A DNA stretch of 64,000 bases. Origin: a virus. The notes under the pieces are model-generated. The model was not told the origin of the DNA. It was given only the letters and a program-made list of their open reading frames with translations, and did no database searches. The position numbers and the translations under genes are program-made. The stretch covers positions 1 through 64,000 of the IMG/VR virus record IMGVR_UViG_3300042362_000298; one strand, given 5' to 3'. Shown piece by piece: positions 1-64,000 of the stretch. Positions within the stretch are counted from its first letter, which is position 1, and every line of letters starts with the position of its first letter.

Positions 1-72
1 CGGTGGTCGCCGTATCATAGCATAATCTTCGTAGCCATCTTCAGAAGCAAAATAAAACACTGAACGAATCAT
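1..72 (-). CDS. Partial small protein running off the left edge
   Basis: The reading frame starts at ATG (72-70), overlaps the TGA of the next gene upstream by ATGA, and stays open to the window edge. The visible part begins MIRSVFYFASEDGYEDYAM. I do not recognise it. The overlap suggests translational coupling with the 63-aa gene at 69-260. Confidence 0.5.
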   Translation of the reverse strand, partial: MIRSVFYFASEDGYEDYAMIRRPP

Positions 73-260
73 TGGTCTTCTCCGATAATGCGAAAATCAG
101 GATCATTTTCCTTTTTAATCCATCGACACTGATTGGTGCCAGGGATGACAACGAAAAGCTTGTCGTGGTGGTTTTGCTCAACAATGGCCATGGTGAGGCG
201 GGTGCCGATGCGGCTACGGCCTCTGTTGCTGATGGCCAGTATGTTGATTGCGTCTTGCAT
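69..260 (-). CDS. Small hypothetical protein (63 aa)
   Basis: The frame starts at ATG 260 and is coupled by ATGA to the partial gene at the edge. The N-terminus is basic and serine-rich; the C-terminal half (LFVVIPGTNQCRWIKKEND) looks like beta strands. No Shine-Dalgarno sequence is visible. The leader (261-361) holds a nested hairpin. Function unknown. Confidence 0.55.
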   Translation of the reverse strand: MQDAINILAISNRGRSRIGTRLTMAIVEQNHHDKLFVVIPGTNQCRWIKKENDPDFRIIGEDQ

Positions 261-297
261 GGTGAAGCTGCTTCAGAAGGGCTTGTCTGCGGGCTCT

Positions 298-348
298 AGC
301 GGCCCTGAGGGCTTGCGGCTTAAGCCTCCGCTTGGGAGGCTTGCCGCT
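298..348 (-). terminator. Nested hairpin in leader/intergenic gap
   Basis: On the minus strand an outer stem AGCGGC/GCCGCT (343-348 with 298-303) encloses a perfect 8-bp hairpin, AAGCCTCC/GGAGGCTT (322-329 with 335-342). It follows the stop of the gene at 362-538. There is no T tract, so it may be a processing or leader structure rather than a classical terminator. Confidence 0.4.
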
Positions 349-361
349 GTTGTGCTGGTGA

Positions 362-538
362 TTAGGCACCTGCATGATTGAACACTGGTCGTATCCAGTG
401 GCGATTGGCCGGGAAACACTGCTGCATTTCCTTTTGCCAGAGCAGGGCTTCTTCATGATCTGGGCCAGTGAAGCCACACTGGCGAATGGCCCCATCGGGG
501 GTTTGTTCAAAGAGCCGGAAGAGAGCGACGGTTGGCAT
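362..538 (-). CDS. Small hypothetical protein (58 aa)
   Basis: The longer in-frame ORF reaches 688, but I take ATG 538 (MPTVALFRLFEQTPDGAIRQ), because the upstream part overlaps an intergenic hairpin and the neighbouring gene. It has a likely beta-rich N-terminus and a WQKEMQQCFP helix. Its leader carries a GCGA-tetraloop hairpin (559-572) and a preceding GC hairpin (597-616). Function unknown. Confidence 0.55.
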   Translation of the reverse strand: MPTVALFRLFEQTPDGAIRQCGFTGPDHEEALLWQKEMQQCFPANRHWIRPVFNHAGA

Positions 539-558
539 GATCTTGAGAACGGGGTGGT

Positions 559-572
559 GAGCCTCGCGGCTC
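559..572 (-). promoter_or_regulatory. GCGA-tetraloop leader hairpin, copy 1
   Basis: Reading the minus strand, GAGCC-GCGA-GGCTC forms a perfect 5-bp stem with a GNRA-type loop, 20 bases before the start codon at 538. The sequence CTCTATTGTTCTTTCAACG lies just upstream and resembles the other left-end leaders; TATTGT may be a -10 element. Confidence 0.55.
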
Positions 573-596
573 GTTGAAAGAACAATAGAGCAGGAG

Positions 597-616
597 AGGC
601 CCCTGGGAAGGGGCCT
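597..616 (-). terminator. GC-rich hairpin after gene 627-1007
   Basis: AGGCCCC-TTCCCA-GGGGCCT on the minus strand is a perfect 7-bp stem just downstream of the TAA at 627. It lacks a clean U tract (CTCCTGCTC follows), so termination would be weak or the hairpin may protect a 3' end. Confidence 0.5.
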
Positions 617-626
617 GTAACAATGC

Positions 627-1007
627 TTAACAAAAGCCCGTGCGGCCGCTGGCGTAGAACCACCACTCTTGCTTGCCAGGGTCGGCATCCCGCCTTAGGG
701 CTTTCCATTGCTCAGGCAGATCCTGTGTCTCAATGCGAGTGCCAGCAGGCACCTGCACAGGGCCGCTGAGAGTGGAGACAGTCCATTGATCCATCACCGG
801 ACCATTGATGTACCAAGTGCGGCTCACGTGGAGCAGGCCGACCATTTTCAGCGAGCGGGGGTTGGCAGCACCGATGCGCTCTTGAGAAGGGAAGGGCTGG
901 TGCCAATCGGGCAGGATGACGGTTAGGTCAATGGTTTCAAGGCCCTCGAAAGCGGTGTAAGCGTCAGCGGTAGTAAGTTGCTCGACGGTGTGATTGATGC
1001 AGGTCAT
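627..1007 (-). CDS. Hypothetical protein (126 aa)
   Basis: Start taken at ATG 1007 (MTCINHTVEQLTTADAYTAF), because the region above it holds a leader hairpin and a terminator. The protein looks like a beta-rich cytoplasmic domain with a tryptophan-rich C-terminus (GKQEWWFYASGRTGFC). It belongs to the run of individually led small minus genes at the left end. I do not recognise the family. Confidence 0.6.
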   Translation of the reverse strand: MTCINHTVEQLTTADAYTAFEGLETIDLTVILPDWHQPFPSQERIGAANPRSLKMVGLLHVSRTWYINGPVMDQWTVSTLSGPVQVPAGTRIETQDLPEQWKALRRDADPGKQEWWFYASGRTGFC

Positions 1008-1022
1008 GGTCTGGAGAGTGGT

Positions 1023-1038
1023 GGAAGCTCGCGCCTCC
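1023..1038 (-). promoter_or_regulatory. GCGA-tetraloop leader hairpin, copy 2
   Basis: GGAGGC-GCGA-GCTTCC on the minus strand gives a 6-bp stem with one G-U pair. It is preceded by GCTCTATTGTTCCTTTG and followed by a pyrimidine-rich stretch to ATG 1007. The stem sequence differs from copy 1 while the loop is identical. Confidence 0.55.
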
Positions 1039-1056
1039 GAACAAAGGAACAATAGA

Positions 1057-1081
1057 GCAAAAGGGGGCTGTGGCCAGCCCC
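1057..1081 (-). terminator. Rho-independent terminator after gene 1111-1371
   Basis: GGGGCTG-GCCA-CAGCCCC on the minus strand is a perfect 7-bp stem followed by CTTTTGCTC, about 30 bases after the stop codon at 1111. Confidence 0.65.
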
Positions 1082-1110
1082 TGAATGATCACTGTCGCTT
1101 ATGGAAACAA

Positions 1111-1371
1111 TCAGCGCCGCTGATCACAAATGCCGGCCAGCATTTCGCCCACGTAGGCATGAGCAGCACGAAGCTGGTCAAAGGCGTCGTCACGCTCGGC
1201 ACGAGCTTGGTAGTAAGCGCCAGGGGCCTGCGGATAAAAATCCCGACCATTCAACTCGGCATTTGCCAGAGCATCAATGGCCTTGTCAATGGCGTCGTAA
1301 GCAGCAGCGTAACCATCGCGCAGGTCGGTAAAGCCAGTGCCGTTGAGATGGATGGTGGGGATGGTTGCCAT
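1111..1371 (-). CDS. Conserved phage hypothetical protein (86 aa)
   Basis: Start at ATG 1371 (MATIPTIHLNGTGFTDLRDG). The pattern IHLNGT, a DGY..A...A..A... helix, then a DYYPQ-like motif and a second helix is one I recall from small proteins common in phages of many hosts. The likely fold is an alpha-helical hairpin. No Shine-Dalgarno is present; a pyrimidine tract (TTTCCTCCC) directly precedes the ATG. Its leader has GCGA hairpin copy 3. Confidence 0.65.
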   Translation of the reverse strand: MATIPTIHLNGTGFTDLRDGYAAAYDAIDKAIDALANAELNGRDFYPQAPGAYYQARAERDDAFDQLRAAHAYVGEMLAGICDQRR

Positions 1372-1386
1372 GGGAGGAAAGGAAAG

Positions 1387-1398
1387 GGCGTCGCCGCC
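1387..1398 (-). promoter_or_regulatory. GCGA-tetraloop leader hairpin, copy 3
   Basis: GGCG-GCGA-CGCC on the minus strand is a 4-bp stem. The upstream sequence CCTGTATTGTTCCTTTG parallels copy 2, and TGTATTGT would be an extended -10. Confidence 0.5.
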
Positions 1399-1444
1399 GG
1401 ACAAAGGAACAATACAGGCAAGAGGGGCCGAGGCCTCCTGCTTG

Positions 1445-1702
1445 TCACAAAGCTTCACAAACGGCGTCGATCAGTTTCTTCTGCGCCACTCGCTTACCAT
1501 TGACTTTCCAGAGCGTGGTGCTGCTCCAGCGACCACGGCCCATGCACCGAGGCACAATCCAGCAGCTTATTTCCTTCCCATTGAACTCTCCAGAGGCAAA
1601 GCCTCCGCCGCTACTTCCATTTTTGCAGCTTTGAGAGAATGCTTGGTCGTAAAGCTTGCCGGTGAAAACAGTGGCGTCAGAAACAAGAAATAGAGCGTCC
1701 AT
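1445..1702 (-). CDS. Hypothetical protein (85 aa)
   Basis: ATG 1702 lies six bases below the TGA of the gene at 1708-1929; a TTG at 1711 is also in frame. The protein starts MDALFLVSDATVFTGKLYD and has a glycine/serine turn, then a FNGKEISCW strand and a KVNGKRVAQKKLIDAV helix. The phrase FNGKEI arises from a DNA word that recurs elsewhere in the window. Function unknown. Confidence 0.55.
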   Translation of the reverse strand: MDALFLVSDATVFTGKLYDQAFSQSCKNGSSGGGFASGEFNGKEISCWIVPRCMGRGRWSSTTLWKVNGKRVAQKKLIDAVCEAL

Positions 1703-1707
1703 GATGA

Positions 1708-1929
1708 TCAACCGTTGATGATGTTGTTGAAATACTGTTCAGCTTCCCACTTGTTGTTAAAAATGGCATAGCTGGTATAGTGGAGCTGAAGGTCAGTAAT
1801 GCGCTCCCATCCATAAGCTTCCCATTTGCAGCAGCCATTGGCGAGCATGATGCTTCTGACGCCATAGCCAGAGTTCTGGGCTTGGCGGTCGGCTTCTAAG
1901 CGAGCCTCGTAAGAGGGATAATGCTTCAT
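1708..1929 (-). CDS. Hypothetical protein (73 aa)
   Basis: ATG 1929 (MKHYPSYEARLEADRQAQNS). It has mixed alpha/beta character, several aromatic residues and two adjacent cysteines (NGCCKWEAYGW). It is led by GCGA hairpin copy 4 and probably cotranscribed with the gene at 1445-1702, six bases downstream. Function unknown. Confidence 0.55.
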   Translation of the reverse strand: MKHYPSYEARLEADRQAQNSGYGVRSIMLANGCCKWEAYGWERITDLQLHYTSYAIFNNKWEAEQYFNNIING

Positions 1930-1945
1930 GATTCTGAGGAATGGC

Positions 1946-1959
1946 GGACCTCGCGGCCC
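1946..1959 (-). promoter_or_regulatory. GCGA-tetraloop leader hairpin, copy 4
   Basis: GGGCC-GCGA-GGTCC on the minus strand is a 5-bp stem with one G-U pair, preceded by CTTGCAACG. The upstream CCTGTACATTAC matches the position of the TATTGT word in copies 1-3. Confidence 0.5.
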
Positions 1960-1980
1960 GTTGCAAGTAATGTACAGGCA

Positions 1981-2003
1981 GGAGGGGTCTGGTCAGCCCC
2001 TCC
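1981..2003 (-). terminator. Strong hairpin after gene 2015-2197
   Basis: GGAGGGG and CCCCTCC form a perfect 7-bp stem around a 9-base loop, directly after the stop codon at 2015. There is no U tract. Confidence 0.5.
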
Positions 2004-2014
2004 GTAACAATTGT

Positions 2015-2197
2015 TTACAAGCGGCCTGGGCTCTGCGTGCCCTGCACCACCATGAACGTTTTGGTGATGAACACGGCCCTGAGGCTTCTGGCTTGTCGTT
2101 CTAGGGCTTGCCTATCAGGGCTGGAATCGAGCATGGCCCATGCCGTGCCCGACAGCGCCCAAAGGCTCCAAACGTTGTCGCGATCAAGAACTGCCAT
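2015..2197 (-). CDS. Small hypothetical protein (60 aa)
   Basis: ATG 2197 (MAVLDRDNVWSLWALSGTAW) follows the TGA of the upstream SH3-like gene by two bases, so the two are one unit. The N-terminal strand-turn-strand is followed by a basic helix (RQALERQARSLRAVF). Not recognised. Confidence 0.5.
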   Translation of the reverse strand: MAVLDRDNVWSLWALSGTAWAMLDSSPDRQALERQARSLRAVFITKTFMVVQGTQSPGRL

Positions 2198-2199
2198 GG

Positions 2200-2478
2200 T
2201 CAGAACACCAGCTCCTTTCCATTGCTTTTGATGCTCACCACACGCTCGCAATCAAACGAGCGCCAAGCGCCTTGGCCTTCGTTGCGGGCAATGGTAAAGT
2301 CGCGGCAGCGAACGATGCCGGGCTTCTTCAGAGCATGGCCAGTGCCTTTGATCTCACAAGAGTCGAGGGGGTTGAACTGCAGTTTGCGCAGGGTGCCATC
2401 AGCCTTGATGAACTGCACGGAGACGATTGCTGCGCCTGCGTCGCGAATGAAAGCTTTGATGGAAGCGGTTTTGTCCAT
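2200..2478 (-). CDS. SH3-like beta-barrel protein (92 aa)
   Basis: Start at ATG 2478 (MDKTASIKAFIRDAGAAIVS). After an N-terminal helix the protein reads as antiparallel strands with IVRCRDFTIARNEGQGAWRS and FDCERVVSIKSNG, the pattern of phage proteins annotated as SH3 beta-barrel or WYL-like folds. Such proteins are often nucleic-acid binding, but that is inference. A pyrimidine tract (CTTCCCTCCC) abuts the ATG, and GCGA hairpin copy 5 lies upstream. Confidence 0.6.
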   Translation of the reverse strand: MDKTASIKAFIRDAGAAIVSVQFIKADGTLRKLQFNPLDSCEIKGTGHALKKPGIVRCRDFTIARNEGQGAWRSFDCERVVSIKSNGKELVF

Positions 2479-2497
2479 GGGAGGGAAGATGAATGGT

Positions 2498-2511
2498 GAG
2501 GCTCGCGCCCC
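2498..2511 (-). promoter_or_regulatory. GCGA-tetraloop leader hairpin, copy 5
   Basis: GGGGC-GCGA-GCCTC on the minus strand is a 5-bp stem with one G-U pair, preceded by TTTCAACG exactly as in copy 1. It sits about 20 bases before ATG 2478. Confidence 0.55.
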
Positions 2512-2571
2512 GTTGAAACTATGATTGCCCATCGAGAGCCTTTTGGGAAGCCCTTTGCCTATTAGCGTTGC

Positions 2572-2736
2572 TTATGGTGTAACTGTACTAGGGGCATGCG
2601 TGAGCCTGCAGTAGCGTTCGGGGTGGAGTGCCATGCACTTGCGGAGGGCGGTGAGGTCGTCTTGCTGCTGCACGGGTAGCGTGGCCAAGGCCAGCAGGCT
2701 TGCGAGCGTGAGCAGCGGCAGCATGATGCTTTGCAT
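2572..2736 (-). CDS. Small exported or membrane protein (54 aa)
   Basis: Start at ATG 2736 (MQSIMLPLLTLASLLALATL); an in-frame GTG at 2760 is possible. Residues 3-19 form a hydrophobic signal or anchor. The mature part is short and polar, with two cysteines (LRKCMALHPERYCRLTH). It might be a lysis or envelope-acting peptide, given the exported RlpA-like neighbour, but nothing proves this. Confidence 0.45.
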   Translation of the reverse strand: MQSIMLPLLTLASLLALATLPVQQQDDLTALRKCMALHPERYCRLTHAPSTVTP

Positions 2737-2824
2737 GGTTAAGAGGCGATGCTTGCGCACGATAACGAGCGAGCCGGATCTCGCAAGAGCTCAGTTGCTT
2801 TTCGTTACGAAGCTGGCTAGGCCC

Positions 2825-2853
2825 AAAGAAAAAGGCGCTCCATGCGAAGCGCC
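2825..2853 (-). terminator. Rho-independent terminator after RlpA-like gene
   Basis: On the minus strand GGCGCT-TCGCATGG-AGCGCC is followed by TTTTTCTTT. It lies 38 bases below the stop codon of the RlpA-like gene. Confidence 0.8.
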
Positions 2854-2891
2854 CTTGGTTTCCTCCATTGTCCCTTAGGCCACCTTGGTGC

Positions 2892-3248
2892 CTACACCAC
2901 CTGGTAACAGACCGTTGCCAGGCCGCTACCAGGGTGAGCGATGCGAGCAAAAGCGCCATAGCTCAGGTCGAGAATCCTACCACCGTACCAAGGGCCTCTA
3001 TCAGTCACCTTGACGATTACGCTCCGACCATTGCGCACCACTCTCAAGCGGGTGCCAAGCGGAAGCGATGGGTGGGCAGTGATCATGGCTCGCGGGTTCA
3101 TTGGCTGACCATTGGCCATTGTCTGGCCTGCAAAGCCATCGCCGTGACCGTAGAAGCTGGCTTCGCCGCAGCGAGACTTAGCCTCCGCAGCAGCAGGCAC
3201 CAGAGCGCCCAAGACAACGGAAGCTGAAAGAAGAAAACGAAAAAGCAT
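2892..3248 (-). CDS. RlpA-like double-psi beta-barrel protein, exported
   Basis: Start at ATG 3248 (MLFRFLLSASVVLGALVPAA): a signal peptide with likely cleavage after AEA. The mature domain matches the RlpA/DPBB pattern: GEASFYGHGDGFAGQTMANG, then NPRAMITAHPSLPLGTRLRV, then VTDRGPWYGGRILDLSYGAF. The DRGP and LDLS motifs are intact. Bacterial RlpA proteins act on peptidoglycan, some as lytic transglycosylases. Here it could weaken or remodel the host wall. It has its own leader hairpin (copy 6) and terminator. Confidence 0.75.
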   Translation of the reverse strand: MLFRFLLSASVVLGALVPAAAEAKSRCGEASFYGHGDGFAGQTMANGQPMNPRAMITAHPSLPLGTRLRVVRNGRSVIVKVTDRGPWYGGRILDLSYGAFARIAHPGSGLATVCYQVV

Positions 3249-3279
3249 CAGGAAAGAAAAAGAAGAAGTGAGACTACGG

Positions 3280-3291
3280 AGGGTCGCCCCT
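3280..3291 (-). promoter_or_regulatory. GCGA-tetraloop leader hairpin, copy 6
   Basis: AGGG-GCGA-CCCT on the minus strand, 32 bases before the RlpA-like start codon, followed by a long pyrimidine tract (CTTCTTCTTTTTCTTTCC). Confidence 0.5.
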
Positions 3292-3322
3292 GCCAAGGTT
3301 TACCGTATCACAATTGCGGGGC

Positions 3323-3353
3323 TTGCTGCCGTGGCTGGTAGTGGTGCTATGAT
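3323..3353 (+). promoter_or_regulatory. Extended -10 promoter for the RNA gene
   Basis: TGC-TATGAT (TATGAT at 3348-3353) is an extended -10. TTGCTG at 3323-3328 is a possible -35 with a long 19-base spacer. Transcription would start near 3360, exactly at the closing stem of the RNA. Confidence 0.5.
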
Positions 3354-3359
3354 TTGCAA

Positions 3360-3552
3360 GCTTGAGTTGGTCCTGGCCGAAAGGCCCGTCGCTGACGCCG
3401 CAAGGGTGGACGCTGCTGAGCACTCTGGACTTTTCGCGAGGACTGTCCCTAGCATTGCATGGGCTAGTGAGAGGAGTGCTCCCCTTTGGGAGGGAGGCTG
3501 TGGCATCGGAAGCTCAAGTAAAGGAAGAAGGGCCGCAAGGCCCTTCTTTTTT
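3360..3552 (+). ncRNA. Candidate structured small RNA (~193 nt)
   Basis: There is no convincing ORF here. A closing stem of about 9 bp pairs 3360-3368 with 3511-3519 (core CTTGAG/CTCAAG). Inside are GGCC-GAAA-GGCC (3375-3386), CGTC/GACG (3387-3397) and a perfect 8-bp stem GAGCACTC/GAGTGCTC (3418-3425 with 3474-3481). That stem encloses GGAC/GTCC and CTAGC/GCTAG hairpins. The gene ends in a textbook terminator, AAGGGCC-GCAA-GGCCCTT plus CTTTTTT (3528-3552). The length is like 6S RNA, but the fold I see is branched; I cannot assign a known class. Confidence 0.65.
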
Positions 3553-3601
3553 GCTTATAGGAAGCCAGCTAGACTCGCAATAGAAAGCTGTCCAGTTTCT
3601 A

Positions 3602-3772
3602 ATGACTGAACAAGAACGCGAGCGTGAGCGTTTGGCACGATGGCTGAGGAATGATCCAGAATATGACGACTGGACCTATGCCACAGAGCCCATCCCTGGT
3701 GATCATTCATGGACAAAGAAAAAGGCTCCCGAAGGAGCCAGTGATCACGATGCGTCGTCCCAGTCGGGCTGA
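3602..3772 (+). CDS. Possible small protein (56 aa)
   Basis: ATG 3602 opens MTEQERERERLARWLRNDPE, a charged helix, then an acidic/aromatic stretch (EYDDWTYATEPIPGDHSW). The last third is antisense to a minus-strand terminator and the end of the gene at 3745-3921, so its reality is uncertain. It follows the RNA gene's terminator by 50 bases. Confidence 0.35.
   Translation: MTEQERERERLARWLRNDPEYDDWTYATEPIPGDHSWTKKKAPEGASDHDASSQSG
3715..3739 (-). terminator. Rho-independent terminator with UUCG loop
   Basis: On the minus strand GGCTCC-TTCG-GGAGCC is followed by TTTTTCTTT. It ends the unit of genes running from 5149 down to 3745. Confidence 0.8.
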
Positions 3773-3921
3773 AGCTGGATGTCGTAGTGACTATGAGGGT
3801 AAAGCTCTTCTGCAATGATGCGAGCTTTTTCCCTGGTGGGAGCGAGGATAGACAATATATTCACATTGCCATCGTTTTTGATCGTCACTTCCCAAGGCAT
3901 GCAAACAGGCAGGGAAATCAT
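3745..3921 (-). CDS. Small hypothetical protein (58 aa)
   Basis: ATG 3921 overlaps the upstream TGA (ATGA). The sequence MISLPVCMPWEVTIKNDGNV, then APTREKARIIAEELYP and a C-terminal acidic tail, suggests a beta-beta-alpha fold. The A..REKA..IA motif recalls DNA-binding helices, but I do not assign a family. It is the last gene before a strong terminator. Confidence 0.6.
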   Translation of the reverse strand: MISLPVCMPWEVTIKNDGNVNILSILAPTREKARIIAEELYPHSHYDIQLQPDWDDAS

Positions 3922-4259
3922 TTCCTCCCTTCCATTGCTTCCCAAGTCATTGCGGCAGCATAAGAAGTGAGATAGGCCATGAGGTCGTCAGAAGTAGGGG
4001 CTTCGCTGATCACTGCTTCATGCTCCTGCAGGTGGCGCTTGTGTGCTGCCTTGAGGGAAAAATAAAGCGTTTCAATGGAGCGACTATGGCAAGCAGGCAT
4101 CACTGACATGGCCTCTTCAAGCGTGATGAGCCATTCTTCAAGGCGCTTTACGGAGAATCCCCATGCAACGTGAGGGTTGCCAAAGTTCATGACGAGCTTG
4201 CCGTCAGTAGTGAAGGCAGTGGTTTCGCCAGACGATTCGGTTTTAATGCGGGAAGCCAT
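3918..4259 (-). CDS. Hypothetical protein (113 aa)
   Basis: Start at ATG 4259 (MASRIKTESSGETTAFTTDG), preceded by a pyrimidine tract (CTCATTCCCTCC) instead of a Shine-Dalgarno. It has a beta-rich N-terminal third and a mostly helical remainder (VKRLEEWLITLEEAMSVMPA). Coupled to the next gene by ATGA. Unknown function. Confidence 0.6.
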   Translation of the reverse strand: MASRIKTESSGETTAFTTDGKLVMNFGNPHVAWGFSVKRLEEWLITLEEAMSVMPACHSRSIETLYFSLKAAHKRHLQEHEAVISEAPTSDDLMAYLTSYAAAMTWEAMEGRK

Positions 4260-4310
4260 GGAGGGAATGAGAAGGAACTTGCCCATCATCAAGGGCAGAG
4301 TGGGGCAGAG

Positions 4311-4673
4311 TCAAGGGGCAGAGTTATTAGTCTTGCTTATGGTCTTTGGCGGCTTCCAGCCAGTTGCAAGGAAATGCCCTTTACCAATGGGCTTCAGAAA
4401 AACGTGACGGCCTGCTCTGGCGATGATGCTTTGAAAAGCTTGTCGCTTGGTCTTGTCCAAGGGCATGCCAGGCTCCATCAACCAGCTATAGGCCCAGTCG
4501 GCTAGTTCTTCGAGGTCTTCAATGGAGGATGTGCGAAGAGAATAATGACGGCCACGCTGCGCCACTTTCTGCCAGGCAGGATGCACGGGAGGGTTTTCGG
4601 CCACTAGATCTTCTGCTTCCTTCCGCAGCACTGGCGGAATGCAAATGGTGACCATGGGCGGGAGGGAGTCCAT
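4311..4673 (-). CDS. Hypothetical protein (120 aa)
   Basis: ATG 4673 is three bases below the TGA of the gene at 4676-5149. MDSLPPMVTICIPPVLRKEA is followed by a helical segment with IEDLEELADWAYSWL and a basic C-terminus. It is probably cytoplasmic. Not recognised. Confidence 0.6.
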   Translation of the reverse strand: MDSLPPMVTICIPPVLRKEAEDLVAENPPVHPAWQKVAQRGRHYSLRTSSIEDLEELADWAYSWLMEPGMPLDKTKRQAFQSIIARAGRHVFLKPIGKGHFLATGWKPPKTISKTNNSAP

Positions 4674-4675
4674 GA

Positions 4676-5149
4676 TCAAAGCAACGGGTCGGTGTAAGGG
4701 TCAAAGATGTCAGAAGGCTCTTCACCAGTTTCCTCGAGCCTTTCCAGCACGGCCTGATTGATTTGCTGACGCATGGCCGCCCTGTAGTCGTCGTCCCCTC
4801 CAAAGCTTCCCACGTCTTCCATGAGCCTGACGGCTTGCGTGAGTTTGTTCATGTCGCAGGCAGTCAACACGGCTTCTTGGATGGCGCCATTGAGCATGTG
4901 CTGCTCGAGCCAGGTGCCATGCAGCTCCACCCACTTGCCAAGGGCCACAATGGCCATTGCCTTGAGAGCTTCGTCCCCATAGCGCTCTAGGCTTTTCTCG
5001 AGCAGGTCAGCAGCGTCAGGAGCAATGGCGAAGGTGGAAGGGTCGGTGAGCAATGGAAAAAGCCCTTCATCAATTGCTGCTCGCTTGCTGGCTTTTGCTT
5101 CCCTTGTTTTACGAAGGAAGTTGCCCACAGAATCAAACGAAAAGTTCAT
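4676..5149 (-). CDS. Hypothetical alpha-helical protein (157 aa)
   Basis: ATG 5149 (MNFSFDSVGNFLRKTREAKA). It is predicted almost entirely helical and acidic toward the end (ETGEEPSDIFDPYTDPLL). The N-terminal FLRKTREAKASKRAAIDEG is basic. It heads the unit 5149 to 3745. No family recognised. Confidence 0.6.
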   Translation of the reverse strand: MNFSFDSVGNFLRKTREAKASKRAAIDEGLFPLLTDPSTFAIAPDAADLLEKSLERYGDEALKAMAIVALGKWVELHGTWLEQHMLNGAIQEAVLTACDMNKLTQAVRLMEDVGSFGGDDDYRAAMRQQINQAVLERLEETGEEPSDIFDPYTDPLL

Positions 5150-5212
5150 CAAGACAAAGCAGTCCCATCAAGCGTAGCGATGCACGGGAGGGCCTGTCAA
5201 GCTAAGAAATAA

Positions 5213-5962
5213 TTAACTTTCCTCTCCATCGTCCTGTTCGCTATTCGCGAATAGCAAAGGCTTGCTGGGACCAGTGGGCTCTCCTTGTTCGTCGAAATAA
5301 GCCTCAGCGTCAATGGCAGTGGCTCTAACTTCACTATTGCTTTCAGCTTCTTTTATTTTACGAACTTCCTTGCTTAAATTATCAAGGAATGCTTTGTAGC
5401 CGCTCTTTTCTTCCGTTTGTGGCTTCACATCGAACAGGCCAATCAGCTTTGCTTGCTGCTCCAGACAGCTACGGGCAATGCCAAGGAAGCCGCTTTCGCC
5501 AGCACTTTCTTCCATGCGCACAATGGTTTCGCCAGGGCCGTCAGGCCCTTCCTTGTAAGTGGTGACCTTCTTGCGCTTGCTGTGTTCAAAGCTTTCGAGG
5601 GCTTTGTCTTTAAGCTCGCCTTGTTCTTTGATTAGCCGTGCCCGCCAAGTGTCTTGGCTCTTAAGGATTTCAGCAGTCCATAAGTTGCGGTTGTGATGAC
5701 GATCGGCGCTAACAGTTTCTTTGCTTAGCTTCAAGATGTCGGCAATTTGCCTATTGCTTAAACTTGCCGCCAAAAGCTCCTGCACCATATACCGGCGCAA
5801 TCCAGTGAGTTCTTTGGTGTAGGGAATCTTGCCCGGACCTGCTCCCACTCTGTCACGAATGTGCTCAATTTGCTGAGGCGTCATTCCAGCTTCCAGAAGC
5901 ACCTTCACGCCATATTTCAATTGCTGCTCCTTGTCCGGGAAGTCAATTTCAGGAAGGGGCAT
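5213..5962 (-). CDS. Helix-turn-helix protein, possible small terminase subunit
   Basis: ATG 5962 (MPLPEIDFPDKEQQLKYGVK); TTG 5968 is also in frame. Residues ~55-95 hold a helix-turn-helix (LSNRQIADILKLSKETVSAD) like those of phage small terminases. A long helical middle and the segment GIARSCLEQQAKLIGLFDVK resemble the oligomerisation part of that family. In that role it would bind pac/cos DNA and load the large terminase. The large subunit lies 50 kb away in the window (about 12-13 kb if the genome is circular), so a transcriptional role is the alternative. Confidence 0.5.
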   Translation of the reverse strand: MPLPEIDFPDKEQQLKYGVKVLLEAGMTPQQIEHIRDRVGAGPGKIPYTKELTGLRRYMVQELLAASLSNRQIADILKLSKETVSADRHHNRNLWTAEILKSQDTWRARLIKEQGELKDKALESFEHSKRKKVTTYKEGPDGPGETIVRMEESAGESGFLGIARSCLEQQAKLIGLFDVKPQTEEKSGYKAFLDNLSKEVRKIKEAESNSEVRATAIDAEAYFDEQGEPTGPSKPLLFANSEQDDGEES

Positions 5963-5980
5963 GGTCAATGGGCAGTAAAA

Positions 5981-6157
5981 TCATTTTAAGGGCTTGTCGC
6001 CTTTACCAAGCAAGCTTCTAGCGAACAATGCAGCAAAACGCTCTTGCTGCTCTGGCACCACTGCTGAAGGACTGTCGCTAATGGCTTTGCGCAACACATT
6101 TAGCTCTTTCCACTCCCTATCAGAGAGCAATGGTAAAGGAATAAATGGGGCGCTCAT
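5981..6157 (-). CDS. Small hypothetical protein (58 aa)
   Basis: A 58-codon frame from ATG 6157 (MSAPFIPLPLLSDREWKELN) to TGA 5981. Its start overlaps the stop of the membrane-protein gene upstream (ATGA). Mostly helical (QQERFAALFARSLLG), compatible with a small DNA-metabolism or virion protein. Function unknown. Confidence 0.6.
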   Translation of the reverse strand: MSAPFIPLPLLSDREWKELNVLRKAISDSPSAVVPEQQERFAALFARSLLGKGDKPLK

Positions 6158-6315
6158 CTGATGGTAGCAAGGTAAACAATGGAAAGGAAATAAGAGAGTC
6201 CTGCGATAAACAAGACTCCCGCAAGGCCGCTAATTACGCCAATGCGAATTTCATGCTCTCTTATCTTTTGATCAATAAGAGCAGTGACTTCCGCTTTGGT
6301 TAATGGTGCGGTCAA
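6154..6315 (-). CDS. Small single-pass membrane protein (53 aa)
   Basis: It starts at TTG 6315, overlapping the upstream TGA by TTGA, and ends coupled to the next gene. The first 23 residues are a charged helix (TKAEVTALIDQKIREHEIRI), followed by a transmembrane helix (GVISGLAGVLFIAGLSYFLS). The topology resembles small holin-like or membrane-anchoring phage proteins, but the genomic place is not the lysis region. Confidence 0.6.
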   Translation of the reverse strand: MTAPLTKAEVTALIDQKIREHEIRIGVISGLAGVLFIAGLSYFLSIVYLATIR

Positions 6316-6629
6316 AATAGCTCAACTGGAGGAGTGTAAACAAGACTTTCTTTGTAGCCTTTAATTTGATAGTCGCCCATATCATCAGCCAGTTTTTTGG
6401 CTTCTTTCAATTGGCGCTCTAGCATTTTAATGGCTTCGCCATAGTCTTTTTCTGCTCTGCGCTGCAGGCGAATGTTGCCATAGTTGCTTTTCTCTTGGTC
6501 AATGCCAAGGTCTTGCATGAGAGCAAAAATATCTTCACGGCATTGCTGCTCCTTTTCGGACAATGCGCGTTGATTTGCTTTGATAGCTTCCATTTCTTTT
6601 AGGAGGCTGATCAGCTCTTCATTGTCCAT
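6312..6629 (-). CDS. Coiled-coil hypothetical protein (105 aa)
   Basis: ATG 6629 overlaps the upstream TGA (TGATG). Heptad-like charged helices flank the middle (LLKEMEAIKANQRALSEKEQ and AIKMLERQLKEAKKLADDMG), with a central segment SNYGNIRLQRRAEKDYGEAI. That layout recalls small phage proteins of the Gam-like or siphovirus coiled-coil type, without firm identity. Confidence 0.6.
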   Translation of the reverse strand: MDNEELISLLKEMEAIKANQRALSEKEQQCREDIFALMQDLGIDQEKSNYGNIRLQRRAEKDYGEAIKMLERQLKEAKKLADDMGDYQIKGYKESLVYTPPVELF

Positions 6630-6871
6630 CACAGACTGCCTCCGCTAATCGTTGCCACGACAAAGCCTCGGTCAATCAAGCTTTCGATTTCATCAAGGCT
6701 TCCTCTCCAATGGCGCTCGTTATTTTGATCGCGAGCAGCGTAAAGGATTCTGCTGGGAGGCAGGGGGCCTCTGTCGGGCCTGGAATAACCATGGTGCTGG
6801 TACACCTCGATCGTTGTTCCGTTGTGCTCGAGCAGAGGGAGTCTGTCTGGAGCGAGAGGAGCTGTGGGCAT
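6629..6871 (-). CDS. Hypothetical protein (80 aa)
   Basis: ATG 6871 (MPTAPLAPDRLPLLEHNGTT). It has a proline-rich start, then a beta pattern (TIEVYQHHGY, RILYAARDQ), then a helix (LDEIESLIDRGFVVATISGG). It is the first gene of the minus unit that leaves the hairpin-rich divergent region, with repeat copy 1 in its leader. Unknown function. Confidence 0.6.
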   Translation of the reverse strand: MPTAPLAPDRLPLLEHNGTTIEVYQHHGYSRPDRGPLPPSRILYAARDQNNERHWRGSLDEIESLIDRGFVVATISGGSL

Positions 6872-6891
6872 TGATCAAGAAGATTAACTAC

Positions 6892-6937
6892 AGGCCGCTT
6901 GAACAAGCTCGCTGGGGCTCGCCTGCGCGAGCGGCCT
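6892..6937 (-). repeat. Structured repeat, copy 1
   Basis: Minus strand: an 8-bp stem AGGCCGCT/AGCGGCCT encloses a 30-base loop that contains CGCGCAGG and CTTGTTC. The same core occurs in copy 2 (6984-7032) and in two plus-strand copies near 63.2 kb, each with a different stem. It lies in the leader of the gene at 6629-6871, just below ACTATTGTGGG. Confidence 0.7.
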
Positions 6938-6983
6938 TCCCACAATAGTCATTTTTCAGAAGAAGTCAATGGAAAGGAAATTA

Positions 6984-7032
6984 AAGCGCCATGAACAAGG
7001 TCGGCCTGGGGGCCTCCTGCGCGATGGCGCTT
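6984..7032 (-). repeat. Structured repeat, copy 2
   Basis: Minus strand: a 9-bp stem AAGCGCCAT/ATGGCGCTT with a loop that begins CGCGCAGG and ends CCTTGTTC. An inner GGCC/GGCC hairpin is possible. The stem differs from copy 1 at most positions yet stays fully paired. Confidence 0.7.
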
Positions 7033-7046
7033 GCGAAGGATACTTG

Positions 7047-7215
7047 CATTCTCAATAACAGGCGGTTATTAAGAATCCAACTAAATTTTCTTCCCATTGA
7101 TCTCCCTGGCCAGAAGCGCCGCAGGGACTGAAACGGGCTGGTGTCCCCAGGCGCGTAGATGCGCGTGCTAAGGCACTGGACGAGTATAACCACCCTGTCA
7201 AGCCAAAAAAGACAG
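7047..7215. other. Chain of small hairpins in divergent region
   Basis: In order: ATTCT/AGAAT enclosing AATAAC/GTTATT (~7048-7076), CCCTG/CAGGG (~7104-7127), CTGG/CCAG (~7138-7150), CGCG/CGCG (~7152-7165), and CTGTC/GACAG (~7195-7215). No gene is supported here. It could be a long leader RNA or a replication-origin region. Confidence 0.45.
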
Positions 7216-7216
7216 T

Positions 7217-7250
7217 CAAAATATTGGCATACGCCCCGTCCAAAATATTG
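7217..7250. repeat. Direct repeat CAAAATATTG x2
   Basis: The 10-mer CAAAATATTG occurs at 7217-7226 and 7241-7250, a 24-base period, with an AATATT palindromic core. It sits immediately before the HNH gene. It may be an operator pair or iteron-like site. Confidence 0.5.
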
Positions 7251-7265
7251 TGCCATCATGAAGAG

Positions 7266-7901
7266 ATGGATCAGCCTCAAGTCCGTCGACATCGCAAGTG
7301 GACAACACTTGATCAGGTCACTGCAGAAGTCGCGGCAGCTTGCGGCTGTAGTTTGTATCAAATTGCAAAAATTTTACGTCGAACGCCTATTGGCGTGTCC
7401 TATCGACTCCACGCAGAAAAAAATTGCAACCGCAAAGCAAGCCATGCTAAGTGGCAATCGCAAAACAGAGAAAAAATTTCAAAAGCTGCAAAAGCCTGGA
7501 AAGAGAACAACAAAGAAAGAAGAAAACAAGCAGACAAAGAATGGACACAAAATAATCCAGAAAAGGTAAGAGAAAAGGGCAGAAGAAGGCGTGCAAGGAA
7601 ATACAGCGCCGTTCGAAATGCAATTATTGCAGTTACACATGAAGACATTGAACTATTAAAAGAAACTTTTAGCCAGAGTTGTGTTTATTGCGGTTCCCAA
7701 GAGAGGTTAACAATTGATCACGTCATTCCATTGGCAAGGGGCGGAACACATGAGCTTAAAAATTTACTGCCGTGCTGTAAGTCTTGTAATTCCAGCAAAA
7801 ATTGTTTACCTGTTCAATCTTGGTATCAATCGAAACCTTTCTTCAGTAAGCAGAGATGGGATGCAATTGTTAAATTTCATCCTTGGCTGGGAATCTCTTG
7901 A
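7266..7901 (+). CDS. HNH endonuclease (211 aa)
   Basis: ATG 7266 (MDQPQVRRHRKWTTLDQVTA); a TTG at 7224 is in frame. The N-terminal ~60 residues look like a helix-turn-helix (CGCSLYQIAKILRRTPIGVS). A very basic lysine/arginine middle follows, then the HNH core CVYCG...LTIDHVIPLARGG...NLLPCCKSCNSSK. The two CxxC pairs bind zinc and the His-Asn-His residues are present. It is probably a free-standing homing nuclease or a replication-associated nicking enzyme, placed first in the plus-strand early region. Confidence 0.85.
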   Translation: MDQPQVRRHRKWTTLDQVTAEVAAACGCSLYQIAKILRRTPIGVSYRLHAEKNCNRKASHAKWQSQNREKISKAAKAWKENNKERRKQADKEWTQNNPEKVREKGRRRRARKYSAVRNAIIAVTHEDIELLKETFSQSCVYCGSQERLTIDHVIPLARGGTHELKNLLPCCKSCNSSKNCLPVQSWYQSKPFFSKQRWDAIVKFHPWLGIS

Positions 7902-7946
7902 TCCCGCTTGACGTAGATGTATAATGAGCGAGCCTCTCAACCAACC

Positions 7947-8081
7947 ATGCCTGAACCTCGTTTGACCAAGCTTCCTCGTAACGGCCCGAAGCCCGGCCAG
8001 AGCACTGCCGCATGGCTCTATGGCAAGGACAAGAACTGTCAAGCTGAGCGTGATGCTGCCAAGTGGAAGGAGGGCAAGTGA
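7947..8081 (+). CDS. Small basic protein (44 aa)
   Basis: ATG 7947 to TGA 8081, overlapping the next ATG (TGATG). MPEPRLTKLPRNGPKPGQST is followed by AAWLYGKDKNCQAERDAAKW. It is lysine-rich and cytoplasmic. Not recognised. Confidence 0.5.
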   Translation: MPEPRLTKLPRNGPKPGQSTAAWLYGKDKNCQAERDAAKWKEGK

Positions 8082-8152
8082 TGGGACCATGGGAAGCCTT
8101 GGTCATTATTGTCCTTTTCATCTGCATCACCTATATCATCGCCACTACTTAG
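8081..8152 (+). CDS. Membrane micropeptide (23 aa)
   Basis: ATG 8081 overlaps the previous stop. The whole product is one transmembrane helix (MGPWEALVIIVLFICITYII, then ATT). The coupling and strong hydrophobicity support translation; its role is unknown. Confidence 0.4.
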   Translation: MGPWEALVIIVLFICITYIIATT

Positions 8153-8164
8153 AGAAAACAACTA

Positions 8165-8509
8165 ATGACTAACCAACAACACCCCATCACCCCACCGCCA
8201 GAGCTGGTGCAGCAGTGGTGGGAAGAAGCTGACCAGTACCAAGACGATCCGAAGACTTACTTCGACTACGTTGCCACCGAAGCCGCCCAATGGGGCGCCG
8301 ATAAAGAGTTACTAGCTTGTGGAAATTACCTTAAGCAGTGCGCTGCGTGGGAGGAAGAAGATGTAATTGAGTTTTATAATTATCGCCGCCCCAAGCCACC
8401 GAGCTTAAAGGAGCAGGCGTTAAAAGCATTAAATGATATTTCTATTGCTTCGTTTGAACAAGATGCAGCAAACACTATTCGCCAAGCTCTTGAATCCCTG
8501 CCCGATTAG
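8165..8509 (+). CDS. ITPPPELVQQW-family protein (114 aa), paralogue 1
   Basis: ATG 8165 (MTNQQHPITPPPELVQQWWE). Conserved marks are ITPPPELVQQW, AAQWGADKELLAC, the RRPKPPSLKEQALKAL linker and a C-terminal helix ending QALESLPD. Two paralogues lie at 22.9 and 23.4 kb. I recall this family from marine and freshwater cyanophages and Synechococcus genomes, with no known function. It appears fully helical. Confidence 0.75.
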   Translation: MTNQQHPITPPPELVQQWWEEADQYQDDPKTYFDYVATEAAQWGADKELLACGNYLKQCAAWEEEDVIEFYNYRRPKPPSLKEQALKALNDISIASFEQDAANTIRQALESLPD

Positions 8510-8523
8510 TCAACATCCCTTCT

Positions 8524-8682
8524 ATGTCTGCTCAACCACGGATCTTTACAGTTGACGAACTTGATGAGTTCTGCCTTTGGTGGTGGGGCTCAGACAATGA
8601 CGAGCGTACAGTCACTGATGTAATTGAAAGCGGAAGCATGACTGCGTTTGCTGAAGCTTGTATTGCCCGCTGGGGCAAGTAG
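8524..8682 (+). CDS. Small acidic protein (52 aa)
   Basis: ATG 8524 (MSAQPRIFTVDELDEFCLWW) to TAG 8682. A strand-helix start is followed by GSDNDERTVTDVIESG and a helix ending ARWGK. No Shine-Dalgarno. Unknown. Confidence 0.5.
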   Translation: MSAQPRIFTVDELDEFCLWWWGSDNDERTVTDVIESGSMTAFAEACIARWGK

Positions 8683-8694
8683 TCCGATCAACTT

Positions 8695-8802
8695 ATGAAA
8701 AACCATTTTGTTGACATCACCAAAAAGGTGGCATCTGCGCTGTTTCTAGCGTTCTGCCTCTATCAGGCTTTTTTTGGCCACACAGGCTATTGCTACCCGT
8801 AG
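8695..8802 (+). CDS. Membrane micropeptide (35 aa)
   Basis: ATG 8695 (MKNHFVDITKKVASALFLAF) to TAG 8802. A short cytoplasmic helix is followed by a transmembrane segment (ASALFLAFCLYQAFF) and a GHTGYCYP tail. Unknown function. Confidence 0.4.
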   Translation: MKNHFVDITKKVASALFLAFCLYQAFFGHTGYCYP

Positions 8803-8813
8803 GTAACAAACAA

Positions 8814-8996
8814 TCAACCGAATCCTTTTTGCTCCTTCCAGGAGCTTTTTTCTTGAGCAGCTTCTTCCGTAATTCCCGATGGGGAAGACTCTTTAGCCTT
8901 TAATGTTTCAGCCTCTGTTTCTTCTCGAGAAAGCTCGTCCCAGAAAGGATTAGAAACTCCCCAAGAAGGATCGTGATCGGCCCAGATGATCTTCAT
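8814..8996 (-). CDS. Small acidic protein (60 aa)
   Basis: ATG 8996 (MKIIWADHDPSWGVSNPFWD); TTG 9005 is also in frame. The C-terminal half is glutamate-rich (REETEAETLKAKESSPSG). It follows the primase-helicase gene with a promoter between them. It could be an accessory or DNA-mimic-like protein; that is a guess from charge only. Confidence 0.5.
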   Translation of the reverse strand: MKIIWADHDPSWGVSNPFWDELSREETEAETLKAKESSPSGITEEAAQEKSSWKEQKGFG

Positions 8997-9021
8997 TATT
9001 GACAATTATGCACTAGCCATA

Positions 9022-9050
9022 ATTATAAGCCAGTCATAACCTCCTTAAAA
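9022..9050 (-). promoter_or_regulatory. Promoter for gene 8814-8996
   Basis: Minus strand: a perfect TATAAT (9027-9022), 26 bases above ATG 8996. The -35 position (TTTTAA) is weak. Confidence 0.45.
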
Positions 9051-11027
9051 GAATTCGTCATCAAGGGAGCTGTCGCTCTCTTTTGCGGGAGCAGCGGGAG
9101 AGTGATTGTTCTCGAAATCAAGGTCTGGCTCTTGGTATTCCCAGGAATGGTACACTCTCTGTTTTTCTCCATTGGGACCATTCTCAAAGCTGCTGGTGAT
9201 CAAGCCTTGCCTTCTAGCCACTTCCAACATTTTGCTCGTGCCAGCAATGTCAAACGCTCCAGCCATTGCTGCCGCTTGTTGTTTCGTGAAACGTTCGTGC
9301 TTACGCATGTTGATGGTGTTCACCACGCGATCCAGCTCTTCCAAGCTTCCGCCAAGAGGGCCAGCATATTCCCAGCCATAGTTCAATGCATCGCGGCGAA
9401 GCATATGCTTGCCAGTGAGACCACTCCTGCTCTTAAGCCATTCAAGATGGAACTGACTGCCGTCAAAATTATTTTCAGGCTTGGTAAGTTTTACCACTTC
9501 GCTAACATTATCAACAAAACTTGTTGAGTCACGAAGTCCTCCGCTTTTGTTCAAATGGTGAAGAATGAGAATGGAACATTTGTAAGTGTTGGCAATATCA
9601 CGCAGACCATAAATAACATCGCCAGCATTACTTTTAATTAGATCCACGTCCATGCCCGCAAGGCACGCGGTGAGGGAGTCAATGGTAATAAACAATGGGC
9701 GATGCTTACGAACGTAATCTTCCAACTGTCGCATGTGAGCAAAGCGCCAAGTCTCCCAGAATGCAATGGTGCCAGGATCTAAGCCAGCATCTTCATAGCC
9801 GATCACACCAAGCTTTTCGCTGGTATCTACCAGGGGCTCGTCGCTTTGAATGATAAGGCTCTTACCTTTCATGCAGCGCCGTCCAGACCATGGCGTGCCA
9901 AGGGCAATGTGCAGCGCCCAGTTGTAGGCGACGGTGCTCTTGCCGGTGCCGCCAGAAGCTGCTAGCAGCATCACAGTGCCAAGCGGCATGATGCCAGCAA
10001 TCAGCCAATCGCGAGCCTTGTCGGAGTTGGCAATGGTCAGAGCATCAATGGTTTCAATTTCTTCCCTGCCATATATGCGTCCTTTTGCTTCTTCAATGAT
10101 CTTATCAATGTTTTGCTGATTCATCTTCACTGCACGCTGCTCCAACCATGAGCTGGTTTCGTAAGCAATGCGAGCATCATTGGCGTAGAGGCCAACGAAA
10201 TTCTCTACCGTGGAGATGATCTCCTCGTAAGAGGGCTTGCCGTCTTGATTCTTGTGGCGGCTCTTGGTGACAATGGAAGAAAGCAGTTCATCTTTCGTGG
10301 CGCCTTCTTCAATGTAATCAGCTAAGTCATAGCCATTTCCGGGCGGGAGATTGTCCCATTCCCACGAACGCGGATCGGCATACAGCCACGATGCTCCAGG
10401 ATTGTCATTGGCGATTTCTGCCATGAAGGCCACGCCTTGTTCATCCCTGTCGGGAGCCAGGACAATCTTCTGTCCCTTGAAAAGCTGGCTGTAGTCGCCG
10501 TTGGTGCGATATTGTTTCGATCCGCCAAGGAAGGTGACAGCAGGCAGGCCAATAGCCCAGCAAGCTTCGCAAGTGAGTTCACCTTCGACGACAATGACAG
10601 GCAGGCCAGTCTTCTGGCTCTCCTCAACGGCTTCCGAATATTTGTACGGCAAAATGCCGGCTTTCATCTCTTGCAGGAGCGCCTTCTGGTTGGTGGCGTC
10701 CGATGGGATGGTGGGAAATTCTTGCCAGATGCGTTTTGAGCCGCTCGAATCGTCTCGATGCACCCGAACGATTTCTTCGCGCTGTTTGTTGTAGTAGGGG
10801 AAGTGATGCGAGCCAGTCTCCCTGTAGGGCTTTTCCCATCGCACCATTGGAGCCAGCACATTGCGGATGTCGGCCCTGTGAGCGGAGCTGGGGTCGTGCC
10901 AGCAGTTGTAGCCGCCTGTGGTCTTGTTCACCGTGAAGTCGTTGCCGCCGCATGCGGGGCAGACAAACTTGCCCTTCTCGTTGCTGGGCTCGAGTTGCTC
11001 GAGGAAGTCGAGGATGTTAAAGGCCAT
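9045..11027 (-). CDS. Primase-helicase (660 aa)
   Basis: ATG 11027 (MAFNILDFLEQLEPSNEKGK). Domains in order: a zinc ribbon at residues ~22-45 (CPACGG...YNCWHD); a TOPRIM domain at ~143-205 with VVEGELTCEA and LAPDRDEQG; and a RecA/RepA-type ATPase at ~345-560 with Walker A GGTGKSTVAYNWA, Walker B LFITIDSLTAC and an ILILHHLNKSGG sensor. The tail is acidic and ends DDEFF. It would prime and unwind DNA at the phage fork. It is the only large minus gene in the plus-strand replication region. The start is preceded by CCTCCC rather than a clear Shine-Dalgarno. Confidence 0.85.
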   Translation of the reverse strand: MAFNILDFLEQLEPSNEKGKFVCPACGGNDFTVNKTTGGYNCWHDPSSAHRADIRNVLAPMVRWEKPYRETGSHHFPYYNKQREEIVRVHRDDSSGSKRIWQEFPTIPSDATNQKALLQEMKAGILPYKYSEAVEESQKTGLPVIVVEGELTCEACWAIGLPAVTFLGGSKQYRTNGDYSQLFKGQKIVLAPDRDEQGVAFMAEIANDNPGASWLYADPRSWEWDNLPPGNGYDLADYIEEGATKDELLSSIVTKSRHKNQDGKPSYEEIISTVENFVGLYANDARIAYETSSWLEQRAVKMNQQNIDKIIEEAKGRIYGREEIETIDALTIANSDKARDWLIAGIMPLGTVMLLAASGGTGKSTVAYNWALHIALGTPWSGRRCMKGKSLIIQSDEPLVDTSEKLGVIGYEDAGLDPGTIAFWETWRFAHMRQLEDYVRKHRPLFITIDSLTACLAGMDVDLIKSNAGDVIYGLRDIANTYKCSILILHHLNKSGGLRDSTSFVDNVSEVVKLTKPENNFDGSQFHLEWLKSRSGLTGKHMLRRDALNYGWEYAGPLGGSLEELDRVVNTINMRKHERFTKQQAAAMAGAFDIAGTSKMLEVARRQGLITSSFENGPNGEKQRVYHSWEYQEPDLDFENNHSPAAPAKESDSSLDDEFF

Positions 11028-11125
11028 GCAGCATGGGAGGAATCAGACCATCATGCCATCACGAGCCTGCTGTCGCAAGGCTTGTGGGCCATAAGAAAAG
11101 CTAATGGTTGAAAGGGCTTGCAGGA

Positions 11126-11161
11126 GGGCTTTGTGGGCCTATGCTCGGGAAGCCCTCGACA
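11126..11161 (+). other. Leader hairpin
   Basis: GAGGGCTT and AAGCCCTC form a perfect 8-bp stem around an 18-base loop, ending a few bases before ATG 11167. It may control translation of the downstream gene. Confidence 0.45.
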
Positions 11162-11166
11162 AAACC

Positions 11167-11391
11167 ATGCCCATCAGCCTTTATGAAGGCGGCAAGCGTC
11201 GCCGCCACCTTACCCTCTCTGACCAAGCCTATGCCCACCTTTCGGCCATTTCCAGCGCCGCCCAACTTAGCAAGTCCGAAGCCGTGGAGCGGATTCTTCG
11301 GGGCTTTAGCTTCTACGAGGCGGACATCCTTAAAGACGAAGTGTGGCCCAGCATCATCGACCATTCCATTCCCGGAGACCATGGAAACTAA
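11167..11391 (+). CDS. Ribbon-helix-helix-like protein (74 aa)
   Basis: Start taken at ATG 11167 (MPISLYEGGKRRRHLTLSDQ); the frame is open from 11104, but that part forms a leader hairpin. RRRHLTLSDQAYAHLSAISS followed by AQLSKSEAVERILRGF matches the strand-helix-helix layout of CopG/Arc-like DNA-binding proteins. As the first gene of the plus operon 11167-15412 it is a candidate regulator. Confidence 0.55.
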   Translation: MPISLYEGGKRRRHLTLSDQAYAHLSAISSAAQLSKSEAVERILRGFSFYEADILKDEVWPSIIDHSIPGDHGN

Positions 11392-11647
11392 AACTCTCTT
11401 TGTTTCGGAGATGATTCTCCTGCTGGAGCAATGCGTTGCAGAATTTGGCGACATGCCTGTTGGGGCTTATTCTGCTGAATACTGTTACGAACTGGGCAGA
11501 GCCGAAGACCTCATGAGCGTGTCCTTGCGGGTGATGAGTTCTTACTCAGGTTCATCAGCGGAGAACTTGCCTGGCATCGATCTCTCAAGCGATCGCTCTT
11601 CCACCCTCGACGACAAATTCCTTACCATCTTTTACAACGACAAATGA
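11381..11647 (+). CDS. Hypothetical protein (88 aa)
   Basis: ATG 11381 (METKTLFVSEMILLLEQCVA) overlaps the upstream gene by 11 bases and the downstream gene by ATGA. It is helical first, then serine-rich, ending in a strand (KFLTIFYNDK). It looks like a partner of the following 87-aa protein, which ends similarly (KLVIFYDNHY). Unknown. Confidence 0.6.
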   Translation: METKTLFVSEMILLLEQCVAEFGDMPVGAYSAEYCYELGRAEDLMSVSLRVMSSYSGSSAENLPGIDLSSDRSSTLDDKFLTIFYNDK

Positions 11648-11907
11648 ATGTTTCCGAACTGCGCGAAATCCTTGCCAAGGCCGAAACCCAGCATGGCCCC
11701 GACATGCCCATTCTTCTCTGCTTTGAAGAAACGGCTATTGATGAGGGCTATGAAGAGGCTTCCACTGAAGGCATTAGCGATGTGCGAATTGTAGAAGATT
11801 GGCCTCTTCCTGGTACGAGCCTGACCACTTATGAAGGCGAAAAGCCCAAGAAGCTTGTCATTTTCTATGACAATCATTACAAGCTCGACTCGTCCATTGT
11901 CAAATGA
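11644..11907 (+). CDS. Hypothetical protein (87 aa)
   Basis: ATG 11644 (MNVSELREILAKAETQHGPD), coupled at both ends by ATGA. After a helix come strands MPILLCFEET and KKLVIFYDNHY around an acidic loop. Such small proteins are common in phage recombination/replication operons. Function not known. Confidence 0.6.
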   Translation: MNVSELREILAKAETQHGPDMPILLCFEETAIDEGYEEASTEGISDVRIVEDWPLPGTSLTTYEGEKPKKLVIFYDNHYKLDSSIVK

Positions 11908-12872
11908 ACCACTCCTTCCTCACCTACGACCCTGCTAGTTTTGCTTCCATGACTCTTCCCGTGACTGCCGTGAACGAAGCCATGCTCACCGAGCGCATGC
12001 TTGGCCATTTTTCGCCCCTTGACATTTCTCCTGAAGCCTTTAAGAAAGCTTACGAGCTTCCCATTGGCGATCACGTTGAGAAGAACTACAAAGGGCTCTC
12101 CTATCTGTCTTGGCCTTTTGCCTTCCGCTACCTCAACGAGCAATTTCCTGGCGTGTTCGTTGCCTTTGAAGAAAAGGAATCTGGCTGGCCAGTATTTGGC
12201 CGAGATGGCTGCTGGCTGCTGCGTCCTTATTTGACGGACGGCATTAGACGCACTCCTGCGTTGGTGTTCCCCGTGATGGACAACAAGCACAACGCAGTGA
12301 AGGAGCTGGATGCTCGTCAAGTGAGCGACAACATCCAACGTGCCAGTGTTAAGTGCATTGCCACCTTCACCGGCCTTGGCCTCAAGCTTTATGCAGGTGA
12401 AGACATTCCTAAAGCCGATGAAGAAACAACGTCCAGGCTCCCGCTCCAACAGGAAAGCCCGAAGCCTGAAGCGCGGACTGTCGCGAAGGAACAAAAGGCT
12501 ACAGACCCTGCTGCAGCATCTGGAGGCGATGGAACTTCTGCCTCTAATGGAGCCAGTGAGTTCGATGGCAAAGGAGCGCTTCTTAGCTTCTGCAAAGCCA
12601 ATCCTCTCGGCAAAGCTGATGAGCGTGCAAGCCTGATGCTGGGCAAGAATGCGCTGCAGGCCCTTGGCTTGGCGAAAGGCGAAGACATTCAGGATGCTGA
12701 AATGTTTGCCAATGTCATTAGCACCATGGTCACTTCATGGACCAAGGAAGAAGGCATCAAGATTACAAAGGTGGCAATGGCAAAAGAAATTGATTGCCTG
12801 CGTGCCGCTTGTCTTGATGGAGCTGATGCTGCCATTGAATGGGTCAAGGCGTATGTGGAGGGAAAAAAGTAG
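11904..12872 (+). CDS. Single-strand annealing protein (DUF1071/Sak-like)
   Basis: ATG 11904, 322 aa. The core at residues ~55-165 has HVEKNYKGLSYLSWPFAFRY, VFGRDGCWLLRPYLTDG and QVSDNIQRASVKCIATFTGL, the signature order of the DUF1071 (Sak-type) annealases. A disordered linker follows, then a helical C-terminal domain. It would anneal complementary single strands during recombination or repair, paired with the exonuclease-like gene at 13368. Confidence 0.75.
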   Translation: MNHSFLTYDPASFASMTLPVTAVNEAMLTERMLGHFSPLDISPEAFKKAYELPIGDHVEKNYKGLSYLSWPFAFRYLNEQFPGVFVAFEEKESGWPVFGRDGCWLLRPYLTDGIRRTPALVFPVMDNKHNAVKELDARQVSDNIQRASVKCIATFTGLGLKLYAGEDIPKADEETTSRLPLQQESPKPEARTVAKEQKATDPAAASGGDGTSASNGASEFDGKGALLSFCKANPLGKADERASLMLGKNALQALGLAKGEDIQDAEMFANVISTMVTSWTKEEGIKITKVAMAKEIDCLRAACLDGADAAIEWVKAYVEGKK

Positions 12873-12944
12873 ACAGGGCAGCAGCCGGGCTCGCAAGAAG
12901 CTTTGCGGGCCTGATTGCCTGCGACGAAGACGGAAATCCTCTCG

Positions 12945-13199
12945 ATGAACATTATGCGGTTTGATGAGCTGCAACACTGCCCTGAATGCGGTAGTCTCTG
13001 GCACGACCAGCCGATTCCAGAAGAAAGCCGTCATTTATTTGGCGGCTCTGAATGGTTTAGCCGCGTGATTCTCCTGTCGTCGCGGGAGGCAGACCGTGGC
13101 TTTGCCTATCAATGCCCAGACTGCGGCACCACTTGGGACCGTGGCACTGGCGCGATCATTGACCATCCCAAAGTAAGCCTTTCGTTTCCCCGACCATGA
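12945..13199 (+). CDS. Zinc-ribbon protein (84 aa)
   Basis: ATG 12945 (MNIMRFDELQHCPECGSLWH); an ATG at 12954 is also possible. Two CxxC pairs (HCPECG and QCPDCG) are ~40 residues apart, with a helical middle. It is probably a small DNA- or protein-binding zinc protein. It ends coupled by ATGA to the exported micropeptide. Confidence 0.6.
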   Translation: MNIMRFDELQHCPECGSLWHDQPIPEESRHLFGGSEWFSRVILLSSREADRGFAYQCPDCGTTWDRGTGAIIDHPKVSLSFPRP

Positions 13200-13327
13200 A
13201 AATCGTTCTCATTTTCTTCTGCTTTTTGCCCATCACTGCTGCAGCTTGCAACCAGCCCATCATCAAAAACGGCTCCTGCCCGCTTGGCTACTACAGCTCT
13301 GGCGGCTATTGCATTCCTAGTCGTTGA
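13196..13327 (+). CDS. Exported cysteine-rich peptide (43 aa)
   Basis: ATG 13196, coupled by ATGA. MKIVLIFFCFLPITAAA is a signal peptide; the mature part has three cysteines (CNQPIIKNGSCPLGYYSSGG, then YC). It should be periplasmic and disulphide bonded. Its presence between replication genes is odd. Not assigned. Confidence 0.55.
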   Translation: MKIVLIFFCFLPITAAACNQPIIKNGSCPLGYYSSGGYCIPSR

Positions 13328-13367
13328 CGGTACAGTGGCTTGTCTAGACCTTTGTTTGGCAGCCACC

Positions 13368-14132
13368 GTGCCTTCGTTTGAGCAGTTTGAGCCGAAGCGC
13401 ATCAGCCTCAACGGCAAACGCCACTACATCAACGAAGGGTTTCCCAATGTGCCGGAGGGCATCGTCCTACCTTCCGTCACTACCTTCCTTTCGGCCATGG
13501 CTCCCGTAGCCAAGGTGATGGCCCTGATTAACTGGCGCAAGCGTGTGGGAGCTGATGAAGCTAATCGCCGCACCCGCCTTGCAGCCAATCGTGGCACCTG
13601 GATGCACGGTGTGCTGGAAGATCATTTCGATGGGGAAGATATTGAGCACCACCTTGACAAAGCTCCCGACTGGCGCCCCTACTTTGAAGCAGTAGAGCCA
13701 TTTTTAGAGGGCATTCAAGAGCCGCTGCTGGTGGAGAGTGCCGTGGCCTGGTATGACGCTGGCCTTGGCATTGGCTACTCAGGCACGCTCGACATGGTGG
13801 CGCAAATGACCGGCGGCGCCATTGCTCTGGTCGATTGGAAGACCAGCTACAAGGAGAAACCTGACTACCAACTGGCCGACTACAAGCGGCAGCTAGGCGC
13901 CTATTCCATGGCAGTAGAGCAAATGTACCAGCAACCCATTGATGAGGCATGGTGTGTTATTGCCTGCTACGACCCCGAAAACGAAGAAAGCGAGCCGTCA
14001 TTGCAGCTCGTCCACCTTGATGGCTTTGAACTGATCAACCAGCAGCGCATCACGGCAGACACTGTTAAGAGATATTTCAAAGACCACTACCCAGGAGGCA
14101 AGGCATTTGCGCTCACCATGGATAGGGGGTAA
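13368..14132 (+). CDS. PD-(D/E)XK exonuclease, Cas4/RecB-like (254 aa)
   Basis: The frame is open from ATG 13284, but that overlaps the preceding peptide; GTG 13368 (MPSFEQFEPKRISLNGKRHY) is my choice. Motifs: RGTWMHGVLEDHF, an ES...GYSGTLDMVA acidic motif, DWKTS as D-x-K, then QLGAYSMAVEQMY. This matches phage exonucleases of the Cas4/RecB/MGME1 group. It probably resects DNA for the annealase upstream. Confidence 0.75.
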   Translation: MPSFEQFEPKRISLNGKRHYINEGFPNVPEGIVLPSVTTFLSAMAPVAKVMALINWRKRVGADEANRRTRLAANRGTWMHGVLEDHFDGEDIEHHLDKAPDWRPYFEAVEPFLEGIQEPLLVESAVAWYDAGLGIGYSGTLDMVAQMTGGAIALVDWKTSYKEKPDYQLADYKRQLGAYSMAVEQMYQQPIDEAWCVIACYDPENEESEPSLQLVHLDGFELINQQRITADTVKRYFKDHYPGGKAFALTMDRG

Positions 14133-14179
14133 GATTGGCAGGCCCACAAAGGGCTCCATCACTCCTCAGGAGAAACACC

Positions 14180-14431
14180 ATGGCTGGAAAGCCTCCAATC
14201 ACTGCTGCCATCGACCTCACGGTTGACGTTCTGAAGGCCCTTAAGGAAGCAGGCCCCAACGAGCGCGGCAACTATTCCCTCGACATGGCTGTCTGGCCGA
14301 ACGAGCGCAAGACTTCCGACCGTGCCCCTGGCTTCACCGGCTCTGTCAAGGTGAAAGGCCAGAAGGAAGGCGCCAAAGGCTATGCCAGTCTTTGGGACAA
14401 TCGTGAAGGCGGCTCTGACGACCTTTTCTGA
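14180..14431 (+). CDS. Small protein with SSB-like acidic tail (83 aa)
   Basis: ATG 14180 (MAGKPPITAAIDLTVDVLKA) with a clear Shine-Dalgarno (AGGAG). A beta-rich middle (YSLDMAVWPNERKT, FTGSVKVKG) leads to an acidic end GGSDDLF. The tail and place suggest an OB-fold single-strand-binding or accessory protein, but I see no decisive motif. Confidence 0.5.
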   Translation: MAGKPPITAAIDLTVDVLKALKEAGPNERGNYSLDMAVWPNERKTSDRAPGFTGSVKVKGQKEGAKGYASLWDNREGGSDDLF

Positions 14432-14434
14432 GCC

Positions 14435-15028
14435 ATGAGCCTGCTCTACGACAAGGAAATTGCCAAGCTCGCAGAGCTGGACATCTTCCTTCCTTTCGTA
14501 GGCGAAAAGCGACGATCGCTTGACTGTGGAACCAAGGCCATCTCGTATGGCCTTTCCCAGGCAGGTTATGACATTCGCCTGTCGCCTGACCAGTTCCTGA
14601 TTTTTGATGGGAAAGACTACAAAGGGAAAAGCAAGCCAACGCTTGACCCTAAGCTCATGCCAATCACTGGCTATGAAGCTTGTCTGAATCATGGTCCCCA
14701 TGGAAGTTGGTTCGTCCTGCCTCCCCATAGCTTTGGCCTTGGCGTGAGCCTGGAATTGATTTCTATGCCTCCGTCCATCATGGGGCTATGCGATGGAAAG
14801 TCCACCTACGCTCGCTGTGGCATCATCATCAACGTGACGCCCATTGAGCCTGGCTGGGCCGGCCATCTCACCATGCACATTGCCAATCCCACGGCATTTC
14901 CCGCTCGCATCTATGCGAACGAAGGAATTGTGCAGGTGATGCTTTACCAGCTCGATGGTGCCGTGGAAGAGGCTTATTCCGGCCACTACCAAAACCAAGG
15001 GGCTAAAGTACAGCTAGCTGCCGTGTAG
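14435..15028 (+). CDS. dcd: dCTP deaminase-like protein, catalytic Glu replaced
   Basis: ATG 14435, 197 aa. SYGLSQAGYDIRLS, GKSTYARCGIIINVTPIEPG and FPARIYANEGIVQVMLYQ are the family signatures of the Dcd/dUTPase fold. The normal GWEG...TLEISN segment reads GWAGHLTMHIAN, so the glutamate that acts as proton shuttle in dCTP deaminases is His. It could still bind nucleotides or act as a dUTPase-like or regulatory protein. Confidence 0.75.
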   Translation: MSLLYDKEIAKLAELDIFLPFVGEKRRSLDCGTKAISYGLSQAGYDIRLSPDQFLIFDGKDYKGKSKPTLDPKLMPITGYEACLNHGPHGSWFVLPPHSFGLGVSLELISMPPSIMGLCDGKSTYARCGIIINVTPIEPGWAGHLTMHIANPTAFPARIYANEGIVQVMLYQLDGAVEEAYSGHYQNQGAKVQLAAV

Positions 15029-15031
15029 GCA

Positions 15032-15412
15032 TTGAGCGCTCTTGAAGATCAATTTCTCAGCCTTTGGCAAGCGCATTTCCCAAAGTTAATTCTTGAAAGA
15101 GAATTTTCTGATATTGATGCGTGGGAAAAAGATTTTCAAGAGCGCTATTCCCGCAGCAAACGATCGAAACGGTATCGCCTTGACTTTGCTCATCCCCTCT
15201 CTCGCACTGGCGTCGAAATCCAAGGTGGCGTTTACAGTCGTGGCCGCCACGTCACTGGCTCTGGTTATGAGCGCGATTGCAAAAAATATAATCTCGCGTA
15301 TACAAGCGGCTGGACAATCTTCCTCCTAACTTCTACCATGGCCAAAGACTCGGCCTGGCTTTCTTTGATTGCTTCGCATATTGTTGCACAATCTCAGCGG
15401 CCTCATTCATAA
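15032..15412 (+). CDS. PD-(D/E)XK endonuclease-like protein (126 aa)
   Basis: Start at TTG 15032, three bases after the upstream stop. YRLDFAHPLSRTGVEIQGG gives the D...ExQ pattern of very-short-patch/DUF559-type nucleases, followed by GRHVTGSGYERDCKKYNLAY and GWTIFLLTS. I recall this as a common phage endonuclease type. Its last 80 bases are antisense to the convergent gene at 15333-15692. Confidence 0.65.
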   Translation: MSALEDQFLSLWQAHFPKLILEREFSDIDAWEKDFQERYSRSKRSKRYRLDFAHPLSRTGVEIQGGVYSRGRHVTGSGYERDCKKYNLAYTSGWTIFLLTSTMAKDSAWLSLIASHIVAQSQRPHS

Positions 15413-15692
15413 GTTCATCTGCTGCCCGTAAATCAAGCTCTTTCTTGGCTAGCGCCTGGCGAAGCTGAATGTTTTCCAGCATCATGCTTTGCAGGGCCGT
15501 GTTCATGGTGGACCAGCCTTCAAGCAAATTCTTTGCTACTGGCTTCAACTGATCCAAGCTTGAGCATTCGTCAATAGCTCGCTTGTTTACTGTCAAAGCA
15601 AACTGACGCTCTGCTGAATGCTCGAACGGTCCCATAATGCCCCGCTTGATCTGACCATTGTAGACCATCTCCACTGGAATACAAAAGCTCAT
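15333..15692 (-). CDS. Conserved hypothetical protein (119 aa)
   Basis: ATG 15692 (MSFCIPVEMVYNGQIKRGIM) with a strong Shine-Dalgarno (AAAGGAGG, 8 bases upstream). The middle GPFEHSAERQFALTVNKRAI is followed by a long coiled coil (LENIQLRQALAKKELDLRAA). It stands alone on the minus strand among plus genes and overlaps the end of the nuclease gene by 80 bases. Function unknown. Confidence 0.65.
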   Translation of the reverse strand: MSFCIPVEMVYNGQIKRGIMGPFEHSAERQFALTVNKRAIDECSSLDQLKPVAKNLLEGWSTMNTALQSMMLENIQLRQALAKKELDLRAADELMNEAAEIVQQYAKQSKKARPSLWPW

Positions 15693-15759
15693 GCATTCGC
15701 CCTCCTTTGTTGTCTTTAGGCTAAAGCAACATGATGGTCGCAAGAGTTTTGTCAAGGCA

Positions 15760-16065
15760 GTGGATGATGGTAGGAGTGCCGAAAAAGAAGGTTCGGACTG
15801 CCAGAAAGTCTTGCGCCCACTGAGCAGAAAGCATAGACTGCCGCAGTTGCCCAAGAATTATGCATGGACCATTGGAGAGCGAGTGGTACTGGTCACCCTC
15901 ACAGGGGCTGGTATGGTGCCGACAAGCCTCTTCGGCATCTTCCAAGGTTTTGTTAAAAGCAATGGAAGAAAAGCGGCAGTGGTCGCCTGGGAGCGAAAGG
16001 ATACTCTCGTCTCTAGTACAGTGGCAATTCAACGCATCCGCCCCATCGCCCTCATTCCTCAATGA
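15760..16065 (+). CDS. Hypothetical beta-rich protein (101 aa)
   Basis: The frame is open from ATG 15691; I take GTG 15760 (AAGG five bases upstream), because the longer version would start inside the divergent gene. WTIGERVVLVTLTGAGMVPT and GFVKSNGRKAAVVAWERKDT look like an SH3/KOW-type barrel. Coupled by ATGA to the next gene. Confidence 0.5.
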   Translation: MDDGRSAEKEGSDCQKVLRPLSRKHRLPQLPKNYAWTIGERVVLVTLTGAGMVPTSLFGIFQGFVKSNGRKAAVVAWERKDTLVSSTVAIQRIRPIALIPQ

Positions 16066-16271
16066 CTGTCTCTGACGACACTGCCACAAAGCTTGGACGC
16101 CTTGTTGGTTTAAGCATCAGCGCATTTTTAATCACTTGCCTGCGTGCATGGATGTTAAGCCTTTGCGCCGCCATTCTTTTCCCGACCTTTGTGCTCGGCT
16201 TTTGGCAATGGTGGCTCCTTGCTTTTACCTTCCGCCTGATGACTGGCACTGATCGCACCTCCAATGACTAA
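16062..16271 (+). CDS. Small membrane protein (69 aa)
   Basis: ATG 16062 overlaps the previous stop (ATGA). Two transmembrane stretches (LSISAFLITCLRAWMLSLCA and FPTFVLGFWQWWLLAFTF) lie between a charged start and an end that overlaps thyX by eight bases. Unknown. Confidence 0.55.
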   Translation: MTVSDDTATKLGRLVGLSISAFLITCLRAWMLSLCAAILFPTFVLGFWQWWLLAFTFRLMTGTDRTSND

Positions 16272-16977
16272 TTTCCGTTCCATTGATCCCCTTAAAGACG
16301 GCAAGAGCCTCGTGGCTCTCATCGACTCCATGGGCAATAGTTTGTCCGTGGTAAATGATGCCCGTCAAAGCTTTGACAACAGAAAAGAGCAATGGGACGA
16401 GAAGGACGAAAAGCTTCTCAACTATCTTGCTCGTGAGCACCACACAAGCCCATTTCGTGGCGTGGTGTTCAAGTGGCAGGTGAAAGCGCCTTTATTTGTT
16501 GCTCGTCAATGGTGGAAGCACACTGTTGCCTCTACTTACGTTGATGATCAACTTGGCTGGAACGAAAAGAGCTTCCGCTATTGCTCAGCAGAAGATGCTC
16601 AGTTTTACATGCCTGACCAGTTCCTAGGGCAATCGGAGAGCAACCGTCAAGCGTCTGCAGGCCCCGTTAGCACCAGCGCACAGTCAAGGGCCAGGCTCTT
16701 CTATGTGCAGGGCGTAGCGACGGCCAAGGCGGCCTATGAGGAGCTGATTGCAATGGGAGTGAGCAAGGAGCAGGCTCGAGCTATTCTGCCTCCCGCCATG
16801 TACACCAGTTTTGTCTGGACATGCTCGCTGCAGGCTTTGCTGCATTTCATCAGCCTTCGCATTGGCAAGGGCGCTCAGTATGAAATTGTGGCCTATGCCG
16901 AGGCTTTGTTAGAGCTTGCTCGCCCCATCGCTCCTGAAGCCTTTGCGGCTTTTGAAACCAACAACTACCAATTCTGA
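16264..16977 (+). CDS. thyX: Flavin-dependent thymidylate synthase ThyX
   Basis: ATG 16264, 237 aa, the usual ThyX length. LAREHHTSPFRGVVFKWQVK, PLFVARQWWKHTVAS and GWNEKSFRY cover the dUMP/FAD-binding core. The canonical RHR triplet reads WKH here, and there is a short insertion before NEKS. It makes dTMP from dUMP using methylene-tetrahydrofolate and FADH2, matching the phage's other nucleotide genes. Confidence 0.85.
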   Translation: MTNFRSIDPLKDGKSLVALIDSMGNSLSVVNDARQSFDNRKEQWDEKDEKLLNYLAREHHTSPFRGVVFKWQVKAPLFVARQWWKHTVASTYVDDQLGWNEKSFRYCSAEDAQFYMPDQFLGQSESNRQASAGPVSTSAQSRARLFYVQGVATAKAAYEELIAMGVSKEQARAILPPAMYTSFVWTCSLQALLHFISLRIGKGAQYEIVAYAEALLELARPIAPEAFAAFETNNYQF

Positions 16978-16979
16978 TT

Positions 16980-17339
16980 ATGCACGATCCCGTGAACAGC
17001 CCGTCGCACTATGCCAGCGGCGCCATCGAAGCCATCGAAGCCATCGAAGCTTCCATGAGCGGAGAAGCCTTTAAGGGCATGCTCAAGGGCAACATTCTGA
17101 AATACATTTGGCGCTATGAAATGAAAAATGGCGCTCAAGACCTCAAAAAGGCTCAGTGGTACCTGGATCGCTTAATTGCTATGGTCGAGACAGAAGAAGT
17201 GAAGGCCAATGACACGGCGACGAAAGTGCTAGCCATCATGCGAGAAAGTTTGGGCTTAGAAGAAGAATGCACAGATGGCTTTTGTCCCATGCCCTCCGTC
17301 AGACAAGGTCCTTCAGAACTGTTCGAGCCAATTAACTAG
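16980..17339 (+). CDS. DUF3310 protein (119 aa)
   Basis: ATG 16980, two bases after thyX. VNSPSHY, a KGNILKYIWRYEMKNGAQDL helix and KKAQWYLDRLI are the DUF3310 marks (small phage proteins loosely called nucleotide-kinase-like). Three tandem copies of the 9-mer GCCATCGAA encode AIEAIEAIE. A terminator follows within 20 bases. Confidence 0.8.
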   Translation: MHDPVNSPSHYASGAIEAIEAIEASMSGEAFKGMLKGNILKYIWRYEMKNGAQDLKKAQWYLDRLIAMVETEEVKANDTATKVLAIMRESLGLEEECTDGFCPMPSVRQGPSELFEPIN

Positions 17340-17817
17340 CAAGCTTTAATTGCGACAAAGGCGGCCACAAAGCCGCCTTTTGCTTTTCATCATGCACTGG
17401 CACGATTCGCTGCGTTTGCTCCATCCATTGCTCCCATTCTCCAATGTCTGTATGAGCACTGATGAAGCTATGAGCATGCACCCACGCAAGAAGCTTCTCT
17501 TCCCGCTCTGACGTCCAAAACTTCTGTGGTCGCCACCATTCAAACACTGGCAAGCTCCCCTTGCTCGCATTGCAGGACAGGCAAGCAGGAGCGCTGTTCC
17601 ATTTTGAAAAATGCGGACCGCCTTTGCTCTTGGGAACAATGTGGTCGATGGTCAGATTTTCCGTCCACTTGCCGCAATAGGCACAGGCACAGTGACCAAA
17701 TGGGCCTCGCAGGAAGTAGTCTTCAAAAATACTTTTTCGGAAACGACGCTTAGCTTCTCCAGGGCGTAATTCACAAAGGGAATAAAGAAGAAAGTCGGCC
17801 TCATTTCCTTTCCCCAT
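17332..17817 (-). CDS. HNH endonuclease (161 aa)
   Basis: ATG 17817 (MGKGNEADFLLYSLCELRPG). The core is CAYCG...LTIDHIVPKSKGG...APACLSCNASKG. The C-terminal half is tryptophan-rich (FEWWRPQKFWTSEREEKLLA). Convergent to the thyX operon, overlapping it by 8 bases, with that operon's terminator inside its 3' end. A likely mobile HNH gene. Confidence 0.8.
   Translation of the reverse strand: MGKGNEADFLLYSLCELRPGEAKRRFRKSIFEDYFLRGPFGHCACAYCGKWTENLTIDHIVPKSKGGPHFSKWNSAPACLSCNASKGSLPVFEWWRPQKFWTSEREEKLLAWVHAHSFISAHTDIGEWEQWMEQTQRIVPVHDEKQKAALWPPLSQLKLAS
17357..17387 (+). terminator. Rho-independent terminator of the thyX operon
   Basis: AAAGGCGGC-CACAAA-GCCGCC followed by TTTTGCTTTT. It lies 18 bases after the DUF3310 stop and inside the convergent HNH gene. 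Confidence 0.8.
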
Positions 17818-17902
17818 GGCGAAATAAGTTGTCTTGCCTTAAGCCTACCCAGAAAAACAACGGCGTGGGAATTGTTTAGAATGGACAAAAAGCTTGCGTG
17901 CA

Positions 17903-18112
17903 ATGAATGCCTGGCAGGAACAACTAGCGCATTTGGCCGTGAGCATTACTGCTGGCATGCTGCTCGCCACTGGTGGCATGATGATGAGCATTGGCCAGCA
18001 ACAAGTGAAGATCACCACGCAAGTGGAGAATATTGCAGAGAAGCTTGATCAACTCACAGAAAATATTAAGGGCTTGGAAACAAGGGTGCGTTCGCTTGAA
18101 ATTGGACGCTAG
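17903..18112 (+). CDS. Membrane-anchored coiled-coil protein (69 aa), possible holin
   Basis: ATG 17903 (MNAWQEQLAHLAVSITAGML). One transmembrane segment (residues ~10-30) is followed by a coiled coil (ENIAEKLDQLTENIKGLETR). It directly precedes another small membrane protein and the endolysin, so a role as holin or holin partner is likely, though not proven. Confidence 0.55.
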   Translation: MNAWQEQLAHLAVSITAGMLLATGGMMMSIGQQQVKITTQVENIAEKLDQLTENIKGLETRVRSLEIGR

Positions 18113-18137
18113 GCTTTAAGAAACTTTCTTTACGATC

Positions 18138-18281
18138 ATGACTGGCGTCGAGTGGTTCGTTGTTGGCGGCATTGTCATTGCTGCTCTCGATCAAGTGATT
18201 CAACACACTCCTTGGAAGGAGAACAACCTCATTCAATTGCTCCTCACTGGTCTTAAGGCTATCTTCCGCGTGAAGGGCTGA
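18138..18281 (+). CDS. Small membrane protein, possible holin (47 aa)
   Basis: ATG 18138 (MTGVEWFVVGGIVIAALDQV). An N-terminal transmembrane helix is followed by an amphipathic helix (NNLIQLLLTGLKAIFRVKG). I recall near-identical small proteins from Synechococcus phages. It sits six bases before the endolysin start. Confidence 0.6.
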   Translation: MTGVEWFVVGGIVIAALDQVIQHTPWKENNLIQLLLTGLKAIFRVKG

Positions 18282-18286
18282 AGCCA

Positions 18287-19228
18287 GTGGCCACAAGCAA
18301 AGAGTTCTGGGATGAGTGTTTTCAGCTTGCTCGCAAGCACGGGGCGCGATTCCCAGAGCTTGTGGCGGCTCAATGCTGTTTAGAGAGCGGCTTTGGCCAA
18401 CACACTTCTGGCAAGCACAACTACCTTGGCCTAAAGGGCGGGGGCAGCGTGGTATCTACGCAAGAATTTTACGATGGGAAGTGGGTGACAATCAAGGCGG
18501 GCTTCATTGATTTTCCAAGCTTATCCGCCTGCATCGAATATCTCATCACTCGCTGGTATAAAGACTATAGGCAGTTTAAGGGCATTAACAATGCTCCTAA
18601 TCGTTACGCCGCTGCTCGCATGCTTAAGGAGCAGAAATACGCCACTGACCCAGAATATCCCGCGAAACTTTCGCGGCTAATGAAACAATACGCTCCCGAA
18701 TCCACCACTTCTACCATGATCGGTCCAAAGAAACGCCCGCAAGATTTTGGCTTCAAGAGAGGCGACTCCCACTTGATCGTCAATGATCTAGTGGAGACGA
18801 TGAAGGCTTTTTCTTTTGAAGGAAAACTACTATGGGAGATTCCCTGCTTGGCTCGTGGACAATACAGCGACTTTGAATGGAAGATTAAAAATTCTGACTG
18901 TCCTCCCGGCCTATACAAATTGGGAGCTATTTACAGAGACTATGAACGAGTTGGGAACAACCCTGCTTACGACCGCACTCTAATGGCGTATGGCTGGTAC
19001 ACCTTTGACATGGTTGAGTTAGAAAATCAAGAGGCCAAGCACGGACGCTCTGGAATTTGCCTCCACGGGGGTGGGTCCGCAAATGGCTGGCCGGGCGCGT
19101 GGGCACCCAAGCAGCCGCTAGTGCCAACTCATGGTTGTTGCAGAATCTTTAACATTGATCTTCGCGATAAAGTATTGCCGCTAACCAAGGCCGGCACAGT
19201 ATTTCTGTCAGTTTTCCAGGAAGGTTAA
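18287..19228 (+). CDS. Endolysin: glucosaminidase plus YkuD-like domain
   Basis: GTG 18287, 313 aa. Residues ~1-140 match FlgJ/LYZ2-type glucosaminidases (LVAAQCCLESGFGQHTSGKH, NYLGLKG, AGFIDFPSLSACIEYL). Residues ~165-310 match an L,D-transpeptidase/YkuD-like fold ending LHGGG...PTHGCCRI, with the His and Cys of the family's catalytic motif. The first domain cuts peptidoglycan glycan strands; the second could bind or act on peptide stems. Confidence 0.75.
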   Translation: MATSKEFWDECFQLARKHGARFPELVAAQCCLESGFGQHTSGKHNYLGLKGGGSVVSTQEFYDGKWVTIKAGFIDFPSLSACIEYLITRWYKDYRQFKGINNAPNRYAAARMLKEQKYATDPEYPAKLSRLMKQYAPESTTSTMIGPKKRPQDFGFKRGDSHLIVNDLVETMKAFSFEGKLLWEIPCLARGQYSDFEWKIKNSDCPPGLYKLGAIYRDYERVGNNPAYDRTLMAYGWYTFDMVELENQEAKHGRSGICLHGGGSANGWPGAWAPKQPLVPTHGCCRIFNIDLRDKVLPLTKAGTVFLSVFQEG

Positions 19229-19274
19229 GCAACGTGCTTCCATTGCTCTTTTATTTTATGGAAAAAAGAGAAGG

Positions 19275-19682
19275 ATGAACCGGCAGTCCTGGCTAAATGC
19301 ACTGTGCTATGAAGCTGGCCTTTGGGCCGCAGGACAGTGGCCTTCGCTAGCGGGAAGACCTTGGTTCAAGATGCTCATGGCCTATTGCAGGCCCGACTGG
19401 ACAGAGTGGAAAACAAAAGTGGTAATGGAAGCAGTGGACAAGCAAGCTGCTGCTTTGGTGAAGCAATGGGAAAAAGACGAAAGGGAAACCAAGGCGAATC
19501 AGCTTGCCGACAAAGCTCGAGAGCTATTTCCTGAGGCCACTGTTACGCCCTTGCCCGATGCCATCGTCCCTTCCGTGATGATCGTGCGTGAAGCACCTCC
19601 AGACGCTAGCGACGACATTAAGGCTGTGGGAGGGGAACTCCGTATCACTTGGCAGCTTCCCAGTAAAATGGAAGGAGAATAG
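19275..19682 (+). CDS. Hypothetical protein (135 aa)
   Basis: ATG 19275 (MNRQSWLNALCYEAGLWAAG) after AGAAGG. The N-terminal half is helical and tryptophan-rich; the middle is a charged helix (VKQWEKDERETKANQLADKA); the end is beta-like. As the gene after the endolysin it could be lysis related. Not recognised. Confidence 0.6.
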   Translation: MNRQSWLNALCYEAGLWAAGQWPSLAGRPWFKMLMAYCRPDWTEWKTKVVMEAVDKQAAALVKQWEKDERETKANQLADKARELFPEATVTPLPDAIVPSVMIVREAPPDASDDIKAVGGELRITWQLPSKMEGE

Positions 19683-19690
19683 GACAGACG

Positions 19691-19822
19691 ATGGAAGTAA
19701 TCGTAGGCTTAATGCTGCTGTCCGCAGGAGCGGCTCTCACGGGCCAGTTGTATCTTCGCCTAGTACATCCTCATCATCCGTCCTATAGGCCCTTCTGTCC
19801 GCTTCCAGGCCACGATAAATAG
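19691..19822 (+). CDS. Possible membrane micropeptide (43 aa)
   Basis: ATG 19691 (MEVIVGLMLLSAGAALTGQL): one transmembrane helix, then a His/Pro-rich tail. Two thirds of it is antisense to the convergent gene at 19737-20114, so support is modest. Confidence 0.35.
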   Translation: MEVIVGLMLLSAGAALTGQLYLRLVHPHHPSYRPFCPLPGHDK

Positions 19823-20114
19823 CATTGTGCAGGTCCATGTAGTGAGCTAGTCCGTCGCAGTAGTCCACGCCAAAAACATCGTACATGGCGTAGCGATAGG
19901 AGCCCCTGTCTTTGACCTCCGCCTTGTGCATGAGCTTCATCATTTGCCTGAAGCATCTTGCTCTTTCCTCTATATTGAGGCTGTCCCACCAAGCTTGATC
20001 CTCTGCTTGCATTCTTGTCTCTTCTGCCTGCCAAGCTCCGCGAAAGGCTTTGATTTCAGGAGTGTTCAACCAATCCACCAAAGGATCCTCCATCAGTTTC
20101 TGTTTGCCGCTCAA
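19737..20114 (-). CDS. Hypothetical protein (126 aa)
   Basis: TTG 20114 has a good Shine-Dalgarno (AGGAG, 7 bases upstream), giving MSGKQKLMEDPLVDWLNTPE; ATG 20093 is the alternative. Mostly helical (EERARCFRQMMKLMHKAEVK) with an acidic end. Last minus gene of the late region. Unknown function. Confidence 0.6.
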   Translation of the reverse strand: MSGKQKLMEDPLVDWLNTPEIKAFRGAWQAEETRMQAEDQAWWDSLNIEERARCFRQMMKLMHKAEVKDRGSYRYAMYDVFGVDYCDGLAHYMDLHNAIYRGLEADRRAYRTDDEDVLGEDTTGP

Positions 20115-20154
20115 GCTTACTCCTAAAACTCTCCACAATCAATAGTTACATCGT

Positions 20155-20298
20155 TTAGTCAATCATTTTCACAGGTGTGCCAGAAGAATCCTTATGCTGC
20201 ACTTGCAGTTCAAAGGTGGCTCCTTGATAAATGGCAATATCGTGCTTGCCTAGAGTGATCATGGCGGAGCCTTGGCGCCTGTAAAATATTTCAGACAA
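20155..20298 (-). CDS. Short structural-like protein (47 aa), possibly truncated
   Basis: TTG 20298 has GGAG five bases upstream and overlaps the stop of the structural gene at 20291; ATG 20262 is the alternative. ITLGKHDIAIYQGATFELQV followed by KDSSGTPVKMID resembles the N-terminal strand pattern of baseplate/fibre proteins that normally continue with an LTG motif. The gene stops where that would begin. Confidence 0.45.
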   Translation of the reverse strand: MSEIFYRRQGSAMITLGKHDIAIYQGATFELQVQHKDSSGTPVKMID

Positions 20299-21523
20299 TT
20301 TCTCTCCACCCCAGCAGCCCTGTAGCCTGCTCGCTGGAGCTGCATTGAATAGTCAAAGCTATAACGTCGCTAGTACCGTCAATGGTACTGCCAAGTGCTA
20401 AGGCGAGTCCGCTTTCGGGGTCAAATTCAATACTACTGCGCGATGCCACCAAACCTCCTCCAATAACAGTGCCACCGGAAAAAGTGCCGCTGCTCATAAC
20501 CTCCACATTTCCCCTGCCATTACTAGCAGCAGTCCATGCGCCACTGATGGTTGGATTAAGCCGTAGGCGCCATTGCGCGACAACATTAGAAGCTGGATTT
20601 CCGCCTATACTGGCATCAATTTGAGCGGGAATTATCACGTTATCGGTGCGACCGCTAGCAATGCGAATAGCTGCTACAAGCGTTTCCGCGCTGATAGCAG
20701 TAAATGTTTCCACCCCTCGACCAGCTATATAGATGGGCCCCGTTGGCTGATAACCACCCTCGCTGACAACAGCAGTGCAAATCTGCCTTAGCGATGCATT
20801 AGCGGCGATGGAAGAAGAATTGTGAATTCGATAAGACACTGGCAATGTTGCCGATGTCATATAAACACTATCAATCGTGTTGGCATGGTTAAATTCGTGG
20901 CAATATTTAATTTCTCCGTCAACAACGAATCCACACCTTACGCGCCCCACGCCCAGCCATTCCAGGTCGGCAGTAAAAATATTAGCTTTTGAAAAATCTA
21001 AGGCAGAAAAAGTGTCAATATTCCACGACGACTGAGGGACAATGTTCTCTACCACTGTTCCTGTTGCTTTACTGCGAACAACGAACGAAATGGTCGTACC
21101 ATTTGCTCTCAACATTACACCATTGTTGTCGTTAAAAAAGCCAATCTCCTGCACCAAGCCATCCGTGGGAGCATTGCCAACGAAACTAGCCAGCACCATC
21201 AAGCTTTTGCCCGGCTGATAAGGCAGGCTCCGCTTGGAGCGCCGCAACACTGTATCTCCAGACGCAGTGGTGGTATTTAACTCTAAGGAGCTTTCATTTG
21301 GCAGATAAAGAGTGCTTCCGCTACCTACAGATTGTTCGTCCCACAGATCGGTGCGCTTACTGTATTGCAATGCCGAATCAAACAATGTGAACGGCTCGCT
21401 AAAGCGTTGTCTACCAAAAGCATCAAGAGCGCCACTGTCGGGGCCCTTGGCGAGTATTTGCCCGCGATGATCAGCCTCAATATGGGTTTCAAACTGCTCA
21501 CCACCGCGCACAATTTGCCCCAT
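20291..21523 (-). CDS. Virion structural protein (410 aa)
   Basis: ATG 21523. The start has DAFGRQRFSEPFTLFDSALQ and YSKRTDLWDEQ, a pattern I recall from large cyanophage structural proteins. The rest is beta-rich with many Ser/Thr/Gly residues, as in tail fibres or virion decoration proteins. It is encoded at the distal end of the late region after the fibre genes. Confidence 0.6.
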   Translation of the reverse strand: MGQIVRGGEQFETHIEADHRGQILAKGPDSGALDAFGRQRFSEPFTLFDSALQYSKRTDLWDEQSVGSGSTLYLPNESSLELNTTTASGDTVLRRSKRSLPYQPGKSLMVLASFVGNAPTDGLVQEIGFFNDNNGVMLRANGTTISFVVRSKATGTVVENIVPQSSWNIDTFSALDFSKANIFTADLEWLGVGRVRCGFVVDGEIKYCHEFNHANTIDSVYMTSATLPVSYRIHNSSSIAANASLRQICTAVVSEGGYQPTGPIYIAGRGVETFTAISAETLVAAIRIASGRTDNVIIPAQIDASIGGNPASNVVAQWRLRLNPTISGAWTAASNGRGNVEVMSSGTFSGGTVIGGGLVASRSSIEFDPESGLALALGSTIDGTSDVIALTIQCSSSEQATGLLGWREIV

Positions 21524-21525
21524 GA

Positions 21526-21774
21526 CTAATCCCTAGCTTTCTCTCCATCGTAACAATAAGCCTGTTCGTATTCAGTGCCAATGCACAGCATGCCTTCAAT
21601 AACACTTTGCGGGGCATAGCCGCATGCCACCATAAACTGAAAGTATGCCCTAGCCAGCGCAGTGGCCGTGTCGGCGCTGTAAGTGTGATTGATTTCTTGG
21701 TACGAACAAGTGTCGTGCATCACGCCATCGTCAGAAAAACGATGGGAAAAGGAAATTGAGTTGACGAAGGCCAT
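21526..21774 (-). CDS. Hypothetical protein (82 aa)
   Basis: ATG 21774 (MAFVNSISFSHRFSDDGVMH). It has a central helix (SADTATALARAYFQFMVACG) and a tyrosine-rich acidic end. It lies just below a strong minus-strand terminator, so it must have its own start point or depend on read-through. Unknown. Confidence 0.55.
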   Translation of the reverse strand: MAFVNSISFSHRFSDDGVMHDTCSYQEINHTYSADTATALARAYFQFMVACGYAPQSVIEGMLCIGTEYEQAYCYDGEKARD

Positions 21775-21803
21775 AAAAGAAAAGAGGCAGCCCTTAGGCT
21801 ACC
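21774..21803 (-). terminator. Rho-independent terminator
   Basis: Minus strand GGTAGCC-TAAG-GGCTGCC (7 bp with one G-U) followed by TCTTTTCTTTT, between the basic protein gene and the gene at 21526-21774. Confidence 0.75.
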
Positions 21804-21820
21804 TCCTGCTCTTGCCATCG

Positions 21821-21958
21821 TCAACCGCCCTGTCCACGCTTTAGCTTCCTTCCGTGACTTGGCTTGCTGTTTTTGCCTTGCCCCTGACGAGTGGTCTTGG
21901 GACGAGAAACGATGATGCGCTTGCTACTGGAAGCTCCGGCTTTGCTTTTGACGGCCAC
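21821..21958 (-). CDS. Small very basic protein (45 aa)
   Basis: GTG 21958 to TGA 21821. MAVKSKAGASSSKRIIVSRP is followed by KTTRQGQGKNSKPSHGRKLK: about one third Lys/Arg and unstructured. Such short basic proteins occur near structural genes in cyanophages and may bind DNA or the virion. It ends at a terminator. Confidence 0.55.
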   Translation of the reverse strand: MAVKSKAGASSSKRIIVSRPKTTRQGQGKNSKPSHGRKLKRGQGG

Positions 21959-21981
21959 GAGGACAATGCGAAAAGAAAAGC

Positions 21982-22245
21982 TTAGCTAGCCCAAGGCGTG
22001 CCAGTGCCTTTCGTGGGAGCCTTTTGCTGGTCAATTTGAGCCTGAAGAGCGCCCAGAATTTCAGCCACCTTCTCCTCTCCGAACTTGTCAAGAAGCCAGC
22101 CAAGTACGATCGCTTTCGTCAGATCGGCGTATGGAATGGCTTCGTCGCCTTCTGGAGCCTCGAGGCCGATACTGCCATAGGCACTGGAGCGGTAAGTGCC
22201 ATCAAAGGCTTCAACCGTGTAGTGAAGGTGACTACTGGGCTTCGG
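21982..22245 (-). pseudogene. Remnant of a phage protein lacking its N-terminus
   Basis: An open frame from 22245 to TAA 21982 reads HYTVEAFDGTYRSSAYGSIG, EAIPYADLTKAIVLGWLLDK and EKVAEILGALQAQIDQQKAP. That is the typical C-terminal two thirds of a small phage protein family I recall from tail regions. No ATG, GTG or TTG lies in frame before the conserved part, and the expected N-terminus is replaced by the end of the gene at 22232-22453. Confidence 0.5.
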
Positions 22246-22453
22246 TTACAGGCTCACTGGCGTCGAGTTCTCTGGCAATTTCTTTGAGGTGTTCAGCGCA
22301 GCACATACCGTTCCAATCAAAATAGAATTGTTCTGCCACAGTACGAAGGGCGGCGGCAAGCATTTCAGCCTCTGTGACTTCGCAGTTATAAAGATCGGCC
22401 AAAGTGCCGTAGGCGTCCCAGACAGCTTGCGCTTGGGGTGAAAGTTCAGACAT
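22232..22453 (-). CDS. Hypothetical protein (73 aa)
   Basis: ATG 22453 (MSELSPQAQAVWDAYGTLAD). All helical (EMLAAALRTVAEQFYFDWNG, then HLKEIARELDA). I recall similar small proteins from cyanobacteria and their phages. Its end overlaps the truncated frame at 21982-22245. Confidence 0.6.
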   Translation of the reverse strand: MSELSPQAQAVWDAYGTLADLYNCEVTEAEMLAAALRTVAEQFYFDWNGMCCAEHLKEIARELDASEPVTEAQ

Positions 22454-22467
22454 AGTAGTGGGAATGA

Positions 22468-22764
22468 CTAAGGGGTGTGATCAATCTCTTCAAGAGCTTC
22501 TGCAATGTACAGGAGCCGCGAACAACTGATAATTCCAGGGCTTTCTTGGAGTTGGTTGATTGCCTCCTTAAACGCAGCGGCAAGAACTGGACCATCGCAG
22601 ATACCACGCTCACAGGCGGAGATATCAAAAGCTCGAAAGATTTCGAGCGCTATTTTGGCGCGAGACTCTTTGCCCGCACGTTTTACCCAATCTTCGGCTT
22701 GAAACCCATCCATGCAGTCAAGCCAAGGAGCGTCGTCTTTATCAGGGAGGTTGTGTTCAGTCAT
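22468..22764 (-). CDS. Hypothetical protein (98 aa)
   Basis: ATG 22764 overlaps the upstream TGA (ATGA). MTEHNLPDKDDAPWLDCMDG is followed by helices with AKIALEIFRAFDISACERG. Member of a tightly coupled string of small genes 23709 to 22468. Unknown. Confidence 0.55.
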   Translation of the reverse strand: MTEHNLPDKDDAPWLDCMDGFQAEDWVKRAGKESRAKIALEIFRAFDISACERGICDGPVLAAAFKEAINQLQESPGIISCSRLLYIAEALEEIDHTP

Positions 22765-22907
22765 TTATGAGGACCGATGCAAATGACGCGCTCGCCAATA
22801 ACAATAATAACGGCAACCTCAATCCGAGGGATGTCACCACCAAAGCCAACGCCGAAAAACAATGTTTTGTCAAAATCTGCTTTGCGGATAGAAAACCACT
22901 TAGTCAT
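22761..22907 (-). CDS. Small hypothetical protein (48 aa)
   Basis: ATG 22907 overlaps the stop of paralogue 2 and its own stop overlaps the next ATG. MTKWFSIRKADFDKTLFFGV is followed by a hydrophobic strand-rich end (RIEVAVIIVIGERVICIGPH). Coupling at both ends argues that it is translated. Confidence 0.5.
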   Translation of the reverse strand: MTKWFSIRKADFDKTLFFGVGFGGDIPRIEVAVIIVIGERVICIGPHK

Positions 22908-23259
22908 CGAGCTGCTCCACGGCACGGCGAAGATCTTGCAGGATTTCAGGCAAGTAATGCCCATCCCGCTCCATCACTTCTAGATGCTTCAGGGATTGCT
23001 CCTTCAAGCTCGGCTGCTTAGGCTCGGGGCGGCGAGCGGCGCGGATGTAGCGAGCAAAGTCATAAGCATCCTCACCTGCGTCAATCTCAACCAGCCTTAG
23101 GCACGCCTTCAGCTCTTGGTCTGCGCCCCATTGGGCGGCGCGGGTGGCGATGTGCTGTTCATAAGCCCAGTGTTCATCGTTGTATGGCACGCCTGAAAGA
23201 TTGGCGTCGTGCCCCCACTTTTCAACAAGTTCCAGTGGCACGGTGATGGGGTGGGTCAT
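22900..23259 (-). CDS. ITPPPELVQQW-family protein (119 aa), paralogue 2
   Basis: ATG 23259 (MTHPITVPLELVEKWGHDAN). It shares AAQWGADQELKAC, RAARRPEPKQPSLKEQSLKH and the C-terminal AVEQLDD with paralogue 3 and the early-region paralogue at 8165. Possibly exchanged between phage and host. Function unknown. Confidence 0.7.
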   Translation of the reverse strand: MTHPITVPLELVEKWGHDANLSGVPYNDEHWAYEQHIATRAAQWGADQELKACLRLVEIDAGEDAYDFARYIRAARRPEPKQPSLKEQSLKHLEVMERDGHYLPEILQDLRRAVEQLDD

Positions 23260-23363
23260 TGTGTCAACCTCCAACAATAAGAAAGGTGTGCTCGTTGAAT
23301 GTCCTCCTTAATCGCAAGTAAGTGCTTCTGACCAGTCATTGCTGCTGCTCGGAAGTCAGTCAT
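23256..23363 (-). CDS. Micropeptide between paralogues (35 aa)
   Basis: ATG 23363 overlaps the stop of paralogue 3 (GATGACTGA) and its TGA overlaps the ATG of paralogue 2. MTDFRAAAMTGQKHLLAIKE is followed by DIQRAHLSYCWRLTQ. The perfect coupling on both sides is the main evidence. Confidence 0.5.
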   Translation of the reverse strand: MTDFRAAAMTGQKHLLAIKEDIQRAHLSYCWRLTQ

Positions 23364-23709
23364 CGAGTTGCTCCAGTGCTTTACGAACAATTGAAAAGTC
23401 GTTAATGTCCCAACTTGGGTCTTCTGCTTTATTTAGCAGAGCTAGCGCTTGCTCTTTCAAGCTCGGCGGCTTAGGGCGGCGGGCGGCGCGGAGGGCTTCT
23501 GTTTGCCATAGCGCGGTTTTGGATTTAGTGCGAAGCCACTCGCAGCACGCCTCCAGCTCCTGGTCGGCGCCCCATTGGGCGGCATGGTGAGCAATGAATA
23601 GCTCGTAGCCCCAATTCTCGTCGTCGGAATTAAGAGGGCTGCTGGCTGCCCACTGCTGCACCAGCTCCGGCGGTGGGGTGATGGGATACCTGTAGTCTTC
23701 TTGGGTCAT
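23356..23709 (-). CDS. ITPPPELVQQW-family protein (117 aa), paralogue 3
   Basis: ATG 23709 (MTQEDYRYPITPPPELVQQW). It has AAQWGADQELEACCEWLRTK, RAARRPKPPSLKEQALALLN and a final ALEQLDD. It is the first gene of the coupled set, opposite the plus-strand RNA candidate at 23.8 kb. Confidence 0.7.
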   Translation of the reverse strand: MTQEDYRYPITPPPELVQQWAASSPLNSDDENWGYELFIAHHAAQWGADQELEACCEWLRTKSKTALWQTEALRAARRPKPPSLKEQALALLNKAEDPSWDINDFSIVRKALEQLDD

Positions 23710-23779
23710 GGTCTCCAGGGGATCGTGGCCGGGGCAGGGTGTTGACGCACCGCTGCTCCACCACACTACCATGTGCTAC

Positions 23780-23858
23780 AGTGCTTCGGCTGACAAGGCA
23801 CCGCAACGGTTGTGATATTCCGTTGCACGGGGGCAGGGGTGAGATCCTGCCCCTTTTT
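23780..23858 (+). ncRNA. Candidate small RNA with intrinsic terminator
   Basis: On the plus strand, against all neighbouring genes: GCAACGG/CCGTTGC (23803-23809 with 23820-23826), then a strong terminator GGGGCAGG/CCTGCCCC (23830-23837 with 23846-23853) followed by TTTTT. TTGACG at 23742 with TACCAT at 23767 could be a weak promoter. The same hairpin may instead end the minus gene at 23857. Confidence 0.4.
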
Positions 23859-24000
23859 AATGCCGAGCAACACGGCGATACTCTTCAAGGAACTCCTCGC
23901 CCATCAACTCCACCAGTTGCTCGTGGGTGACGTTGTTGATCAAGCAAAGGCTTTCCCTGAAGCGCCTCTCGTTTTCCTCCGCTGTGATTTCTTCAGGCAT
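23857..24000 (-). CDS. Small acidic protein (47 aa)
   Basis: ATG 24000 (MPEEITAEENERRFRESLCL) to TAA 23857. Two helices separated by NNVTHEQLVELMGEE, ending YRRVARH. It lies after the S74 fibre gene. I recall similar 47-aa proteins in Synechococcus phages. Confidence 0.55.
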   Translation of the reverse strand: MPEEITAEENERRFRESLCLINNVTHEQLVELMGEEFLEEYRRVARH

Positions 24001-24014
24001 AGTAACGAGTAGGA

Positions 24015-25079
24015 CTACGACGCCTCAAGGGCTGACAGCCGAGCTTCCATTGCTTCGATCTGCTCCTTTTGCCGCTTGATCAGGTTCAGTAGATGGGGCA
24101 CGAAACGGTCGTACTGAACGCCTTCGGGTTCGGGAACTTCAAGGGGAACATCTTTGGCTTCTCCGTTCTCGCCAACGACACGCTCGACTGTTTTCCAATG
24201 AACCAGACGAGGATCAATCTGTGCAACTTCTTCTGCAATAAAACCCCACCAGCCCCAGGTTGCGTTGTCTTCGTTGCAAAGCGAACGATAATAAACTGGG
24301 CGGCAGTTTAAAACGTTATCAGCGTATTGGTTTTCAAGTGTTTCTACATTTGTTTTGTACTTAATAGATGATGTCGACCGTCCAAGGTAACCAGATGAAG
24401 TAATAAATCCGTTTGCTGCAGATGCCGTCGTATTGTTGTAAGGAGATAGCGTGGAAAGTCCGGTGTAAATGGCTCCATCTGATCTAATAAACATATTTTG
24501 CGTCGGGCTGCTCGCTCCGTCGGCGGTCGTCGATAGTACAATCCTGCCCGGCATGTCGTTAGCGCCGGGGGTGCCATCTACAAAGGCTTCAATTCGCGCT
24601 GCTTCAACAAACTCAGTGCCGTCTGATCCTTGGAATGACAGTGCGCCTACTTGATCATCTGCAATGACAACGGTTGTACCCCCAATAGAATTGGAGCGAT
24701 GTTTTGCAAAGATATGCCAAGGACCGCCTGCTCCTGCGACACCATAAATATGTCCCGCATAACGCTGGGCATTATTATTTGCCCCTTCAACTTGAACTAA
24801 AGCCGTCTCTGTTGAATTAAAGAAATTGCCACGCGCAGTAGACGTGCCAACTAAAAGTCTAGAACTCGAGTCAATGCGCATGGCTTCACTGCCACCCTCA
24901 GCAAACGCAATAGTGTCTGCTGCCGGAAAAAATATGCCGGTGTTGGGGTCGCTGGTTGGCTGTAGCGCTGGGGCTGATGCGGTGCCTGCTTGAAGCACCA
25001 CGTTCCCGCTGCTGTCCAGCACGATGTTGTTGCTGGCCGAGCTGGGATGCTTGATGTTTGTGACGTTGATCGATGACAT
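24015..25079 (-). CDS. Tail fibre with C-terminal S74 chaperone domain
   Basis: ATG 25079, 354 aa. The N-terminal half carries repeated phage-fibre motifs (NTGIFFPAADTIAFAEGGSE and SRLLVGTSTA). The last ~110 residues are a Peptidase_S74 intramolecular chaperone: SSIKYKTNVETLENQ, NCRPVYY, GFIAEEVAQIDPRLVHW, VQYDRFVPHLLNLIK and a final coiled coil. This domain trimerises the fibre and usually cuts itself off. Probably receptor binding. Confidence 0.8.
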   Translation of the reverse strand: MSSINVTNIKHPSSASNNIVLDSSGNVVLQAGTASAPALQPTSDPNTGIFFPAADTIAFAEGGSEAMRIDSSSRLLVGTSTARGNFFNSTETALVQVEGANNNAQRYAGHIYGVAGAGGPWHIFAKHRSNSIGGTTVVIADDQVGALSFQGSDGTEFVEAARIEAFVDGTPGANDMPGRIVLSTTADGASSPTQNMFIRSDGAIYTGLSTLSPYNNTTASAANGFITSSGYLGRSTSSIKYKTNVETLENQYADNVLNCRPVYYRSLCNEDNATWGWWGFIAEEVAQIDPRLVHWKTVERVVGENGEAKDVPLEVPEPEGVQYDRFVPHLLNLIKRQKEQIEAMEARLSALEAS

Positions 25080-25082
25080 GGC

Positions 25083-25364
25083 TCAAGCCTCCGACGGGTA
25101 GGGGAAACGGGCGCGGATGGCCTCCACTGCGGCGGTCCAGTCATCCATGCTGACTTCGCCGCGCTGCGCCTTGAAGAACAGCGGGTCCGCTTCGGCGGCA
25201 TAGGCAGCGGCGCGTTGCTGCTGGGCTTGCATCTGAGCAGCCTTGGCCTCGACAGCCTGCCGGTCGTACTCGACGGGGTTGCCATCGGCGTCGAACGCTT
25301 CCTCGCCAACGGTGCGAACGACGTTGGGATGGAACGCGTGAATGGCAGAAGCGAAGTACATCAT
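25083..25364 (-). CDS. Tail-fibre associated protein (93 aa)
   Basis: ATG 25364 (MMYFASAIHAFHPNVVRTVG). A glutamine-rich coiled coil (EAKAAQMQAQQQRAAAYAAE) is followed by ADPLFFKAQRGEVSMDDWTA and a short RARFPYP end. This C-terminal pattern is common in small proteins beside phage fibres and may be a fibre chaperone. Confidence 0.6.
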   Translation of the reverse strand: MMYFASAIHAFHPNVVRTVGEEAFDADGNPVEYDRQAVEAKAAQMQAQQQRAAAYAAEADPLFFKAQRGEVSMDDWTAAVEAIRARFPYPSEA

Positions 25365-25891
25365 GCTGCTACCTCCATCAAGGTGATGGTAGAAACGGCG
25401 CTATTTATTTGAACACTAGAATTACTCGTATCGGAATTTAATTGTGTTTTATAAGTCACAGCAGAAGTTGTATTAGGGGAATCCAAATATTCAATAGATA
25501 CAGAGCCAATACGATTTGCTGTGGCTGTACCTGTATAGCCTGCCGTTAGGTCCATTACGGCTATCTGAGTAGAGGCACGCAAAAGCCTTAATCCAGCGTA
25601 ATTGTCGTTTGTTTTTCCAACACCGTTTTGATGCACTGTTATCAAAATTTTGCTTGATGCTGATGTTGGCGTAATTGTTGCCGCCAGTGTAGTGTCAACA
25701 TAAGTTGAGCTGGTTGCCGAAACGCCCGTCGAAGTCGTCTCATTCACCACCTGCAAAATGTTCCCCGCCCGATTCAAGCGGTCCAGCGTGCCGCCAGTGC
25801 CGGGCAGGGTGAAGGTCTGGTCGCCAGCAATGGCCGGAGCGTCAAGCTCGCTGTAGCCACTGGTGCTTCCGTTAAGCCTTAAAGGACTCAT
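25361..25891 (-). CDS. Tail fibre-like protein (176 aa)
   Basis: ATG 25891 (MSPLRLNGSTSGYSELDAPA), coupled by ATGA to the upstream gene. IAGDQTFTLPGTGGTLDRLN is a widespread fibre-start motif. The remaining ~130 residues form a Thr/Ser-rich beta domain (ATITPTSASSKILITVHQNG) like phage head-binding or receptor domains. Confidence 0.65.
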   Translation of the reverse strand: MSPLRLNGSTSGYSELDAPAIAGDQTFTLPGTGGTLDRLNRAGNILQVVNETTSTGVSATSSTYVDTTLAATITPTSASSKILITVHQNGVGKTNDNYAGLRLLRASTQIAVMDLTAGYTGTATANRIGSVSIEYLDSPNTTSAVTYKTQLNSDTSNSSVQINSAVSTITLMEVAA

Positions 25892-26157
25892 GATGTCACC
25901 TCCTCGGTGGTAGCTGCGGCGTCTAATGCGGCCTGGTAAGCAGCGATCACCTCTGGCGTCCACAGTGCTGCGGCAACTGCTTGGAGTTCTTCGCAGTCGT
26001 CACTTACGTCATCACCGGGGACGCGGCAATGGCGGTGATAAGTGCGACCGACTTCTGTGCCGTCCTTTTCAATCACATCTGCGCGGCGGCATTGGATGAT
26101 CGAGTAGGGCGGGATGATTTCTAGCTTGTGCTCGTGGCGTTCAGTGAAAGTAGCCAT
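25888..26157 (-). CDS. Conserved fibre-region protein (89 aa)
   Basis: ATG 26157 (MATFTERHEHKLEIIPPYSI). IIQCRRADVIEKDGTEVGRT and the YHRH motif, then VAAALWTPEVIAAYQAALDA, form a pattern I recall beside fibre genes of several cyanophages. Two-part fold: a beta sandwich start and a helical end. Unknown role. Confidence 0.6.
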   Translation of the reverse strand: MATFTERHEHKLEIIPPYSIIQCRRADVIEKDGTEVGRTYHRHCRVPGDDVSDDCEELQAVAAALWTPEVIAAYQAALDAAATTEEVTS

Positions 26158-26218
26158 TAGGAATGTCCTCCAGACATAACGGGTTTAGGCGTAGTTTTGA
26201 GCCATTGCGGGCTTAAAA

Positions 26219-26911
26219 TTAAACAGACCAATAAGTGATCGACCACTGAAACGAAAAGTTTGCATCTGTCATGTCAGCAGAATTTAAATTTGCTGCAGTA
26301 GTAACACCACTATTGTTTGAATATTTTTTTAGATCTATTGTGGATGTGTTTGGTTGAATTAATGCTCCCAGCGGAAAGCCGGAACCATCGAATATACTTG
26401 GATTACCAAGTAAATATCCTTGAAAAAAATTACCAATATTGGGGGTGGCAAAAGGAAGACCTGTCACAGTAACTGCGTTAGCACCAGAGCCAGCACTGCA
26501 TCTTATTTGAGAATACCCGACAAGCGTAACCTGATTGCCTACTTTTGTGTATCTTGCGACATTAGCTATAGTTGTAAAAGTTGCTCCGGTTGCATTAAAC
26601 ACAGGCGTCCAAGTTCCCTCCTCGTAATCATCCAGCGTATTTGCATTACTTGCTGCAACTGCTGTTGCCGGGAAGGTGATGCCGCCAGACAGTTCCAGTA
26701 CGCCACCGTTGGCAGTAGCACTGGTCACTCCTACCAGTAAACGACCACTGTCGTCAAAGCGTGCTACTTCTGCTCCACCTTCGGCAAAAGCAATCGTGTC
26801 AGCCGCTGGAAAGAAAACACCAGTGTCACTGTCTCCCCCTTGGTAAGCAGGCGTAGAGGCTGATCCATCGACGCCACTGATGCCTGTTGAGCCGTTAATC
26901 GTTACTGACAT
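26219..26911 (-). CDS. Tail fibre protein (230 aa)
   Basis: ATG 26911 (MSVTINGSTGISGVDGSAST). It repeats the module of the S74 fibre (DTGVFFPAADTIAFAEGGAE and GRLLVGVTSA), then has LDDYEEGTWTPVFNA, the signature opening of a C1q-like/beta-jelly fibre tip. No S74 domain. Probably another receptor-binding subunit. Confidence 0.7.
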   Translation of the reverse strand: MSVTINGSTGISGVDGSASTPAYQGGDSDTGVFFPAADTIAFAEGGAEVARFDDSGRLLVGVTSATANGGVLELSGGITFPATAVAASNANTLDDYEEGTWTPVFNATGATFTTIANVARYTKVGNQVTLVGYSQIRCSAGSGANAVTVTGLPFATPNIGNFFQGYLLGNPSIFDGSGFPLGALIQPNTSTIDLKKYSNNSGVTTAANLNSADMTDANFSFQWSITYWSV

Positions 26912-26958
26912 GGCTTACACCTCCTGAGCAGTGGTAGTGTCCGAGACTAGTTTTTCCA

Positions 26959-27540
26959 TTAGACGATCACCCACGATTGGCCGCTCGGCACCGTCACGGT
27001 GACGCCGGAGGAAATTGTCACAGGACCAGCGGTCATGGCGTTTTTGCTTGTAGTTAAAGTGTAGCTCTGCGTGACGGACTGAGCGTTTTCGTAAAACACA
27101 TCGTCACTACCACCACCTGTAGCACCACCACCAATAGCGCCCCAATTACTGCTTTTGTAGCCTTCGAACTGGTTGAGTGTGGTGTTGTAGCGGATCATCC
27201 CGTTAACGGGACTACCGGGACGCTCGCCAGTTGTGCCATCCGGCAGCTCAATCGCGTCTGTCGTTCCGAAGATCACTGCGCCTGTGAAGGTGCCGCCAGC
27301 CAGCGGCATCAGACCAAGGTTCGTGCTGGCCAGCGTGCCAACTGTCACCCAAGCGTTATTGGCCGCATTGCGGATCTTCAACAACCCTGTCGTCGTGTCT
27401 GCCCACCATTGGTAGGCGTAGGTCGTTGCTGGCGCGGTCGCGCTGCTGTTATTGCTAACGATAGCAGCTAGCGCATCATTTAGATCGCTACGGACTGCAG
27501 CCCCAGTGCCATTGGAAATAATATAATCGTGGGTTGGCAC
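26959..27540 (-). CDS. Tail fibre or appendage protein (193 aa)
   Basis: GTG 27540 (MPTHDYIISNGTGAAVRSDL). NGTGAAVRSDLNDALAAIVS, TYAYQWWADTTTGLLKIRNA and GTTGERPGSPVNGMIRYNTT are typical fibre modules. The end (PVTISSGVTVTVPSGQSWVI) is a common terminal strand motif. It lies just after the gpJ-like gene. Confidence 0.7.
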   Translation of the reverse strand: MPTHDYIISNGTGAAVRSDLNDALAAIVSNNSSATAPATTYAYQWWADTTTGLLKIRNAANNAWVTVGTLASTNLGLMPLAGGTFTGAVIFGTTDAIELPDGTTGERPGSPVNGMIRYNTTLNQFEGYKSSNWGAIGGGATGGGSDDVFYENAQSVTQSYTLTTSKNAMTAGPVTISSGVTVTVPSGQSWVIV

Positions 27541-27617
27541 AGATTGATCTCACGAACACTATTAGCCTACATCTTAAAGCATTAAAAACAAAAGGAAGCG
27601 ATGGAGGATGGGAATGG

Positions 27618-30600
27618 TTATGTTCCTTTCCCAAATCCCACCGCAGTCCATAGGAAGTCCCTGCTTACTGCCGTGCCGGAGCTGTTCCTGAAGGTCACGT
27701 CAAAGCCGGTATTGCTGACGTTGGTGACATTGAAGTAATCGCCTGTTGCAAGGTTCTGCGCGACGATGCCGATGCTGGGCAGGTAGGCGTTGGTGCCGCC
27801 CAGGCTCCCCGTGCCCGTAAAGAACGCTTTGTCGAAGGCCACCGAATAAGCACCAGCGCCGCTGGTGACAGCACCGACTGACTGCTCTGTCCTGCGTTGG
27901 AAGGTGGCGTCGTACCCAAGCTGCTCAACCACAATGTTTTCGGCTGGGTCATTGCTAGTCAGCCCTGCCTTGAACTGGAAGCCACGGCCAAGGAAAGTGC
28001 CATTGACGAACTCCTGCCAGCTTGTCCAGGTAGGCGAGCCGCTCGGGTTGTCTGATGTACGACGGACCAAGAGCTTGGCGTTGACCTGATCGATCACACC
28101 GCCATCCCAATCTGCCCAGTCGTCAACCAGTCCGGTACGGCTGTCCACCAATGTGCTGGGGAAGAATCCAGTGGTGACGAAATAACGCTTGAGGTCAAGC
28201 GAAAACACGCCACCTAGATCAAGCGTATTGGCAAAGGCATACTCGCCTTGCAGTTGGGTATCACCCAAGAAATCAAACGTCGTGATCAGATCGAAATCAG
28301 TAATTCCATCAAGGGTTTCATCGCCATCCAGTACCAAACCGCCAAAGTCCTCGCTGTAGAAAACATCGGTTTTGGCGCCTTGGAATGGCGGCGTATCTGT
28401 GTCCTCACGGCGGGTCTGCACCAGCAGTTGCCCAACAGCGTCGGGGAAGTCCACGATGACGCTGGTTTCTGTTGGGCTCTGCCGGCCGCCGTCATCCTCG
28501 AACTTAACGAGGATCTCACCCTCGACCAGAGGCACGATGGCTTCAGTGGAAGCACCTGATTTAGCTGGAATCAAGTCGACACTATTGCTCCATGTGCCAG
28601 TGCCGTCAGTGAGGTTGGTATGACGAATATGCACTCGTCCTCCGACTTTTACATCAAGATCAACGGTTTGAGCCCACCGCAGGCGAGCACTGTTTGCGCT
28701 AATTGGTTCAATGGTTAGGTCTTGAACATTGCCTGGAGGTGCAGTCTTGCCCACGAGCGCAAATTGCGCAGTAGATGCCACGCTCAACTTGTTAAGACTA
28801 TTGACGCTGCGAATTTGAACGTAAAGAATGCCAGCTCGAAGGCCAGTTAATCGTGTCGATGGAGAAGAAGTGTTGATTTGTGTCCAGTTATTATTGTCAA
28901 TGCGATATTCAACACGGAAGCCAGCAATGCGCTGTACTGGACTAATCCAGCTCAGTTCTACGGCAGTAAGAACGCTTTGGCCATCTTCGTATAAATGCTC
29001 AGTCGCTTGAATATTCGATGGTGCATCAGGAATGGCTGATAAATTGCTTATATCACGGAACTCGAGCGACAAATCGCTCTCGATTGCCGCATAAATGCTG
29101 CTGTTGTAAGTAAGAGCCGTCACGCTAAATGCTCCGCTATCACTTTCCGTTACTGACAACACGCGAAACTGATTGGATTGAATATCAGTCGTCTGCAGCA
29201 GGAAAACGCTTTGCGCATTGGGAGCTTCGCTAAATGGGCTGTTCACCGTAAAAACATTGCCGGCAATACCACTGACGGAGCGCGTCTCCACGAGGCCCGT
29301 GGGCAAGAGCACGCTCATGGTCGGGGAGTTGGCTGTCGTGATTGGCAGTCCAACGATGGAGTCGACTGTGATGGTAGTGGTAGTGGCACTGCTGATACGG
29401 CCAGAGCGTCGACTACCCGCCTTAACTGGATCGGCAATATCAATAACCATGCCAGGGCGAAGAATGATACCGCTATCAATGGCAACAGAAAAGCTCACTG
29501 TTTCCGTGAGGTTTTGTTCTGCCAACAGCGACCATTTACCAAGACGATGCGCCTGCCCCCTGCTATAACAGCCCATAGCCTTGATTTCTTTATTGATCAC
29601 ACCATATTTCGACACAGCATCTGCATCTTCTACATATTCAAACTGCACTTCCCCAAGGCTTTCGTAAGTTTGATAGCCGACAGTGGCCGTGGTGTGTCGG
29701 GCTTTTTGCGAACTGCCTGAGTAGCTAAAATTGCCGTCAATTACATTACTTGGGCTCAGAAGATACTGAGACGATGCAGGCTTATCCTGTAACACAACCA
29801 TTGAGCCCGCGCCATAGTAAGCAATGCCGCGAAAAAGTGAAACAAATTCTTGGATAACATTGTAAATTTCATCGCGATTATTCAAAAGCATGTGGCACTG
29901 GAACCGGGGCTCTAACCCGCCAAAGCCATTACTAACCAGCTCGTTGCAATATTGACTGATGGCATAAAAATCAAACTTGTCCAGCGTCGCTTCGGGGATG
30001 GACGCCCCATAGCGAGTGTTGGTCATTAAGTCCCACAGGCACCATGCAGGATCGGCGCACCAAGTAGCAGCCCCAAATGTACCGTTCCACACACCGGCAT
30101 ATGTAACACGTCCTTGATAAACACTGGTATCAACAGTAGCATTAGAAGGCAGTCTCACCTTCATGCCACGAATTAGATATTTGCGTGCAGGAATGTTATC
30201 AAATTGTCGTGAATCAAACCGGAGAAATGATAATGCCGAGTTTGGGTAGCGTAGTTTTTCGTCAAGAATTTCTGTATAGCTAAACCAAAAGGTGCGATTT
30301 TGGCGCCGAGCGCTGCTTTCGTCGGCAGACACACGCACCAAGCGAATATCCACGGGAAAACTACCGCTAAGGGTTAGTAAATAATCGCGCTGATAGCTAT
30401 TGGTCGTTTTACCACTAATCGTATCGTCAACAACAGTGGTGTAACCGCCACCGTTGTATTGCACTTGCACTTGAACGCGCACAGAGTGACCAATGATATC
30501 GCCATCGTCTTCAATAATTTGCAACGCTGGCAGTTGAATGGTCACCCTCACGCGATCCACGTCTGTGTCCGTGACGCTCCTGACGACTGGCGTGGCATTA

Positions 30601-31373
30601 GTCACTTCAACATTCACACCATTCTCGGACTCCGTGCCATTCGTGGCCGCTATGTATGACTGAGCTTGAGTGCCAGCGCGGAAGTCGGTGGTATAGCCAG
30701 TAAAATTGCTTCCTCCGCTAGGGCCGAGGATTGGGGTGCCATCAAGATAGACGCTCTTCAGGCCATCGTCCAGCCCTTGAATCTCGCCTTCGCAGAGTAA
30801 ATCAAGGACGCTGGCATATTGAACAGACTGCAGCGAATCATCTGCTTCGGTGGGCACGCTTTGCGAGCCACCGCCGCCCTTGCCGCCGCCTCCGCCGCCA
30901 CCAGCGCCTGCGATGGTCGCGCCGAGGCCAGCGTTATGCACGCGAATATTATCCGCAATGAAAGTATGCTGCCCTTCAACCGTTAAGTTGTAAACAGTAG
31001 TTGCTTGGAGTTTTTCTTTGTGCAAAATTGGACGCAAGTGCCCCAATCCGTCGACTAAGCAATCATCTGCTCCAAGCGTGTCAATACAAACAAAGGCGTT
31101 GAATTGGTTTAACACCCAATGGTTAGGAGTGGCGTCTAGGTGGTTGCCGCCCCAAAAATGGTAGCGATTGACAAGTTGATCTTCGTGAACGTGAAGCTTG
31201 AGGATCTGAGCCGGAATAATTCGCCCTTGATCATCAAAGCTTAAAACTACGTCACCAGGCTCTAATGAGTCAATGCGACGTTGACCACCAGGTACGCTGA
31301 CAAGCGTATACCCTGGAAAACAGCCGCTACCACCGCCGCCACCACCTGCACCTCTGACTATGGAATAGGTCAT
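27618..31373 (-). CDS. Tail-tip protein J with embedded Hint (intein-like) domain
   Basis: ATG 31373, 1251 aa, host-specificity protein J of lambda-like tails. Residues 18-147 are a Hint domain: C18 in GCFPGYTLVSVPGGQ, an ATPNH block near residue 84, and the end TVYNLTVEGQHTFIAD...VHN147. Gly-rich linkers flank it. The J core (EIQGLDDGLKSVYLDGTPIL, and later RYPNSALSFLRFDSRQFDNI) follows, then fibronectin III-like domains near residues 785-970 and a beta-rich tip. The residue after N147 is Ala, so ordinary splicing is unlikely. Confidence 0.85.
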   Translation of the reverse strand: MTYSIVRGAGGGGGGSGCFPGYTLVSVPGGQRRIDSLEPGDVVLSFDDQGRIIPAQILKLHVHEDQLVNRYHFWGGNHLDATPNHWVLNQFNAFVCIDTLGADDCLVDGLGHLRPILHKEKLQATTVYNLTVEGQHTFIADNIRVHNAGLGATIAGAGGGGGGGKGGGGSQSVPTEADDSLQSVQYASVLDLLCEGEIQGLDDGLKSVYLDGTPILGPSGGSNFTGYTTDFRAGTQAQSYIAATNGTESENGVNVEVTNATPVVRSVTDTDVDRVRVTIQLPALQIIEDDGDIIGHSVRVQVQVQYNGGGYTTVVDDTISGKTTNSYQRDYLLTLSGSFPVDIRLVRVSADESSARRQNRTFWFSYTEILDEKLRYPNSALSFLRFDSRQFDNIPARKYLIRGMKVRLPSNATVDTSVYQGRVTYAGVWNGTFGAATWCADPAWCLWDLMTNTRYGASIPEATLDKFDFYAISQYCNELVSNGFGGLEPRFQCHMLLNNRDEIYNVIQEFVSLFRGIAYYGAGSMVVLQDKPASSQYLLSPSNVIDGNFSYSGSSQKARHTTATVGYQTYESLGEVQFEYVEDADAVSKYGVINKEIKAMGCYSRGQAHRLGKWSLLAEQNLTETVSFSVAIDSGIILRPGMVIDIADPVKAGSRRSGRISSATTTTITVDSIVGLPITTANSPTMSVLLPTGLVETRSVSGIAGNVFTVNSPFSEAPNAQSVFLLQTTDIQSNQFRVLSVTESDSGAFSVTALTYNSSIYAAIESDLSLEFRDISNLSAIPDAPSNIQATEHLYEDGQSVLTAVELSWISPVQRIAGFRVEYRIDNNNWTQINTSSPSTRLTGLRAGILYVQIRSVNSLNKLSVASTAQFALVGKTAPPGNVQDLTIEPISANSARLRWAQTVDLDVKVGGRVHIRHTNLTDGTGTWSNSVDLIPAKSGASTEAIVPLVEGEILVKFEDDGGRQSPTETSVIVDFPDAVGQLLVQTRREDTDTPPFQGAKTDVFYSEDFGGLVLDGDETLDGITDFDLITTFDFLGDTQLQGEYAFANTLDLGGVFSLDLKRYFVTTGFFPSTLVDSRTGLVDDWADWDGGVIDQVNAKLLVRRTSDNPSGSPTWTSWQEFVNGTFLGRGFQFKAGLTSNDPAENIVVEQLGYDATFQRRTEQSVGAVTSGAGAYSVAFDKAFFTGTGSLGGTNAYLPSIGIVAQNLATGDYFNVTNVSNTGFDVTFRNSSGTAVSRDFLWTAVGFGKGT
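30933..31322 (-). other. Hint (intein-like) domain inside gene J
   Basis: It covers codons 18 to 147 of the J protein. The N-terminal Cys, TxxH block and terminal His-Asn needed for N-S shift and Asn cyclisation are present. No homing endonuclease insertion is present (130 residues only). Confidence 0.75.
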
Positions 31374-32002
31374 GCTGTTTGATTTACATCAAGGCCGCTG
31401 CTAATCACCGCAGAGCCCACGAAAAGACGGCCATAGGCCACTGGTACTGGCAATCCTTGCTTGGATGTGTTGACAATGCCTGAGAAACTGAAGCTCTCCA
31501 ACCGCGCCGCTTCCCGCCCAGAAGTAAAGCCGCCCATGCTTTGTTGAGGCGAGATTAAAGTTGACACGCCTGTCAACAAAAGACTTGCGCCAGTGAGGCC
31601 AATACCTAGAGAAAGTGCAGTAAATGGCGTACCAAAAATAGTAGCAGCAGCAACGCCACCCCCAAGTCCTGGCACCAAAATAGAAAGAGCAATCAAGCCA
31701 ATGCCCGCAAAAATTTGCCCAACACCTTGACCAGCTCCAATAACTACGGGAGTGATGCTAAAAACTTCCCTTTCCGACCATGGTAAAACCAAACCTTCGG
31801 GGTTTTGTTTTGTAATTTTGTCCTTGCCAAGTCCAATGCGAAAACCAGCGCCTGCCGCTTCTTCATTGATCAACCATTGTTCAAGCCCTGGGAAGTTGAT
31901 ACACAACGCCTTGATTGCTTGAGCAGGTGTGTCAACGTCAAACTCAAACCGGCACTGCCCGAGCTTCTTGCGGAGAGCGCCATACACCTTAACGACTTTC
32001 AT
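31370..32002 (-). CDS. Tail assembly protein I
   Basis: ATG 32002, 210 aa, overlapping J by ATGA. VKVYGALRKKLGQCRFEFDV and TPAQAIKALCINFPGLEQWL match lambda gpI. A Gly/Ala-rich hydrophobic middle and a conserved end (VNTSKQGLPVPVAYGRLFVG) follow. It precedes J exactly as in lambda. Confidence 0.8.
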   Translation of the reverse strand: MKVVKVYGALRKKLGQCRFEFDVDTPAQAIKALCINFPGLEQWLINEEAAGAGFRIGLGKDKITKQNPEGLVLPWSEREVFSITPVVIGAGQGVGQIFAGIGLIALSILVPGLGGGVAAATIFGTPFTALSLGIGLTGASLLLTGVSTLISPQQSMGGFTSGREAARLESFSFSGIVNTSKQGLPVPVAYGRLFVGSAVISSGLDVNQTA

Positions 32003-32708
32003 GCCGCAAGACCATGGCAGTATTCTTTACATAATAGCCACCATAAACGTCCCTGCTGGATAGTCTTCCTTGGACGTGGTGCAGAATTTGCTGATCGCCA
32101 AGATAGATAGCGCCATGGTTAGGGAGATCAGCGCCAAGCTGCATTAAAATTCCATCACCGTATTGCAAATCTTCAAAGGCAATTTGACGAAACCCCTGAC
32201 TCTTATATCCATCAACGTAAAGATTTTCCCCTCTCTCCCAAAAGCCATCGCGACGTTCAAAATCAGCCAGTTCAATGCCAAGCTCTCGCCTGTACCAATC
32301 ACGCACTAATGCATAGCAATCAACAACACCAAAGACAAATTCACGACCGACATAGGGTAGGTCAAAATCCTTCGGCTCGCAACCGCCCCATTCTTCAGTC
32401 TTGGGGTTGACTATTATCCACGGAAGACCAGTTTTGTTGCAGCTAATCTGATCTGCGACTGATGGCTGGGGGCGGCTAATTGGATGGCTATGTATCACTG
32501 CAATAATCTCTCCCAGATCTTCCGCAATAGCATAGTCACTAGGATCCAGAACAAAGTGTTCGTCGGGAGTGGCGGCAATATTTGTGCAAGGAAAGTATCG
32601 ACGACGCCCCTTAACAACGTGAATTAGTCCACACGATTCTTTCGGGTCGCAAATCTTGGCGTGCCGTAAGATGTCAGCTTGCAAAGCGGCACTTAGCTTC
32701 ATTTCCAT
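31989..32708 (-). CDS. Tail-tip peptidase K (JAMM plus NlpC/P60)
   Basis: ATG 32708, 239 aa. N-terminal JAMM/Mov34 domain with E-loop and HSHP...PSVAD metal motif; C-terminal NlpC/P60 cysteine peptidase with VDCYALVRDWYRRE and PNHGAIYLG. This is the lambda gpK architecture, acting in tail-tip assembly and local cell-wall digestion at entry. Overlaps gene I by 14 bases. Confidence 0.85.
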   Translation of the reverse strand: MEMKLSAALQADILRHAKICDPKESCGLIHVVKGRRRYFPCTNIAATPDEHFVLDPSDYAIAEDLGEIIAVIHSHPISRPQPSVADQISCNKTGLPWIIVNPKTEEWGGCEPKDFDLPYVGREFVFGVVDCYALVRDWYRRELGIELADFERRDGFWERGENLYVDGYKSQGFRQIAFEDLQYGDGILMQLGADLPNHGAIYLGDQQILHHVQGRLSSRDVYGGYYVKNTAMVLRHESR

Positions 32709-32712
32709 TTCC

Positions 32713-33606
32713 CTACTCGGTTAACCCTGCGCCCGGATAAGACCCGAACGGCAATGGCGAAGTGGCCCCAAATCTAAGCTTGCACGAACTCAGTCTTTTA
32801 CCGCAAGCATCAAGGGCTAAAGTGCCCACAGGGTTGTCACTTGCATTCCAATAGTTGCTACCTGTATAGCCGCATTCGGCGGAGCGGTATTGCCATTGGC
32901 AAATATTAGCGATCAATTGACGTTTTGGAATCATCATGCCTGCCATGTCCAACTTGCTCGCCAGCTCCCATTGCACTACATCGCGATTTTCTGAAGATTT
33001 GCGATCAACATACCAGATTTCATCGGGAAATTTTGCATGTGGGTCAGCGGTCGCTTCTCCATCAAGAAATTTTTTTAATGTCCTAATGCGAGTAATTTTT
33101 GCGCCGCCCAGATCGTTGCCGGGCGTTACAGCATTTGCCAAAAGAATCAATGTACTAATTTCGCCCCCCAAGTTTGCGACTGTCAAGGTGGGCCTGGGAA
33201 GGGTGCCTCCGCTTACATAATCAAAGCCTTCCGCTTGAATAGGTAGACGCACATATTCGTTGCCATTCCAAACAATATTGCCAGTGACGCTTGCGTTTAC
33301 GCCAGCATGAAAATAGTAAGTGTCGCTGCTTCCATGGAGAGTGGCATCAAGTGTGAGCTGAAACAGTTCAATAATGGCATTCGGTGCCAACACTGATAGC
33401 TCTTCGTAAACGCTACTTACAGCCGTCCAGGTGACGCCTCCGTCGACGATGGTACTACCAATGTCAGTTGGCCAAGAAGGCTGACTGCTGGCGCTTGTGC
33501 CGGCCACTGTGCAGCGAAATACAAGGCCGCTAGCCTGCAGGGCCGTCGCACGGACGATTTGACCAACCGTGTAAGCAGTGCTAGAAGCCCAAGCAGAATA
33601 AGCCAC
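32713..33606 (-). CDS. Minor tail protein L with extra N-terminal domain
   Basis: GTG 33606 (TAGTG overlap with gene M), 297 aa. Residues ~75-297 match lambda gpL, including the cysteine cluster (ICQWQYRSAECGYTG, then LDACGKRLSSCK) that binds an iron-sulphur cluster in that family. Residues 1-65 (YSAWASSTAYTVGQIVRATA, then QPSWPTDIGSTIVDGGVTW) are a carbohydrate-binding-like module not found in lambda gpL. Confidence 0.75.
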   Translation of the reverse strand: MAYSAWASSTAYTVGQIVRATALQASGLVFRCTVAGTSASSQPSWPTDIGSTIVDGGVTWTAVSSVYEELSVLAPNAIIELFQLTLDATLHGSSDTYYFHAGVNASVTGNIVWNGNEYVRLPIQAEGFDYVSGGTLPRPTLTVANLGGEISTLILLANAVTPGNDLGGAKITRIRTLKKFLDGEATADPHAKFPDEIWYVDRKSSENRDVVQWELASKLDMAGMMIPKRQLIANICQWQYRSAECGYTGSNYWNASDNPVGTLALDACGKRLSSCKLRFGATSPLPFGSYPGAGLTE

Positions 33607-33947
33607 TATGGTTCAAAGATTTGGTTGAAAGTGGCGTTGATTTGATTGAATCCGTCGCCTAGCAATTGCTTGGTCCATTCGCGACATACCCACTTGTAAG
33701 AAGAGCTTTCTCCTGGTGGAGTCCAATCAAATGAATTTGCATCATCAGCTCTAGCATCTAAAAATGTTTCAATGGTGTCGGCATCGGTGTCGTTCACCAT
33801 GAAAGTGAGAGACCATTCTTTTGGGTTTTGATTGAGCCCATATTTAAGACGTTGCTCGTAACCATCGCCAAATTGAACCGTGCGAACTCGTGGTTGACTG
33901 CGCTTTTGCGCATCAAAAGTGGGAGCAATGGATGGGAAAGTGGCCAT
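33606..33947 (-). CDS. Minor tail protein M
   Basis: ATG 33947, 113 aa. RTVQFGDGYEQRLKYGLNQN, WSLTFMVNDTDADTIETFLD and SYKWVCREWTKQLLGDGFNQ are the lambda gpM pattern. It connects the tape-measure complex to the tip and sits directly after the tape-measure gene. Confidence 0.8.
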   Translation of the reverse strand: MATFPSIAPTFDAQKRSQPRVRTVQFGDGYEQRLKYGLNQNPKEWSLTFMVNDTDADTIETFLDARADDANSFDWTPPGESSSYKWVCREWTKQLLGDGFNQINATFNQIFEP

Positions 33948-33953
33948 AATTAA

Positions 33954-36900
33954 CTATCGGACAAGAAGGCCGCCAGGGCGCTGTTGCTTGACGATTTCTG
34001 ACTGCACCGCTGCACTGACAATGCTCGCCAGTGCTTTTGCTTGGCCTTCGTCGCCTTCCGTTTTTGTGCCTTTCGCGTCCACGTTAATAGTAATACTAAT
34101 GTCACCATTGCCACCTCCCATCATCTCCACTGGAATGGAGCGACCATCGGGCAATGGCACGACCGCTTCATTGTAACGACCTTCACCAATCAATCCCATG
34201 GTTGGACCGTTGACAATGCCTCCGTTGGCAAATTGACGGATGCCAAAATTAGGGCCAAATGTGCCAAAGCCCTGCCCCGCTGGATTTTGAAGAATACCTC
34301 CGCCCGCTCCGATCCCCACTCCAGATGGCAAGGCGACTGATTGCCCCACACGAGCCCCGCCACCAAAGAAACCTCCGATTCCAGGGATCAAGCTAGCCGC
34401 GAGTCCGATGATTTGCATCTCAATCCACTTAGCAATCATCCTTGCCGCCATGTCCAAGAAATAATTGCCAACACTTTGGAAAAAATTAGCCAACGCCTGC
34501 TGAGCAGTCATGGAACCACTTACGATGCCCTTGAAAGAATCCGCAAAAGAAGATCCTATTGCTTGCGCCATAGGCACAATCTGATATCTCATGTCGGTCA
34601 ACTTTTGCAATTCTTCTCTCGATGCTTTTATTGCCTGAGCCATGTCAATAAATGGCTTCATCAAGTCGACTTGCCCGGCTAATTGCGTTATTTCCCCTTG
34701 ACGCTGACCAGAAAGCTGCATCCAGTCAGGGCCAAGTTTAGCTTGCGCTCCAGCCAGAGCGGTGGACGGAGCAAAAGCTTGCGCTCCCGTTTGCAATTCC
34801 GAACGCAAATCTTTGACAATATCTCGTGTCACGCGAACTCCAGCAGCCGCCGTTTGCTGGGCAGGTGTCATGTCAGCTTGTCCACCCCTCATTTGAGTGA
34901 GCGAAGTGACCAAGGTTTTGTATTCGGGGCGAGTGCCCACTCGTTTGTTGACATAATTCAACAGCTCGTCTATGGCTTGAATGTTGTCAATAGTCTCTTT
35001 TTTGATGTCACCCAGCGCCTTCCGCAGGGGCGTCATTTCCGGCGTATCTTGCCTGTAAATTTTGTCAAATAACTCTTGAGCTTTTGTTGCCGCTTCGGAA
35101 ATTTCTTTTGTTATGTTTTTCCACTCTTCGTCAGTTTCGGCTACTATTTTCTTGTATTCCAACAGCTCATTTGATCGGGCTAAGTCACGAACGCGCCCGG
35201 TTTGCGTTCTATTGATTTCATCCACGCGAAGCTTTAGGAGCTGTACCGCGAGCACTCTTTTGGCTTCAAGTTGAGAAAGCTCATCCTTGCCAATCGCATT
35301 GATTTCGTTTTGCTTTTGAAGCTGTTCTTGTAGCAATTGGTTGTAAGCGCTTTCCTCTTTGGCAACGCCTTTTGTATCAGGCTCTCCTTGAATTTTGCTC
35401 AGTCCTTTTTCCGTTTCAACGCGCTGTTTCCTTGCTTGCGTTAGCGCACGCTCTGCTTGAATAATTTTAGTTTGAGCCTCCAGATAGCCTCTTTGTGCCG
35501 CTCCCAGGTTGGCGGAAATTGCCCCTGGCATTGTCTGTACCGTAAGGTTACGCTGTCCACCCTCTTGGGCGAAGGCCATGTTGGAGGAAAGCCCAAGCGC
35601 CTGCAATTCCTCGGCCTGCTGGGGGCTAACGCTTCTTTTTCCGGCTCGCAAGTCGCTCAGTAATGTTTGCGCACGCTTAATGCGAGCCGCCAAGGCTTTC
35701 TGCTCTGTCAATTCCACGGTCACGCCTGCCACATCCCCTGCTTCGCCCAAAGCCTTAACTGCATCAGCAAATTGCAGCATTTTCTGGCGAGCCGTCTGAG
35801 CAGCAGCTCCAGCCGAGAGAAATCGCTCCGCCAGCATGCCCAGCCCGATAATGGCCAAGCCAATGCCAGTTCGCGCCACTAAGCCTGTCAGAGCAGCATT
35901 TACACCTCTAATCGCAGTTGCGGTTTGCGCGGCGGTAGCACCGGTTAGAGTCATGGCATTGCGGAATGCAGTGAATCTGCCTACTCCTAAAAGCATTTGA
36001 GCGTTAAACAGGCCGAGTGGACCAAGCATCGTCACCACTGCCGTGCGTAAAATGCCAAATGCCGTAATAACCGGCAGCACCACCGCATAAACGCGAACCA
36101 AATAGCCCGTCAAGGGACTACCAGCAACTGAAAGAAAAATCTTGCCAACTTCCAGGGCAATTTTAATCAACTGTCCAAACACTGGCAGTATTTGCTTGAT
36201 ATTATTCTGTATTCCCTGCAATGCTGGTTGCAACTGTTTCAGTTCGTTTGCTATCGCCATGCCGCCGGATGTCTTGGCCTGTGTGCCAGTAAAAAATGCA
36301 TTGATACCATCCGTAGCGTCTTTTAATCCTTGGCTCAATGGAGAAACAAAACTATTAAGAAATTGTACAGCTATTGGCTCGAAACTCTCGTAAAAACCCT
36401 TGAGGGAGTTCCTCATATTATTCATTGAACCCTGGAAAGTATTTGCCGCGCCCCTTGCTCCCTCCGAGAATTTTTGATTAAGCAAAATCGTTACATTATT
36501 AAGCAAGTCTTTCATGGCTTGCCCCTTGTAGGCGCCATCTTCTAGCGCCTTTGAGAATTGAGCAATTGCATTTGGCCCCTCAAATCCCGCCGCTTCGGCA
36601 AATAGCGCCATCGCCCCTGGAAGAACATCGCCCAGTTGCCCCTTCAGCTCTTCGCTCATCACTTGACCCTTGCTGGCCATCTGAGCAAAGGCATAGGTCA
36701 CTCGATCGACTTTGTCGGAACTCATCCCAAAGGTGGCAGCGGCTTTGCTAATGCCGGTGAACAGATCTCTCACCTCTTCGCCAGCAAAGCCCGCTGGCTG
36801 CATAGATGCGTATAACTTGGTAAATCCACCTCTAGCCGACTCAAGGGGAATGTTATACTTGCTAACCAAGTCCAGAATCAAGGCGTTTGATTTCGCGGCC

Positions 36901-38468
36901 TCTTGAGCGGTTGGAGTGATCGCCTTCAGTGTATTCCTAAAGCTTTGCAGCTCCCCAACGGCTTGACCCACCTGTGCAGGGAAGTCTTGAGCAAAGCCGA
37001 GTAGCTTATAGGCTTGCCCAAACAGAAGCACTTGCTTGGTGGCAAAAGCGAACTCTCCCCCTATTTCACGGATCAAACCAGCTCCTGGCAAGTTAATCCC
37101 TCCCATCGCCCGACCGAAACCACCAAATCCCCCAAAGCCACCTCCGCCGCCTCCGCCGCCTCCGCCGCCTCCGCCGCCTTGTCCGCCTCCGGTCGCTACT
37201 AACGCCCCAGGAGCTTGATATGGAACAATTGCACTCAGAGAACGAGCGGCTCTGTACGACTGACTGTATGGGGATGGCGCCCTTCCTGCGCTTCCTCCCA
37301 TTACATCCACTTCTCTCAATGCCGAACGCACGCGGGCTTCCCTTTCCCGCCGCGCCAGCATTTCTGCCCTTGTTTCTCCATCGCGACCAAGAGCGCCTGT
37401 TGCATAAGGAGACGCGACTCTACCCACGCCAGCAGGCAGCAGCCCAGTCACTCTTCCACCGCCAAGCATTGGCATTCCCGCAGCGCCAAGATCTCTAACT
37501 TGCACTCCGCGAACAGCAGCGTTCAATCCATTGCGCACTGCATCAACAAATGCATTAGCGGCATTGCGCAAGGCTTCCTTCAGTGCTGGATTTAGAATAT
37601 CTCCAACTAAGCGCTTCTGCTCGGCAAAAGCAGAGCCGGGGAGTTGCGGGAACGCTCGTCCCGGAGCCAATGCCATGGTCGAGGTCGTGCTTACGCCTCG
37701 AGTAGGAGGAACCATGGCCTCCCAGTTAATAGCAGGAAGCCGCCTCCTCTCCGCTTCTTGTGCCCTGATCACTGCAGGGTCCATTCCGAGCATGCGGAAG
37801 ACTCCGCGAGCAAACGTATCCAACACTCTTTCAAGCTGGCCACCGCCCGGCTCATTGCGCATGCGCATTTCCATGCCAGAGGCAGTCTTGCCGACCATCC
37901 CCTGTGTGCGCATGTATTCCATCAAATCAGGGAATCCAGGAGGTACTCCGCCCTTTCCGCCTTGAACATTCGCTTTTACATTGACACTGATTCCACTAAG
38001 AGATTCCGTGACGGCCTTCTTGAACTCTCTTACGTCTGCCTGCGTAATGGAAGGCTTGATGCTTGTGCCAATACGAATTTTGCCTCCAGCATTCTCTAGC
38101 GCGGGTGAACCTTTGATAGTCTTGTTGATGCCAGCAACAACACTTAATACATCTTTCTGCGTGACAGCGGAACGAATGCTGACTGGTATTTCTACCGCTT
38201 TTGTCTTAGAAAGAGCGTCAAGCCTTGCTTGAATTTTTTCAAACTGATCCTTGGTAAGTCCGCCAACAATATTCAGTTCAATGTTAAATTTTTGACGCCC
38301 CAAGGATTGCCTAAGACTGTTCAGTTCGTTTTTTATGACAGTGCGATCAAATTTAAGCTTGATCGGCAAGTTATACCCAGCCGCCGCTTGCCCAAGCGTT
38401 GCCAGTTGATTCCTAAATGTGGACAGATCAAGACCTACTTTCAGCAGAAGTTGTGCGTCTTGTGCCAC
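33954..38468 (-). CDS. Tape measure protein (1504 aa)
   Basis: ATG 38468. The largest gene after the G/GT pair, as in lambda (gpH). A repeat-like N-terminal third is followed by an alanine- and glycine-rich run with a long poly-glycine (~37120-37190 in DNA). Then comes the conserved tape-measure domain (QVGQAVGELQSFRNTLKAIT, KGQVMSEELKGQLGDVLPGA), hydrophobic helices near residues 780-900, and long coiled coils. It sets tail length, which would be roughly 200 nm by the usual 1.5 Angstrom per residue rule. Confidence 0.9.
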   Translation of the reverse strand: MAQDAQLLLKVGLDLSTFRNQLATLGQAAAGYNLPIKLKFDRTVIKNELNSLRQSLGRQKFNIELNIVGGLTKDQFEKIQARLDALSKTKAVEIPVSIRSAVTQKDVLSVVAGINKTIKGSPALENAGGKIRIGTSIKPSITQADVREFKKAVTESLSGISVNVKANVQGGKGGVPPGFPDLMEYMRTQGMVGKTASGMEMRMRNEPGGGQLERVLDTFARGVFRMLGMDPAVIRAQEAERRRLPAINWEAMVPPTRGVSTTSTMALAPGRAFPQLPGSAFAEQKRLVGDILNPALKEALRNAANAFVDAVRNGLNAAVRGVQVRDLGAAGMPMLGGGRVTGLLPAGVGRVASPYATGALGRDGETRAEMLARREREARVRSALREVDVMGGSAGRAPSPYSQSYRAARSLSAIVPYQAPGALVATGGGQGGGGGGGGGGGGGGFGGFGGFGRAMGGINLPGAGLIREIGGEFAFATKQVLLFGQAYKLLGFAQDFPAQVGQAVGELQSFRNTLKAITPTAQEAAKSNALILDLVSKYNIPLESARGGFTKLYASMQPAGFAGEEVRDLFTGISKAAATFGMSSDKVDRVTYAFAQMASKGQVMSEELKGQLGDVLPGAMALFAEAAGFEGPNAIAQFSKALEDGAYKGQAMKDLLNNVTILLNQKFSEGARGAANTFQGSMNNMRNSLKGFYESFEPIAVQFLNSFVSPLSQGLKDATDGINAFFTGTQAKTSGGMAIANELKQLQPALQGIQNNIKQILPVFGQLIKIALEVGKIFLSVAGSPLTGYLVRVYAVVLPVITAFGILRTAVVTMLGPLGLFNAQMLLGVGRFTAFRNAMTLTGATAAQTATAIRGVNAALTGLVARTGIGLAIIGLGMLAERFLSAGAAAQTARQKMLQFADAVKALGEAGDVAGVTVELTEQKALAARIKRAQTLLSDLRAGKRSVSPQQAEELQALGLSSNMAFAQEGGQRNLTVQTMPGAISANLGAAQRGYLEAQTKIIQAERALTQARKQRVETEKGLSKIQGEPDTKGVAKEESAYNQLLQEQLQKQNEINAIGKDELSQLEAKRVLAVQLLKLRVDEINRTQTGRVRDLARSNELLEYKKIVAETDEEWKNITKEISEAATKAQELFDKIYRQDTPEMTPLRKALGDIKKETIDNIQAIDELLNYVNKRVGTRPEYKTLVTSLTQMRGGQADMTPAQQTAAAGVRVTRDIVKDLRSELQTGAQAFAPSTALAGAQAKLGPDWMQLSGQRQGEITQLAGQVDLMKPFIDMAQAIKASREELQKLTDMRYQIVPMAQAIGSSFADSFKGIVSGSMTAQQALANFFQSVGNYFLDMAARMIAKWIEMQIIGLAASLIPGIGGFFGGGARVGQSVALPSGVGIGAGGGILQNPAGQGFGTFGPNFGIRQFANGGIVNGPTMGLIGEGRYNEAVVPLPDGRSIPVEMMGGGNGDISITINVDAKGTKTEGDEGQAKALASIVSAAVQSEIVKQQRPGGLLVR

Positions 38469-38506
38469 GATTTTGCGCCAGCGTCTCTAGTTTCTTAATT
38501 CTATAA

Positions 38507-39483
38507 TCATTCTTCCTTGTTTCGCCCAGCAAAGGCTTTTATTTCGTCGGCCAACAGTGCAATCACTCTGCCGTCCATGCGTCGCGTTTTCATAAGACGC
38601 TGCATAATAATCAGGGTGGCATCAGTAATGCCGTCCTCTTTTTTAATGGCTTTGGTGTCGAATGGCAGGAAATGCTCTGCTTTGACGGTGCTCTTTTTGC
38701 CCGCCATCATTCCCGCCACCATCGTCCCAAGTTTGGCGATAGCAACGCTTTCTATGTTGTGCTTGGCAATATCGTGCTTCTCAAGATATTTGAGAGCCGC
38801 TTTGACATCGCGAATAGACTGCTTGCCAAATTGATCCGCATGCCATCTATGGTCTTTCAAGTCGGAGGCTGAAAGGCGAAAATAGATGTCGTTCCAATTG
38901 GTAAGAGCCTGTAAGAATTTCCTAGCCCGATCTTCTAACTGTTCTGCGACAGACCCTGGGGCTTGCTCTTCGCTTTTTTTGCTGCATCAGCGGCCTCCTT
39001 AACTTCCGCATCTTGCTCGGCAGCAATAAATTCCACCACTTTGGAGATGGCGGCGCGAGGCAGCCCTTTAGTGTCGTCCAGCTCCCAATCGCCCAGATCG
39101 GTCCACTTACCATCAATCATGCCTTGGCCGCGTGAGCGCACAAAGGCCGTCACCATGCGAGCATTTGTAGCCTCAACGGACGTGCCGCTGGTAATCATGG
39201 CCATGGTTTCGTCGGTGAAGTCAGAAAGCAATTCTGCTTCGGTGATAGAACTGCCGCCTTGCAACAGCGCAAATGCCTCATCGAGAGGAATGTCTTTGCT
39301 CGTGGCGATGCGCTTGGCCAGTTGCACGGCACGAATGGTCGCTTGGCTTTGAAGCTTACTGATCTCCTCCTGTTCAATAGCTTCAGCCACAAGCCAGCCA
39401 TTGTATTTCTTCAGGCGAATCTCAGGCGTCAGTTGAAAATAGTCTTCAGCCTTGGTTTGCAGAAGGAAGCTGTATTTGCTCAT
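38507..39483 (-). CDS. Tail chaperone GT by -1 frameshift
   Basis: The G frame (39483 to 38935) ends ...AAKKAKSKPQGLSQNS. A run of seven A residues (minus strand, 38980-38974, within GCAAAAAAAGCG) allows a -1 slip into a frame that stays open to 38507. The fused part reads SEEQAPGSVAEQLEDRARKF and continues into DHRWHADQFGKQSIRDVKAA. Product about 325 aa. This equals lambda gpGT, the tape-measure chaperone. Confidence 0.75.
38935..39483 (-). CDS. Tail assembly chaperone G (182 aa)
   Basis: ATG 39483 (MSKYSFLLQTKAEDYFQLTP). An alpha/beta N-terminus and a helical, lysine-rich C-terminus (EVKEAADAAKKAKSKPQG), with the slippery A7 twelve codons before the stop. The position between tail terminator genes and tape measure is that of lambda gpG. 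Confidence 0.75.
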   Translation of the reverse strand: MSKYSFLLQTKAEDYFQLTPEIRLKKYNGWLVAEAIEQEEISKLQSQATIRAVQLAKRIATSKDIPLDEAFALLQGGSSITEAELLSDFTDETMAMITSGTSVEATNARMVTAFVRSRGQGMIDGKWTDLGDWELDDTKGLPRAAISKVVEFIAAEQDAEVKEAADAAKKAKSKPQGLSQNS

Positions 39484-39709
39484 GATCAAGAATGTTCAAC
39501 AGGGCATTGAATACTTTCACCCGTTCATGGCTTGAGCGAAACTCCTTAGGAATTTCTACCAAAAACGAATGATTGTCGTCTGCAATTCTAATGGTCGATT
39601 CCCTGCAGGAAATCAAGCACAACACACCTGCTTGCAAAGCCATCCCTTCTATTTCATTGTTGATTGCATGAACCGTAGAGTCGGGACTGTGGAGGTAGTC
39701 AATTTTCAT
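39446..39709 (-). CDS. Small hypothetical protein (87 aa)
   Basis: ATG 39709 overlaps the upstream TGA by ATGA; the gene runs 38 bases into gene G. MKIDYLHSPDSTVHAINNEI, CRESTIRIADDNHSFLVEIP and a C-terminal helix. It lies where some siphophages encode a second tail-completion factor. Not recognised. Confidence 0.5.
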   Translation of the reverse strand: MKIDYLHSPDSTVHAINNEIEGMALQAGVLCLISCRESTIRIADDNHSFLVEIPKEFRSSHERVKVFNALLNILDHEQIQLPSANQG

Positions 39710-40167
39710 TTTGTTCCCAGCGCAGCTTTTATCCTTTTCAGTAATGCCATTTCGGGAGTACTGCCCTTAAATTTCTGCGCAAATGCAAGCTCGTCTGTCC
39801 ATGGACGACCAGTGCGATTGGTGCCTTTACCTTCGTGGACATAATAGGCATAGTATTGCCCCGAACTGTTTGTCGCGTCCCAGTTCCAATCCGCCGTTGC
39901 TAGGTTCTTGGACAAGGTAAAGTTGTAGCTGTTAATGCCACTTTCGTACAACGCTCCCAAGTCGTAAATGTCTCGAGGGGAGTTAACAGTTTCGCCGTTC
40001 TTCCTGCGAGTTTCACCATCGTACTGCCATCGCCCCATCTCCCTGAACTGATCGTCCCAATAAGCGCCAGTAATGTCTTCCTCCGCCCATTGCTCAAAAG
40101 CATCAACAAGTTTTGCGACTAATTTTTCGGCATTGGCAATGGTGCCGCCAAGAATAACGGCGCTCAT
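39706..40167 (-). CDS. HK97 gp10-like/neck or tail completion protein (153 aa)
   Basis: ATG 40167 (MSAVILGGTIANAEKLVAKL) overlaps the previous stop. A helical start, RDIYDLGALYESGINSYNFT and QYYAYYVHEGKGTNRTGRPW are typical of head-tail joining or tail-completion proteins of siphophages. Order supports this. Confidence 0.6.
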   Translation of the reverse strand: MSAVILGGTIANAEKLVAKLVDAFEQWAEEDITGAYWDDQFREMGRWQYDGETRRKNGETVNSPRDIYDLGALYESGINSYNFTLSKNLATADWNWDATNSSGQYYAYYVHEGKGTNRTGRPWTDELAFAQKFKGSTPEMALLKRIKAALGTK

Positions 40168-40571
40168 GCTGCTAACGGGCGAAGAATGAGATCGGGCACA
40201 ACAAAACGGCAACGTTCATAAGCCACGTCATCGCCAGGAAAATATCTAGGCGTGGCATCAGGAAATCTCCGCACCATTCTGTCCATAGCCAAGGCAAGAG
40301 TATCAGAAGAAGGCGTGTATTGCATCAAGATCACCTCCCAAAGCTGATTAACTTTGACAGTCCCTCCCAGCGGCGAACCGGGCCGCAAGTCAGGGAACTG
40401 CCTCATGGTCACTTCCAAGCCTTTCACTTTCCACTCAGCAGGTACACCCTGTTGTCCCACCACATACACCGCAGGAATTTCCGTAGCATCCGGCAAGATG
40501 TATTCGCCAATCAAGTCGGGGCTAGCCGAAAGCAAAGTGACGATAGTATCGCGAAACTGAGCAATGTTCAC
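40164..40571 (-). CDS. Tail terminator-like protein (135 aa)
   Basis: ATG 40571 (MNIAQFRDTIVTLLSASPDL). The alpha-beta pattern with PAVYVVGQ, NQLWEVILMQYTPSSDTLAL and AMDRMVRRFPDATP fits lambda gpU/HK97-type tail terminators. It lies below the tube gene's terminator. Confidence 0.55.
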   Translation of the reverse strand: MNIAQFRDTIVTLLSASPDLIGEYILPDATEIPAVYVVGQQGVPAEWKVKGLEVTMRQFPDLRPGSPLGGTVKVNQLWEVILMQYTPSSDTLALAMDRMVRRFPDATPRYFPGDDVAYERCRFVVPDLILRPLAA

Positions 40572-40574
40572 AAT

Positions 40575-40600
40575 AAAAAAGCCTGCCGTATAGGCAGGCT
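40575..40600 (-). terminator. Rho-independent terminator after tail tube gene
   Basis: Minus strand AGCCTGCC-TATAC-GGCAGGCT (8 bp) followed by TTTTTATTG. It would limit transcription from the capsid/tube genes into the tail-assembly genes. Confidence 0.85.
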
Positions 40601-40627
40601 AGCAAAGAAACAATGGAGAAAGAATGG

Positions 40628-41206
40628 TCAGGAGTTGGGAGCGCTCGGGATGATGCTGCCAGTCTCTTCAGCGTTCTGGTGAATGCCGATGCGACCACGA
40701 CTGATCAGATCGAACGTAACTTCAACGAGGTTGTCAGCGGGATAGCTCTCGTTGTAGTTCATTACGCGACCAACGTAAGCCACGCGATCGTAGTAGTAAG
40801 TGGTGCCGGAAGCGCCCAGTTGCTTGTTGATTTCAACGTACACTTCAGAGTTCTTGTCGTAGCGCGAAGCGCTAATCACTTGGAAGGCTTCGTCAAAACT
40901 ATTGGGCAGGAACACAGTGCCGTCCACGTCCTTCTGGAAGTAGGAAGTGACGGAAGCAGTGGCTTGAGAGGTGACGATAACGCTATCAGAGAAGCCGCCG
41001 CCGCCAAGCAGGTAGAATTCCGTGTTGCCATCGTTAAAGGCCACAGAAGCCGTCGTAGCGGCCTGCAGCGTGTAAAGGGTGGGAGCGCCGCTAACAGTGA
41101 AGGTGGCGCCACTCTGGGTGATCACAGGGCGGGCAACGCCTGCAATCGAGCCAACACGCACAATAACGTCTTGGCTCTTAACCAGTTCAGTCGGATGGTA
41201 GAGCAT
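40628..41206 (-). CDS. Major tail tube protein (192 aa)
   Basis: ATG 41206 (MLYHPTELVKSQDVIVRVGS). Beta-rich, with FLPNSFDEAFQVISASRYDK and VAYVGRVMNYNESYPADNLV. The size, place after the connector genes and strong terminator behind it fit a highly expressed tube protein. Confidence 0.65.
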   Translation of the reverse strand: MLYHPTELVKSQDVIVRVGSIAGVARPVITQSGATFTVSGAPTLYTLQAATTASVAFNDGNTEFYLLGGGGFSDSVIVTSQATASVTSYFQKDVDGTVFLPNSFDEAFQVISASRYDKNSEVYVEINKQLGASGTTYYYDRVAYVGRVMNYNESYPADNLVEVTFDLISRGRIGIHQNAEETGSIIPSAPNS

Positions 41207-41242
41207 GAGAAAAGCCTCAATGGGAAAGAAAATGGTTAAGCG

Positions 41243-41632
41243 TCAGACGTTCTGTACGCTTCCTTTACCAACCAGTCTAAAAATGCCTCTGATTGGTGTG
41301 CCAAGAAATTGCCAATAGTGCTCAGCAATTTGTTCGTTCGGCAACAGTTCAAACCGCCCCTCTCTACCATTGATCGTTGCTGCAGCGGAGCTTCCAGGTG
41401 TAATTCCAGAAAGCGTTAGGGGGCCGGTTAACTTGCCCTCCATATACACTGCGGTGGCATCGGCCCCAAGCAAATAGTCAAATCGAGGATTGTTCTTTTG
41501 CTTAAGAGAGGCGTAGTAAGTGATGCCAGTGGCCATGGCGATGTAGTTGCCAGTGCCTGAGTCGGTGACGTATCCAGACGCCACCTGCCAAACCAAAGTG
41601 GCATTAGCAAGTGGCGACAGGACATTGCTCAT
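41243..41632 (-). CDS. Head-tail connector or minor structural protein (129 aa)
   Basis: ATG 41632, overlapping the upstream stop. MSNVLSPLANATLVWQVASG, YIAMATGITYYASLKQKNNP and EQIAEHYWQFLGTPIRGIFR. Beta-rich; it lies between the DUF4054-like gene and the tube gene, so a head completion role is likely. Confidence 0.55.
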   Translation of the reverse strand: MSNVLSPLANATLVWQVASGYVTDSGTGNYIAMATGITYYASLKQKNNPRFDYLLGADATAVYMEGKLTGPLTLSGITPGSSAAATINGREGRFELLPNEQIAEHYWQFLGTPIRGIFRLVGKGSVQNV

Positions 41633-41943
41633 ACGACGAAACCAACTGTGGTAGATCCGGCGACGGTATCAAGCATGCGTTTGAACTCTTGGCCATATTG
41701 CGTGGCTTCGAGCCCATTGCCATATACTTTGCCTTCTGTGGCACCAATTTGAATGCCCATTTGTGCAAGTTGAATGGCAATAATGTGAGCTGCGAGATGC
41801 TTGACGGCTCTGTCAGTTTGAGTGCCAAACACATCGATGGTGGCATCCGCTGCAGCTTCGTCAAGGGCTCCGTTCACGATTCCCGATGGGTGGGGAGTGA
41901 ACTCAGGGAAGCGATCTAGAAAAGTAGCGTAGGTGACGGCCAT
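41629..41943 (-). CDS. Head-tail connector (DUF4054-like, 104 aa)
   Basis: ATG 41943 (MAVTYATFLDRFPEFTPHPS). FLDRFPEF, an AADATIDVFG...HLAAHIIAIQLAQ helix and YGQEFKRMLD match the helical gp6-type connectors annotated DUF4054. It would bind below the portal. Confidence 0.7.
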   Translation of the reverse strand: MAVTYATFLDRFPEFTPHPSGIVNGALDEAAADATIDVFGTQTDRAVKHLAAHIIAIQLAQMGIQIGATEGKVYGNGLEATQYGQEFKRMLDTVAGSTTVGFVV

Positions 41944-41945
41944 GA

Positions 41946-42332
41946 TCAGACCTTCCCTGCTTTAATGTTTTCCAGACGTTTATTAATGGCATTTCTGATT
42001 CTCACGCGACCCTCTTTCCCTTTCCATTGCAGAAGCTGATCCTCGTCATGCATGATTTCAAGCAGACGGAACGCTTCGTTCAGTGGTAGTTGGATGAGAG
42101 TGTCGATGCTCGTGGGAATCTCCTGGACCGTAGCCTGTTCCTTCACTTCCTCAATGGCTCCAAGGGCCATAAGCCGCTTGACGGTGCCATTTTTGCGGGC
42201 AATATCCCACTTGGTTTCAGGAACATCAGTGTTAACGCCAGGACTGAGCTGAATCATGCCAGCGTCAGTGATAATGCCAAACCCTCCCTCACGCGGCGGA
42301 TTTTCAAGTTCAGGGCGATAAGCAATCAACAT
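41946..42332 (-). CDS. Structural or head-region hypothetical protein (128 aa)
   Basis: ATG 42332 (MLIAYRPELENPPREGGFGI). Beta-rich start with LSPGVNTDVPETKWDIARKN, then a helical end (RLLEIMHDEDQLLQWKGKEG). It recalls small head proteins next to major capsid genes in related phages. No sure family. Confidence 0.5.
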   Translation of the reverse strand: MLIAYRPELENPPREGGFGIITDAGMIQLSPGVNTDVPETKWDIARKNGTVKRLMALGAIEEVKEQATVQEIPTSIDTLIQLPLNEAFRLLEIMHDEDQLLQWKGKEGRVRIRNAINKRLENIKAGKV

Positions 42333-42383
42333 TTGTGTTCAAAAGAACTGTTCATTAGCTTAACGCCCATCACTTACCTATCC

Positions 42384-43289
42384 TCAGGGAGCCTGCAAGT
42401 ACAGGACGCTCTTGGGATAGTAGAGGGCCACGCCACCCACGCGAGCATGAGCAGGAACGATGAATTCCAGACCACGCTGCTGAGGCGGGAACAGCTCAAG
42501 CGGCTGCGGAATGTGCAGTTGCACTTTCTGCGGATCGCGCTTGTAGAACACCATGCGGTTCTTCGACAGGGTGCTCTTGTCCGCGTCGAGCTGGTTGATG
42601 GGCTCGATATTGCGGATGTAGGGGTTGGTGCGCAGGAAGTATTCCATCACGGTCACGTCCGAAGAATCGGAATTGCGACGAGTGGAGATGGTGTTGTAAT
42701 CTTCCCAAGCCATGAGGATGGTATCGGGCTGCTCCTTCATGTTGGAACCGTTGATGATGGCAGTAACGCCATAGTTCAGCAGGTCCAGCATTTCTTGAGC
42801 AGTGGTGCCGCTATCGGTGAACCACTTGTCAGCAGCAACAACGTCAACAGTGGCGTTGTTGAAGAAGCCTTGCAGGCCAACGGAAGATTCGCCAAACATG
42901 GCCACTTCTTCCACTTTCTCTTCGTAAGCACGACGAACGGCAGAAGCGCGACGCTGCTCGAGAGCGATGTTGGCCATTTGAGCGGCCCGCAGCTCTTGAA
43001 CCGTGTAGCCGAAGGAACCACCAAACGAGCGAATGTTGATGCTCTTCTCGACTTGGCTGATGTCGGCGCGGGGCAGATCGTCAGCAGCGTCAGCGATGAG
43101 TTTGAATTCGCCAGTCGCGTCCATCACGCGATAGGTGAAGGTTTGAGCGCCAGGACCAGCTTCGCTGGTAACAGGCAGAATGGTGGGGTATTTGATGTCG
43201 GCATAAGCGACTTCAAAAACTTGAGGGCGGATGTACTCAAGCTGACGCTCGAGAAACAGACCCGCTTCATCCATACGGAAATCAGACAT
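42384..43289 (-). CDS. Major capsid protein (301 aa)
   Basis: ATG 43289 with a good Shine-Dalgarno (AGGAGG). It has a long N-terminal arm, RSFGGSFGYTVQELRAAQMA, a helix with ALEQRRASAVRRAYEEKVEE, NTISTRRNSDSSDVTVMEYF and a C-terminal beta part. This order is that of DUF2184-type capsid proteins of the HK97 fold. It follows the protease/scaffold and decoration genes as expected. Confidence 0.75.
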   Translation of the reverse strand: MSDFRMDEAGLFLERQLEYIRPQVFEVAYADIKYPTILPVTSEAGPGAQTFTYRVMDATGEFKLIADAADDLPRADISQVEKSINIRSFGGSFGYTVQELRAAQMANIALEQRRASAVRRAYEEKVEEVAMFGESSVGLQGFFNNATVDVVAADKWFTDSGTTAQEMLDLLNYGVTAIINGSNMKEQPDTILMAWEDYNTISTRRNSDSSDVTVMEYFLRTNPYIRNIEPINQLDADKSTLSKNRMVFYKRDPQKVQLHIPQPLELFPPQQRGLEFIVPAHARVGGVALYYPKSVLYLQAP

Positions 43290-43303
43290 TGGAGGGCCTC
43301 CTA

Positions 43304-43864
43304 TCAGGTGTCAGCGGTGAGGGTGAACGAAGGACCGTTCAGCTCAACGATCGCCAGGCCAGAGCCGGTGACGGAGGTGAGATAACGGGCATTCGACAGA
43401 ATCGCGCTCTTGCCGGCAATGGCATCGCCAGTGAGCTGACCGGCATACTTGACGCCAGTAGCAGTGTGGATGACGCGCACGGCAGTCGCCGGAGTGCAAG
43501 TGCCATGAACATACAGGGCAACGGCGCCTTCGTTGGCCACGTTGAGCACTTGCTCGTCCTTCACGCCGGGGCGGCTGTTGGAATCTTCAGCAGTTTCGTC
43601 AACGTAGGTGAGCACGTTCACGCCCACGACGGTTTCGCCAGTGCCGCCAATGGTCTTAGCGGAGTTGGCGACAGTGCCGCCAGAGTTGTACACCACAACA
43701 TTACCGAAGGCCAGGACGGCGTTGGTTTCGTTGATGTAGGTGCCAATAGTGTTGTCACGGATGTCGGAAAGTTGACCTTCCAGCAGTGCGGTCAGCTCAA
43801 GCGCATAGCTTTGCTGCACGCCACCTGCCGTCCCGGAACTCACCGAAGAAAAAACGACGGCCAT
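43304..43864 (-). CDS. Head decoration/structural protein (186 aa)
   Basis: ATG 43864 (MAVVFSSVSSGTAGGVQQSY). A beta-rich protein with many Gly/Val/Thr residues (NAVLAFGNVVVYNSGGTVAN, GALYVHG-like turns). The position between scaffold and major capsid genes is typical for decoration or cement proteins. Confidence 0.6.
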   Translation of the reverse strand: MAVVFSSVSSGTAGGVQQSYALELTALLEGQLSDIRDNTIGTYINETNAVLAFGNVVVYNSGGTVANSAKTIGGTGETVVGVNVLTYVDETAEDSNSRPGVKDEQVLNVANEGAVALYVHGTCTPATAVRVIHTATGVKYAGQLTGDAIAGKSAILSNARYLTSVTGSGLAIVELNGPSFTLTADT

Positions 43865-43866
43865 AA

Positions 43867-45063
43867 TCAGCGCTCCTTAGTAACGGAGAGGGGGTTTTTC
43901 CAAGCGTTCTGCAGATTGTCCATGTAGGACGCAGGAGCAGAAACAGGGGTGGCAATGGATGCCACAGCTTTGCGCAGTTCGTCGGTCGAGGCGGAGTCGC
44001 TGCGAGGAGCAGCTTCAGCCAGCGTGTCGAACATTGCTTGAACGTAATCGTCGGAACGCTCCGACAGATCAGCGTCGCCACGAACAGCTTTGATCGAGGC
44101 TTCCATGATCTCACGGGCGCTCTTGCCGGCAAAATCAAACTCACTATCCAGATTGGTGCGAGCTTTGTCAATGAGGGCAACGCGCTCTTCAACAAGCGAA
44201 TCAATATTCACTTGACCAGCAACAGTCAGATCGGCCTTAGCGGCTTCCAGCTCTTGCTCGAGGGCATCAGCGCGACCTTCGGCAGCGTCGCACTTGCCTT
44301 GCATCTCTTTCTTCATGGCATCCATCTCTTCCTTCATTTTGGAAGCGTTGGACATCATTTCATCATATTTGCGTTTCATATCGGCATAACTTGCCTTCGC
44401 GTCTTCACGCTCAGCCGACACAGCGGCTGCAAGGGCAGAATCAGCCTCAAAGGAAACGCCGTCAAACACGATGTTTGCGGACATAACTTCTCCTAAGTGA
44501 GAGTTGATAAGTTCGGTCACAGCGGCATCCGCTGAATCGAGCATGAGGCGAACATTAGGGCCGCCCCTGGCTCTTTTGACAATGGCAACATGGTTACCTC
44601 GGATGTTTCTTTGGTAACCGTCGTAATGCTGACCATCAGGCGTAGTGCCTGGCTCGTCAACATAATCGACCTTGTATCCACAAGACACTTCGCGAACATT
44701 GCCGCGCATAATCTCTTCAACCGTCTCCTTATCGGTGACGGTCAGCGTGGACTCAACGAAGCCATCGGAATACGAGACATCTGCACTGGTAAAGCCAATT
44801 GCATAGTCCTTAGTGTTTGACGCATCAAGCAACACGGGAGGATGCTCTTTCGTCACACATTTTTCCCTAAAGCTATCGAGAGCCTCTTTCGAGGCAACCT
44901 CTTGCTCGGGCCTGTATTCCAAGCGGATACCACCACTTGCATCCGTGTACGACTGGATGCCCGTACGCGCAATGCGAGCACGAACCTTCAAGTAGCCCTC
45001 TTCGGTGATTTGGTAATCACTAATTTGGGATACGTCGTAGCGAAAGCATGGGCGTGAATCCAT
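43867..45063 (-). CDS. Capsid protease-scaffold (DUF2213-like, 398 aa)
   Basis: ATG 45063. The N-terminal ~180 residues have RARIARTGIQSY, LTVTDKETVEEIMRGNVREV and YQRNIRGNHVAIVKRARGGP, the DUF2213/prohead-protease pattern. Residues ~215-290 are a coiled coil (MKRKYDEMMSNASKMKEEMD) serving as scaffold. Protease and scaffold fused in one chain is common in this group. It would mature the capsid. Confidence 0.75.
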   Translation of the reverse strand: MDSRPCFRYDVSQISDYQITEEGYLKVRARIARTGIQSYTDASGGIRLEYRPEQEVASKEALDSFREKCVTKEHPPVLLDASNTKDYAIGFTSADVSYSDGFVESTLTVTDKETVEEIMRGNVREVSCGYKVDYVDEPGTTPDGQHYDGYQRNIRGNHVAIVKRARGGPNVRLMLDSADAAVTELINSHLGEVMSANIVFDGVSFEADSALAAAVSAEREDAKASYADMKRKYDEMMSNASKMKEEMDAMKKEMQGKCDAAEGRADALEQELEAAKADLTVAGQVNIDSLVEERVALIDKARTNLDSEFDFAGKSAREIMEASIKAVRGDADLSERSDDYVQAMFDTLAEAAPRSDSASTDELRKAVASIATPVSAPASYMDNLQNAWKNPLSVTKER

Positions 45064-45090
45064 AAATACATACTACAAGCAAAAAGCAGC

Positions 45091-45121
45091 TATGATGCAA
45101 CAAGCGATTCACATGCGAATC
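45091..45121 (+). promoter_or_regulatory. Promoter and palindrome before GIY-YIG/XRE pair
   Basis: TATGAT at 45091-45096 is a plausible -10 for the plus-strand pair. GATTC-ACATGC-GAATC (45106-45121) is a dyad between it and ATG 45126, a possible operator for the XRE protein encoded downstream. Confidence 0.4.
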
Positions 45122-45125
45122 AAAA

Positions 45126-45656
45126 ATGCAGGAGCGCTGGCATTACGTTTACTATTCTTACGAACCATGGGGAAGAGGGTACATAGGGAAGCGAAGCTCC
45201 AGAACGCCACCGGAGACAGATGCCTATATGGGCAGTTTTAGCGACAAAAGTTTTCGCCCGACAGAAAAAATTGTAATCGCAATATTTGATACAGCAGAAA
45301 AAGCATTGCACGCAGAGATTTTGCTGCACAATTTTTACCAAGTAGATCGCAATCCGCATTTTGCAAATCGCAGCCGCCAAACAAGTACTGGATTTACATG
45401 CCCTTTGGATTACTACCAATTTCTTACTCCTCAACAAAAATTCTTGAGAAATTATAAAATTAGACAAGCGCATTCCATGGGCAGCAAAGGGTTCTACTTC
45501 AAGTTAACAAGCCCAAGTGGGGCCATAATTGTTACCCGCAATCTTCGGGAAACTTGCGCAAATTACGATTTAGATCGCAGAAATTTAATGAAAGTGTTGT
45601 CCGGAAAAAGAAGGCACTCCAAAGGGTGGACCATTTGCAAGCTGCCTTTGCCATGA
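45126..45656 (+). CDS. GIY-YIG homing-type nuclease (176 aa)
   Basis: ATG 45126. HYVYYSYEPWGRGYIGKRSS is the GIY-YIG signature variant; ALHAEILLHNFYQVDRNPHF holds the catalytic Glu region. The C-terminus (FYFKLTSPSGAIIVTRNLRE, then NLMKVLSGKRRHSKGWTICK) is a NUMOD/IENR-like DNA-binding part. On the plus strand inside the minus late operon: a mobile gene. Confidence 0.8.
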   Translation: MQERWHYVYYSYEPWGRGYIGKRSSRTPPETDAYMGSFSDKSFRPTEKIVIAIFDTAEKALHAEILLHNFYQVDRNPHFANRSRQTSTGFTCPLDYYQFLTPQQKFLRNYKIRQAHSMGSKGFYFKLTSPSGAIIVTRNLRETCANYDLDRRNLMKVLSGKRRHSKGWTICKLPLP

Positions 45657-45952
45657 AAATTCACGCCAGTAAAGTTAGTGCGGCAAAATTGCCACATCCC
45701 CAAAGGCGCCTGTTGATAGCGTCACGGTTGAAAGATGCGCGAGAGCAAAGCGGGCTGTCTCAGCGATATGTTGCCCGGCAATTGCACATAGGACAATCGA
45801 CATATTGCCGCATAGAACGCGGAGAAAGCGAACCCTCCGCAGTGCAAATTGCCACTCTTAGCGGGCTTTATGGGCTGTCAGTGCTTTGGCTATTGGGCAT
45901 GCCAAATTTTGTTGTCAACGCGGCTCAATCTTCCTCGTCATCGTCGTCCTGA
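45653..45952 (+). CDS. XRE/Cro-type transcription regulator (99 aa)
   Basis: ATG 45653 overlaps the nuclease stop (ATGA). RLKDAREQSGLSQRYVARQL followed by IGQSTYCRIERGESEPSAVQ is a complete HTH_3 domain. The Ser-rich end (QSSSSSSS) is antisense to the Asp/Glu-rich end of the next minus gene. It may regulate its own operon through the palindrome at 45106. Confidence 0.8.
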   Translation: MKIHASKVSAAKLPHPQRRLLIASRLKDAREQSGLSQRYVARQLHIGQSTYCRIERGESEPSAVQIATLSGLYGLSVLWLLGMPNFVVNAAQSSSSSSS

Positions 45953-46236
45953 AGCCCTTCGATTTGTTGTTCGATGCCGGTCATCACATAACTTTTTGCA
46001 ATAGCCTCGGCCTCGAAGACCAGCATTTTGACTGGTTCAAAATATTCATGGGGCTTGTCATAAGCATTGCGCACAAAGATGTGGGTTTCATCAAGACGCC
46101 CATTCTTGAAGTGCTGCTCTTCGACTAGCCGCCAGTTGGAAGTGTCACGATGCTCATGCGCGGAAAGAATGCACAGAGCCTTCATGATGCCAATGCCGTC
46201 TTCTTCTTCTTCAATGACGCGGACGTATTCGCTCAC
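45925..46236 (-). CDS. Hypothetical acidic protein (103 aa)
   Basis: ATG 46236 (MSEYVRVIEEEEDGIGIMKA), coupled by ATGA to the gene upstream. Beta strands alternate with helices; the tail is pure acid (DDDDEED). Its 3' end overlaps the XRE gene by 28 bases on the other strand. Unknown. Confidence 0.55.
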   Translation of the reverse strand: MSEYVRVIEEEEDGIGIMKALCILSAHEHRDTSNWRLVEEQHFKNGRLDETHIFVRNAYDKPHEYFEPVKMLVFEAEAIAKSYVMTGIEQQIEGLQDDDDEED

Positions 46237-46631
46237 GATTGTTCCTTGCGGCTTTCCACCATCTTAATAATCCGATTGGCCCACGCCCTACCAGCGTCAC
46301 CTCCCCATAAGAGCCATGCGTGAAATCCAGCATCACCTTCTCCTCCAGCTTTATTCTTTTCATGCCTTGAAAAGAACGCTGCCATGCGCTTAATGGTTTC
46401 GTAGCTCACCTTCTCCCCATTGGCCAAGCTTGTCGCTCTAGCAACGCCACTACCAATGCCTTGCTTGCCGGCTTCCTGAGTGGTCAGGCCGCCTTTGCCA
46501 TGCTTCTTGCGCAGCTCCAAGCCGCGACGCGCTGCTGAACGAACAGGCGATGGAGGGGCAAACGATTCAGTGTCGCCCCTCAGCGCTTTTTTGCGCGGCT
46601 TTTTCGCAAGGCTGACAAATAACCCTTGCAA
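46233..46631 (-). CDS. Conserved phage domain protein (132 aa)
   Basis: Frame from 46631, overlapping the upstream gene by 52 bases; the true start may lie lower. PPSPVRSAARRGLELRKKHG, SYETIKRMAAFFSRHEKNK and AWLLWGGDAGRAWANRII form a domain I recall as free-standing or fused to phage head proteins and proteases. Function unknown; probably virion associated. Confidence 0.6.
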   Translation of the reverse strand: MQGLFVSLAKKPRKKALRGDTESFAPPSPVRSAARRGLELRKKHGKGGLTTQEAGKQGIGSGVARATSLANGEKVSYETIKRMAAFFSRHEKNKAGGEGDAGFHAWLLWGGDAGRAWANRIIKMVESRKEQS

Positions 46632-46906
46632 CGAGCTTCACCGGCAGTTTCGTCCATGGTGTCGCACTCTTCGTCTTCCATTTCTGCCTCTTCTTCCTCT
46701 TCGCCAGCAAGCTCTTTCATGAAGGCCAGATAGTATTCATCCCCCATGTCCTTCTTGGGCTTGCGCGAAAGTCCAGCTTCGGAGAGGGCAATTGCCAGTG
46801 CTTGCTGGGGATTCTTCACAGCTTCGCCGCTGCTGCTTTTCAGTTTGCCACTCTTAAATTCGCGCATCACCTTGGCCACTTTGGCCTGCTTTTCTTTGTT
46901 AGTCAT
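46580..46906 (-). CDS. DUF6496-like protein (108 aa)
   Basis: ATG 46906 (MTNKEKQAKVAKVMREFKSG). VMREFKSGKLKSSSGEAVKN and PQQALAIALSEAGLSRK are the marks of DUF6496. An acidic middle and basic end (LSALRKSRAKKR) follow. Common in phage structural regions; role unknown. Confidence 0.65.
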   Translation of the reverse strand: MTNKEKQAKVAKVMREFKSGKLKSSSGEAVKNPQQALAIALSEAGLSRKPKKDMGDEYYLAFMKELAGEEEEEAEMEDEECDTMDETAGEARCKGYLSALRKSRAKKR

Positions 46907-46909
46907 TTT

Positions 46910-47635
46910 CTATGGGAAGAAATTGATTGGAGCTGTTTCAATGCTAAGCCCTGGCCACACCTTTTCACGACGCAAGATCAATGCTGTCATGATGCGTTCC
47001 GCTAGGAACGAAATGTATCGACAATTGTAGCCTTCAATTTGTTTAATTTTTTCTTGGCAATTGCCCCAGATTGGCCACATGCAATCCAGCAAAGTTTGCA
47101 TGACTTCGCAATAATTTACATGGGCTCCTCGCGCCATGATATGACCAAAGAAAATATTCTGATCAAGCGCAAGCTCTAGTTCTTCTTTCGTGATTGGCAT
47201 TTGTCCGCGATCCGCAATCAATAGCGCCTGTTCGATGCCGTCCATGCCTGCGTGCCCTTCTCTGTACTGCTTGGCAATGGAAAAGCCAAAATGTTCAGGC
47301 TCGGGAATGTACAGCACTGAGGGAGAAGAAGGAGCCAGTCCCTCGTCTGCCCATTGTCTCCTGTACTGAGCATTGCCGATGAACTCTTCCGTGGCATTGT
47401 TGACGAGCCAGTGAATGCCAGTCAGTTCGGACCACCACTTGTTGTAGGAGGAAATATTATGCTCGCCCAGATTGTCTAGGGTCCAGCCCGCATAAGAAAG
47501 TTGCAGCAGTTCTCCTTGAGGAAGACTTTCTGCCCCTAATTTCATGCGATGGAGAGAAGCGGAGGATGAATAACGAGGCTCGTTATCGCCATGACACATC
47601 ACATAGATGTGCCAATCTTCAGCTTGCATAGACAT
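46910..47635 (-). CDS. DUF4422-like glycosyltransferase (241 aa)
   Basis: ATG 47635, overlapping the upstream GT by 17 bases. ISSYNKWWSELTGIHWLVNN, EFIGNAQYRRQW and a helical end match the DUF4422 group of putative galactosyl-type transferases. Part of the sugar cassette 46.9-52.0 kb. Confidence 0.65.
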   Translation of the reverse strand: MSMQAEDWHIYVMCHGDNEPRYSSSASLHRMKLGAESLPQGELLQLSYAGWTLDNLGEHNISSYNKWWSELTGIHWLVNNATEEFIGNAQYRRQWADEGLAPSSPSVLYIPEPEHFGFSIAKQYREGHAGMDGIEQALLIADRGQMPITKEELELALDQNIFFGHIMARGAHVNYCEVMQTLLDCMWPIWGNCQEKIKQIEGYNCRYISFLAERIMTALILRREKVWPGLSIETAPINFFP

Positions 47636-48329
47636 CTCGCTTGGCCCAAAGTTCGTTGTAATTGTTTACGCCTGTAGCGCCAACGCCAGTAAGATCACCA
47701 CCGCCAGAAGGCTTGGACCAAGCCATAATAGTTCCATCGGGCAGGATGAAAGCCCTATTCTTCTGCTCATGCGTAGGAGTTAGCTCTAGATAGTCACCAT
47801 AAACGAAGTCCGAAGCAGGACCGTTCATTGCCAGTGCCTGACCAAGCAGCGTGGGGCCAGTAGGGCACAATGGCGTGATGCCATAAAAGCGCTCATGGCA
47901 ATTGTTCACGATCAATTGAATGGCGGTGGTTAGCGCGGGATTGTCGGGCTGTGAATACAGAACAGTCGTGGCGCATGCCCAGGAAGTGAAGCTAAAGCGC
48001 TGGATGTCCCTGAAGGCTAACCATTTGATGCGAGGCCCCACTTCCACCGGATTGACCACTCTGATGGCAATGTCCAAATACCATCCACCAAGCTTGTTTA
48101 GCAAGCAAAAGCGTCCAAGATCAGCCTTGTACGAATAGGGCTTCAGACAGTCATAAGCCCACAGCACGTCAGGGTCGTAATTGTCGGCAATAAACTGCCT
48201 CAGTGTTTCCTTGGTGTAGATCGTGTGATTTGCAGAAGGAAACGAAGCTTTAACAGTGCCAGTGGCATATTGGAGAAACGGCGAAAGCTCATCCCCCGCG
48301 TCGCTCAGAAAAATTTGAGAGATTTCCAT
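47619..48329 (-). CDS. DXD-type glycosyltransferase, motif altered (236 aa)
   Basis: ATG 48329 (MEISQIFLSDAGDELSPFLQ); an in-frame TTG lies at 48338. YKADLGRFCLLNKLGGWYLD is the OCH1/Gly_transf_sug signature, but the DXD motif reads DIA, so the second metal-binding Asp is lost. It may use another residue, or be inactive. Confidence 0.65.
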   Translation of the reverse strand: MEISQIFLSDAGDELSPFLQYATGTVKASFPSANHTIYTKETLRQFIADNYDPDVLWAYDCLKPYSYKADLGRFCLLNKLGGWYLDIAIRVVNPVEVGPRIKWLAFRDIQRFSFTSWACATTVLYSQPDNPALTTAIQLIVNNCHERFYGITPLCPTGPTLLGQALAMNGPASDFVYGDYLELTPTHEQKNRAFILPDGTIMAWSKPSGGGDLTGVGATGVNNYNELWAKRDVYAS

Positions 48330-48334
48330 GGTGA

Positions 48335-49555
48335 TCAAACAATTTTTGCGGGAGTGCCGAAGCCCTTGAACTGTGAAGACGCACCTTGAGCAAGCGTTTC
48401 TTCAATGATGCCAAGCATCTGCTTCTGGATGAAGGGCCAAGTAAATGGCTTCTCATGAATGCGTTTATAGCACCATTCCCCATCGGCGGCCAGGAAGTCA
48501 CGATTTTCGTAATATCCGCTCAAAAGCTCCGCCAAACTTTCGGGCGTAGGAATCGGACGCTCGAGGCCATAGTTCCTATCGGTTTCTGAGCCTTGGCATT
48601 GAATGCGAGGTACTTCACCGAAGATTTCCTTCAGACTTGTATGGTCAGGCACCAACTGCGCCACGCCAGTAGCTGCATGCTCCGTATTGACCAAGCCCCA
48701 GCCCTCGCCAATGCAAGTATTTACACCCACGTCGCAGGCGTTGTACACCTTGTTGAGTTGTTCAATGGGAAGGCAGTTGTGAGTGGAAAACTCGGGGCTG
48801 GTAAGAATCAGCTTGCCCGTAGGGTCATATCCCTCATCTTTAGCCACGCGCTTAAACAGCGGCACCAAGTCCCAGCCCAAATCTTTCTTGCCCATATTGA
48901 GCCATAGACGTGCGTCGGGCTTGTCTTTCGCAAACTTGATGAAGCCCTTAATGGTCAAGTCAATACGCTTACGAGGTTGATTCCTGTTGCCATTGAAGAC
49001 GATAAATACATCGCTTGGCACACCCAATTCCTTCCGGCATTGCTCTTTGTCCATCGGGAAAAACTTTGTAAAGTCCGTACCATGCCCTACCACTTCAACA
49101 GACTTTTCATAGCCCATTTTTCGCAGTTCTTCCTTCGCGAACTCCGTGTAGGTGATGAGTTTGTCCCAGTGGTTGATAGGCTCGCATAGCTCCGCAAATA
49201 GCCCATAAGAATCAATGGGGGTGTACACAATTGTTTTGAAGCCAATATCCTCCTGGAATTGTTTGATGCCATTAAACAAATTGATCGCCACCCAAATGTC
49301 GTTAAGGATGAAAACGAGGTCGGGCTTGATTTTCTGAACCAGCTCTCCAATGCGATGCTGCCCAAACGGGTCCGAGCCGTAGGCCATGGCGGGATACATT
49401 TTGCAATGCTCCTGCATTTCATTGGGGTCGCCATGCCAGTTCACGGCCAGGGCATGCACGTCGTGCTCTTTGGCCAGTGCTGGAATCAAATGCTCGCTCA
49501 CGCGCCCAAAACCAGTTTGCACTCCTACGTCGCCGCAGTAGAGAATAGTTGCCAC
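48335..49555 (-). CDS. GT4-type glycosyltransferase (406 aa)
   Basis: ATG 49555. GT-B fold: TGFGRVSEHLIPALAKEHDV at the start, FIVFNGNRNQPRKRIDLTIK, and a donor-site segment CIGEGWGLVNTEHAATGVAQ with the E...E pattern of GT4 enzymes. It probably transfers an activated sugar to a glycan or protein in the infected cell. Confidence 0.8.
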   Translation of the reverse strand: MATILYCGDVGVQTGFGRVSEHLIPALAKEHDVHALAVNWHGDPNEMQEHCKMYPAMAYGSDPFGQHRIGELVQKIKPDLVFILNDIWVAINLFNGIKQFQEDIGFKTIVYTPIDSYGLFAELCEPINHWDKLITYTEFAKEELRKMGYEKSVEVVGHGTDFTKFFPMDKEQCRKELGVPSDVFIVFNGNRNQPRKRIDLTIKGFIKFAKDKPDARLWLNMGKKDLGWDLVPLFKRVAKDEGYDPTGKLILTSPEFSTHNCLPIEQLNKVYNACDVGVNTCIGEGWGLVNTEHAATGVAQLVPDHTSLKEIFGEVPRIQCQGSETDRNYGLERPIPTPESLAELLSGYYENRDFLAADGEWCYKRIHEKPFTWPFIQKQMLGIIEETLAQGASSQFKGFGTPAKIV

Positions 49556-49597
49556 AAGAAAAGGAAAGCTGGCCTCATCTTACAAGGGTTTTAGACT

Positions 49598-50599
49598 ATG
49601 GCAGAAGCGGACTGTGGCATGCGCGTAGCGATTATCGGAGCTGGATGGGTGGGATGCCACTTGGCTTATCAACTCAGAGACGAACACCACATCACGCTGT
49701 TTGACCGCAAACCTGAACCGTTTCACGGCGCTTCGCTGGTCAACCAAAATCGGCTTCACCTTGGCTATCACTACGCAAGGAATGCAGCCACTCGTTCGCT
49801 GTGCAGATTTACTTTCGATCGTTTTATGCACGAATACGGAAGTCTCACTTACGCAGTGGAGGATAATTTGTATGCGGTGCCAGAAGATGAAAGCTTGCTA
49901 GACGCGGGAACCGTCAGAAGCATCTTCCCTCCATTGATCTTTCAGTATGAAGAAATTGAAGCCGACTTTCTTCGCGACACTTCCATGGTTTGGCGCACTC
50001 AAGAGCGTTACATTTCTCCCGTCGAGGCCAAACAGTTCTTCTCGGAGCAATTGTCTCCAGTGTTCCAACAAGAACAAATTACCAAGGAAGGCATTAAGCG
50101 GCTGAAGCAAGATTTTCATTTGGTGATTGATTGCACGAATAATGCGCTGCTAAAGCCATCAAGCAATGAATACTTTGAGGCAGTGGCAATGTTTCTCTAT
50201 GACATTCAAAAGCCTTTGCCTTTTGGTGCGCTCACTTATATTGACGGACCATTGTTTTCTTTCTATCCGTTTCACGATGGCACTATGTCCCTGAGTCATG
50301 TGGTGCATAGCGTTGCCGCCGATTCAGTGTTGCCCATTGAGGAAGAGCCGCCGATGGAAAAGCTGGAACAATTAAGACACAAGGCAGAGCTTCATGCTCG
50401 CTCGTACTGGCCGGGCTTCCTGGACCATCTTTCTCGTCATAGTATTGTGCTGTCAATGAAAAGCAAACGAACCAATGCCAGTGCATATCGAGCCCCGCTG
50501 TTCAAACAGCAGGACAATCTTCTGTCTTGCTATACAGGCAAGATTCAGGGCATCTACTTAATCGAAGAAAAAGTGCGCGAAATATTGGAGGGTCTGTAA
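49598..50599 (+). CDS. FAD-dependent oxidoreductase (333 aa)
   Basis: ATG 49598; ATG 49619 gives a start right at the nucleotide-binding motif RVAIIGAGWVGCHLAYQLRD. NQNRLHLGYHY follows the FAD fold as in DAO-type or UDP-galactopyranose mutase-like flavoproteins. The substrate cannot be inferred. It is the only plus gene of the sugar cassette, overlapping its right neighbour by 46 bases tail to tail. Confidence 0.7.
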   Translation: MAEADCGMRVAIIGAGWVGCHLAYQLRDEHHITLFDRKPEPFHGASLVNQNRLHLGYHYARNAATRSLCRFTFDRFMHEYGSLTYAVEDNLYAVPEDESLLDAGTVRSIFPPLIFQYEEIEADFLRDTSMVWRTQERYISPVEAKQFFSEQLSPVFQQEQITKEGIKRLKQDFHLVIDCTNNALLKPSSNEYFEAVAMFLYDIQKPLPFGALTYIDGPLFSFYPFHDGTMSLSHVVHSVAADSVLPIEEEPPMEKLEQLRHKAELHARSYWPGFLDHLSRHSIVLSMKSKRTNASAYRAPLFKQQDNLLSCYTGKIQGIYLIEEKVREILEGL

Positions 50600-51297
50600 A
50601 GATGAGCGAAATAATGGTACTCACCTGGATAATTCTTTGCCTTTAACAGCTCGCGAATGACTGCCCCTTCGTATTCGGCATTGCGCAACGCTTCAGCAAA
50701 ACGCTCATGCTTTTCCTGGGAGACAATGGGGCCAATATTTTGATCGCTAATGTGAACATGCTTAATATAGGGAAAGTATTGAACAAGCACATCTTCAGGC
50801 CATTGACTCTCTAGCCAGACGCTATTAGTGTCGATCATTGTTGCAGTGTGGGACAATGAGTATTCCGCAAGGCTTTGCACAATTTCTTCGACTGTGAAGA
50901 AATATTCGCCACCATAGGGCTTGGCTACGGGCTCAATACAAACAGTGCAATCGAGAGCGGCAAGGGCATCATTCACCCTTGCAAGCGCGTCCATCAAATA
51001 ACGCCTGTCGCCTTTGCGTAGTCCTGGGCTTCCAAGCACCATTCTCTTCCATCCGTATTCATGCGCCATTGCTATCAAATTGGCCAAGCATGAATCCAGC
51101 GCCTGCTCGTCCCAGAAGGCGTCAATGTCCATGCCATAGAACAATGATTGCGCCGAATATTTTTGCAAATAGCCGGAAAAGCGACTGTGCCTTTTGAAGG
51201 GCACTGCTTCCAATAGCTCGACGCCATCGGGAAGATGCAGGACAATTTCTGTATGGTCTTCGGCTTCCCAGCCAATTGCACTAACCCCGAGCTTCAT
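50554..51297 (-). CDS. TIM-barrel sugar isomerase/epimerase (247 aa)
   Basis: ATG 51297 (MKLGVSAIGWEAEDHTEIVL). GSPGLRKGDRR, TVCIEPVAKPYGGEYFFTVE, ATMIDTNSVW and YIKHVHISDQN follow the AP-endonuclease/xylose-isomerase-like order with the usual metal ligands Glu, Asp and His. Coupled to the epimerase gene upstream. Confidence 0.7.
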   Translation of the reverse strand: MKLGVSAIGWEAEDHTEIVLHLPDGVELLEAVPFKRHSRFSGYLQKYSAQSLFYGMDIDAFWDEQALDSCLANLIAMAHEYGWKRMVLGSPGLRKGDRRYLMDALARVNDALAALDCTVCIEPVAKPYGGEYFFTVEEIVQSLAEYSLSHTATMIDTNSVWLESQWPEDVLVQYFPYIKHVHISDQNIGPIVSQEKHERFAEALRNAEYEGAVIRELLKAKNYPGEYHYFAHLYRPSNISRTFSSIK

Positions 51298-52033
51298 TGA
51301 TAAATGCCTCCATTTCATCCATTACTTCCCCCTTGGAAAGCCAATAACCGCTTTTCGTTGCCATGGTGCGATAATCGTAAGAGATACGCTCACTCCATGA
51401 GATTTCAGCATTGGGGAAAAACCTATCAATGATTTCTAAGGTTTCAATGGGAGGCGGGAATAAATTGATCACTTCATTGCCTTTTACTTCTTGAATGTCT
51501 TGCCACAGTCGCCTGAGCGGATACCACTGATAGGCCGAGTTGCCATTGATTTGATCGATATTGTGATCATTCAGCAAATCAAACAAGATATTCTTTTTGA
51601 TAAGCGGATGGAAGACGGCTGGCAGTCGCACAATGCAAGTATCAAAGCCAAGCGTGTCTTGGACAAGTGTTTCAAACAAAAGTCTGTTAGAGCCGTAGCT
51701 CAATGGTCCAAAATGCGTCCAACAACTTTCATTGCCTCCGCAATTGTCGGGCTGATAAATGTCAATGGTGGAAATAAGAATTACTTTCGTTGCCCATACC
51801 TCTGTTAGAACATCGACAATGGAGAGAATATTGTTGAAGTCTTTTGCTGGGTCTTGATTGACCAACCATTTTGTTGCAGGCAGGCAAGCAAGGTACAATT
51901 CGTCCACTTGCCCTGGCGCATTGGCAATCTCCGGCAACTCATGAATGTTGCTGGAATTAAAGGTGGCGTCGAAGTTGGCGGATTGCTGCAGAACGCTACC
52001 AATCAGACCAGTGTCTCCTACGAGAACTTTCAT
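51281..52033 (-). CDS. NAD-dependent sugar epimerase/reductase (250 aa)
   Basis: ATG 52033 (MKVLVGDTGLIGSVLQQSAN): Rossmann motif GDTGLIG. ILISTIDIYQPDN provides the Ser/Thr region and PLSYGSNRLLFE the catalytic Tyr, with Arg in place of the usual Lys three residues on (YxxxR). An SDR of the RmlD/GalE type, making or reducing a nucleotide sugar for the glycosyltransferases. Confidence 0.7.
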   Translation of the reverse strand: MKVLVGDTGLIGSVLQQSANFDATFNSSNIHELPEIANAPGQVDELYLACLPATKWLVNQDPAKDFNNILSIVDVLTEVWATKVILISTIDIYQPDNCGGNESCWTHFGPLSYGSNRLLFETLVQDTLGFDTCIVRLPAVFHPLIKKNILFDLLNDHNIDQINGNSAYQWYPLRRLWQDIQEVKGNEVINLFPPPIETLEIIDRFFPNAEISWSERISYDYRTMATKSGYWLSKGEVMDEMEAFINEARG

Positions 52034-52053
52034 GGGCTTGAAACTTTGCCCTA

Positions 52054-52731
52054 CTATACTGGCACCGCTTGCGGCTGCTGCCTGAAGTAGCGCACAGAAC
52101 AGCGGCACCTAGCGCCGCATTCACAACGCTGTCCCGGCAGTGGCACGCTTCCAATGGAAACAACGCCACGAGCGGCATAACGCAGGCAATCTTCGCAGTG
52201 CTTGGCTTGCTCGTCCAGGATGCGCCGCATTAAGGAATAGCCTTGTTCCTGCTGTCTGATTTCGGCTCCCAGCCAGTAACTGCCACGAACGCTTTGAGCG
52301 TATAAGCCAATGCGAGCCAAAGCCATGGGAGCAGAAACGCGACCGCCAAGCAAATCGGAGGCAAAATTCGCAAGAAAATCATATTCCAAACGAAGCCTTT
52401 GACCCACGCGACCATATTCTGCACTGCCCATACCAGCTTTGCCTCCGTGGCCAATAATTGCTGCTTGAATGTGGGCGGCTTTAATAGCTTCTCGCACGCT
52501 TCCTTGCCACTGGTCAAGAGTGATTGATCCATCATTGAGCATGCGAGTGAAGCGCTTAAGCGAAGCTTCCAGCTTATCAATGCGTCCGTCGACAAGCTTT
52601 TGCACAGAAGCTTGGCTTAAGAATTTGCCGCGTTCGTCCCGATAGCGTCCAGCGTTACGGTCGTAAGACCATGCAGCATCCATCCTGCTAGACAACACTG
52701 CTTCTGCAAATGCACTGAGGTCATTCAGCAT
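52054..52731 (-). CDS. MuF-like minor head protein (225 aa)
   Basis: ATG 52731 overlaps the portal end by 11 bases. Helical, ending in the cysteine-rich signature AKHCEDCLRYAARGVVSIGS then LPGQRCECGARCRCSVRYF, typical of SPP1 gp7/MuF-type head morphogenesis proteins. It is probably carried inside the head and possibly ejected. Confidence 0.7.
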   Translation of the reverse strand: MLNDLSAFAEAVLSSRMDAAWSYDRNAGRYRDERGKFLSQASVQKLVDGRIDKLEASLKRFTRMLNDGSITLDQWQGSVREAIKAAHIQAAIIGHGGKAGMGSAEYGRVGQRLRLEYDFLANFASDLLGGRVSAPMALARIGLYAQSVRGSYWLGAEIRQQEQGYSLMRRILDEQAKHCEDCLRYAARGVVSIGSVPLPGQRCECGARCRCSVRYFRQQPQAVPV

Positions 52732-54796
52732 TGTCGGCTTCCAGGATTTCCTTGAACTTGACAGGAGCCTCCTCCTTCCATTCACTCAAAGCCTTGTCAA
52801 TGTCAGCCTCCGTAATAAAAGCTTCCTCGTCAATGTTGCCGAGGATCATGCCTTCTACTTTCATGGGCTCAATGGCATCGACTTTGCTGCTGACCATCTT
52901 CGCCGGCCCTTTGCGCTCTGGATCGGGATCAGCTTTGCGCTTGCGAGCAACAATGGTTTGACGCTCTTCTTTGCTCATGGCTTGAGCCTTCGCCTCAGGG
53001 AGGCACTTGGGCTTTCCTTCTTTCTCTTCACGAGCACCGCATGGTCCCATGATTTCGCCATTGGCCCCAATTCTCACCCATTTCTCCTTGAACCACTTAT
53101 CAAGATCATCGGCATAAATTTCTTGACCATCGCTCTTGAAAGCGCCGCTCATTGAACCGTGCTTTTCTTTGTACATGCGCTTGTACTGCTGCACCACATA
53201 GCCACTGGCATAAGCTGATGGCCACACTTTGAATTTGCTTTTAGCCGCTGCCACGGCTCGACTGTGCAGATCTTTGTCGGTAAAAGTAACATCTCCGCGT
53301 CGATGCTCAAGATCACGAGGCAAGTACAAGCCGGCAGCATCTTCCACTTCTCGACTTCCGTCCATGGGAAGAGTGCCATTGGCCTCGTCAAGGGGATCGC
53401 GACCACCTGGGGGCACCTTCATCTCACCCCTTTCTTGAGTGGAACCACCCCCAAGTTGAGTGGGAAGTTCCCGCACAACGGACGGATCGAGAGTGAGTTC
53501 CATTGACCAGTCAGTGCCACCGTAACGGGCGTCAGCCACCTCCTTGGGACTCAGCACTCCCAGTTGGATGTAACGCCCGTCAACGGCTGCTACACGGGCT
53601 CTCACGTCTGCCTTTTCGCGTTCATTCAGCTCGAACAAATCGTTGAACTTGACACGCCATGACTCAGGCATGCGTCCATTTGTGGGACCAGTGCGGCTGA
53701 GCATGATTAGCTCCATCAGCTTCTTGAGAGGGCGATGGAAAGTGGATTGCTGGTAGTCTGCAAGCGTCTTGGCAAAATCGCGCTCTTCGCTTCTGCCAGT
53801 AGAGCCAAGGCCGCTTGGGCTTTCCCCAAACAACACTGTGTGAGGAATCTTGGAGGCTCCAATGATGTCCACGCGCATCTTTTCAAGGATTTCTCCCACG
53901 CCTCCAAAGTTTCTGCTGATAAAAGCAAGCTCTTCTTTCTCTGCATCAATGGCGTAGCCGCGATAAACGCTCTTGCTCATATCATTTAGCACCAGACGAT
54001 CACGCACATCTTTTTCTTTTCCAGCGGCCAGCATTTGCGCCAAGCCCTTAATCTTGTGAACAAAAATATCAAACTCGCACAACAACGTGGCCGAAGCATT
54101 TAGGCCAGTCCAGTAGTGCTTAAAGCTTTCGTAGACAGTTTGCAAACTACTCATCCCCCATCCATAGTTCCTTTGCCTAATGCGATAGGGAAGCCAGTCA
54201 CCGTCAAAACGCAAAATCCTATCTTTATGGATGTAGGTGAGTTGTGGCTGGCGAATGAGGTCGCCTGAAATGATTTGATAATATGTTGCCTTGGAGTAGT
54301 CGTATAGATTTTCTTCGTTAATCACTGGTGCAATTTGCCAACGGTCAAGCACTTCCATGCCTTCAACGGCATAAATGCGGCTCTTGTCTACTGGCTGATC
54401 CGCTGGACGCCCATCGTCGATGTAGAGCAGGATGACGGACCCCCCATAGAGCCGAGCATTCTTGGAAGCCAGCATGAAATTCTCGAGGATGTGCAGATCC
54501 TCGATAGTTTGTTCAATGCCCACCACCTCCTCGGCAGCGGCACCCTCGCCGCCAAACAGCACCTTGAAGCCTTTGCGGGTGGCCTGCTCGGCATAAATGT
54601 CTACAATGCGGCGTGGAAGCCATTCGCCGTACAGAGCTTCCAGCTCTTCTTGAGCCAGGAAGACGATGGGCTGGGCAGTGGTCTGCAGGCTTTTGTCACG
54701 GCCTTTGATGCCCATGCCCGTGAGCGCATTGGCAAGGCCGTCCGCTCGCAGACCAGCTTCGTTCGCATGGCCAAGATCTACTGCTTCTTCCGACAT
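52721..54796 (-). CDS. Portal protein with C-terminal extra domain (691 aa)
   Basis: ATG 54796. Residues ~25-440 match DUF1073-type portals: LPRRIVDIYAEQATRKGFKV, RILRFDGDWLPYRIRQRNYG, VFGESPSGLGSTGRSEER-like turn and YQQSTFHRPLKKLMELIMLS. Residues ~530-650 are a separate basic domain (VWPSAYASGYVVQQYKRMYK, CGAREEKEGKPKCLPEAKAQ) that I know as a stand-alone domain (I believe DUF5872). The portal dodecamer is the DNA gate. Confidence 0.85.
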   Translation of the reverse strand: MSEEAVDLGHANEAGLRADGLANALTGMGIKGRDKSLQTTAQPIVFLAQEELEALYGEWLPRRIVDIYAEQATRKGFKVLFGGEGAAAEEVVGIEQTIEDLHILENFMLASKNARLYGGSVILLYIDDGRPADQPVDKSRIYAVEGMEVLDRWQIAPVINEENLYDYSKATYYQIISGDLIRQPQLTYIHKDRILRFDGDWLPYRIRQRNYGWGMSSLQTVYESFKHYWTGLNASATLLCEFDIFVHKIKGLAQMLAAGKEKDVRDRLVLNDMSKSVYRGYAIDAEKEELAFISRNFGGVGEILEKMRVDIIGASKIPHTVLFGESPSGLGSTGRSEERDFAKTLADYQQSTFHRPLKKLMELIMLSRTGPTNGRMPESWRVKFNDLFELNEREKADVRARVAAVDGRYIQLGVLSPKEVADARYGGTDWSMELTLDPSVVRELPTQLGGGSTQERGEMKVPPGGRDPLDEANGTLPMDGSREVEDAAGLYLPRDLEHRRGDVTFTDKDLHSRAVAAAKSKFKVWPSAYASGYVVQQYKRMYKEKHGSMSGAFKSDGQEIYADDLDKWFKEKWVRIGANGEIMGPCGAREEKEGKPKCLPEAKAQAMSKEERQTIVARKRKADPDPERKGPAKMVSSKVDAIEPMKVEGMILGNIDEEAFITEADIDKALSEWKEEAPVKFKEILEADNAE

Positions 54797-54812
54797 TGTT
54801 CACATTATGGGC

Positions 54813-54840
54813 TTGCTTCCATTCTAAAGATGTGTATGAT
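54813..54840 (+). promoter_or_regulatory. Promoter for terminase unit
   Basis: TTGCTT (54813-54818), 16-base spacer and TATGAT (54835-54840) preceded by TG. Start would be near 54847, 15 bases before ATG 54862. The divergent portal gene starts at 54796. Confidence 0.45.
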
Positions 54841-54861
54841 GGCCATGACGTGCGTCTTGTT

Positions 54862-55371
54862 ATGCCCACTCCCATTGAATTTGTCTTTTCCGAAGAGGAA
54901 CGAAAGCAGGCAATGGAGGAAGGAAAGCGGAGGCAGTCCGTGAATGAAGCAAAAGGGCTTCGTGGTCGTAATCGTGGCGCCGCTCGTGGCGACAAAGCCT
55001 TGGAAATCCACTTGCTTGGCGCAGCGGGCGAAATGGCCGTGGGTTCCTACTTAGGGCTCAAGCATTTGCTCTACAAAGAAAGCGAAGCCAAGCGGGGCTC
55101 AGATGACCTGCCCGGCATGGACATCAAAACCCGGTCGAAACATTCTTACGACCTTATCGTGCAACGCAATGAAGATCCGCATAAGAAATTTGTCTTGGTG
55201 ACCATCGAAAACCATCGCACTCTCATCCACGGATGGTGCTGGGGAAAAGAAGCGATGGACGAACGGTATTGGGCAGATCCAGCTCGCAACAGACCAGCTT
55301 ATTTCTTTCCAAAGGAATTGTTGCATAACATGGAGGAACTGGCTGTGGCTAAATATCGTGCTGAAGTGTAG
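54862..55371 (+). CDS. PD-(D/E)XK-like protein beside terminase (169 aa)
   Basis: Start at ATG 54862 (MPTPIEFVFSEEERKQAMEE); the frame is open from 54796. HLLGAAGEMAVGSYLGLKHL, a DDLPGMDIKTR motif (D-x-K) and FVLVTIENHRTLIHGWCWGK give the core of restriction-endonuclease-like folds. It overlaps the terminase gene by 14 bases. Possibly a nuclease involved in packaging or DNA processing. Confidence 0.6.
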   Translation: MPTPIEFVFSEEERKQAMEEGKRRQSVNEAKGLRGRNRGAARGDKALEIHLLGAAGEMAVGSYLGLKHLLYKESEAKRGSDDLPGMDIKTRSKHSYDLIVQRNEDPHKKFVLVTIENHRTLIHGWCWGKEAMDERYWADPARNRPAYFFPKELLHNMEELAVAKYRAEV

Positions 55372-56731
55372 TGAGTTTGCAGAGCTAGTCCTCAAGACGC
55401 CCCTGTGGCCAAGGCAGCAAAGAATTCTCAACAATCTGTTTGAAGAGAATGTCAACCATGCCATTTGGTCAATGGGAAGAAGGAGTGGCAAGACCTTCAT
55501 GGCATCAGTGGCTGCTGCCTACATGGCCTTTTGTCAAGATGAACACTTCCGCCGGAGGGTGCGCAAGGGAGAGAAGTGGTATGTGGTGACGGTTGCTAAC
55601 GATTTGGGCCAGTCCAAGATTGCTCTTGACAACATTCGTCAGCTCATTATCAACAGCCCGCTAGAGCAAGAAATCACAAGGGAAACATCCTTGGAGATTG
55701 AACTGAGCAATGGCTGTGTATTCCAAGCTATTCCCGCCTCAGCTCGAGCATCTCGAGGGAAAGCTGTCGTGGCTGTGGTCATGGACGAACTTGCTTTCAG
55801 TATTGACGGCGATGCAAACCGTGGCGCAGAAGCCATGTACACAGCACTGTCCCCCTCTATTGCTCAGTTCGGCAAGCACGGCAAGATTATTGAACTGTCG
55901 TCTCCATGGCTAACCAGTGGCTTGTTCTACGAGCATTTCAAACAAGCAGAAAGTGGTGAATACCCTGGCATGCAAGCATTGCAGATTCCTACATGGGACA
56001 TCAACCCTAATCTGCCTTTTGATTGCCCCTTCCTGCAAAACGCTCTCAAGAAAGACGAAGAAAGCTTTTGGGTGGAATATGGCGCCCAGTTCAGGCGTAG
56101 CAACTCTGTGCTGCTGGCTCCTGAAGTGGTAGATGTGGCGGTGAACAAAGACAGATCAGTGCTGCCCCCTAAGCGTGAACTCGCTGGCACCTATTTCCTT
56201 TCTCTTGACCCTGCTCGTGGTGGCGTAGGCCGAGACGAATACATTGCTTGCATTATTCACTACGAAGGCGAACGCCTTGTCGTGGACAAGCTCCATACTT
56301 TCGACGCTGATTTTGAGATTGGTGGCAAAAAGGAAGTGAGCATTGCAAAAGTGGAAGAATGGATTAAGGAGCACCATCGCCTTTATGAATTCCAGAGCAT
56401 CACGCTTGACCAGTTCAATAGCTCTGCTATCATTCAAGACCTTTCCAAGGATTTCCCCATTACTGAACTTTCATGGTCAGTCAGTACCAAGATGAAAGCC
56501 TTCAGCAAGCTGCGCGAACTGTTCAATGCTGGACTAATTGAACTGTATCCGCACAAAAAGCTCATCTGGCAGCTTAAAAATTTGAGCGTGTTGTATCGAG
56601 CAAGCGGCCAATGGGCAGTAACTGGCGGCAAAGACTCAGGCGTGGATGACTATTGCTTTGCTCTTGCGGCGGCAGTATTAGATGCGTCAAAAGATGACAA
56701 CATTGATTGGATAAGGAGCCTTACTAGATAG
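55358..56731 (+). CDS. terL: Terminase large subunit (457 aa)
   Basis: GTG 55358. Walker A GRRSGKTF (residue ~40), Walker B VVAVVMDELAF, coupling motif ELSSPW, and nuclease motifs LSLDPARGG and GVDDYCFALA. It packages DNA through the portal and cuts it. Unusually for this layout it is divergent from the portal. Confidence 0.9.
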   Translation: MLKCSEFAELVLKTPLWPRQQRILNNLFEENVNHAIWSMGRRSGKTFMASVAAAYMAFCQDEHFRRRVRKGEKWYVVTVANDLGQSKIALDNIRQLIINSPLEQEITRETSLEIELSNGCVFQAIPASARASRGKAVVAVVMDELAFSIDGDANRGAEAMYTALSPSIAQFGKHGKIIELSSPWLTSGLFYEHFKQAESGEYPGMQALQIPTWDINPNLPFDCPFLQNALKKDEESFWVEYGAQFRRSNSVLLAPEVVDVAVNKDRSVLPPKRELAGTYFLSLDPARGGVGRDEYIACIIHYEGERLVVDKLHTFDADFEIGGKKEVSIAKVEEWIKEHHRLYEFQSITLDQFNSSAIIQDLSKDFPITELSWSVSTKMKAFSKLRELFNAGLIELYPHKKLIWQLKNLSVLYRASGQWAVTGGKDSGVDDYCFALAAAVLDASKDDNIDWIRSLTR

Positions 56732-56775
56732 CGCTTAGAATTTTCACCAATCAGACTTTTCAGCATTTTTGTAAA

Positions 56776-56952
56776 ATGATTGGCGTTGAACTTACGGACA
56801 AAGAACTAACCTTTATTCTTGCTCTTCTTGAAGCGGACAGGCAAACAGCGCTGCAGCTCTTGGCGGCTGAACATGCCTACAAGCCCACGTTGTTGCCGAA
56901 ACTGCGCAATGCAGAAAAAGTGGTAAAAACAATGCAGAATTTGCAGGGATAG
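56776..56952 (+). CDS. Small helical protein (58 aa)
   Basis: ATG 56776 (MIGVELTDKELTFILALLEA) to TAG 56952. Two helices (QTALQLLAAEHAYKPTLLPK). Cotranscribed with the terminase. Unknown. Confidence 0.55.
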   Translation: MIGVELTDKELTFILALLEADRQTALQLLAAEHAYKPTLLPKLRNAEKVVKTMQNLQG

Positions 56953-56977
56953 ACTAAAGAAACCATGCCTGCCTTCC

Positions 56978-57151
56978 ATGGCCCTTCACCCTGCTGCCGA
57001 AGAAGCCTGGGAGCTTGCTGTGGAAGCCGCCAGGGCCGTTGAAGCCAGCGGAAGGCTATATGGCCCCAATAGCGAGGAAGTGCGCCTTGCAAGGGCAGCA
57101 TTCCATCAATGGCGAGCCGAATACATCGAACTCACCGAAGCTCAAGGCTAA
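56978..57151 (+). CDS. Small helical protein (57 aa)
   Basis: ATG 56978 (MALHPAAEEAWELAVEAARA) to TAA 57151, overlapping the next ATG (TAATG). A second helix EEVRLARAAFHQWRAEYIEL. Coiled-coil-like; unknown. Confidence 0.55.
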   Translation: MALHPAAEEAWELAVEAARAVEASGRLYGPNSEEVRLARAAFHQWRAEYIELTEAQG

Positions 57152-57279
57152 TGGTGCGCCTATTTTTTTCTCGTAATGGACAGCGGGAAATATGGGAAGT
57201 GCCATTCCACGAGGCCCGTCATGTCAATAAGCGATTGTTCCTAGAGGGAGCCGCCGTGTATTGGACGGAAGTCTGCTAA
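57151..57279 (+). CDS. Small hypothetical protein (42 aa)
   Basis: ATG 57151 overlaps the previous stop. MVRLFFSRNGQREIWEVPFH then EARHVNKRLFLEGAAVYWTE. Beta-rich. Last gene of the terminase unit before a chain of hairpins. Confidence 0.55.
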   Translation: MVRLFFSRNGQREIWEVPFHEARHVNKRLFLEGAAVYWTEVC

Positions 57280-57470
57280 GCTTTTCAAGCTTCCTGCAGG
57301 AGCCCACTAGGCGCCTAGTGGTATTCATACCAGGGGAGGGCTCAGTCTCTCCCCGCTCCAACATCCTCGTCACTGTTGGCTTTGGGGATTCCGTGAGTGA
57401 GTTGAAGCACTCACAACAAGGCAGAGCGTGGGCCGCACCCATTGATTCCCTAATGCGGGAAAACTCTGCC
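57278..57470 (+). other. Chain of six hairpins, candidate structured RNA
   Basis: In order on the plus strand: AAGCTT/AAGCTT (57278-57292); an 18-bp palindrome (57304-57321); GGGGAG/CTCCCC (57333-57354); CCAACA/TGTTGG (57358-57379); GTGAGTG/CACTCAC (57393-57414); and GGCAGAG/CTCTGCC (57420-57470) enclosing TCCC/GGGA. A pyrimidine-rich, T-rich tail follows. No gene is supported. It could be a 3' UTR structure, a terminator array or a packaging site. Confidence 0.55.
57304..57321. repeat. Perfect 18-bp palindrome
   Basis: CCACTAGGCGCCTAGTGG is its own reverse complement. A protein-binding site or cruciform is possible besides its role in the hairpin chain. Confidence 0.6.
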
Positions 57471-57671
57471 TCACCCTTCTTCTTTTTTCTTCACCCAGTT
57501 TTTTAGGTCTCTCACATAGCTTCGCAAGCTTTCCGCTTTTTCCAAGTGCCAAGGATCGTGATCCTCGAAATAGCGGGAATTGTGCCAATCAATGGCTTGA
57601 AGGAGACGATGGATGATGGGATTGAGAGGCTCACGCAACGGCGTGTTAAAAGTTCGCCGCTCCTCGGACAT
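57471..57671 (-). CDS. Small hypothetical protein (66 aa)
   Basis: ATG 57671 overlaps the phosphoesterase gene by 26 bases. MSEERRTFNTPLREPLNPII, then DWHNSRYFEDHDPWHLEKAE and a basic helix. I recall similar small proteins in cyanobacterial genomes. Unknown. Confidence 0.55.
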   Translation of the reverse strand: MSEERRTFNTPLREPLNPIIHRLLQAIDWHNSRYFEDHDPWHLEKAESLRSYVRDLKNWVKKKEEG

Positions 57672-58206
57672 TGGTGCGGAAGTGATCGACGATCAAATCC
57701 AATGCTACAGGAGTGAAATCGTTCCTCTCAACGCAGGCATTGAAAAATCGTTGATCAACTTGCCCATCTTTTATCACTAGATGGCAGTGAAGGTGTCCGT
57801 GAACATTACCTAGATAGTGCCCACGAAGATTGTCGGGATGCACTGGAATGTGCGTGAAAATAAGACCACCTGGCAATGCCTTGCCTGCATGGTGAAACAT
57901 GGCCCCGCGAATGTCTTCAAAATACTCGGCGTAGTCTTTGAGCTTGAATGTATCGTGGTTGCCGCGAATGAGAATCTTTCTCCCATTGCATCTGGCTAAG
58001 TTTTTTAGCCCACTACGCGGAATCGCTACGTCGCCAAGATGGTAAACAGTGTCTTTATCCTTAACCACTGCATTCCACCGCTCCACCATTGTCTCATCCA
58101 TTTCTTCGCACGAAGAAAAAGGACGCAATGAGGAACCATCGGGCTGGATAAAAGACAAGCTTTTGGCGTGTCCCCAGTGGCTATCTCCAATGACGAAGGC
58201 GCTCAT
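57646..58206 (-). CDS. Metallophosphoesterase (186 aa)
   Basis: ATG 58206 (TGATG overlap). Calcineurin-like motifs in order: GDSHWGH, LGDVA, RGNHD, FTHIPVH and VHGHLH, giving both metal sites. Phage members may act on nucleotides, RNA ends or signalling nucleotides; the substrate is not evident. Confidence 0.8.
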   Translation of the reverse strand: MSAFVIGDSHWGHAKSLSFIQPDGSSLRPFSSCEEMDETMVERWNAVVKDKDTVYHLGDVAIPRSGLKNLARCNGRKILIRGNHDTFKLKDYAEYFEDIRGAMFHHAGKALPGGLIFTHIPVHPDNLRGHYLGNVHGHLHCHLVIKDGQVDQRFFNACVERNDFTPVALDLIVDHFRTNVRGAANF

Positions 58207-58400
58207 CAGTCGTACTCCTTGATCACCATTCTTGAAATGGGAGTTGCCTCTATCAGGCTATGAACGCGACGCTCTGCTTCGTCGACAGTGGTAAATGTTC
58301 CCCTAAATTCCCACCAGAGCCAGCACCGCTCTTCCACATCGTATATGGGCACTCCTGCTTGCACAAAGGATGAACGCCTAACAATGCGAAAACGAGCCAT
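58206..58400 (-). CDS. Small hypothetical protein (64 aa)
   Basis: ATG 58400 lies directly below the tRNA-like element. MARFRIVRRSSFVQAGVPIY, then ERCWLWWEFRGTFTTVDEAE: a strand-strand-helix layout seen in many short phage proteins. Coupled to the phosphoesterase. Confidence 0.6.
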   Translation of the reverse strand: MARFRIVRRSSFVQAGVPIYDVEERCWLWWEFRGTFTTVDEAERRVHSLIEATPISRMVIKEYD

Positions 58401-58401
58401 A

Positions 58402-58470
58402 GGGCGCTTCTGGGAATCGAACTCCAGGACTCTAGGCTATCTGCCTAGCGTGTGCCAACACTTAAGCGCA
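58402..58470 (-). tRNA. Degenerate tRNA-like element
   Basis: Minus strand: the acceptor GCGCTT/AAGCGC pairs, a tiny arm GTGT-TGGC-ACAC stands in the D-arm place, an anticodon arm CTAGG-CAGATAG-CCTAG (GAT in the anticodon place, but no T33), and a T arm with GTTCGATTC and one bulged A. It ends two bases before the start codon at 58400. It could be a decayed tRNA-Ile-like gene or a tRNA mimic in a leader. Confidence 0.4.
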
Positions 58471-58845
58471 AGATCGGTCCTCAGCATGGCACATGCCAAG
58501 TTCAGACCGAAGGGGAGACCACGGCATTGAACCGCGAGTGAGAGCCCATCCCTTCTCCCAAAGGCCCCAGGTTTGAGCATCGTTGAGAGGCTTAGGGGCG
58601 AACAGTCCGTCGAGCTTGCCGAATGGGTCGAGGGCTCACCAGTGGACCAGTCTGGCAGGAACGTCTTCCTGACCCGCAAACACGGGATTTAACGCAAACC
58701 AGCAACGCTCGAAAAGGACCGAACTAGAATCGACGCAGTGCCCATTCTTGCTGGCTGCACACTGCCGACAGAGCAGCAGTGATGGTGGACAGTACCGGCA
58801 GGCAAGCCCGTCGCATCTGTCGTTCGTAAGTATAGCATCAACCAC
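58462..58845 (-). pseudogene. Cysteine-rich ORF interrupted by in-frame TGA
   Basis: GTG 58845 opens VVDAILTNDRCDGLACRYCP with CPPSLLLCRQC, running to TGA 58636. The same frame continues open (LDPFGKLDGLFAPKPLNDAQ, TWGLWEKGWALTRGSMPW) to TAA 58462, with no start codon of its own for the conserved-looking part. Either a nonsense-broken gene or read-through. It starts inside the end of nrdB. A 49-aa frame from ATG 58839 is the competing reading. Confidence 0.35.
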
Positions 58846-59569
58846 GCCCGTAGGCAGGAAGATTGAGCGCGTTGGTCTCAAAGAAAGCCGGCACCGTGCT
58901 GGCGCGAGTTTCGTTCAGCTCAGGAGCCTTTCCGCTGTAGAACAAACTGTCGCTTTGACGCAGCCAGAAGTCCTTGTCAAGATATTTATTGTCCGATGAT
59001 CCAAGCTTGTCATAAATCCATAGCGCCGTCATCTTGCGAAGCTTGTTCAGACTGTCACCATACTTTTCGCCAGCTTCTTCGCAAATCTTTGTGTGGCAGA
59101 AGGCGTGACAGATTTCATCGCGAGAAATATCCGTTGCAACAGTGCGAAGCCCTTTGTCTCCATTGAAGCGAAAGAAAGGAAGAATGGTAAAGAACAAGCT
59201 CCGCTCTAGTACTGCCACTTTGGCCATGGGATGGGCAGGATGGTCGTACCAAGCCTGACGAATGCGCATCGCTTCCTTCTCTGCTTGTTCGTTCGTGCCA
59301 TGAGCAGCAGCAACGTAGTTGAGAGCTTCGTCATGACGTTCTTCGTCTTTAATGTTGCTATAGATGCTTTCAATGAGCCCAGGACTGTTAGGAAGTTCCC
59401 GCTCTAGGCCCTCAAGAAGCATGTCCTTCACAGGCAGTTCAAGGTGACGAATGGCAAGGGCGCGGAAAATCGTTTCCTCAGAGCCTTCCACAAAATCACC
59501 TTTAGTAACAGGCACTGCTTGCCAAGGACGCTTGCGGGCAACTGCAGAAAAATAATCAAGAACTGCCAT
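58838..59569 (-). CDS. nrdB: Ribonucleotide reductase small subunit-like (243 aa)
   Basis: ATG 59569 (MAVLDYFSAVARKRPWQAVP). Ferritin-like metal ligands: NIKDEERHDEALNY (ExxH), LERSLFFTILPFFRF (Glu) and DISRDEICHAFCH (ExxH). It is shorter than E. coli NrdB, and the residue at the usual radical-tyrosine place (four after the first His) is Leu. With the large subunit it would reduce ribonucleotides. Confidence 0.75.
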   Translation of the reverse strand: MAVLDYFSAVARKRPWQAVPVTKGDFVEGSEETIFRALAIRHLELPVKDMLLEGLERELPNSPGLIESIYSNIKDEERHDEALNYVAAAHGTNEQAEKEAMRIRQAWYDHPAHPMAKVAVLERSLFFTILPFFRFNGDKGLRTVATDISRDEICHAFCHTKICEEAGEKYGDSLNKLRKMTALWIYDKLGSSDNKYLDKDFWLRQSDSLFYSGKAPELNETRASTVPAFFETNALNLPAYGRG

Positions 59570-59609
59570 GTGAAAAGAAGCAATGGTAAAAACAAAGGAC
59601 GACAAACAA

Positions 59610-59627
59610 GGGCAGCTAATGCTGCCC
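59610..59627 (-). terminator. Hairpin between the RNR subunit genes
   Basis: Minus strand GGGCAGC-ATTA-GCTGCCC (7 bp) followed by TTGTTTGTC, between nrdA and nrdB. Partial terminator or processing site that could set the subunit ratio. Confidence 0.5.
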
Positions 59628-59645
59628 CATTGTCTTAAACGTGGC

Positions 59646-61076
59646 TCACTCTGCGCAGGCGCTACAGAAGCCAGCTTCCAAAGAACAAGCCTCAGGCTCG
59701 TCCAAGCTAAAGAAGTCGGCCAGACTCTCTCCCAAGTCTACTCCAACATCGTCCTTTGCTTGTGTGCCTGATTGCACTTGCAGCGCATAGTAAATAGACG
59801 ATTGAGGACTGGCAAGCCATTCGCGAAGAAAAGCTTCATCACAAACGGTCATATCAGACCACCAGTTCATGGAATAGCCATGGAAAAGACCAGTGCGGCG
59901 CATCAGCTCAACAATGCCATCGGCTACTTTTTTAAATGCTTCCCAGCCCACTTGCTCTGCAATCTCCACTGGCCCATATTCAAATCTTTCCACACCCATC
60001 GTCTCGCTATCGCGGTCAATAATTTGGTCAATGGGAGGAGCAATTTCAGGAGCAGTCGTAAAGCCTCTAGAGTCCAAATACCTATAAGAGCATGAAGCCG
60101 TGGGAGCAATGGTAAAGGCACGTTCCATACCATGCTGCCTGGCAATGTCCGCAGCACCAAGCAAACCTAATTGAATGGCGGCTACGGCGTCGCCAGCACG
60201 TTGATCAGTCCAATGATGGCACCAAGGATGAGGATCCTCATCAAGATAAGCTTCCAAAGCTTTGCCAAAATCTTCGTAGGAGATGTCATGAATGGAAAGG
60301 AAATTAGCTAAACCAAGAATGCCAAGCCCCACTTGCTTGTCAATGGAAGGCGAAAGGTATTCGCCAGTGTCGCCCACGCCAGTGGAAGGATGAAGCTCGC
60401 ACAGTTGCTTCATACCATCCTTAAAAGCTTGCTCTACATCATTGATGCCACAAGCACCGAGATTGACATGCTGTAGAAGACAAGTGCCACGATGAGGAAG
60501 ATAAATTTCGAGGCAGACATTTCCACGCAAGCGTTCTCCTTTTTCGTTATAGCGAATCTTATTGAGCCAAACATCTCCGCTGGAAATGCCCTGGCATAAT
60601 GCTTTGATGAATTCAGGCGAAGATTTATCAAGAAATTGCTCATCCACATCAATGCAGCGCTTTGCCCATGGAAATTCTGATCGCGGAGCAGTGATTAAAT
60701 CAATGGCATCGGGATGGTCGTAGTCAAGATGTAAAACAACAGCACCATTTTTGTACTTGCCACCACGACGCAGAATTTCATTGAGCGTGGAATAGATTTT
60801 GCCAAAGCTGAGTGGACCACTCGCAACAAGCCCTTTGCCATTTTCTTGGCCTTTGGGACGCAAGTTGGAAAGATGCACTGCCACGCCAGCGCCATTACGA
60901 AGGCCATGGGAAACAAAGCGCCACGATTGCTCAATGCCATCTGGCCCTTCCATTGAATCTTCCACGACGAACACCGTGCAACTCACGGCCAAGCGCCCCT
61001 CAGGATCATTTAACCAGCTCTCCACTCGTCCAGTTCGAGCAATCTTTTCGCACTTTGCGCTTTCTTTGAGCTTCAT
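59646..61076 (-). CDS. nrdA: Ribonucleotide reductase large subunit (476 aa)
   Basis: ATG 61076 (MKLKESAKCEKIARTGRVES). VSHGLRNGAGVAVHLSNLRP and GPLSFGKIYSTLNEILRRGG form the barrel core. RGNVCLEIYLPHRGTCLLQH holds the NxCxE active site, and FCSACAE at the end is the redox CxxC tail. It lacks an ATP cone and is shorter than cellular NrdA, as in the cyanophage group that was moved from class II to class I. Confidence 0.85.
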   Translation of the reverse strand: MKLKESAKCEKIARTGRVESWLNDPEGRLAVSCTVFVVEDSMEGPDGIEQSWRFVSHGLRNGAGVAVHLSNLRPKGQENGKGLVASGPLSFGKIYSTLNEILRRGGKYKNGAVVLHLDYDHPDAIDLITAPRSEFPWAKRCIDVDEQFLDKSSPEFIKALCQGISSGDVWLNKIRYNEKGERLRGNVCLEIYLPHRGTCLLQHVNLGACGINDVEQAFKDGMKQLCELHPSTGVGDTGEYLSPSIDKQVGLGILGLANFLSIHDISYEDFGKALEAYLDEDPHPWCHHWTDQRAGDAVAAIQLGLLGAADIARQHGMERAFTIAPTASCSYRYLDSRGFTTAPEIAPPIDQIIDRDSETMGVERFEYGPVEIAEQVGWEAFKKVADGIVELMRRTGLFHGYSMNWWSDMTVCDEAFLREWLASPQSSIYYALQVQSGTQAKDDVGVDLGESLADFFSLDEPEACSLEAGFCSACAE

Positions 61077-61087
61077 GAGACAACAAA

Positions 61088-61104
61088 GCCCGCTTTGCGC
61101 GGGC
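61088..61104 (-). terminator. Hairpin in nrdA leader
   Basis: Minus strand GCCCGC-GCAAA-GCGGGC followed by TTTGTTGTC, just above ATG 61076. It may end the upstream 70-aa gene or attenuate nrdA. Confidence 0.55.
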
Positions 61105-61128
61105 CGAACGAACACTCCTTACTGTAGC

Positions 61129-61341
61129 TCAGTCGCAAAGCCCTTCAGGATCACTTCCACTTTGCTGATCCCTAGCAAAAAGCAACGCTTCGCTTTTTGT
61201 ACGGAAATAATACGGCTTACCTCCGTAAGCAATGAACCATTGATAGCCAGGGCGACTGTGAACGGGCCAAAGCTTAATCGCTCCAGCCATGAAAGGCATT
61301 GGCAGATCATCTAGCATGGCACCAAAGCTTAATCCTTCCAC
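61129..61341 (-). CDS. Small hypothetical protein (70 aa)
   Basis: GTG 61341 or ATG 61317 (MLDDLPMPFMAGAIKLWPVH). YQWFIAYGGKPYYFRTKSEA then LLFARDQQ: a beta-beta-alpha layout. First gene of the nrdA unit; its leader carries CCATTGTTTCTTTT, like other leaders here. Confidence 0.55.
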   Translation of the reverse strand: MEGLSFGAMLDDLPMPFMAGAIKLWPVHSRPGYQWFIAYGGKPYYFRTKSEALLFARDQQSGSDPEGLCD

Positions 61342-61408
61342 GCTATCAAAAGAAACAATGGGGGGAGAGTAGGATTGGCTACAAAGCTAGAAAATTAACA
61401 ATCGCACA

Positions 61409-62377
61409 ATGTACATTGCCCTGTTGTTTTCTGGCCATAAGCGTAGCTTTATGAAGCATGCAGGACGATGGCGGGAACTAATTGATGCGCTCGAGGCTGA
61501 TGGCGCCATTGTCAATTGCTTTTTCCATTCTTGGACGGTGGATTGTCAAGTGGAGCAACGAGGAAGGCAGCGCATTGAAGGCTCCTATGTGAAGGTGCCT
61601 TTGGAAGGCAAGCAAGAAATGATTAACGCGCTTCCTTTTAAGAACTATTGCTTCGAGGATGAAGAACAAGCGGAAGCTCAATTAGTGCTACCGGAACGAG
61701 CCTTTCTATTGGACAAACAAGCTGCAAAGAAGCACATTGGCATGCAGCTCTATTCCATGCAGCGCAGCTATGAGCAAATGGTTCAATGGGAAAAAGAAAA
61801 TGACATAGAGCATTCCACCATTGTTAAGCTTCGTTTTGATATAGAGCCTAAGCGCTGGGACAAAAGAGAATTTTTTCTTTCCGAAGACCCTCGCTTTGCT
61901 CGTTTGCTCATTGCCTCTAACGAAGCAGTGCATAAGCATCCAGGAGGCGGAGGAGGCTGTTTAACTTGCTGCGAGCAGCATCGTAAATGGTGGGAACAGG
62001 GCTGGCGAGATAAAAGAAGCGAGGGGCCAGAGCCCGAAGATGAATTATGGCAGCATGAAGGGGCTCATGGCAACGACATTTGCGACCTTTATGCCATTGG
62101 CAATCGTTTGACAATGGAAAGGTATATGACGGTGTATAGCCGAGCAACAAAGCTCTATTCTCCAGAACTGTTTGAGAGCACTTTTAATTTTGTGAAAACC
62201 ATTCTCAAAAAGCCTTTCAGCGCTTGCAGCGTGGATGATCGTGATTTGCGCTTGGCATTGCGCAACAAAGACATGGAAGATCATCGCCTCGCCTGCTTCT
62301 ATCCCGAACGTCTTCAGAGGCTCAATCTAGAAGGCTTTAGCGTGCTGCATGCCGCTTCAATGTTTTACAGAGACTAA
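61409..62377 (+). CDS. Glycosyltransferase-like protein (322 aa)
   Basis: ATG 61409. ALLFSGHKRSFMKHAGRWRE, FFHSWTVD, GMQLYSMQRSYEQM and STIVKLRFDIEPKRW follow an order I recall from putative glycosyltransferases of phages and large viruses (SGxxRSF ... HxW ... QxYS ... RxDxxP). A CxxC pair sits mid-chain. Alone on the plus strand; convergent to the next gene with 4 bases overlap. Confidence 0.5.
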   Translation: MYIALLFSGHKRSFMKHAGRWRELIDALEADGAIVNCFFHSWTVDCQVEQRGRQRIEGSYVKVPLEGKQEMINALPFKNYCFEDEEQAEAQLVLPERAFLLDKQAAKKHIGMQLYSMQRSYEQMVQWEKENDIEHSTIVKLRFDIEPKRWDKREFFLSEDPRFARLLIASNEAVHKHPGGGGGCLTCCEQHRKWWEQGWRDKRSEGPEPEDELWQHEGAHGNDICDLYAIGNRLTMERYMTVYSRATKLYSPELFESTFNFVKTILKKPFSACSVDDRDLRLALRNKDMEDHRLACFYPERLQRLNLEGFSVLHAASMFYRD

Positions 62378-62778
62378 TCCGCTAAGTATTTCTCAACAAA
62401 ATCTTTGCTGATCAAAAAGGGGCCAAACAGGAGATCAAGCTGCTCTAGCTCTTCTTCGTCTTCCATCATTTCTTCGCAAAGCCAGCAATGTACAAGAGTG
62501 AGAATTCTGTCCGTAGCTTGTAGCGAATCAATTTTCCTTTCTATCGCCTCTTCCACTACTGACGAGCATTGCTCATGAATGCCTTTTGTAATGGTCTTCT
62601 TGCCATTGGCTTCTTCCATGGCGGCGTAATAACCAAAAGCAGCGGCAGTGGCTTTATCGGCGCACCATTCAAAACCAGCAAAGCGCTTCTTCAGCTCAGA
62701 AAGGGAAGGTTCAGACATTTCAGGACACAGGGTGTATTTAGTGGCGAGGCGACAAAGCTCCTCAAGAGAATAAGTCAT
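62374..62778 (-). CDS. Hypothetical helical protein (134 aa)
   Basis: ATG 62778 overlaps the upstream stop. LSELKKRFAGFEWCADKATA then VEEAIERKIDSLQATDRILT and an acidic middle (CEEMMEDEEELEQLD). All helical, cytoplasmic. Unknown. Confidence 0.55.
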   Translation of the reverse strand: MTYSLEELCRLATKYTLCPEMSEPSLSELKKRFAGFEWCADKATAAAFGYYAAMEEANGKKTITKGIHEQCSSVVEEAIERKIDSLQATDRILTLVHCWLCEEMMEDEEELEQLDLLFGPFLISKDFVEKYLAD

Positions 62779-63017
62779 TACCAGTCAGGGTAAAAAGAAG
62801 ACAAGCTTTCTTCCCCATGATCAATGGAAAAGGAAAGGAGGTCAAATTGATAACCATCGTATCTTGGAAAGCTGGTTTTGTAAAAGCTGGCTTTGGGCAG
62901 TTGCATGAGCTTCTCAAACATTGCTAGCACTTTGTTCTTATAGCGCCTGCTGGGCGTGTGGATGCGCCATACGGAACGCACTTCCGAAACCGTTTCAAAG
63001 GGGTCGTGGTAGCTCAT
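62778..63017 (-). CDS. Hypothetical protein (79 aa)
   Basis: ATG 63017 (MSYHDPFETVSEVRSVWRIH). RRYKNKVLAMFEKLMQLPKA then FPRYDGYQFDLLSFSIDHGE. First gene of a two-gene unit that starts beside the structured region. Unknown. Confidence 0.55.
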   Translation of the reverse strand: MSYHDPFETVSEVRSVWRIHTPSRRYKNKVLAMFEKLMQLPKASFYKTSFPRYDGYQFDLLSFSIDHGEESLSSFYPDW

Positions 63018-63203
63018 GGCTTCTCAGGCAGGCTTCAGCATAGCCGCTTTATTCCCAATTGAATTGTTAAGAAATTCTTTAATTTTTAAGCTTCATTGCC
63101 CAAAACCCTAGTAAAACCGTCGCAGAAGACCCACAGGCCGATATATGATAGGCATAGGCGCAGCAGCCGCCTGAAATAGTTAACGATGGTTGTTAACGCT
63201 GCA

Positions 63204-63259
63204 AGGAAGGTCGCCTCGCGAAGGAAGCCCTCAAGGCGATTGTTTCAAGCGACCTTCCT
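63204..63259 (+). repeat. Structured repeat, copy A
   Basis: A perfect 11-bp stem AGGAAGGTCGC/GCGACCTTCCT with a loop containing CGCGAAGG, GCCCTCAAGGCGA and TTGTTTCAA. The core matches copies 1, 2 and B. Confidence 0.7.
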
Positions 63260-63297
63260 CCTGGCCCTCTCGAAAAGCTTTCATAAGCTCCCTTCGC

Positions 63298-63348
63298 AGA
63301 GGCCCGATACGCGCAGAAGCCCCCAAGGCGATTGTTCCAAGGGCCTCT
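63298..63348 (+). repeat. Structured repeat, copy B
   Basis: An 8-bp stem AGAGGCCC/GGGCCTCT with a loop containing CGCGCAG, GCCCCCAAGGCGA and TTGTTCCAA. Confidence 0.7.
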
Positions 63349-63463
63349 TCTAACAACCATCTCCTAAACGACTTTCTTCTTCTGCTTAAATGCTCGTAAA
63401 TAGCCTCGAGCCGCTGAAAGTGTGCGCAGCAGCAATAGAAAAATGAAAATTAAGCAATAATTT

Positions 63464-63738
63464 ATGCCATAACGGCATTACTAAGAAAAATCTATGGGAA
63501 AGGCATTAATCTACGCCGCTTTGGGCGGCTTCTTCTCGTAAGCCTTTCCTTGGTGCGAACAATCTTAATGCGCTCACTCCAATGCATTGCAGACTAGATC
63601 GTTCGCGCAGTGCGCACTAGCTTTATAAGCACGTTCGTAAATTGTTGGAGTGGGTGTAAATATTGGGCAGAAAAAGTCGTTTGAAAATATCCCGTCATCA
63701 ATTTTGGGATACCCCGCACCTCTGCAAAACTTTTTGCC
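63464..63738 (+). other. Further chain of nested hairpins
   Basis: ATGCC/GGCAT (63464-63478). GGAAAGGC/GCCTTTCC (63497-63549) encloses GCCGC/GCGGC. A 10-bp stem CTCACTCCAA/TTGGAGTGGG (63573-63654) encloses GCGC/GCGC and GCTT/AAGC hairpins. GGCAgAAAAAGT/ACTTTTTGCC (63666-63738) encloses TATCCC/GGGATA. Each stem is perfect or has a single bulge or wobble. Confidence 0.5.
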
Positions 63739-64000
63739 GTGCTACTGCGCTGCAGCCAATCTACCACCAATCCGCCGCCAATTCTGTAGCCGTTGATACA
63801 GTTTCATGGTTTGCAATGATTAGGAATGCTGGACAACCGGCAAATCTGGAGAATTCCCCCCTTGCCCAAGCAATAGAAAGGCCCCACCTAATGGCAGGGC
63901 CTGCAGCCAGGAGACAGCCTGGGCCCCTTATTCGGCCCATTGAGTGGTGCTGAAAGCTGCCCGACCACCCCCGGCCAGGGGCTGCCATGCACCGACCAAA
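63739..64000. other. Non-coding end region
   Basis: No convincing gene. More hairpins are visible near the edge: AGGCCC/GGGCCT (~63881-63904) and CCAGG/CCTGG (~63908-63923), and CCCC-GGCCA-GGGG near 63970. It may continue the structured region or be an origin or packaging area. Confidence 0.35.

Follow-up and report, generated by a model that had tools for sequence, protein, structure and literature searches.

The window analysed here covers 64,000 nucleotides (positions 1 to 64,000) of a 68,312-base IMG/VR virus record (IMGVR_UViG_3300042362_000298). The virus is a tailed phage, among whose genes are those for a tape measure protein, a lambda-J-like central fibre, a portal, a head protease, a terminase, a primase-helicase, and a ribonucleotide reductase. 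On the plus strand, positions 3345-3552 carry in succession an extended -10 element, a branched RNA, and an intrinsic terminator (table 1). This RNA gene region is flanked on one side by rlpA, encoding a putative lytic transglycosylase, and on the other by the gene of a conserved small acidic protein. The protein encoded at 5213-5968 on the minus strand is labelled "RNase E" by PHROG 645, as is gp086 of the Synechococcus phage S-CBS4; in Pfam it gave only a weak helix-turn-helix match (GerE/HTH_38, below cut-off), and we regard this label as doubtful.

Table 1. Features of the RNA locus and of its two flanking genes (window coordinates).
Feature	Position	Strand	Remarks
rlpA, RlpA-like double-psi beta-barrel lytic transglycosylase	2892-3296	-	PF03330, E 1.9e-22
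Extended -10, TGCTATGAT	3345-3353	+	TGnTAnnnT; constant position among members
Predicted transcript	about 3360 to 3552	+	
Structured RNA core	3361-3518	+	Covariance model match 3355-3523, 119.9 bits
P1 closing stem, 5' strand	3361-3368, pairs with 3511-3518	+	5 pairs individually significant
P2, 5' strand GUCC	3370-3373, pairs with GGAC 3408-3411	+	
P2a hairpin	3375-3387	+	GAAA loop here; other members often have a UUAA-type loop
P2b hairpin, CGUC-GCU-GACG	3387-3397	+	
P2c hairpin, CC-GNRA-GG	3398-3405	+	Near-constant
P3, 5' strand	3412-3416, pairs with 3500-3504	+	4 pairs individually significant
P4, 5' strand	3418-3426, pairs with 3473-3481	+	Encloses P5 and P6; 3 pairs individually significant
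P5 hairpin	3428-3447	+	GNRA loop (GCGA in this phage); 1 pair individually significant
P6 hairpin	3449-3467	+	Conserved loop motif CAUGG at 3458-3462
P7 hairpin, CCC/GGG type	3479-3494	+	Least conserved helix; 66-75% of cells paired
AUCGGA, unpaired junction J3/1	3505-3510	+	Invariant across all aligned full-length members
Intrinsic terminator	3524-3552	+	GCAA loop, T6
Gene of 56-aa conserved small acidic protein	3602-3772	+	Motif EPIPxDxxW; downstream of RNA

A first-pass annotation, made from the letters of this sequence, had proposed a free-standing structured RNA gene of about 193 nt in which an extended -10 leads straight into a closing stem. Both elements are indeed in the sequence, and P1 begins at 3361/3362, that is, 8-9 nt past the -10, where transcription would be expected to start. 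The TGnTAnnnT element keeps its position in 56/57 members (55 detected by script and S-CBS4, TGCTACTAT, by eye), whereas it occurs in 0.7% of random slices of equal length, and a terminator lies 3' of the RNA in 58/58 members against 11% by chance; the members being related, these counts are not independent trials. The window locus has no clear -35 and the -35 region is unconserved among members, so that promoter strength and timing are guesses. As for the terminator, it has the GCAA loop and the T6 first described, on a stem that exceeds the 7 bp attributed to it.

Taken singly, the window sequence folds no better than its shuffles (z = +0.38 over 160 nt; z = -1.59 with the terminator included), for which reason relatives were sought and the fold rests on their comparison. 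They were gathered from IMG/VR by searching with the neighbouring protein and with gapped DNA patterns derived from the RNA, and 42 of them were aligned on sequence only with MAFFT (alignment A2), the consensus structure being written by hand with RNAalifold as a guide. In this alignment, 91.4% of the pair cells are paired, 37 of the 51 pairs show two-sided changes, and the covariation score reaches 0.539, versus 0.203 for the shuffled control and no more than 0.147 for the slid ones. Since such counts may be inflated by kinship, we applied an R-scape-like test (G-statistic with average-product correction, cut-off E<=0.05) with a phylogenetic null, in which the parsimony changes of each column are re-placed on a FastTree tree. 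Thirteen column pairs came out as significant, all 13 within the structure (in P1, P3, P4, and P5) and none outside it.

In the resulting fold, P1, P2, and P3 meet in a three-way junction that is closed by P1, P3 leads to P4, and P4 encloses P5 and P6. The two interior elements initially drawn by eye are both part of it: the GAAA-tetraloop hairpin is GGCC-GAAA-GGCC at 3375-3386, and the 8-bp helix around two hairpins is formed by GAGCACTC and GAGTGCTC (8-9 bp, 3418-3425 / 3474-3481). P2 is nearly unvarying among the 42 aligned members, and in members outside the model all four of its pairs (4/4) show compensated changes (GCCC/GGGC, GUUC/GAAC, UUUC/GAAA, and GCCU/AGGC); alignments A5 and A6 are model-fitted and hence biased to the model, and the letters of the P2 strands can be read directly. 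The first consensus of RNAalifold had paired UCC with the GGA of AUCGGA, a pairing that we rejected because GUCC/GGAC is compensated in six members and AUCGGA is constant. Two members are without P2a and P2b. Three stretches hardly change, namely AUCGGA where P1, P2, and P3 join, the hairpin CC-GNRA-GG, and CAUGG in the loop of P6, and the helices surrounding them vary freely. A possible pseudoknot (CCG/CGG) would join P2c with AUCGGA, both sides of which are invariant.

The fold is thus kept by compensatory changes among homologues. With regard to translation of the region, no open frame is conserved across the 42 members, only 2-3 of which are stop-free in any given frame, and member lengths vary freely modulo 3. 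Homologues, covariation, and genomic context all agree with the initial proposal of a free-standing gene with its own promoter and terminator, and we hold it as virtually certain that the locus is, in its anatomy, a stand-alone gene of a new structured RNA family.

This family comprises about 100 distinct IMG/VR contigs, counted by contig name, and BLAST adds one isolate, S-CBS4, where the gene is unannotated and lies between a "lipoprotein precursor" gene and a hypothetical protein gene. A covariance model (R1) was built from A2 and run on loci fetched by an RlpA profile without any RNA criterion, where it found additional members at the corresponding position (85-166 bits); with further held-out members obtained through other pattern variants, held-out scores span 85-167 bits. 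All of the held-out loci examined (25/25) have AUCGGA, CCGNRAGG, and a divergent rlpA, and an extended -10-like element lies upstream of nearly all 25. The family therefore has significant homologues outside its own model, together with the promoter element and the neighbour. The RNA recurs in highly diverged phages of a cyanosiphovirus lineage, whose RlpA neighbours are down to about 50-60% identical, and each longer phage record searched (70-74 kb) holds one copy.

Beyond these phages, the RNA was absent from S-CBS2, S-CBS3, PSS2, S-SSM2, and AphaS-CL131, as well as from S-CREM1, DSL-LC03, S-CRM01, S-CBWM1, S-CBP4, and B23, in runs that did find S-CBS4. It was likewise undetected in 386 genomes of the cyanobacterial phylum, under strict filters and with no positive control in the run. 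As this draw was rich in non-photosynthetic members (Photo_RC in 1/8 sampled genomes), the search was redone on 390 genomes from the class of a psbA-bearing genome, again with strict filters and no positive control, and the RNA was undetected there too. A pattern scan of 84,980 species genomes returned only chance matches and one phage contig within a metagenome-assembled genome (MAG). The matches in bacterial genomes (Streptomyces and others) were dismissed as chance, the rest of the RNA being missing, and matches in Klebsiella phages were set aside as covering only 39 nt at the terminator end. The contig in question, NYTN01000042.1 (20,518 bases; L215, the same contig as L181), is binned in a Rhodobiaceae MAG and carries the RNA (79.8 bits). 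IMG/VR lists it as a virus contig as well; it is probably of phage origin and was placed in that MAG by a binning error of the genome collection. Overall, the family is peculiar to S-CBS4-like cyanophages, in which it is single-copy.

Known RNAs offer no equivalent. At Rfam 15 gathering thresholds, no family matches the window locus or any of 10 member loci; at E<=10, the window locus gives chance matches only (best E 0.4, at the terminator hairpin), and ARAGORN calls no tmRNA or tRNA at the RNA locus. The length of the gene had first suggested a 6S-like control of host RNA polymerase, in which the RNA would mimic an open promoter. A length of about 190 nt and transcription from a free-standing gene are the only likenesses to 6S RNA; the 6S model (RF00013), checked as the first-pass annotation had proposed, has no match at the window locus at E<=10, the distribution is phage-specific, and the covarying fold, with its P1/P2/P3 junction, P4 around P5 and P6, and side arms P2, P4/P5/P6, and P7, lacks the rod and central bubble of 6S RNA. 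The doubt that a branched fold is no single long hairpin had been raised from the outset, and we deem a 6S-like role very improbable.

A role in packaging or structure, whether pRNA-like or virion-associated, would agree with an RNA that is phage-specific, structured, present in one copy per phage, and similar in length to phi29-type pRNA. Yet the Rfam pRNA model matches neither the window nor the 10 member loci, this phage encodes a standard terminase alongside genes of siphovirus type (its terminase large subunit and portal are of ordinary tailed-phage families), and the RNA gene lies in a small-gene region, far from the packaging genes, all of which make such a role quite unlikely.

Other large phage RNAs, such as GOLLD and ROOL, which form oligomeric RNA-only complexes (PMC12286853), are likewise structured and partly phage-encoded, but the present RNA is far shorter, has another fold, is without Rfam match, and has a tight rlpA linkage of its own. 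The RNAs listed for cyanophages (CfrI, PhotoRC-II, wcaG, manA, glnA, and abiF RNA; PMC9964418) are also non-coding RNAs of cyanophage genomes, but these are antisense, cis-regulatory, or short, and already described. In the open-access literature, we found no cyanophage or large phage RNA that could be equated with this one; as the literature covered was open-access only, an earlier description elsewhere is possible. What is new is the RNA family and its fold, when the idea of a phage-encoded RNA is not. The window itself also holds an abiF RNA (RF03085) at 58563-58599 on the minus strand (48.2 bits, E 8e-6), near a tRNA-Ile at 58402-58470 (minus strand) that is the only ARAGORN call in the window. 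An abiF RNA is also present in phage S-CREM1 (PMC9964418). No AbiF gene (PF07751) accompanying the window copy was found in the record. Should abiF RNA be the RNA partner of an abortive-infection toxin, this orphan copy could serve the phage as a decoy antitoxin.

From the perspective of gene order, the tight linkage of the RNA to rlpA, divergent and upstream at 57/58 loci in addition to the 25 held-out ones, could hint at a cis-element, one that serves the downstream small gene as a leader, attenuator, or riboswitch, or else one that regulates the divergent rlpA. This would also agree with the downstream gene being on the same strand as the RNA in 37 of the 49 loci where it was found, this window included, and with a terminator that could be an attenuator. 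However, in the remaining 12 loci this gene is inverted relative to the RNA and the RNA and its terminator are retained, so that no same-strand downstream gene is conserved, as would be expected of a riboswitch or attenuator, and the RNA is no leader, in line with the first reading of the locus. That reading had placed the RNA between two minus-strand genes, which holds on the left, for rlpA, and fails on the right, where the gene is on the plus strand here. Because the RNA and rlpA run on opposite strands, the RNA is not a neighbour's 3' UTR either.

The link with rlpA is itself strong but not absolute, and may thus reflect shared descent of gene order rather than function: on the L181/L215 contig the RNA is present and the parts read contain no rlpA, and rlpA occurs without a match to the model at four loci and others. 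Complements of the conserved motifs are not enriched in rlpA leaders (UCCGAU in 1/57; CCAUG in 12/57 versus 31% by chance), which argues against a conserved pairing with this leader. A role in controlling rlpA or the downstream gene is therefore less likely than protein binding or mRNA pairing (see below), and we view it as improbable. In the 5' leader of the rlpA mRNA (window about 3270-3300, minus strand), we also observed a small GCGA-loop hairpin (e.g., GGAGGCGACUCC, CAGGCGACUGG), which recurs at the same place in five diverged relatives; it may stabilise the mRNA or act as a regulatory site.

How, then, might this RNA act? Constant junction and tetraloop bases amid freely changing helices are usual in RNAs that are recognised in three dimensions, and it is at unpaired junction and tetraloop positions that the sequence constancy of this family sits. 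We tentatively favour, at somewhat less than even chances, a phage-specific structured RNA that would act in trans through protein binding. Under this proposal, host RNA polymerase would transcribe the RNA from its extended -10 promoter, probably early, which fits with a PHROGs scan of 20 window proteins, where no RNA polymerase was seen, although a phage polymerase or sigma factor might be among the other proteins of the window. Once folded, the GNRA hairpins and the junction, in which AUCGGA is single-stranded and invariant, could form a binding surface for one protein, either a host factor or a phage RNA-binding protein, and the RNA may serve as a decoy or a scaffold during infection. More specifically, and with a little less confidence still, it may take over or block a host function, for instance by titrating away a host protein of RNA binding, RNA processing, or defence, or by providing the RNA of a phage ribonucleoprotein.

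The main rival to protein binding is base-pairing with host or phage mRNAs, as by a small RNA (sRNA) whose fold presents the exposed CAUGG of P6 or AUCGGA as a seed. The CAUGG loop is conserved and AUCGGA is unpaired, GCAUGG could pair with start codons that follow CC, and the gene has a promoter-like element and a terminator of its own, as typical sRNAs do; conserved loops occur in base-pairing sRNAs, but also in ligand-binding RNAs. Against this, the candidate seeds are short, the rlpA leader is unenriched for their complements, and some 190 nt of mostly conserved structure with at least five covarying helices would be atypical for an sRNA. Because the conserved bases are spread over several elements, protein binding would fit better than antisense pairing, and we consider the latter rather unlikely, though a serious contender.

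To our knowledge, few phage non-coding RNAs have a structure strongly supported by covariation, and several of the phage structured RNAs already known are important, as is the case of packaging RNA, RNA cages, and anti-defence RNAs. Here, a cultured phage and its host (S-CBS4 and Synechococcus CB0101) are at hand, and the covariance model, the gene boundaries, and the invariant bases are defined, which makes the role of this RNA in infection directly testable.
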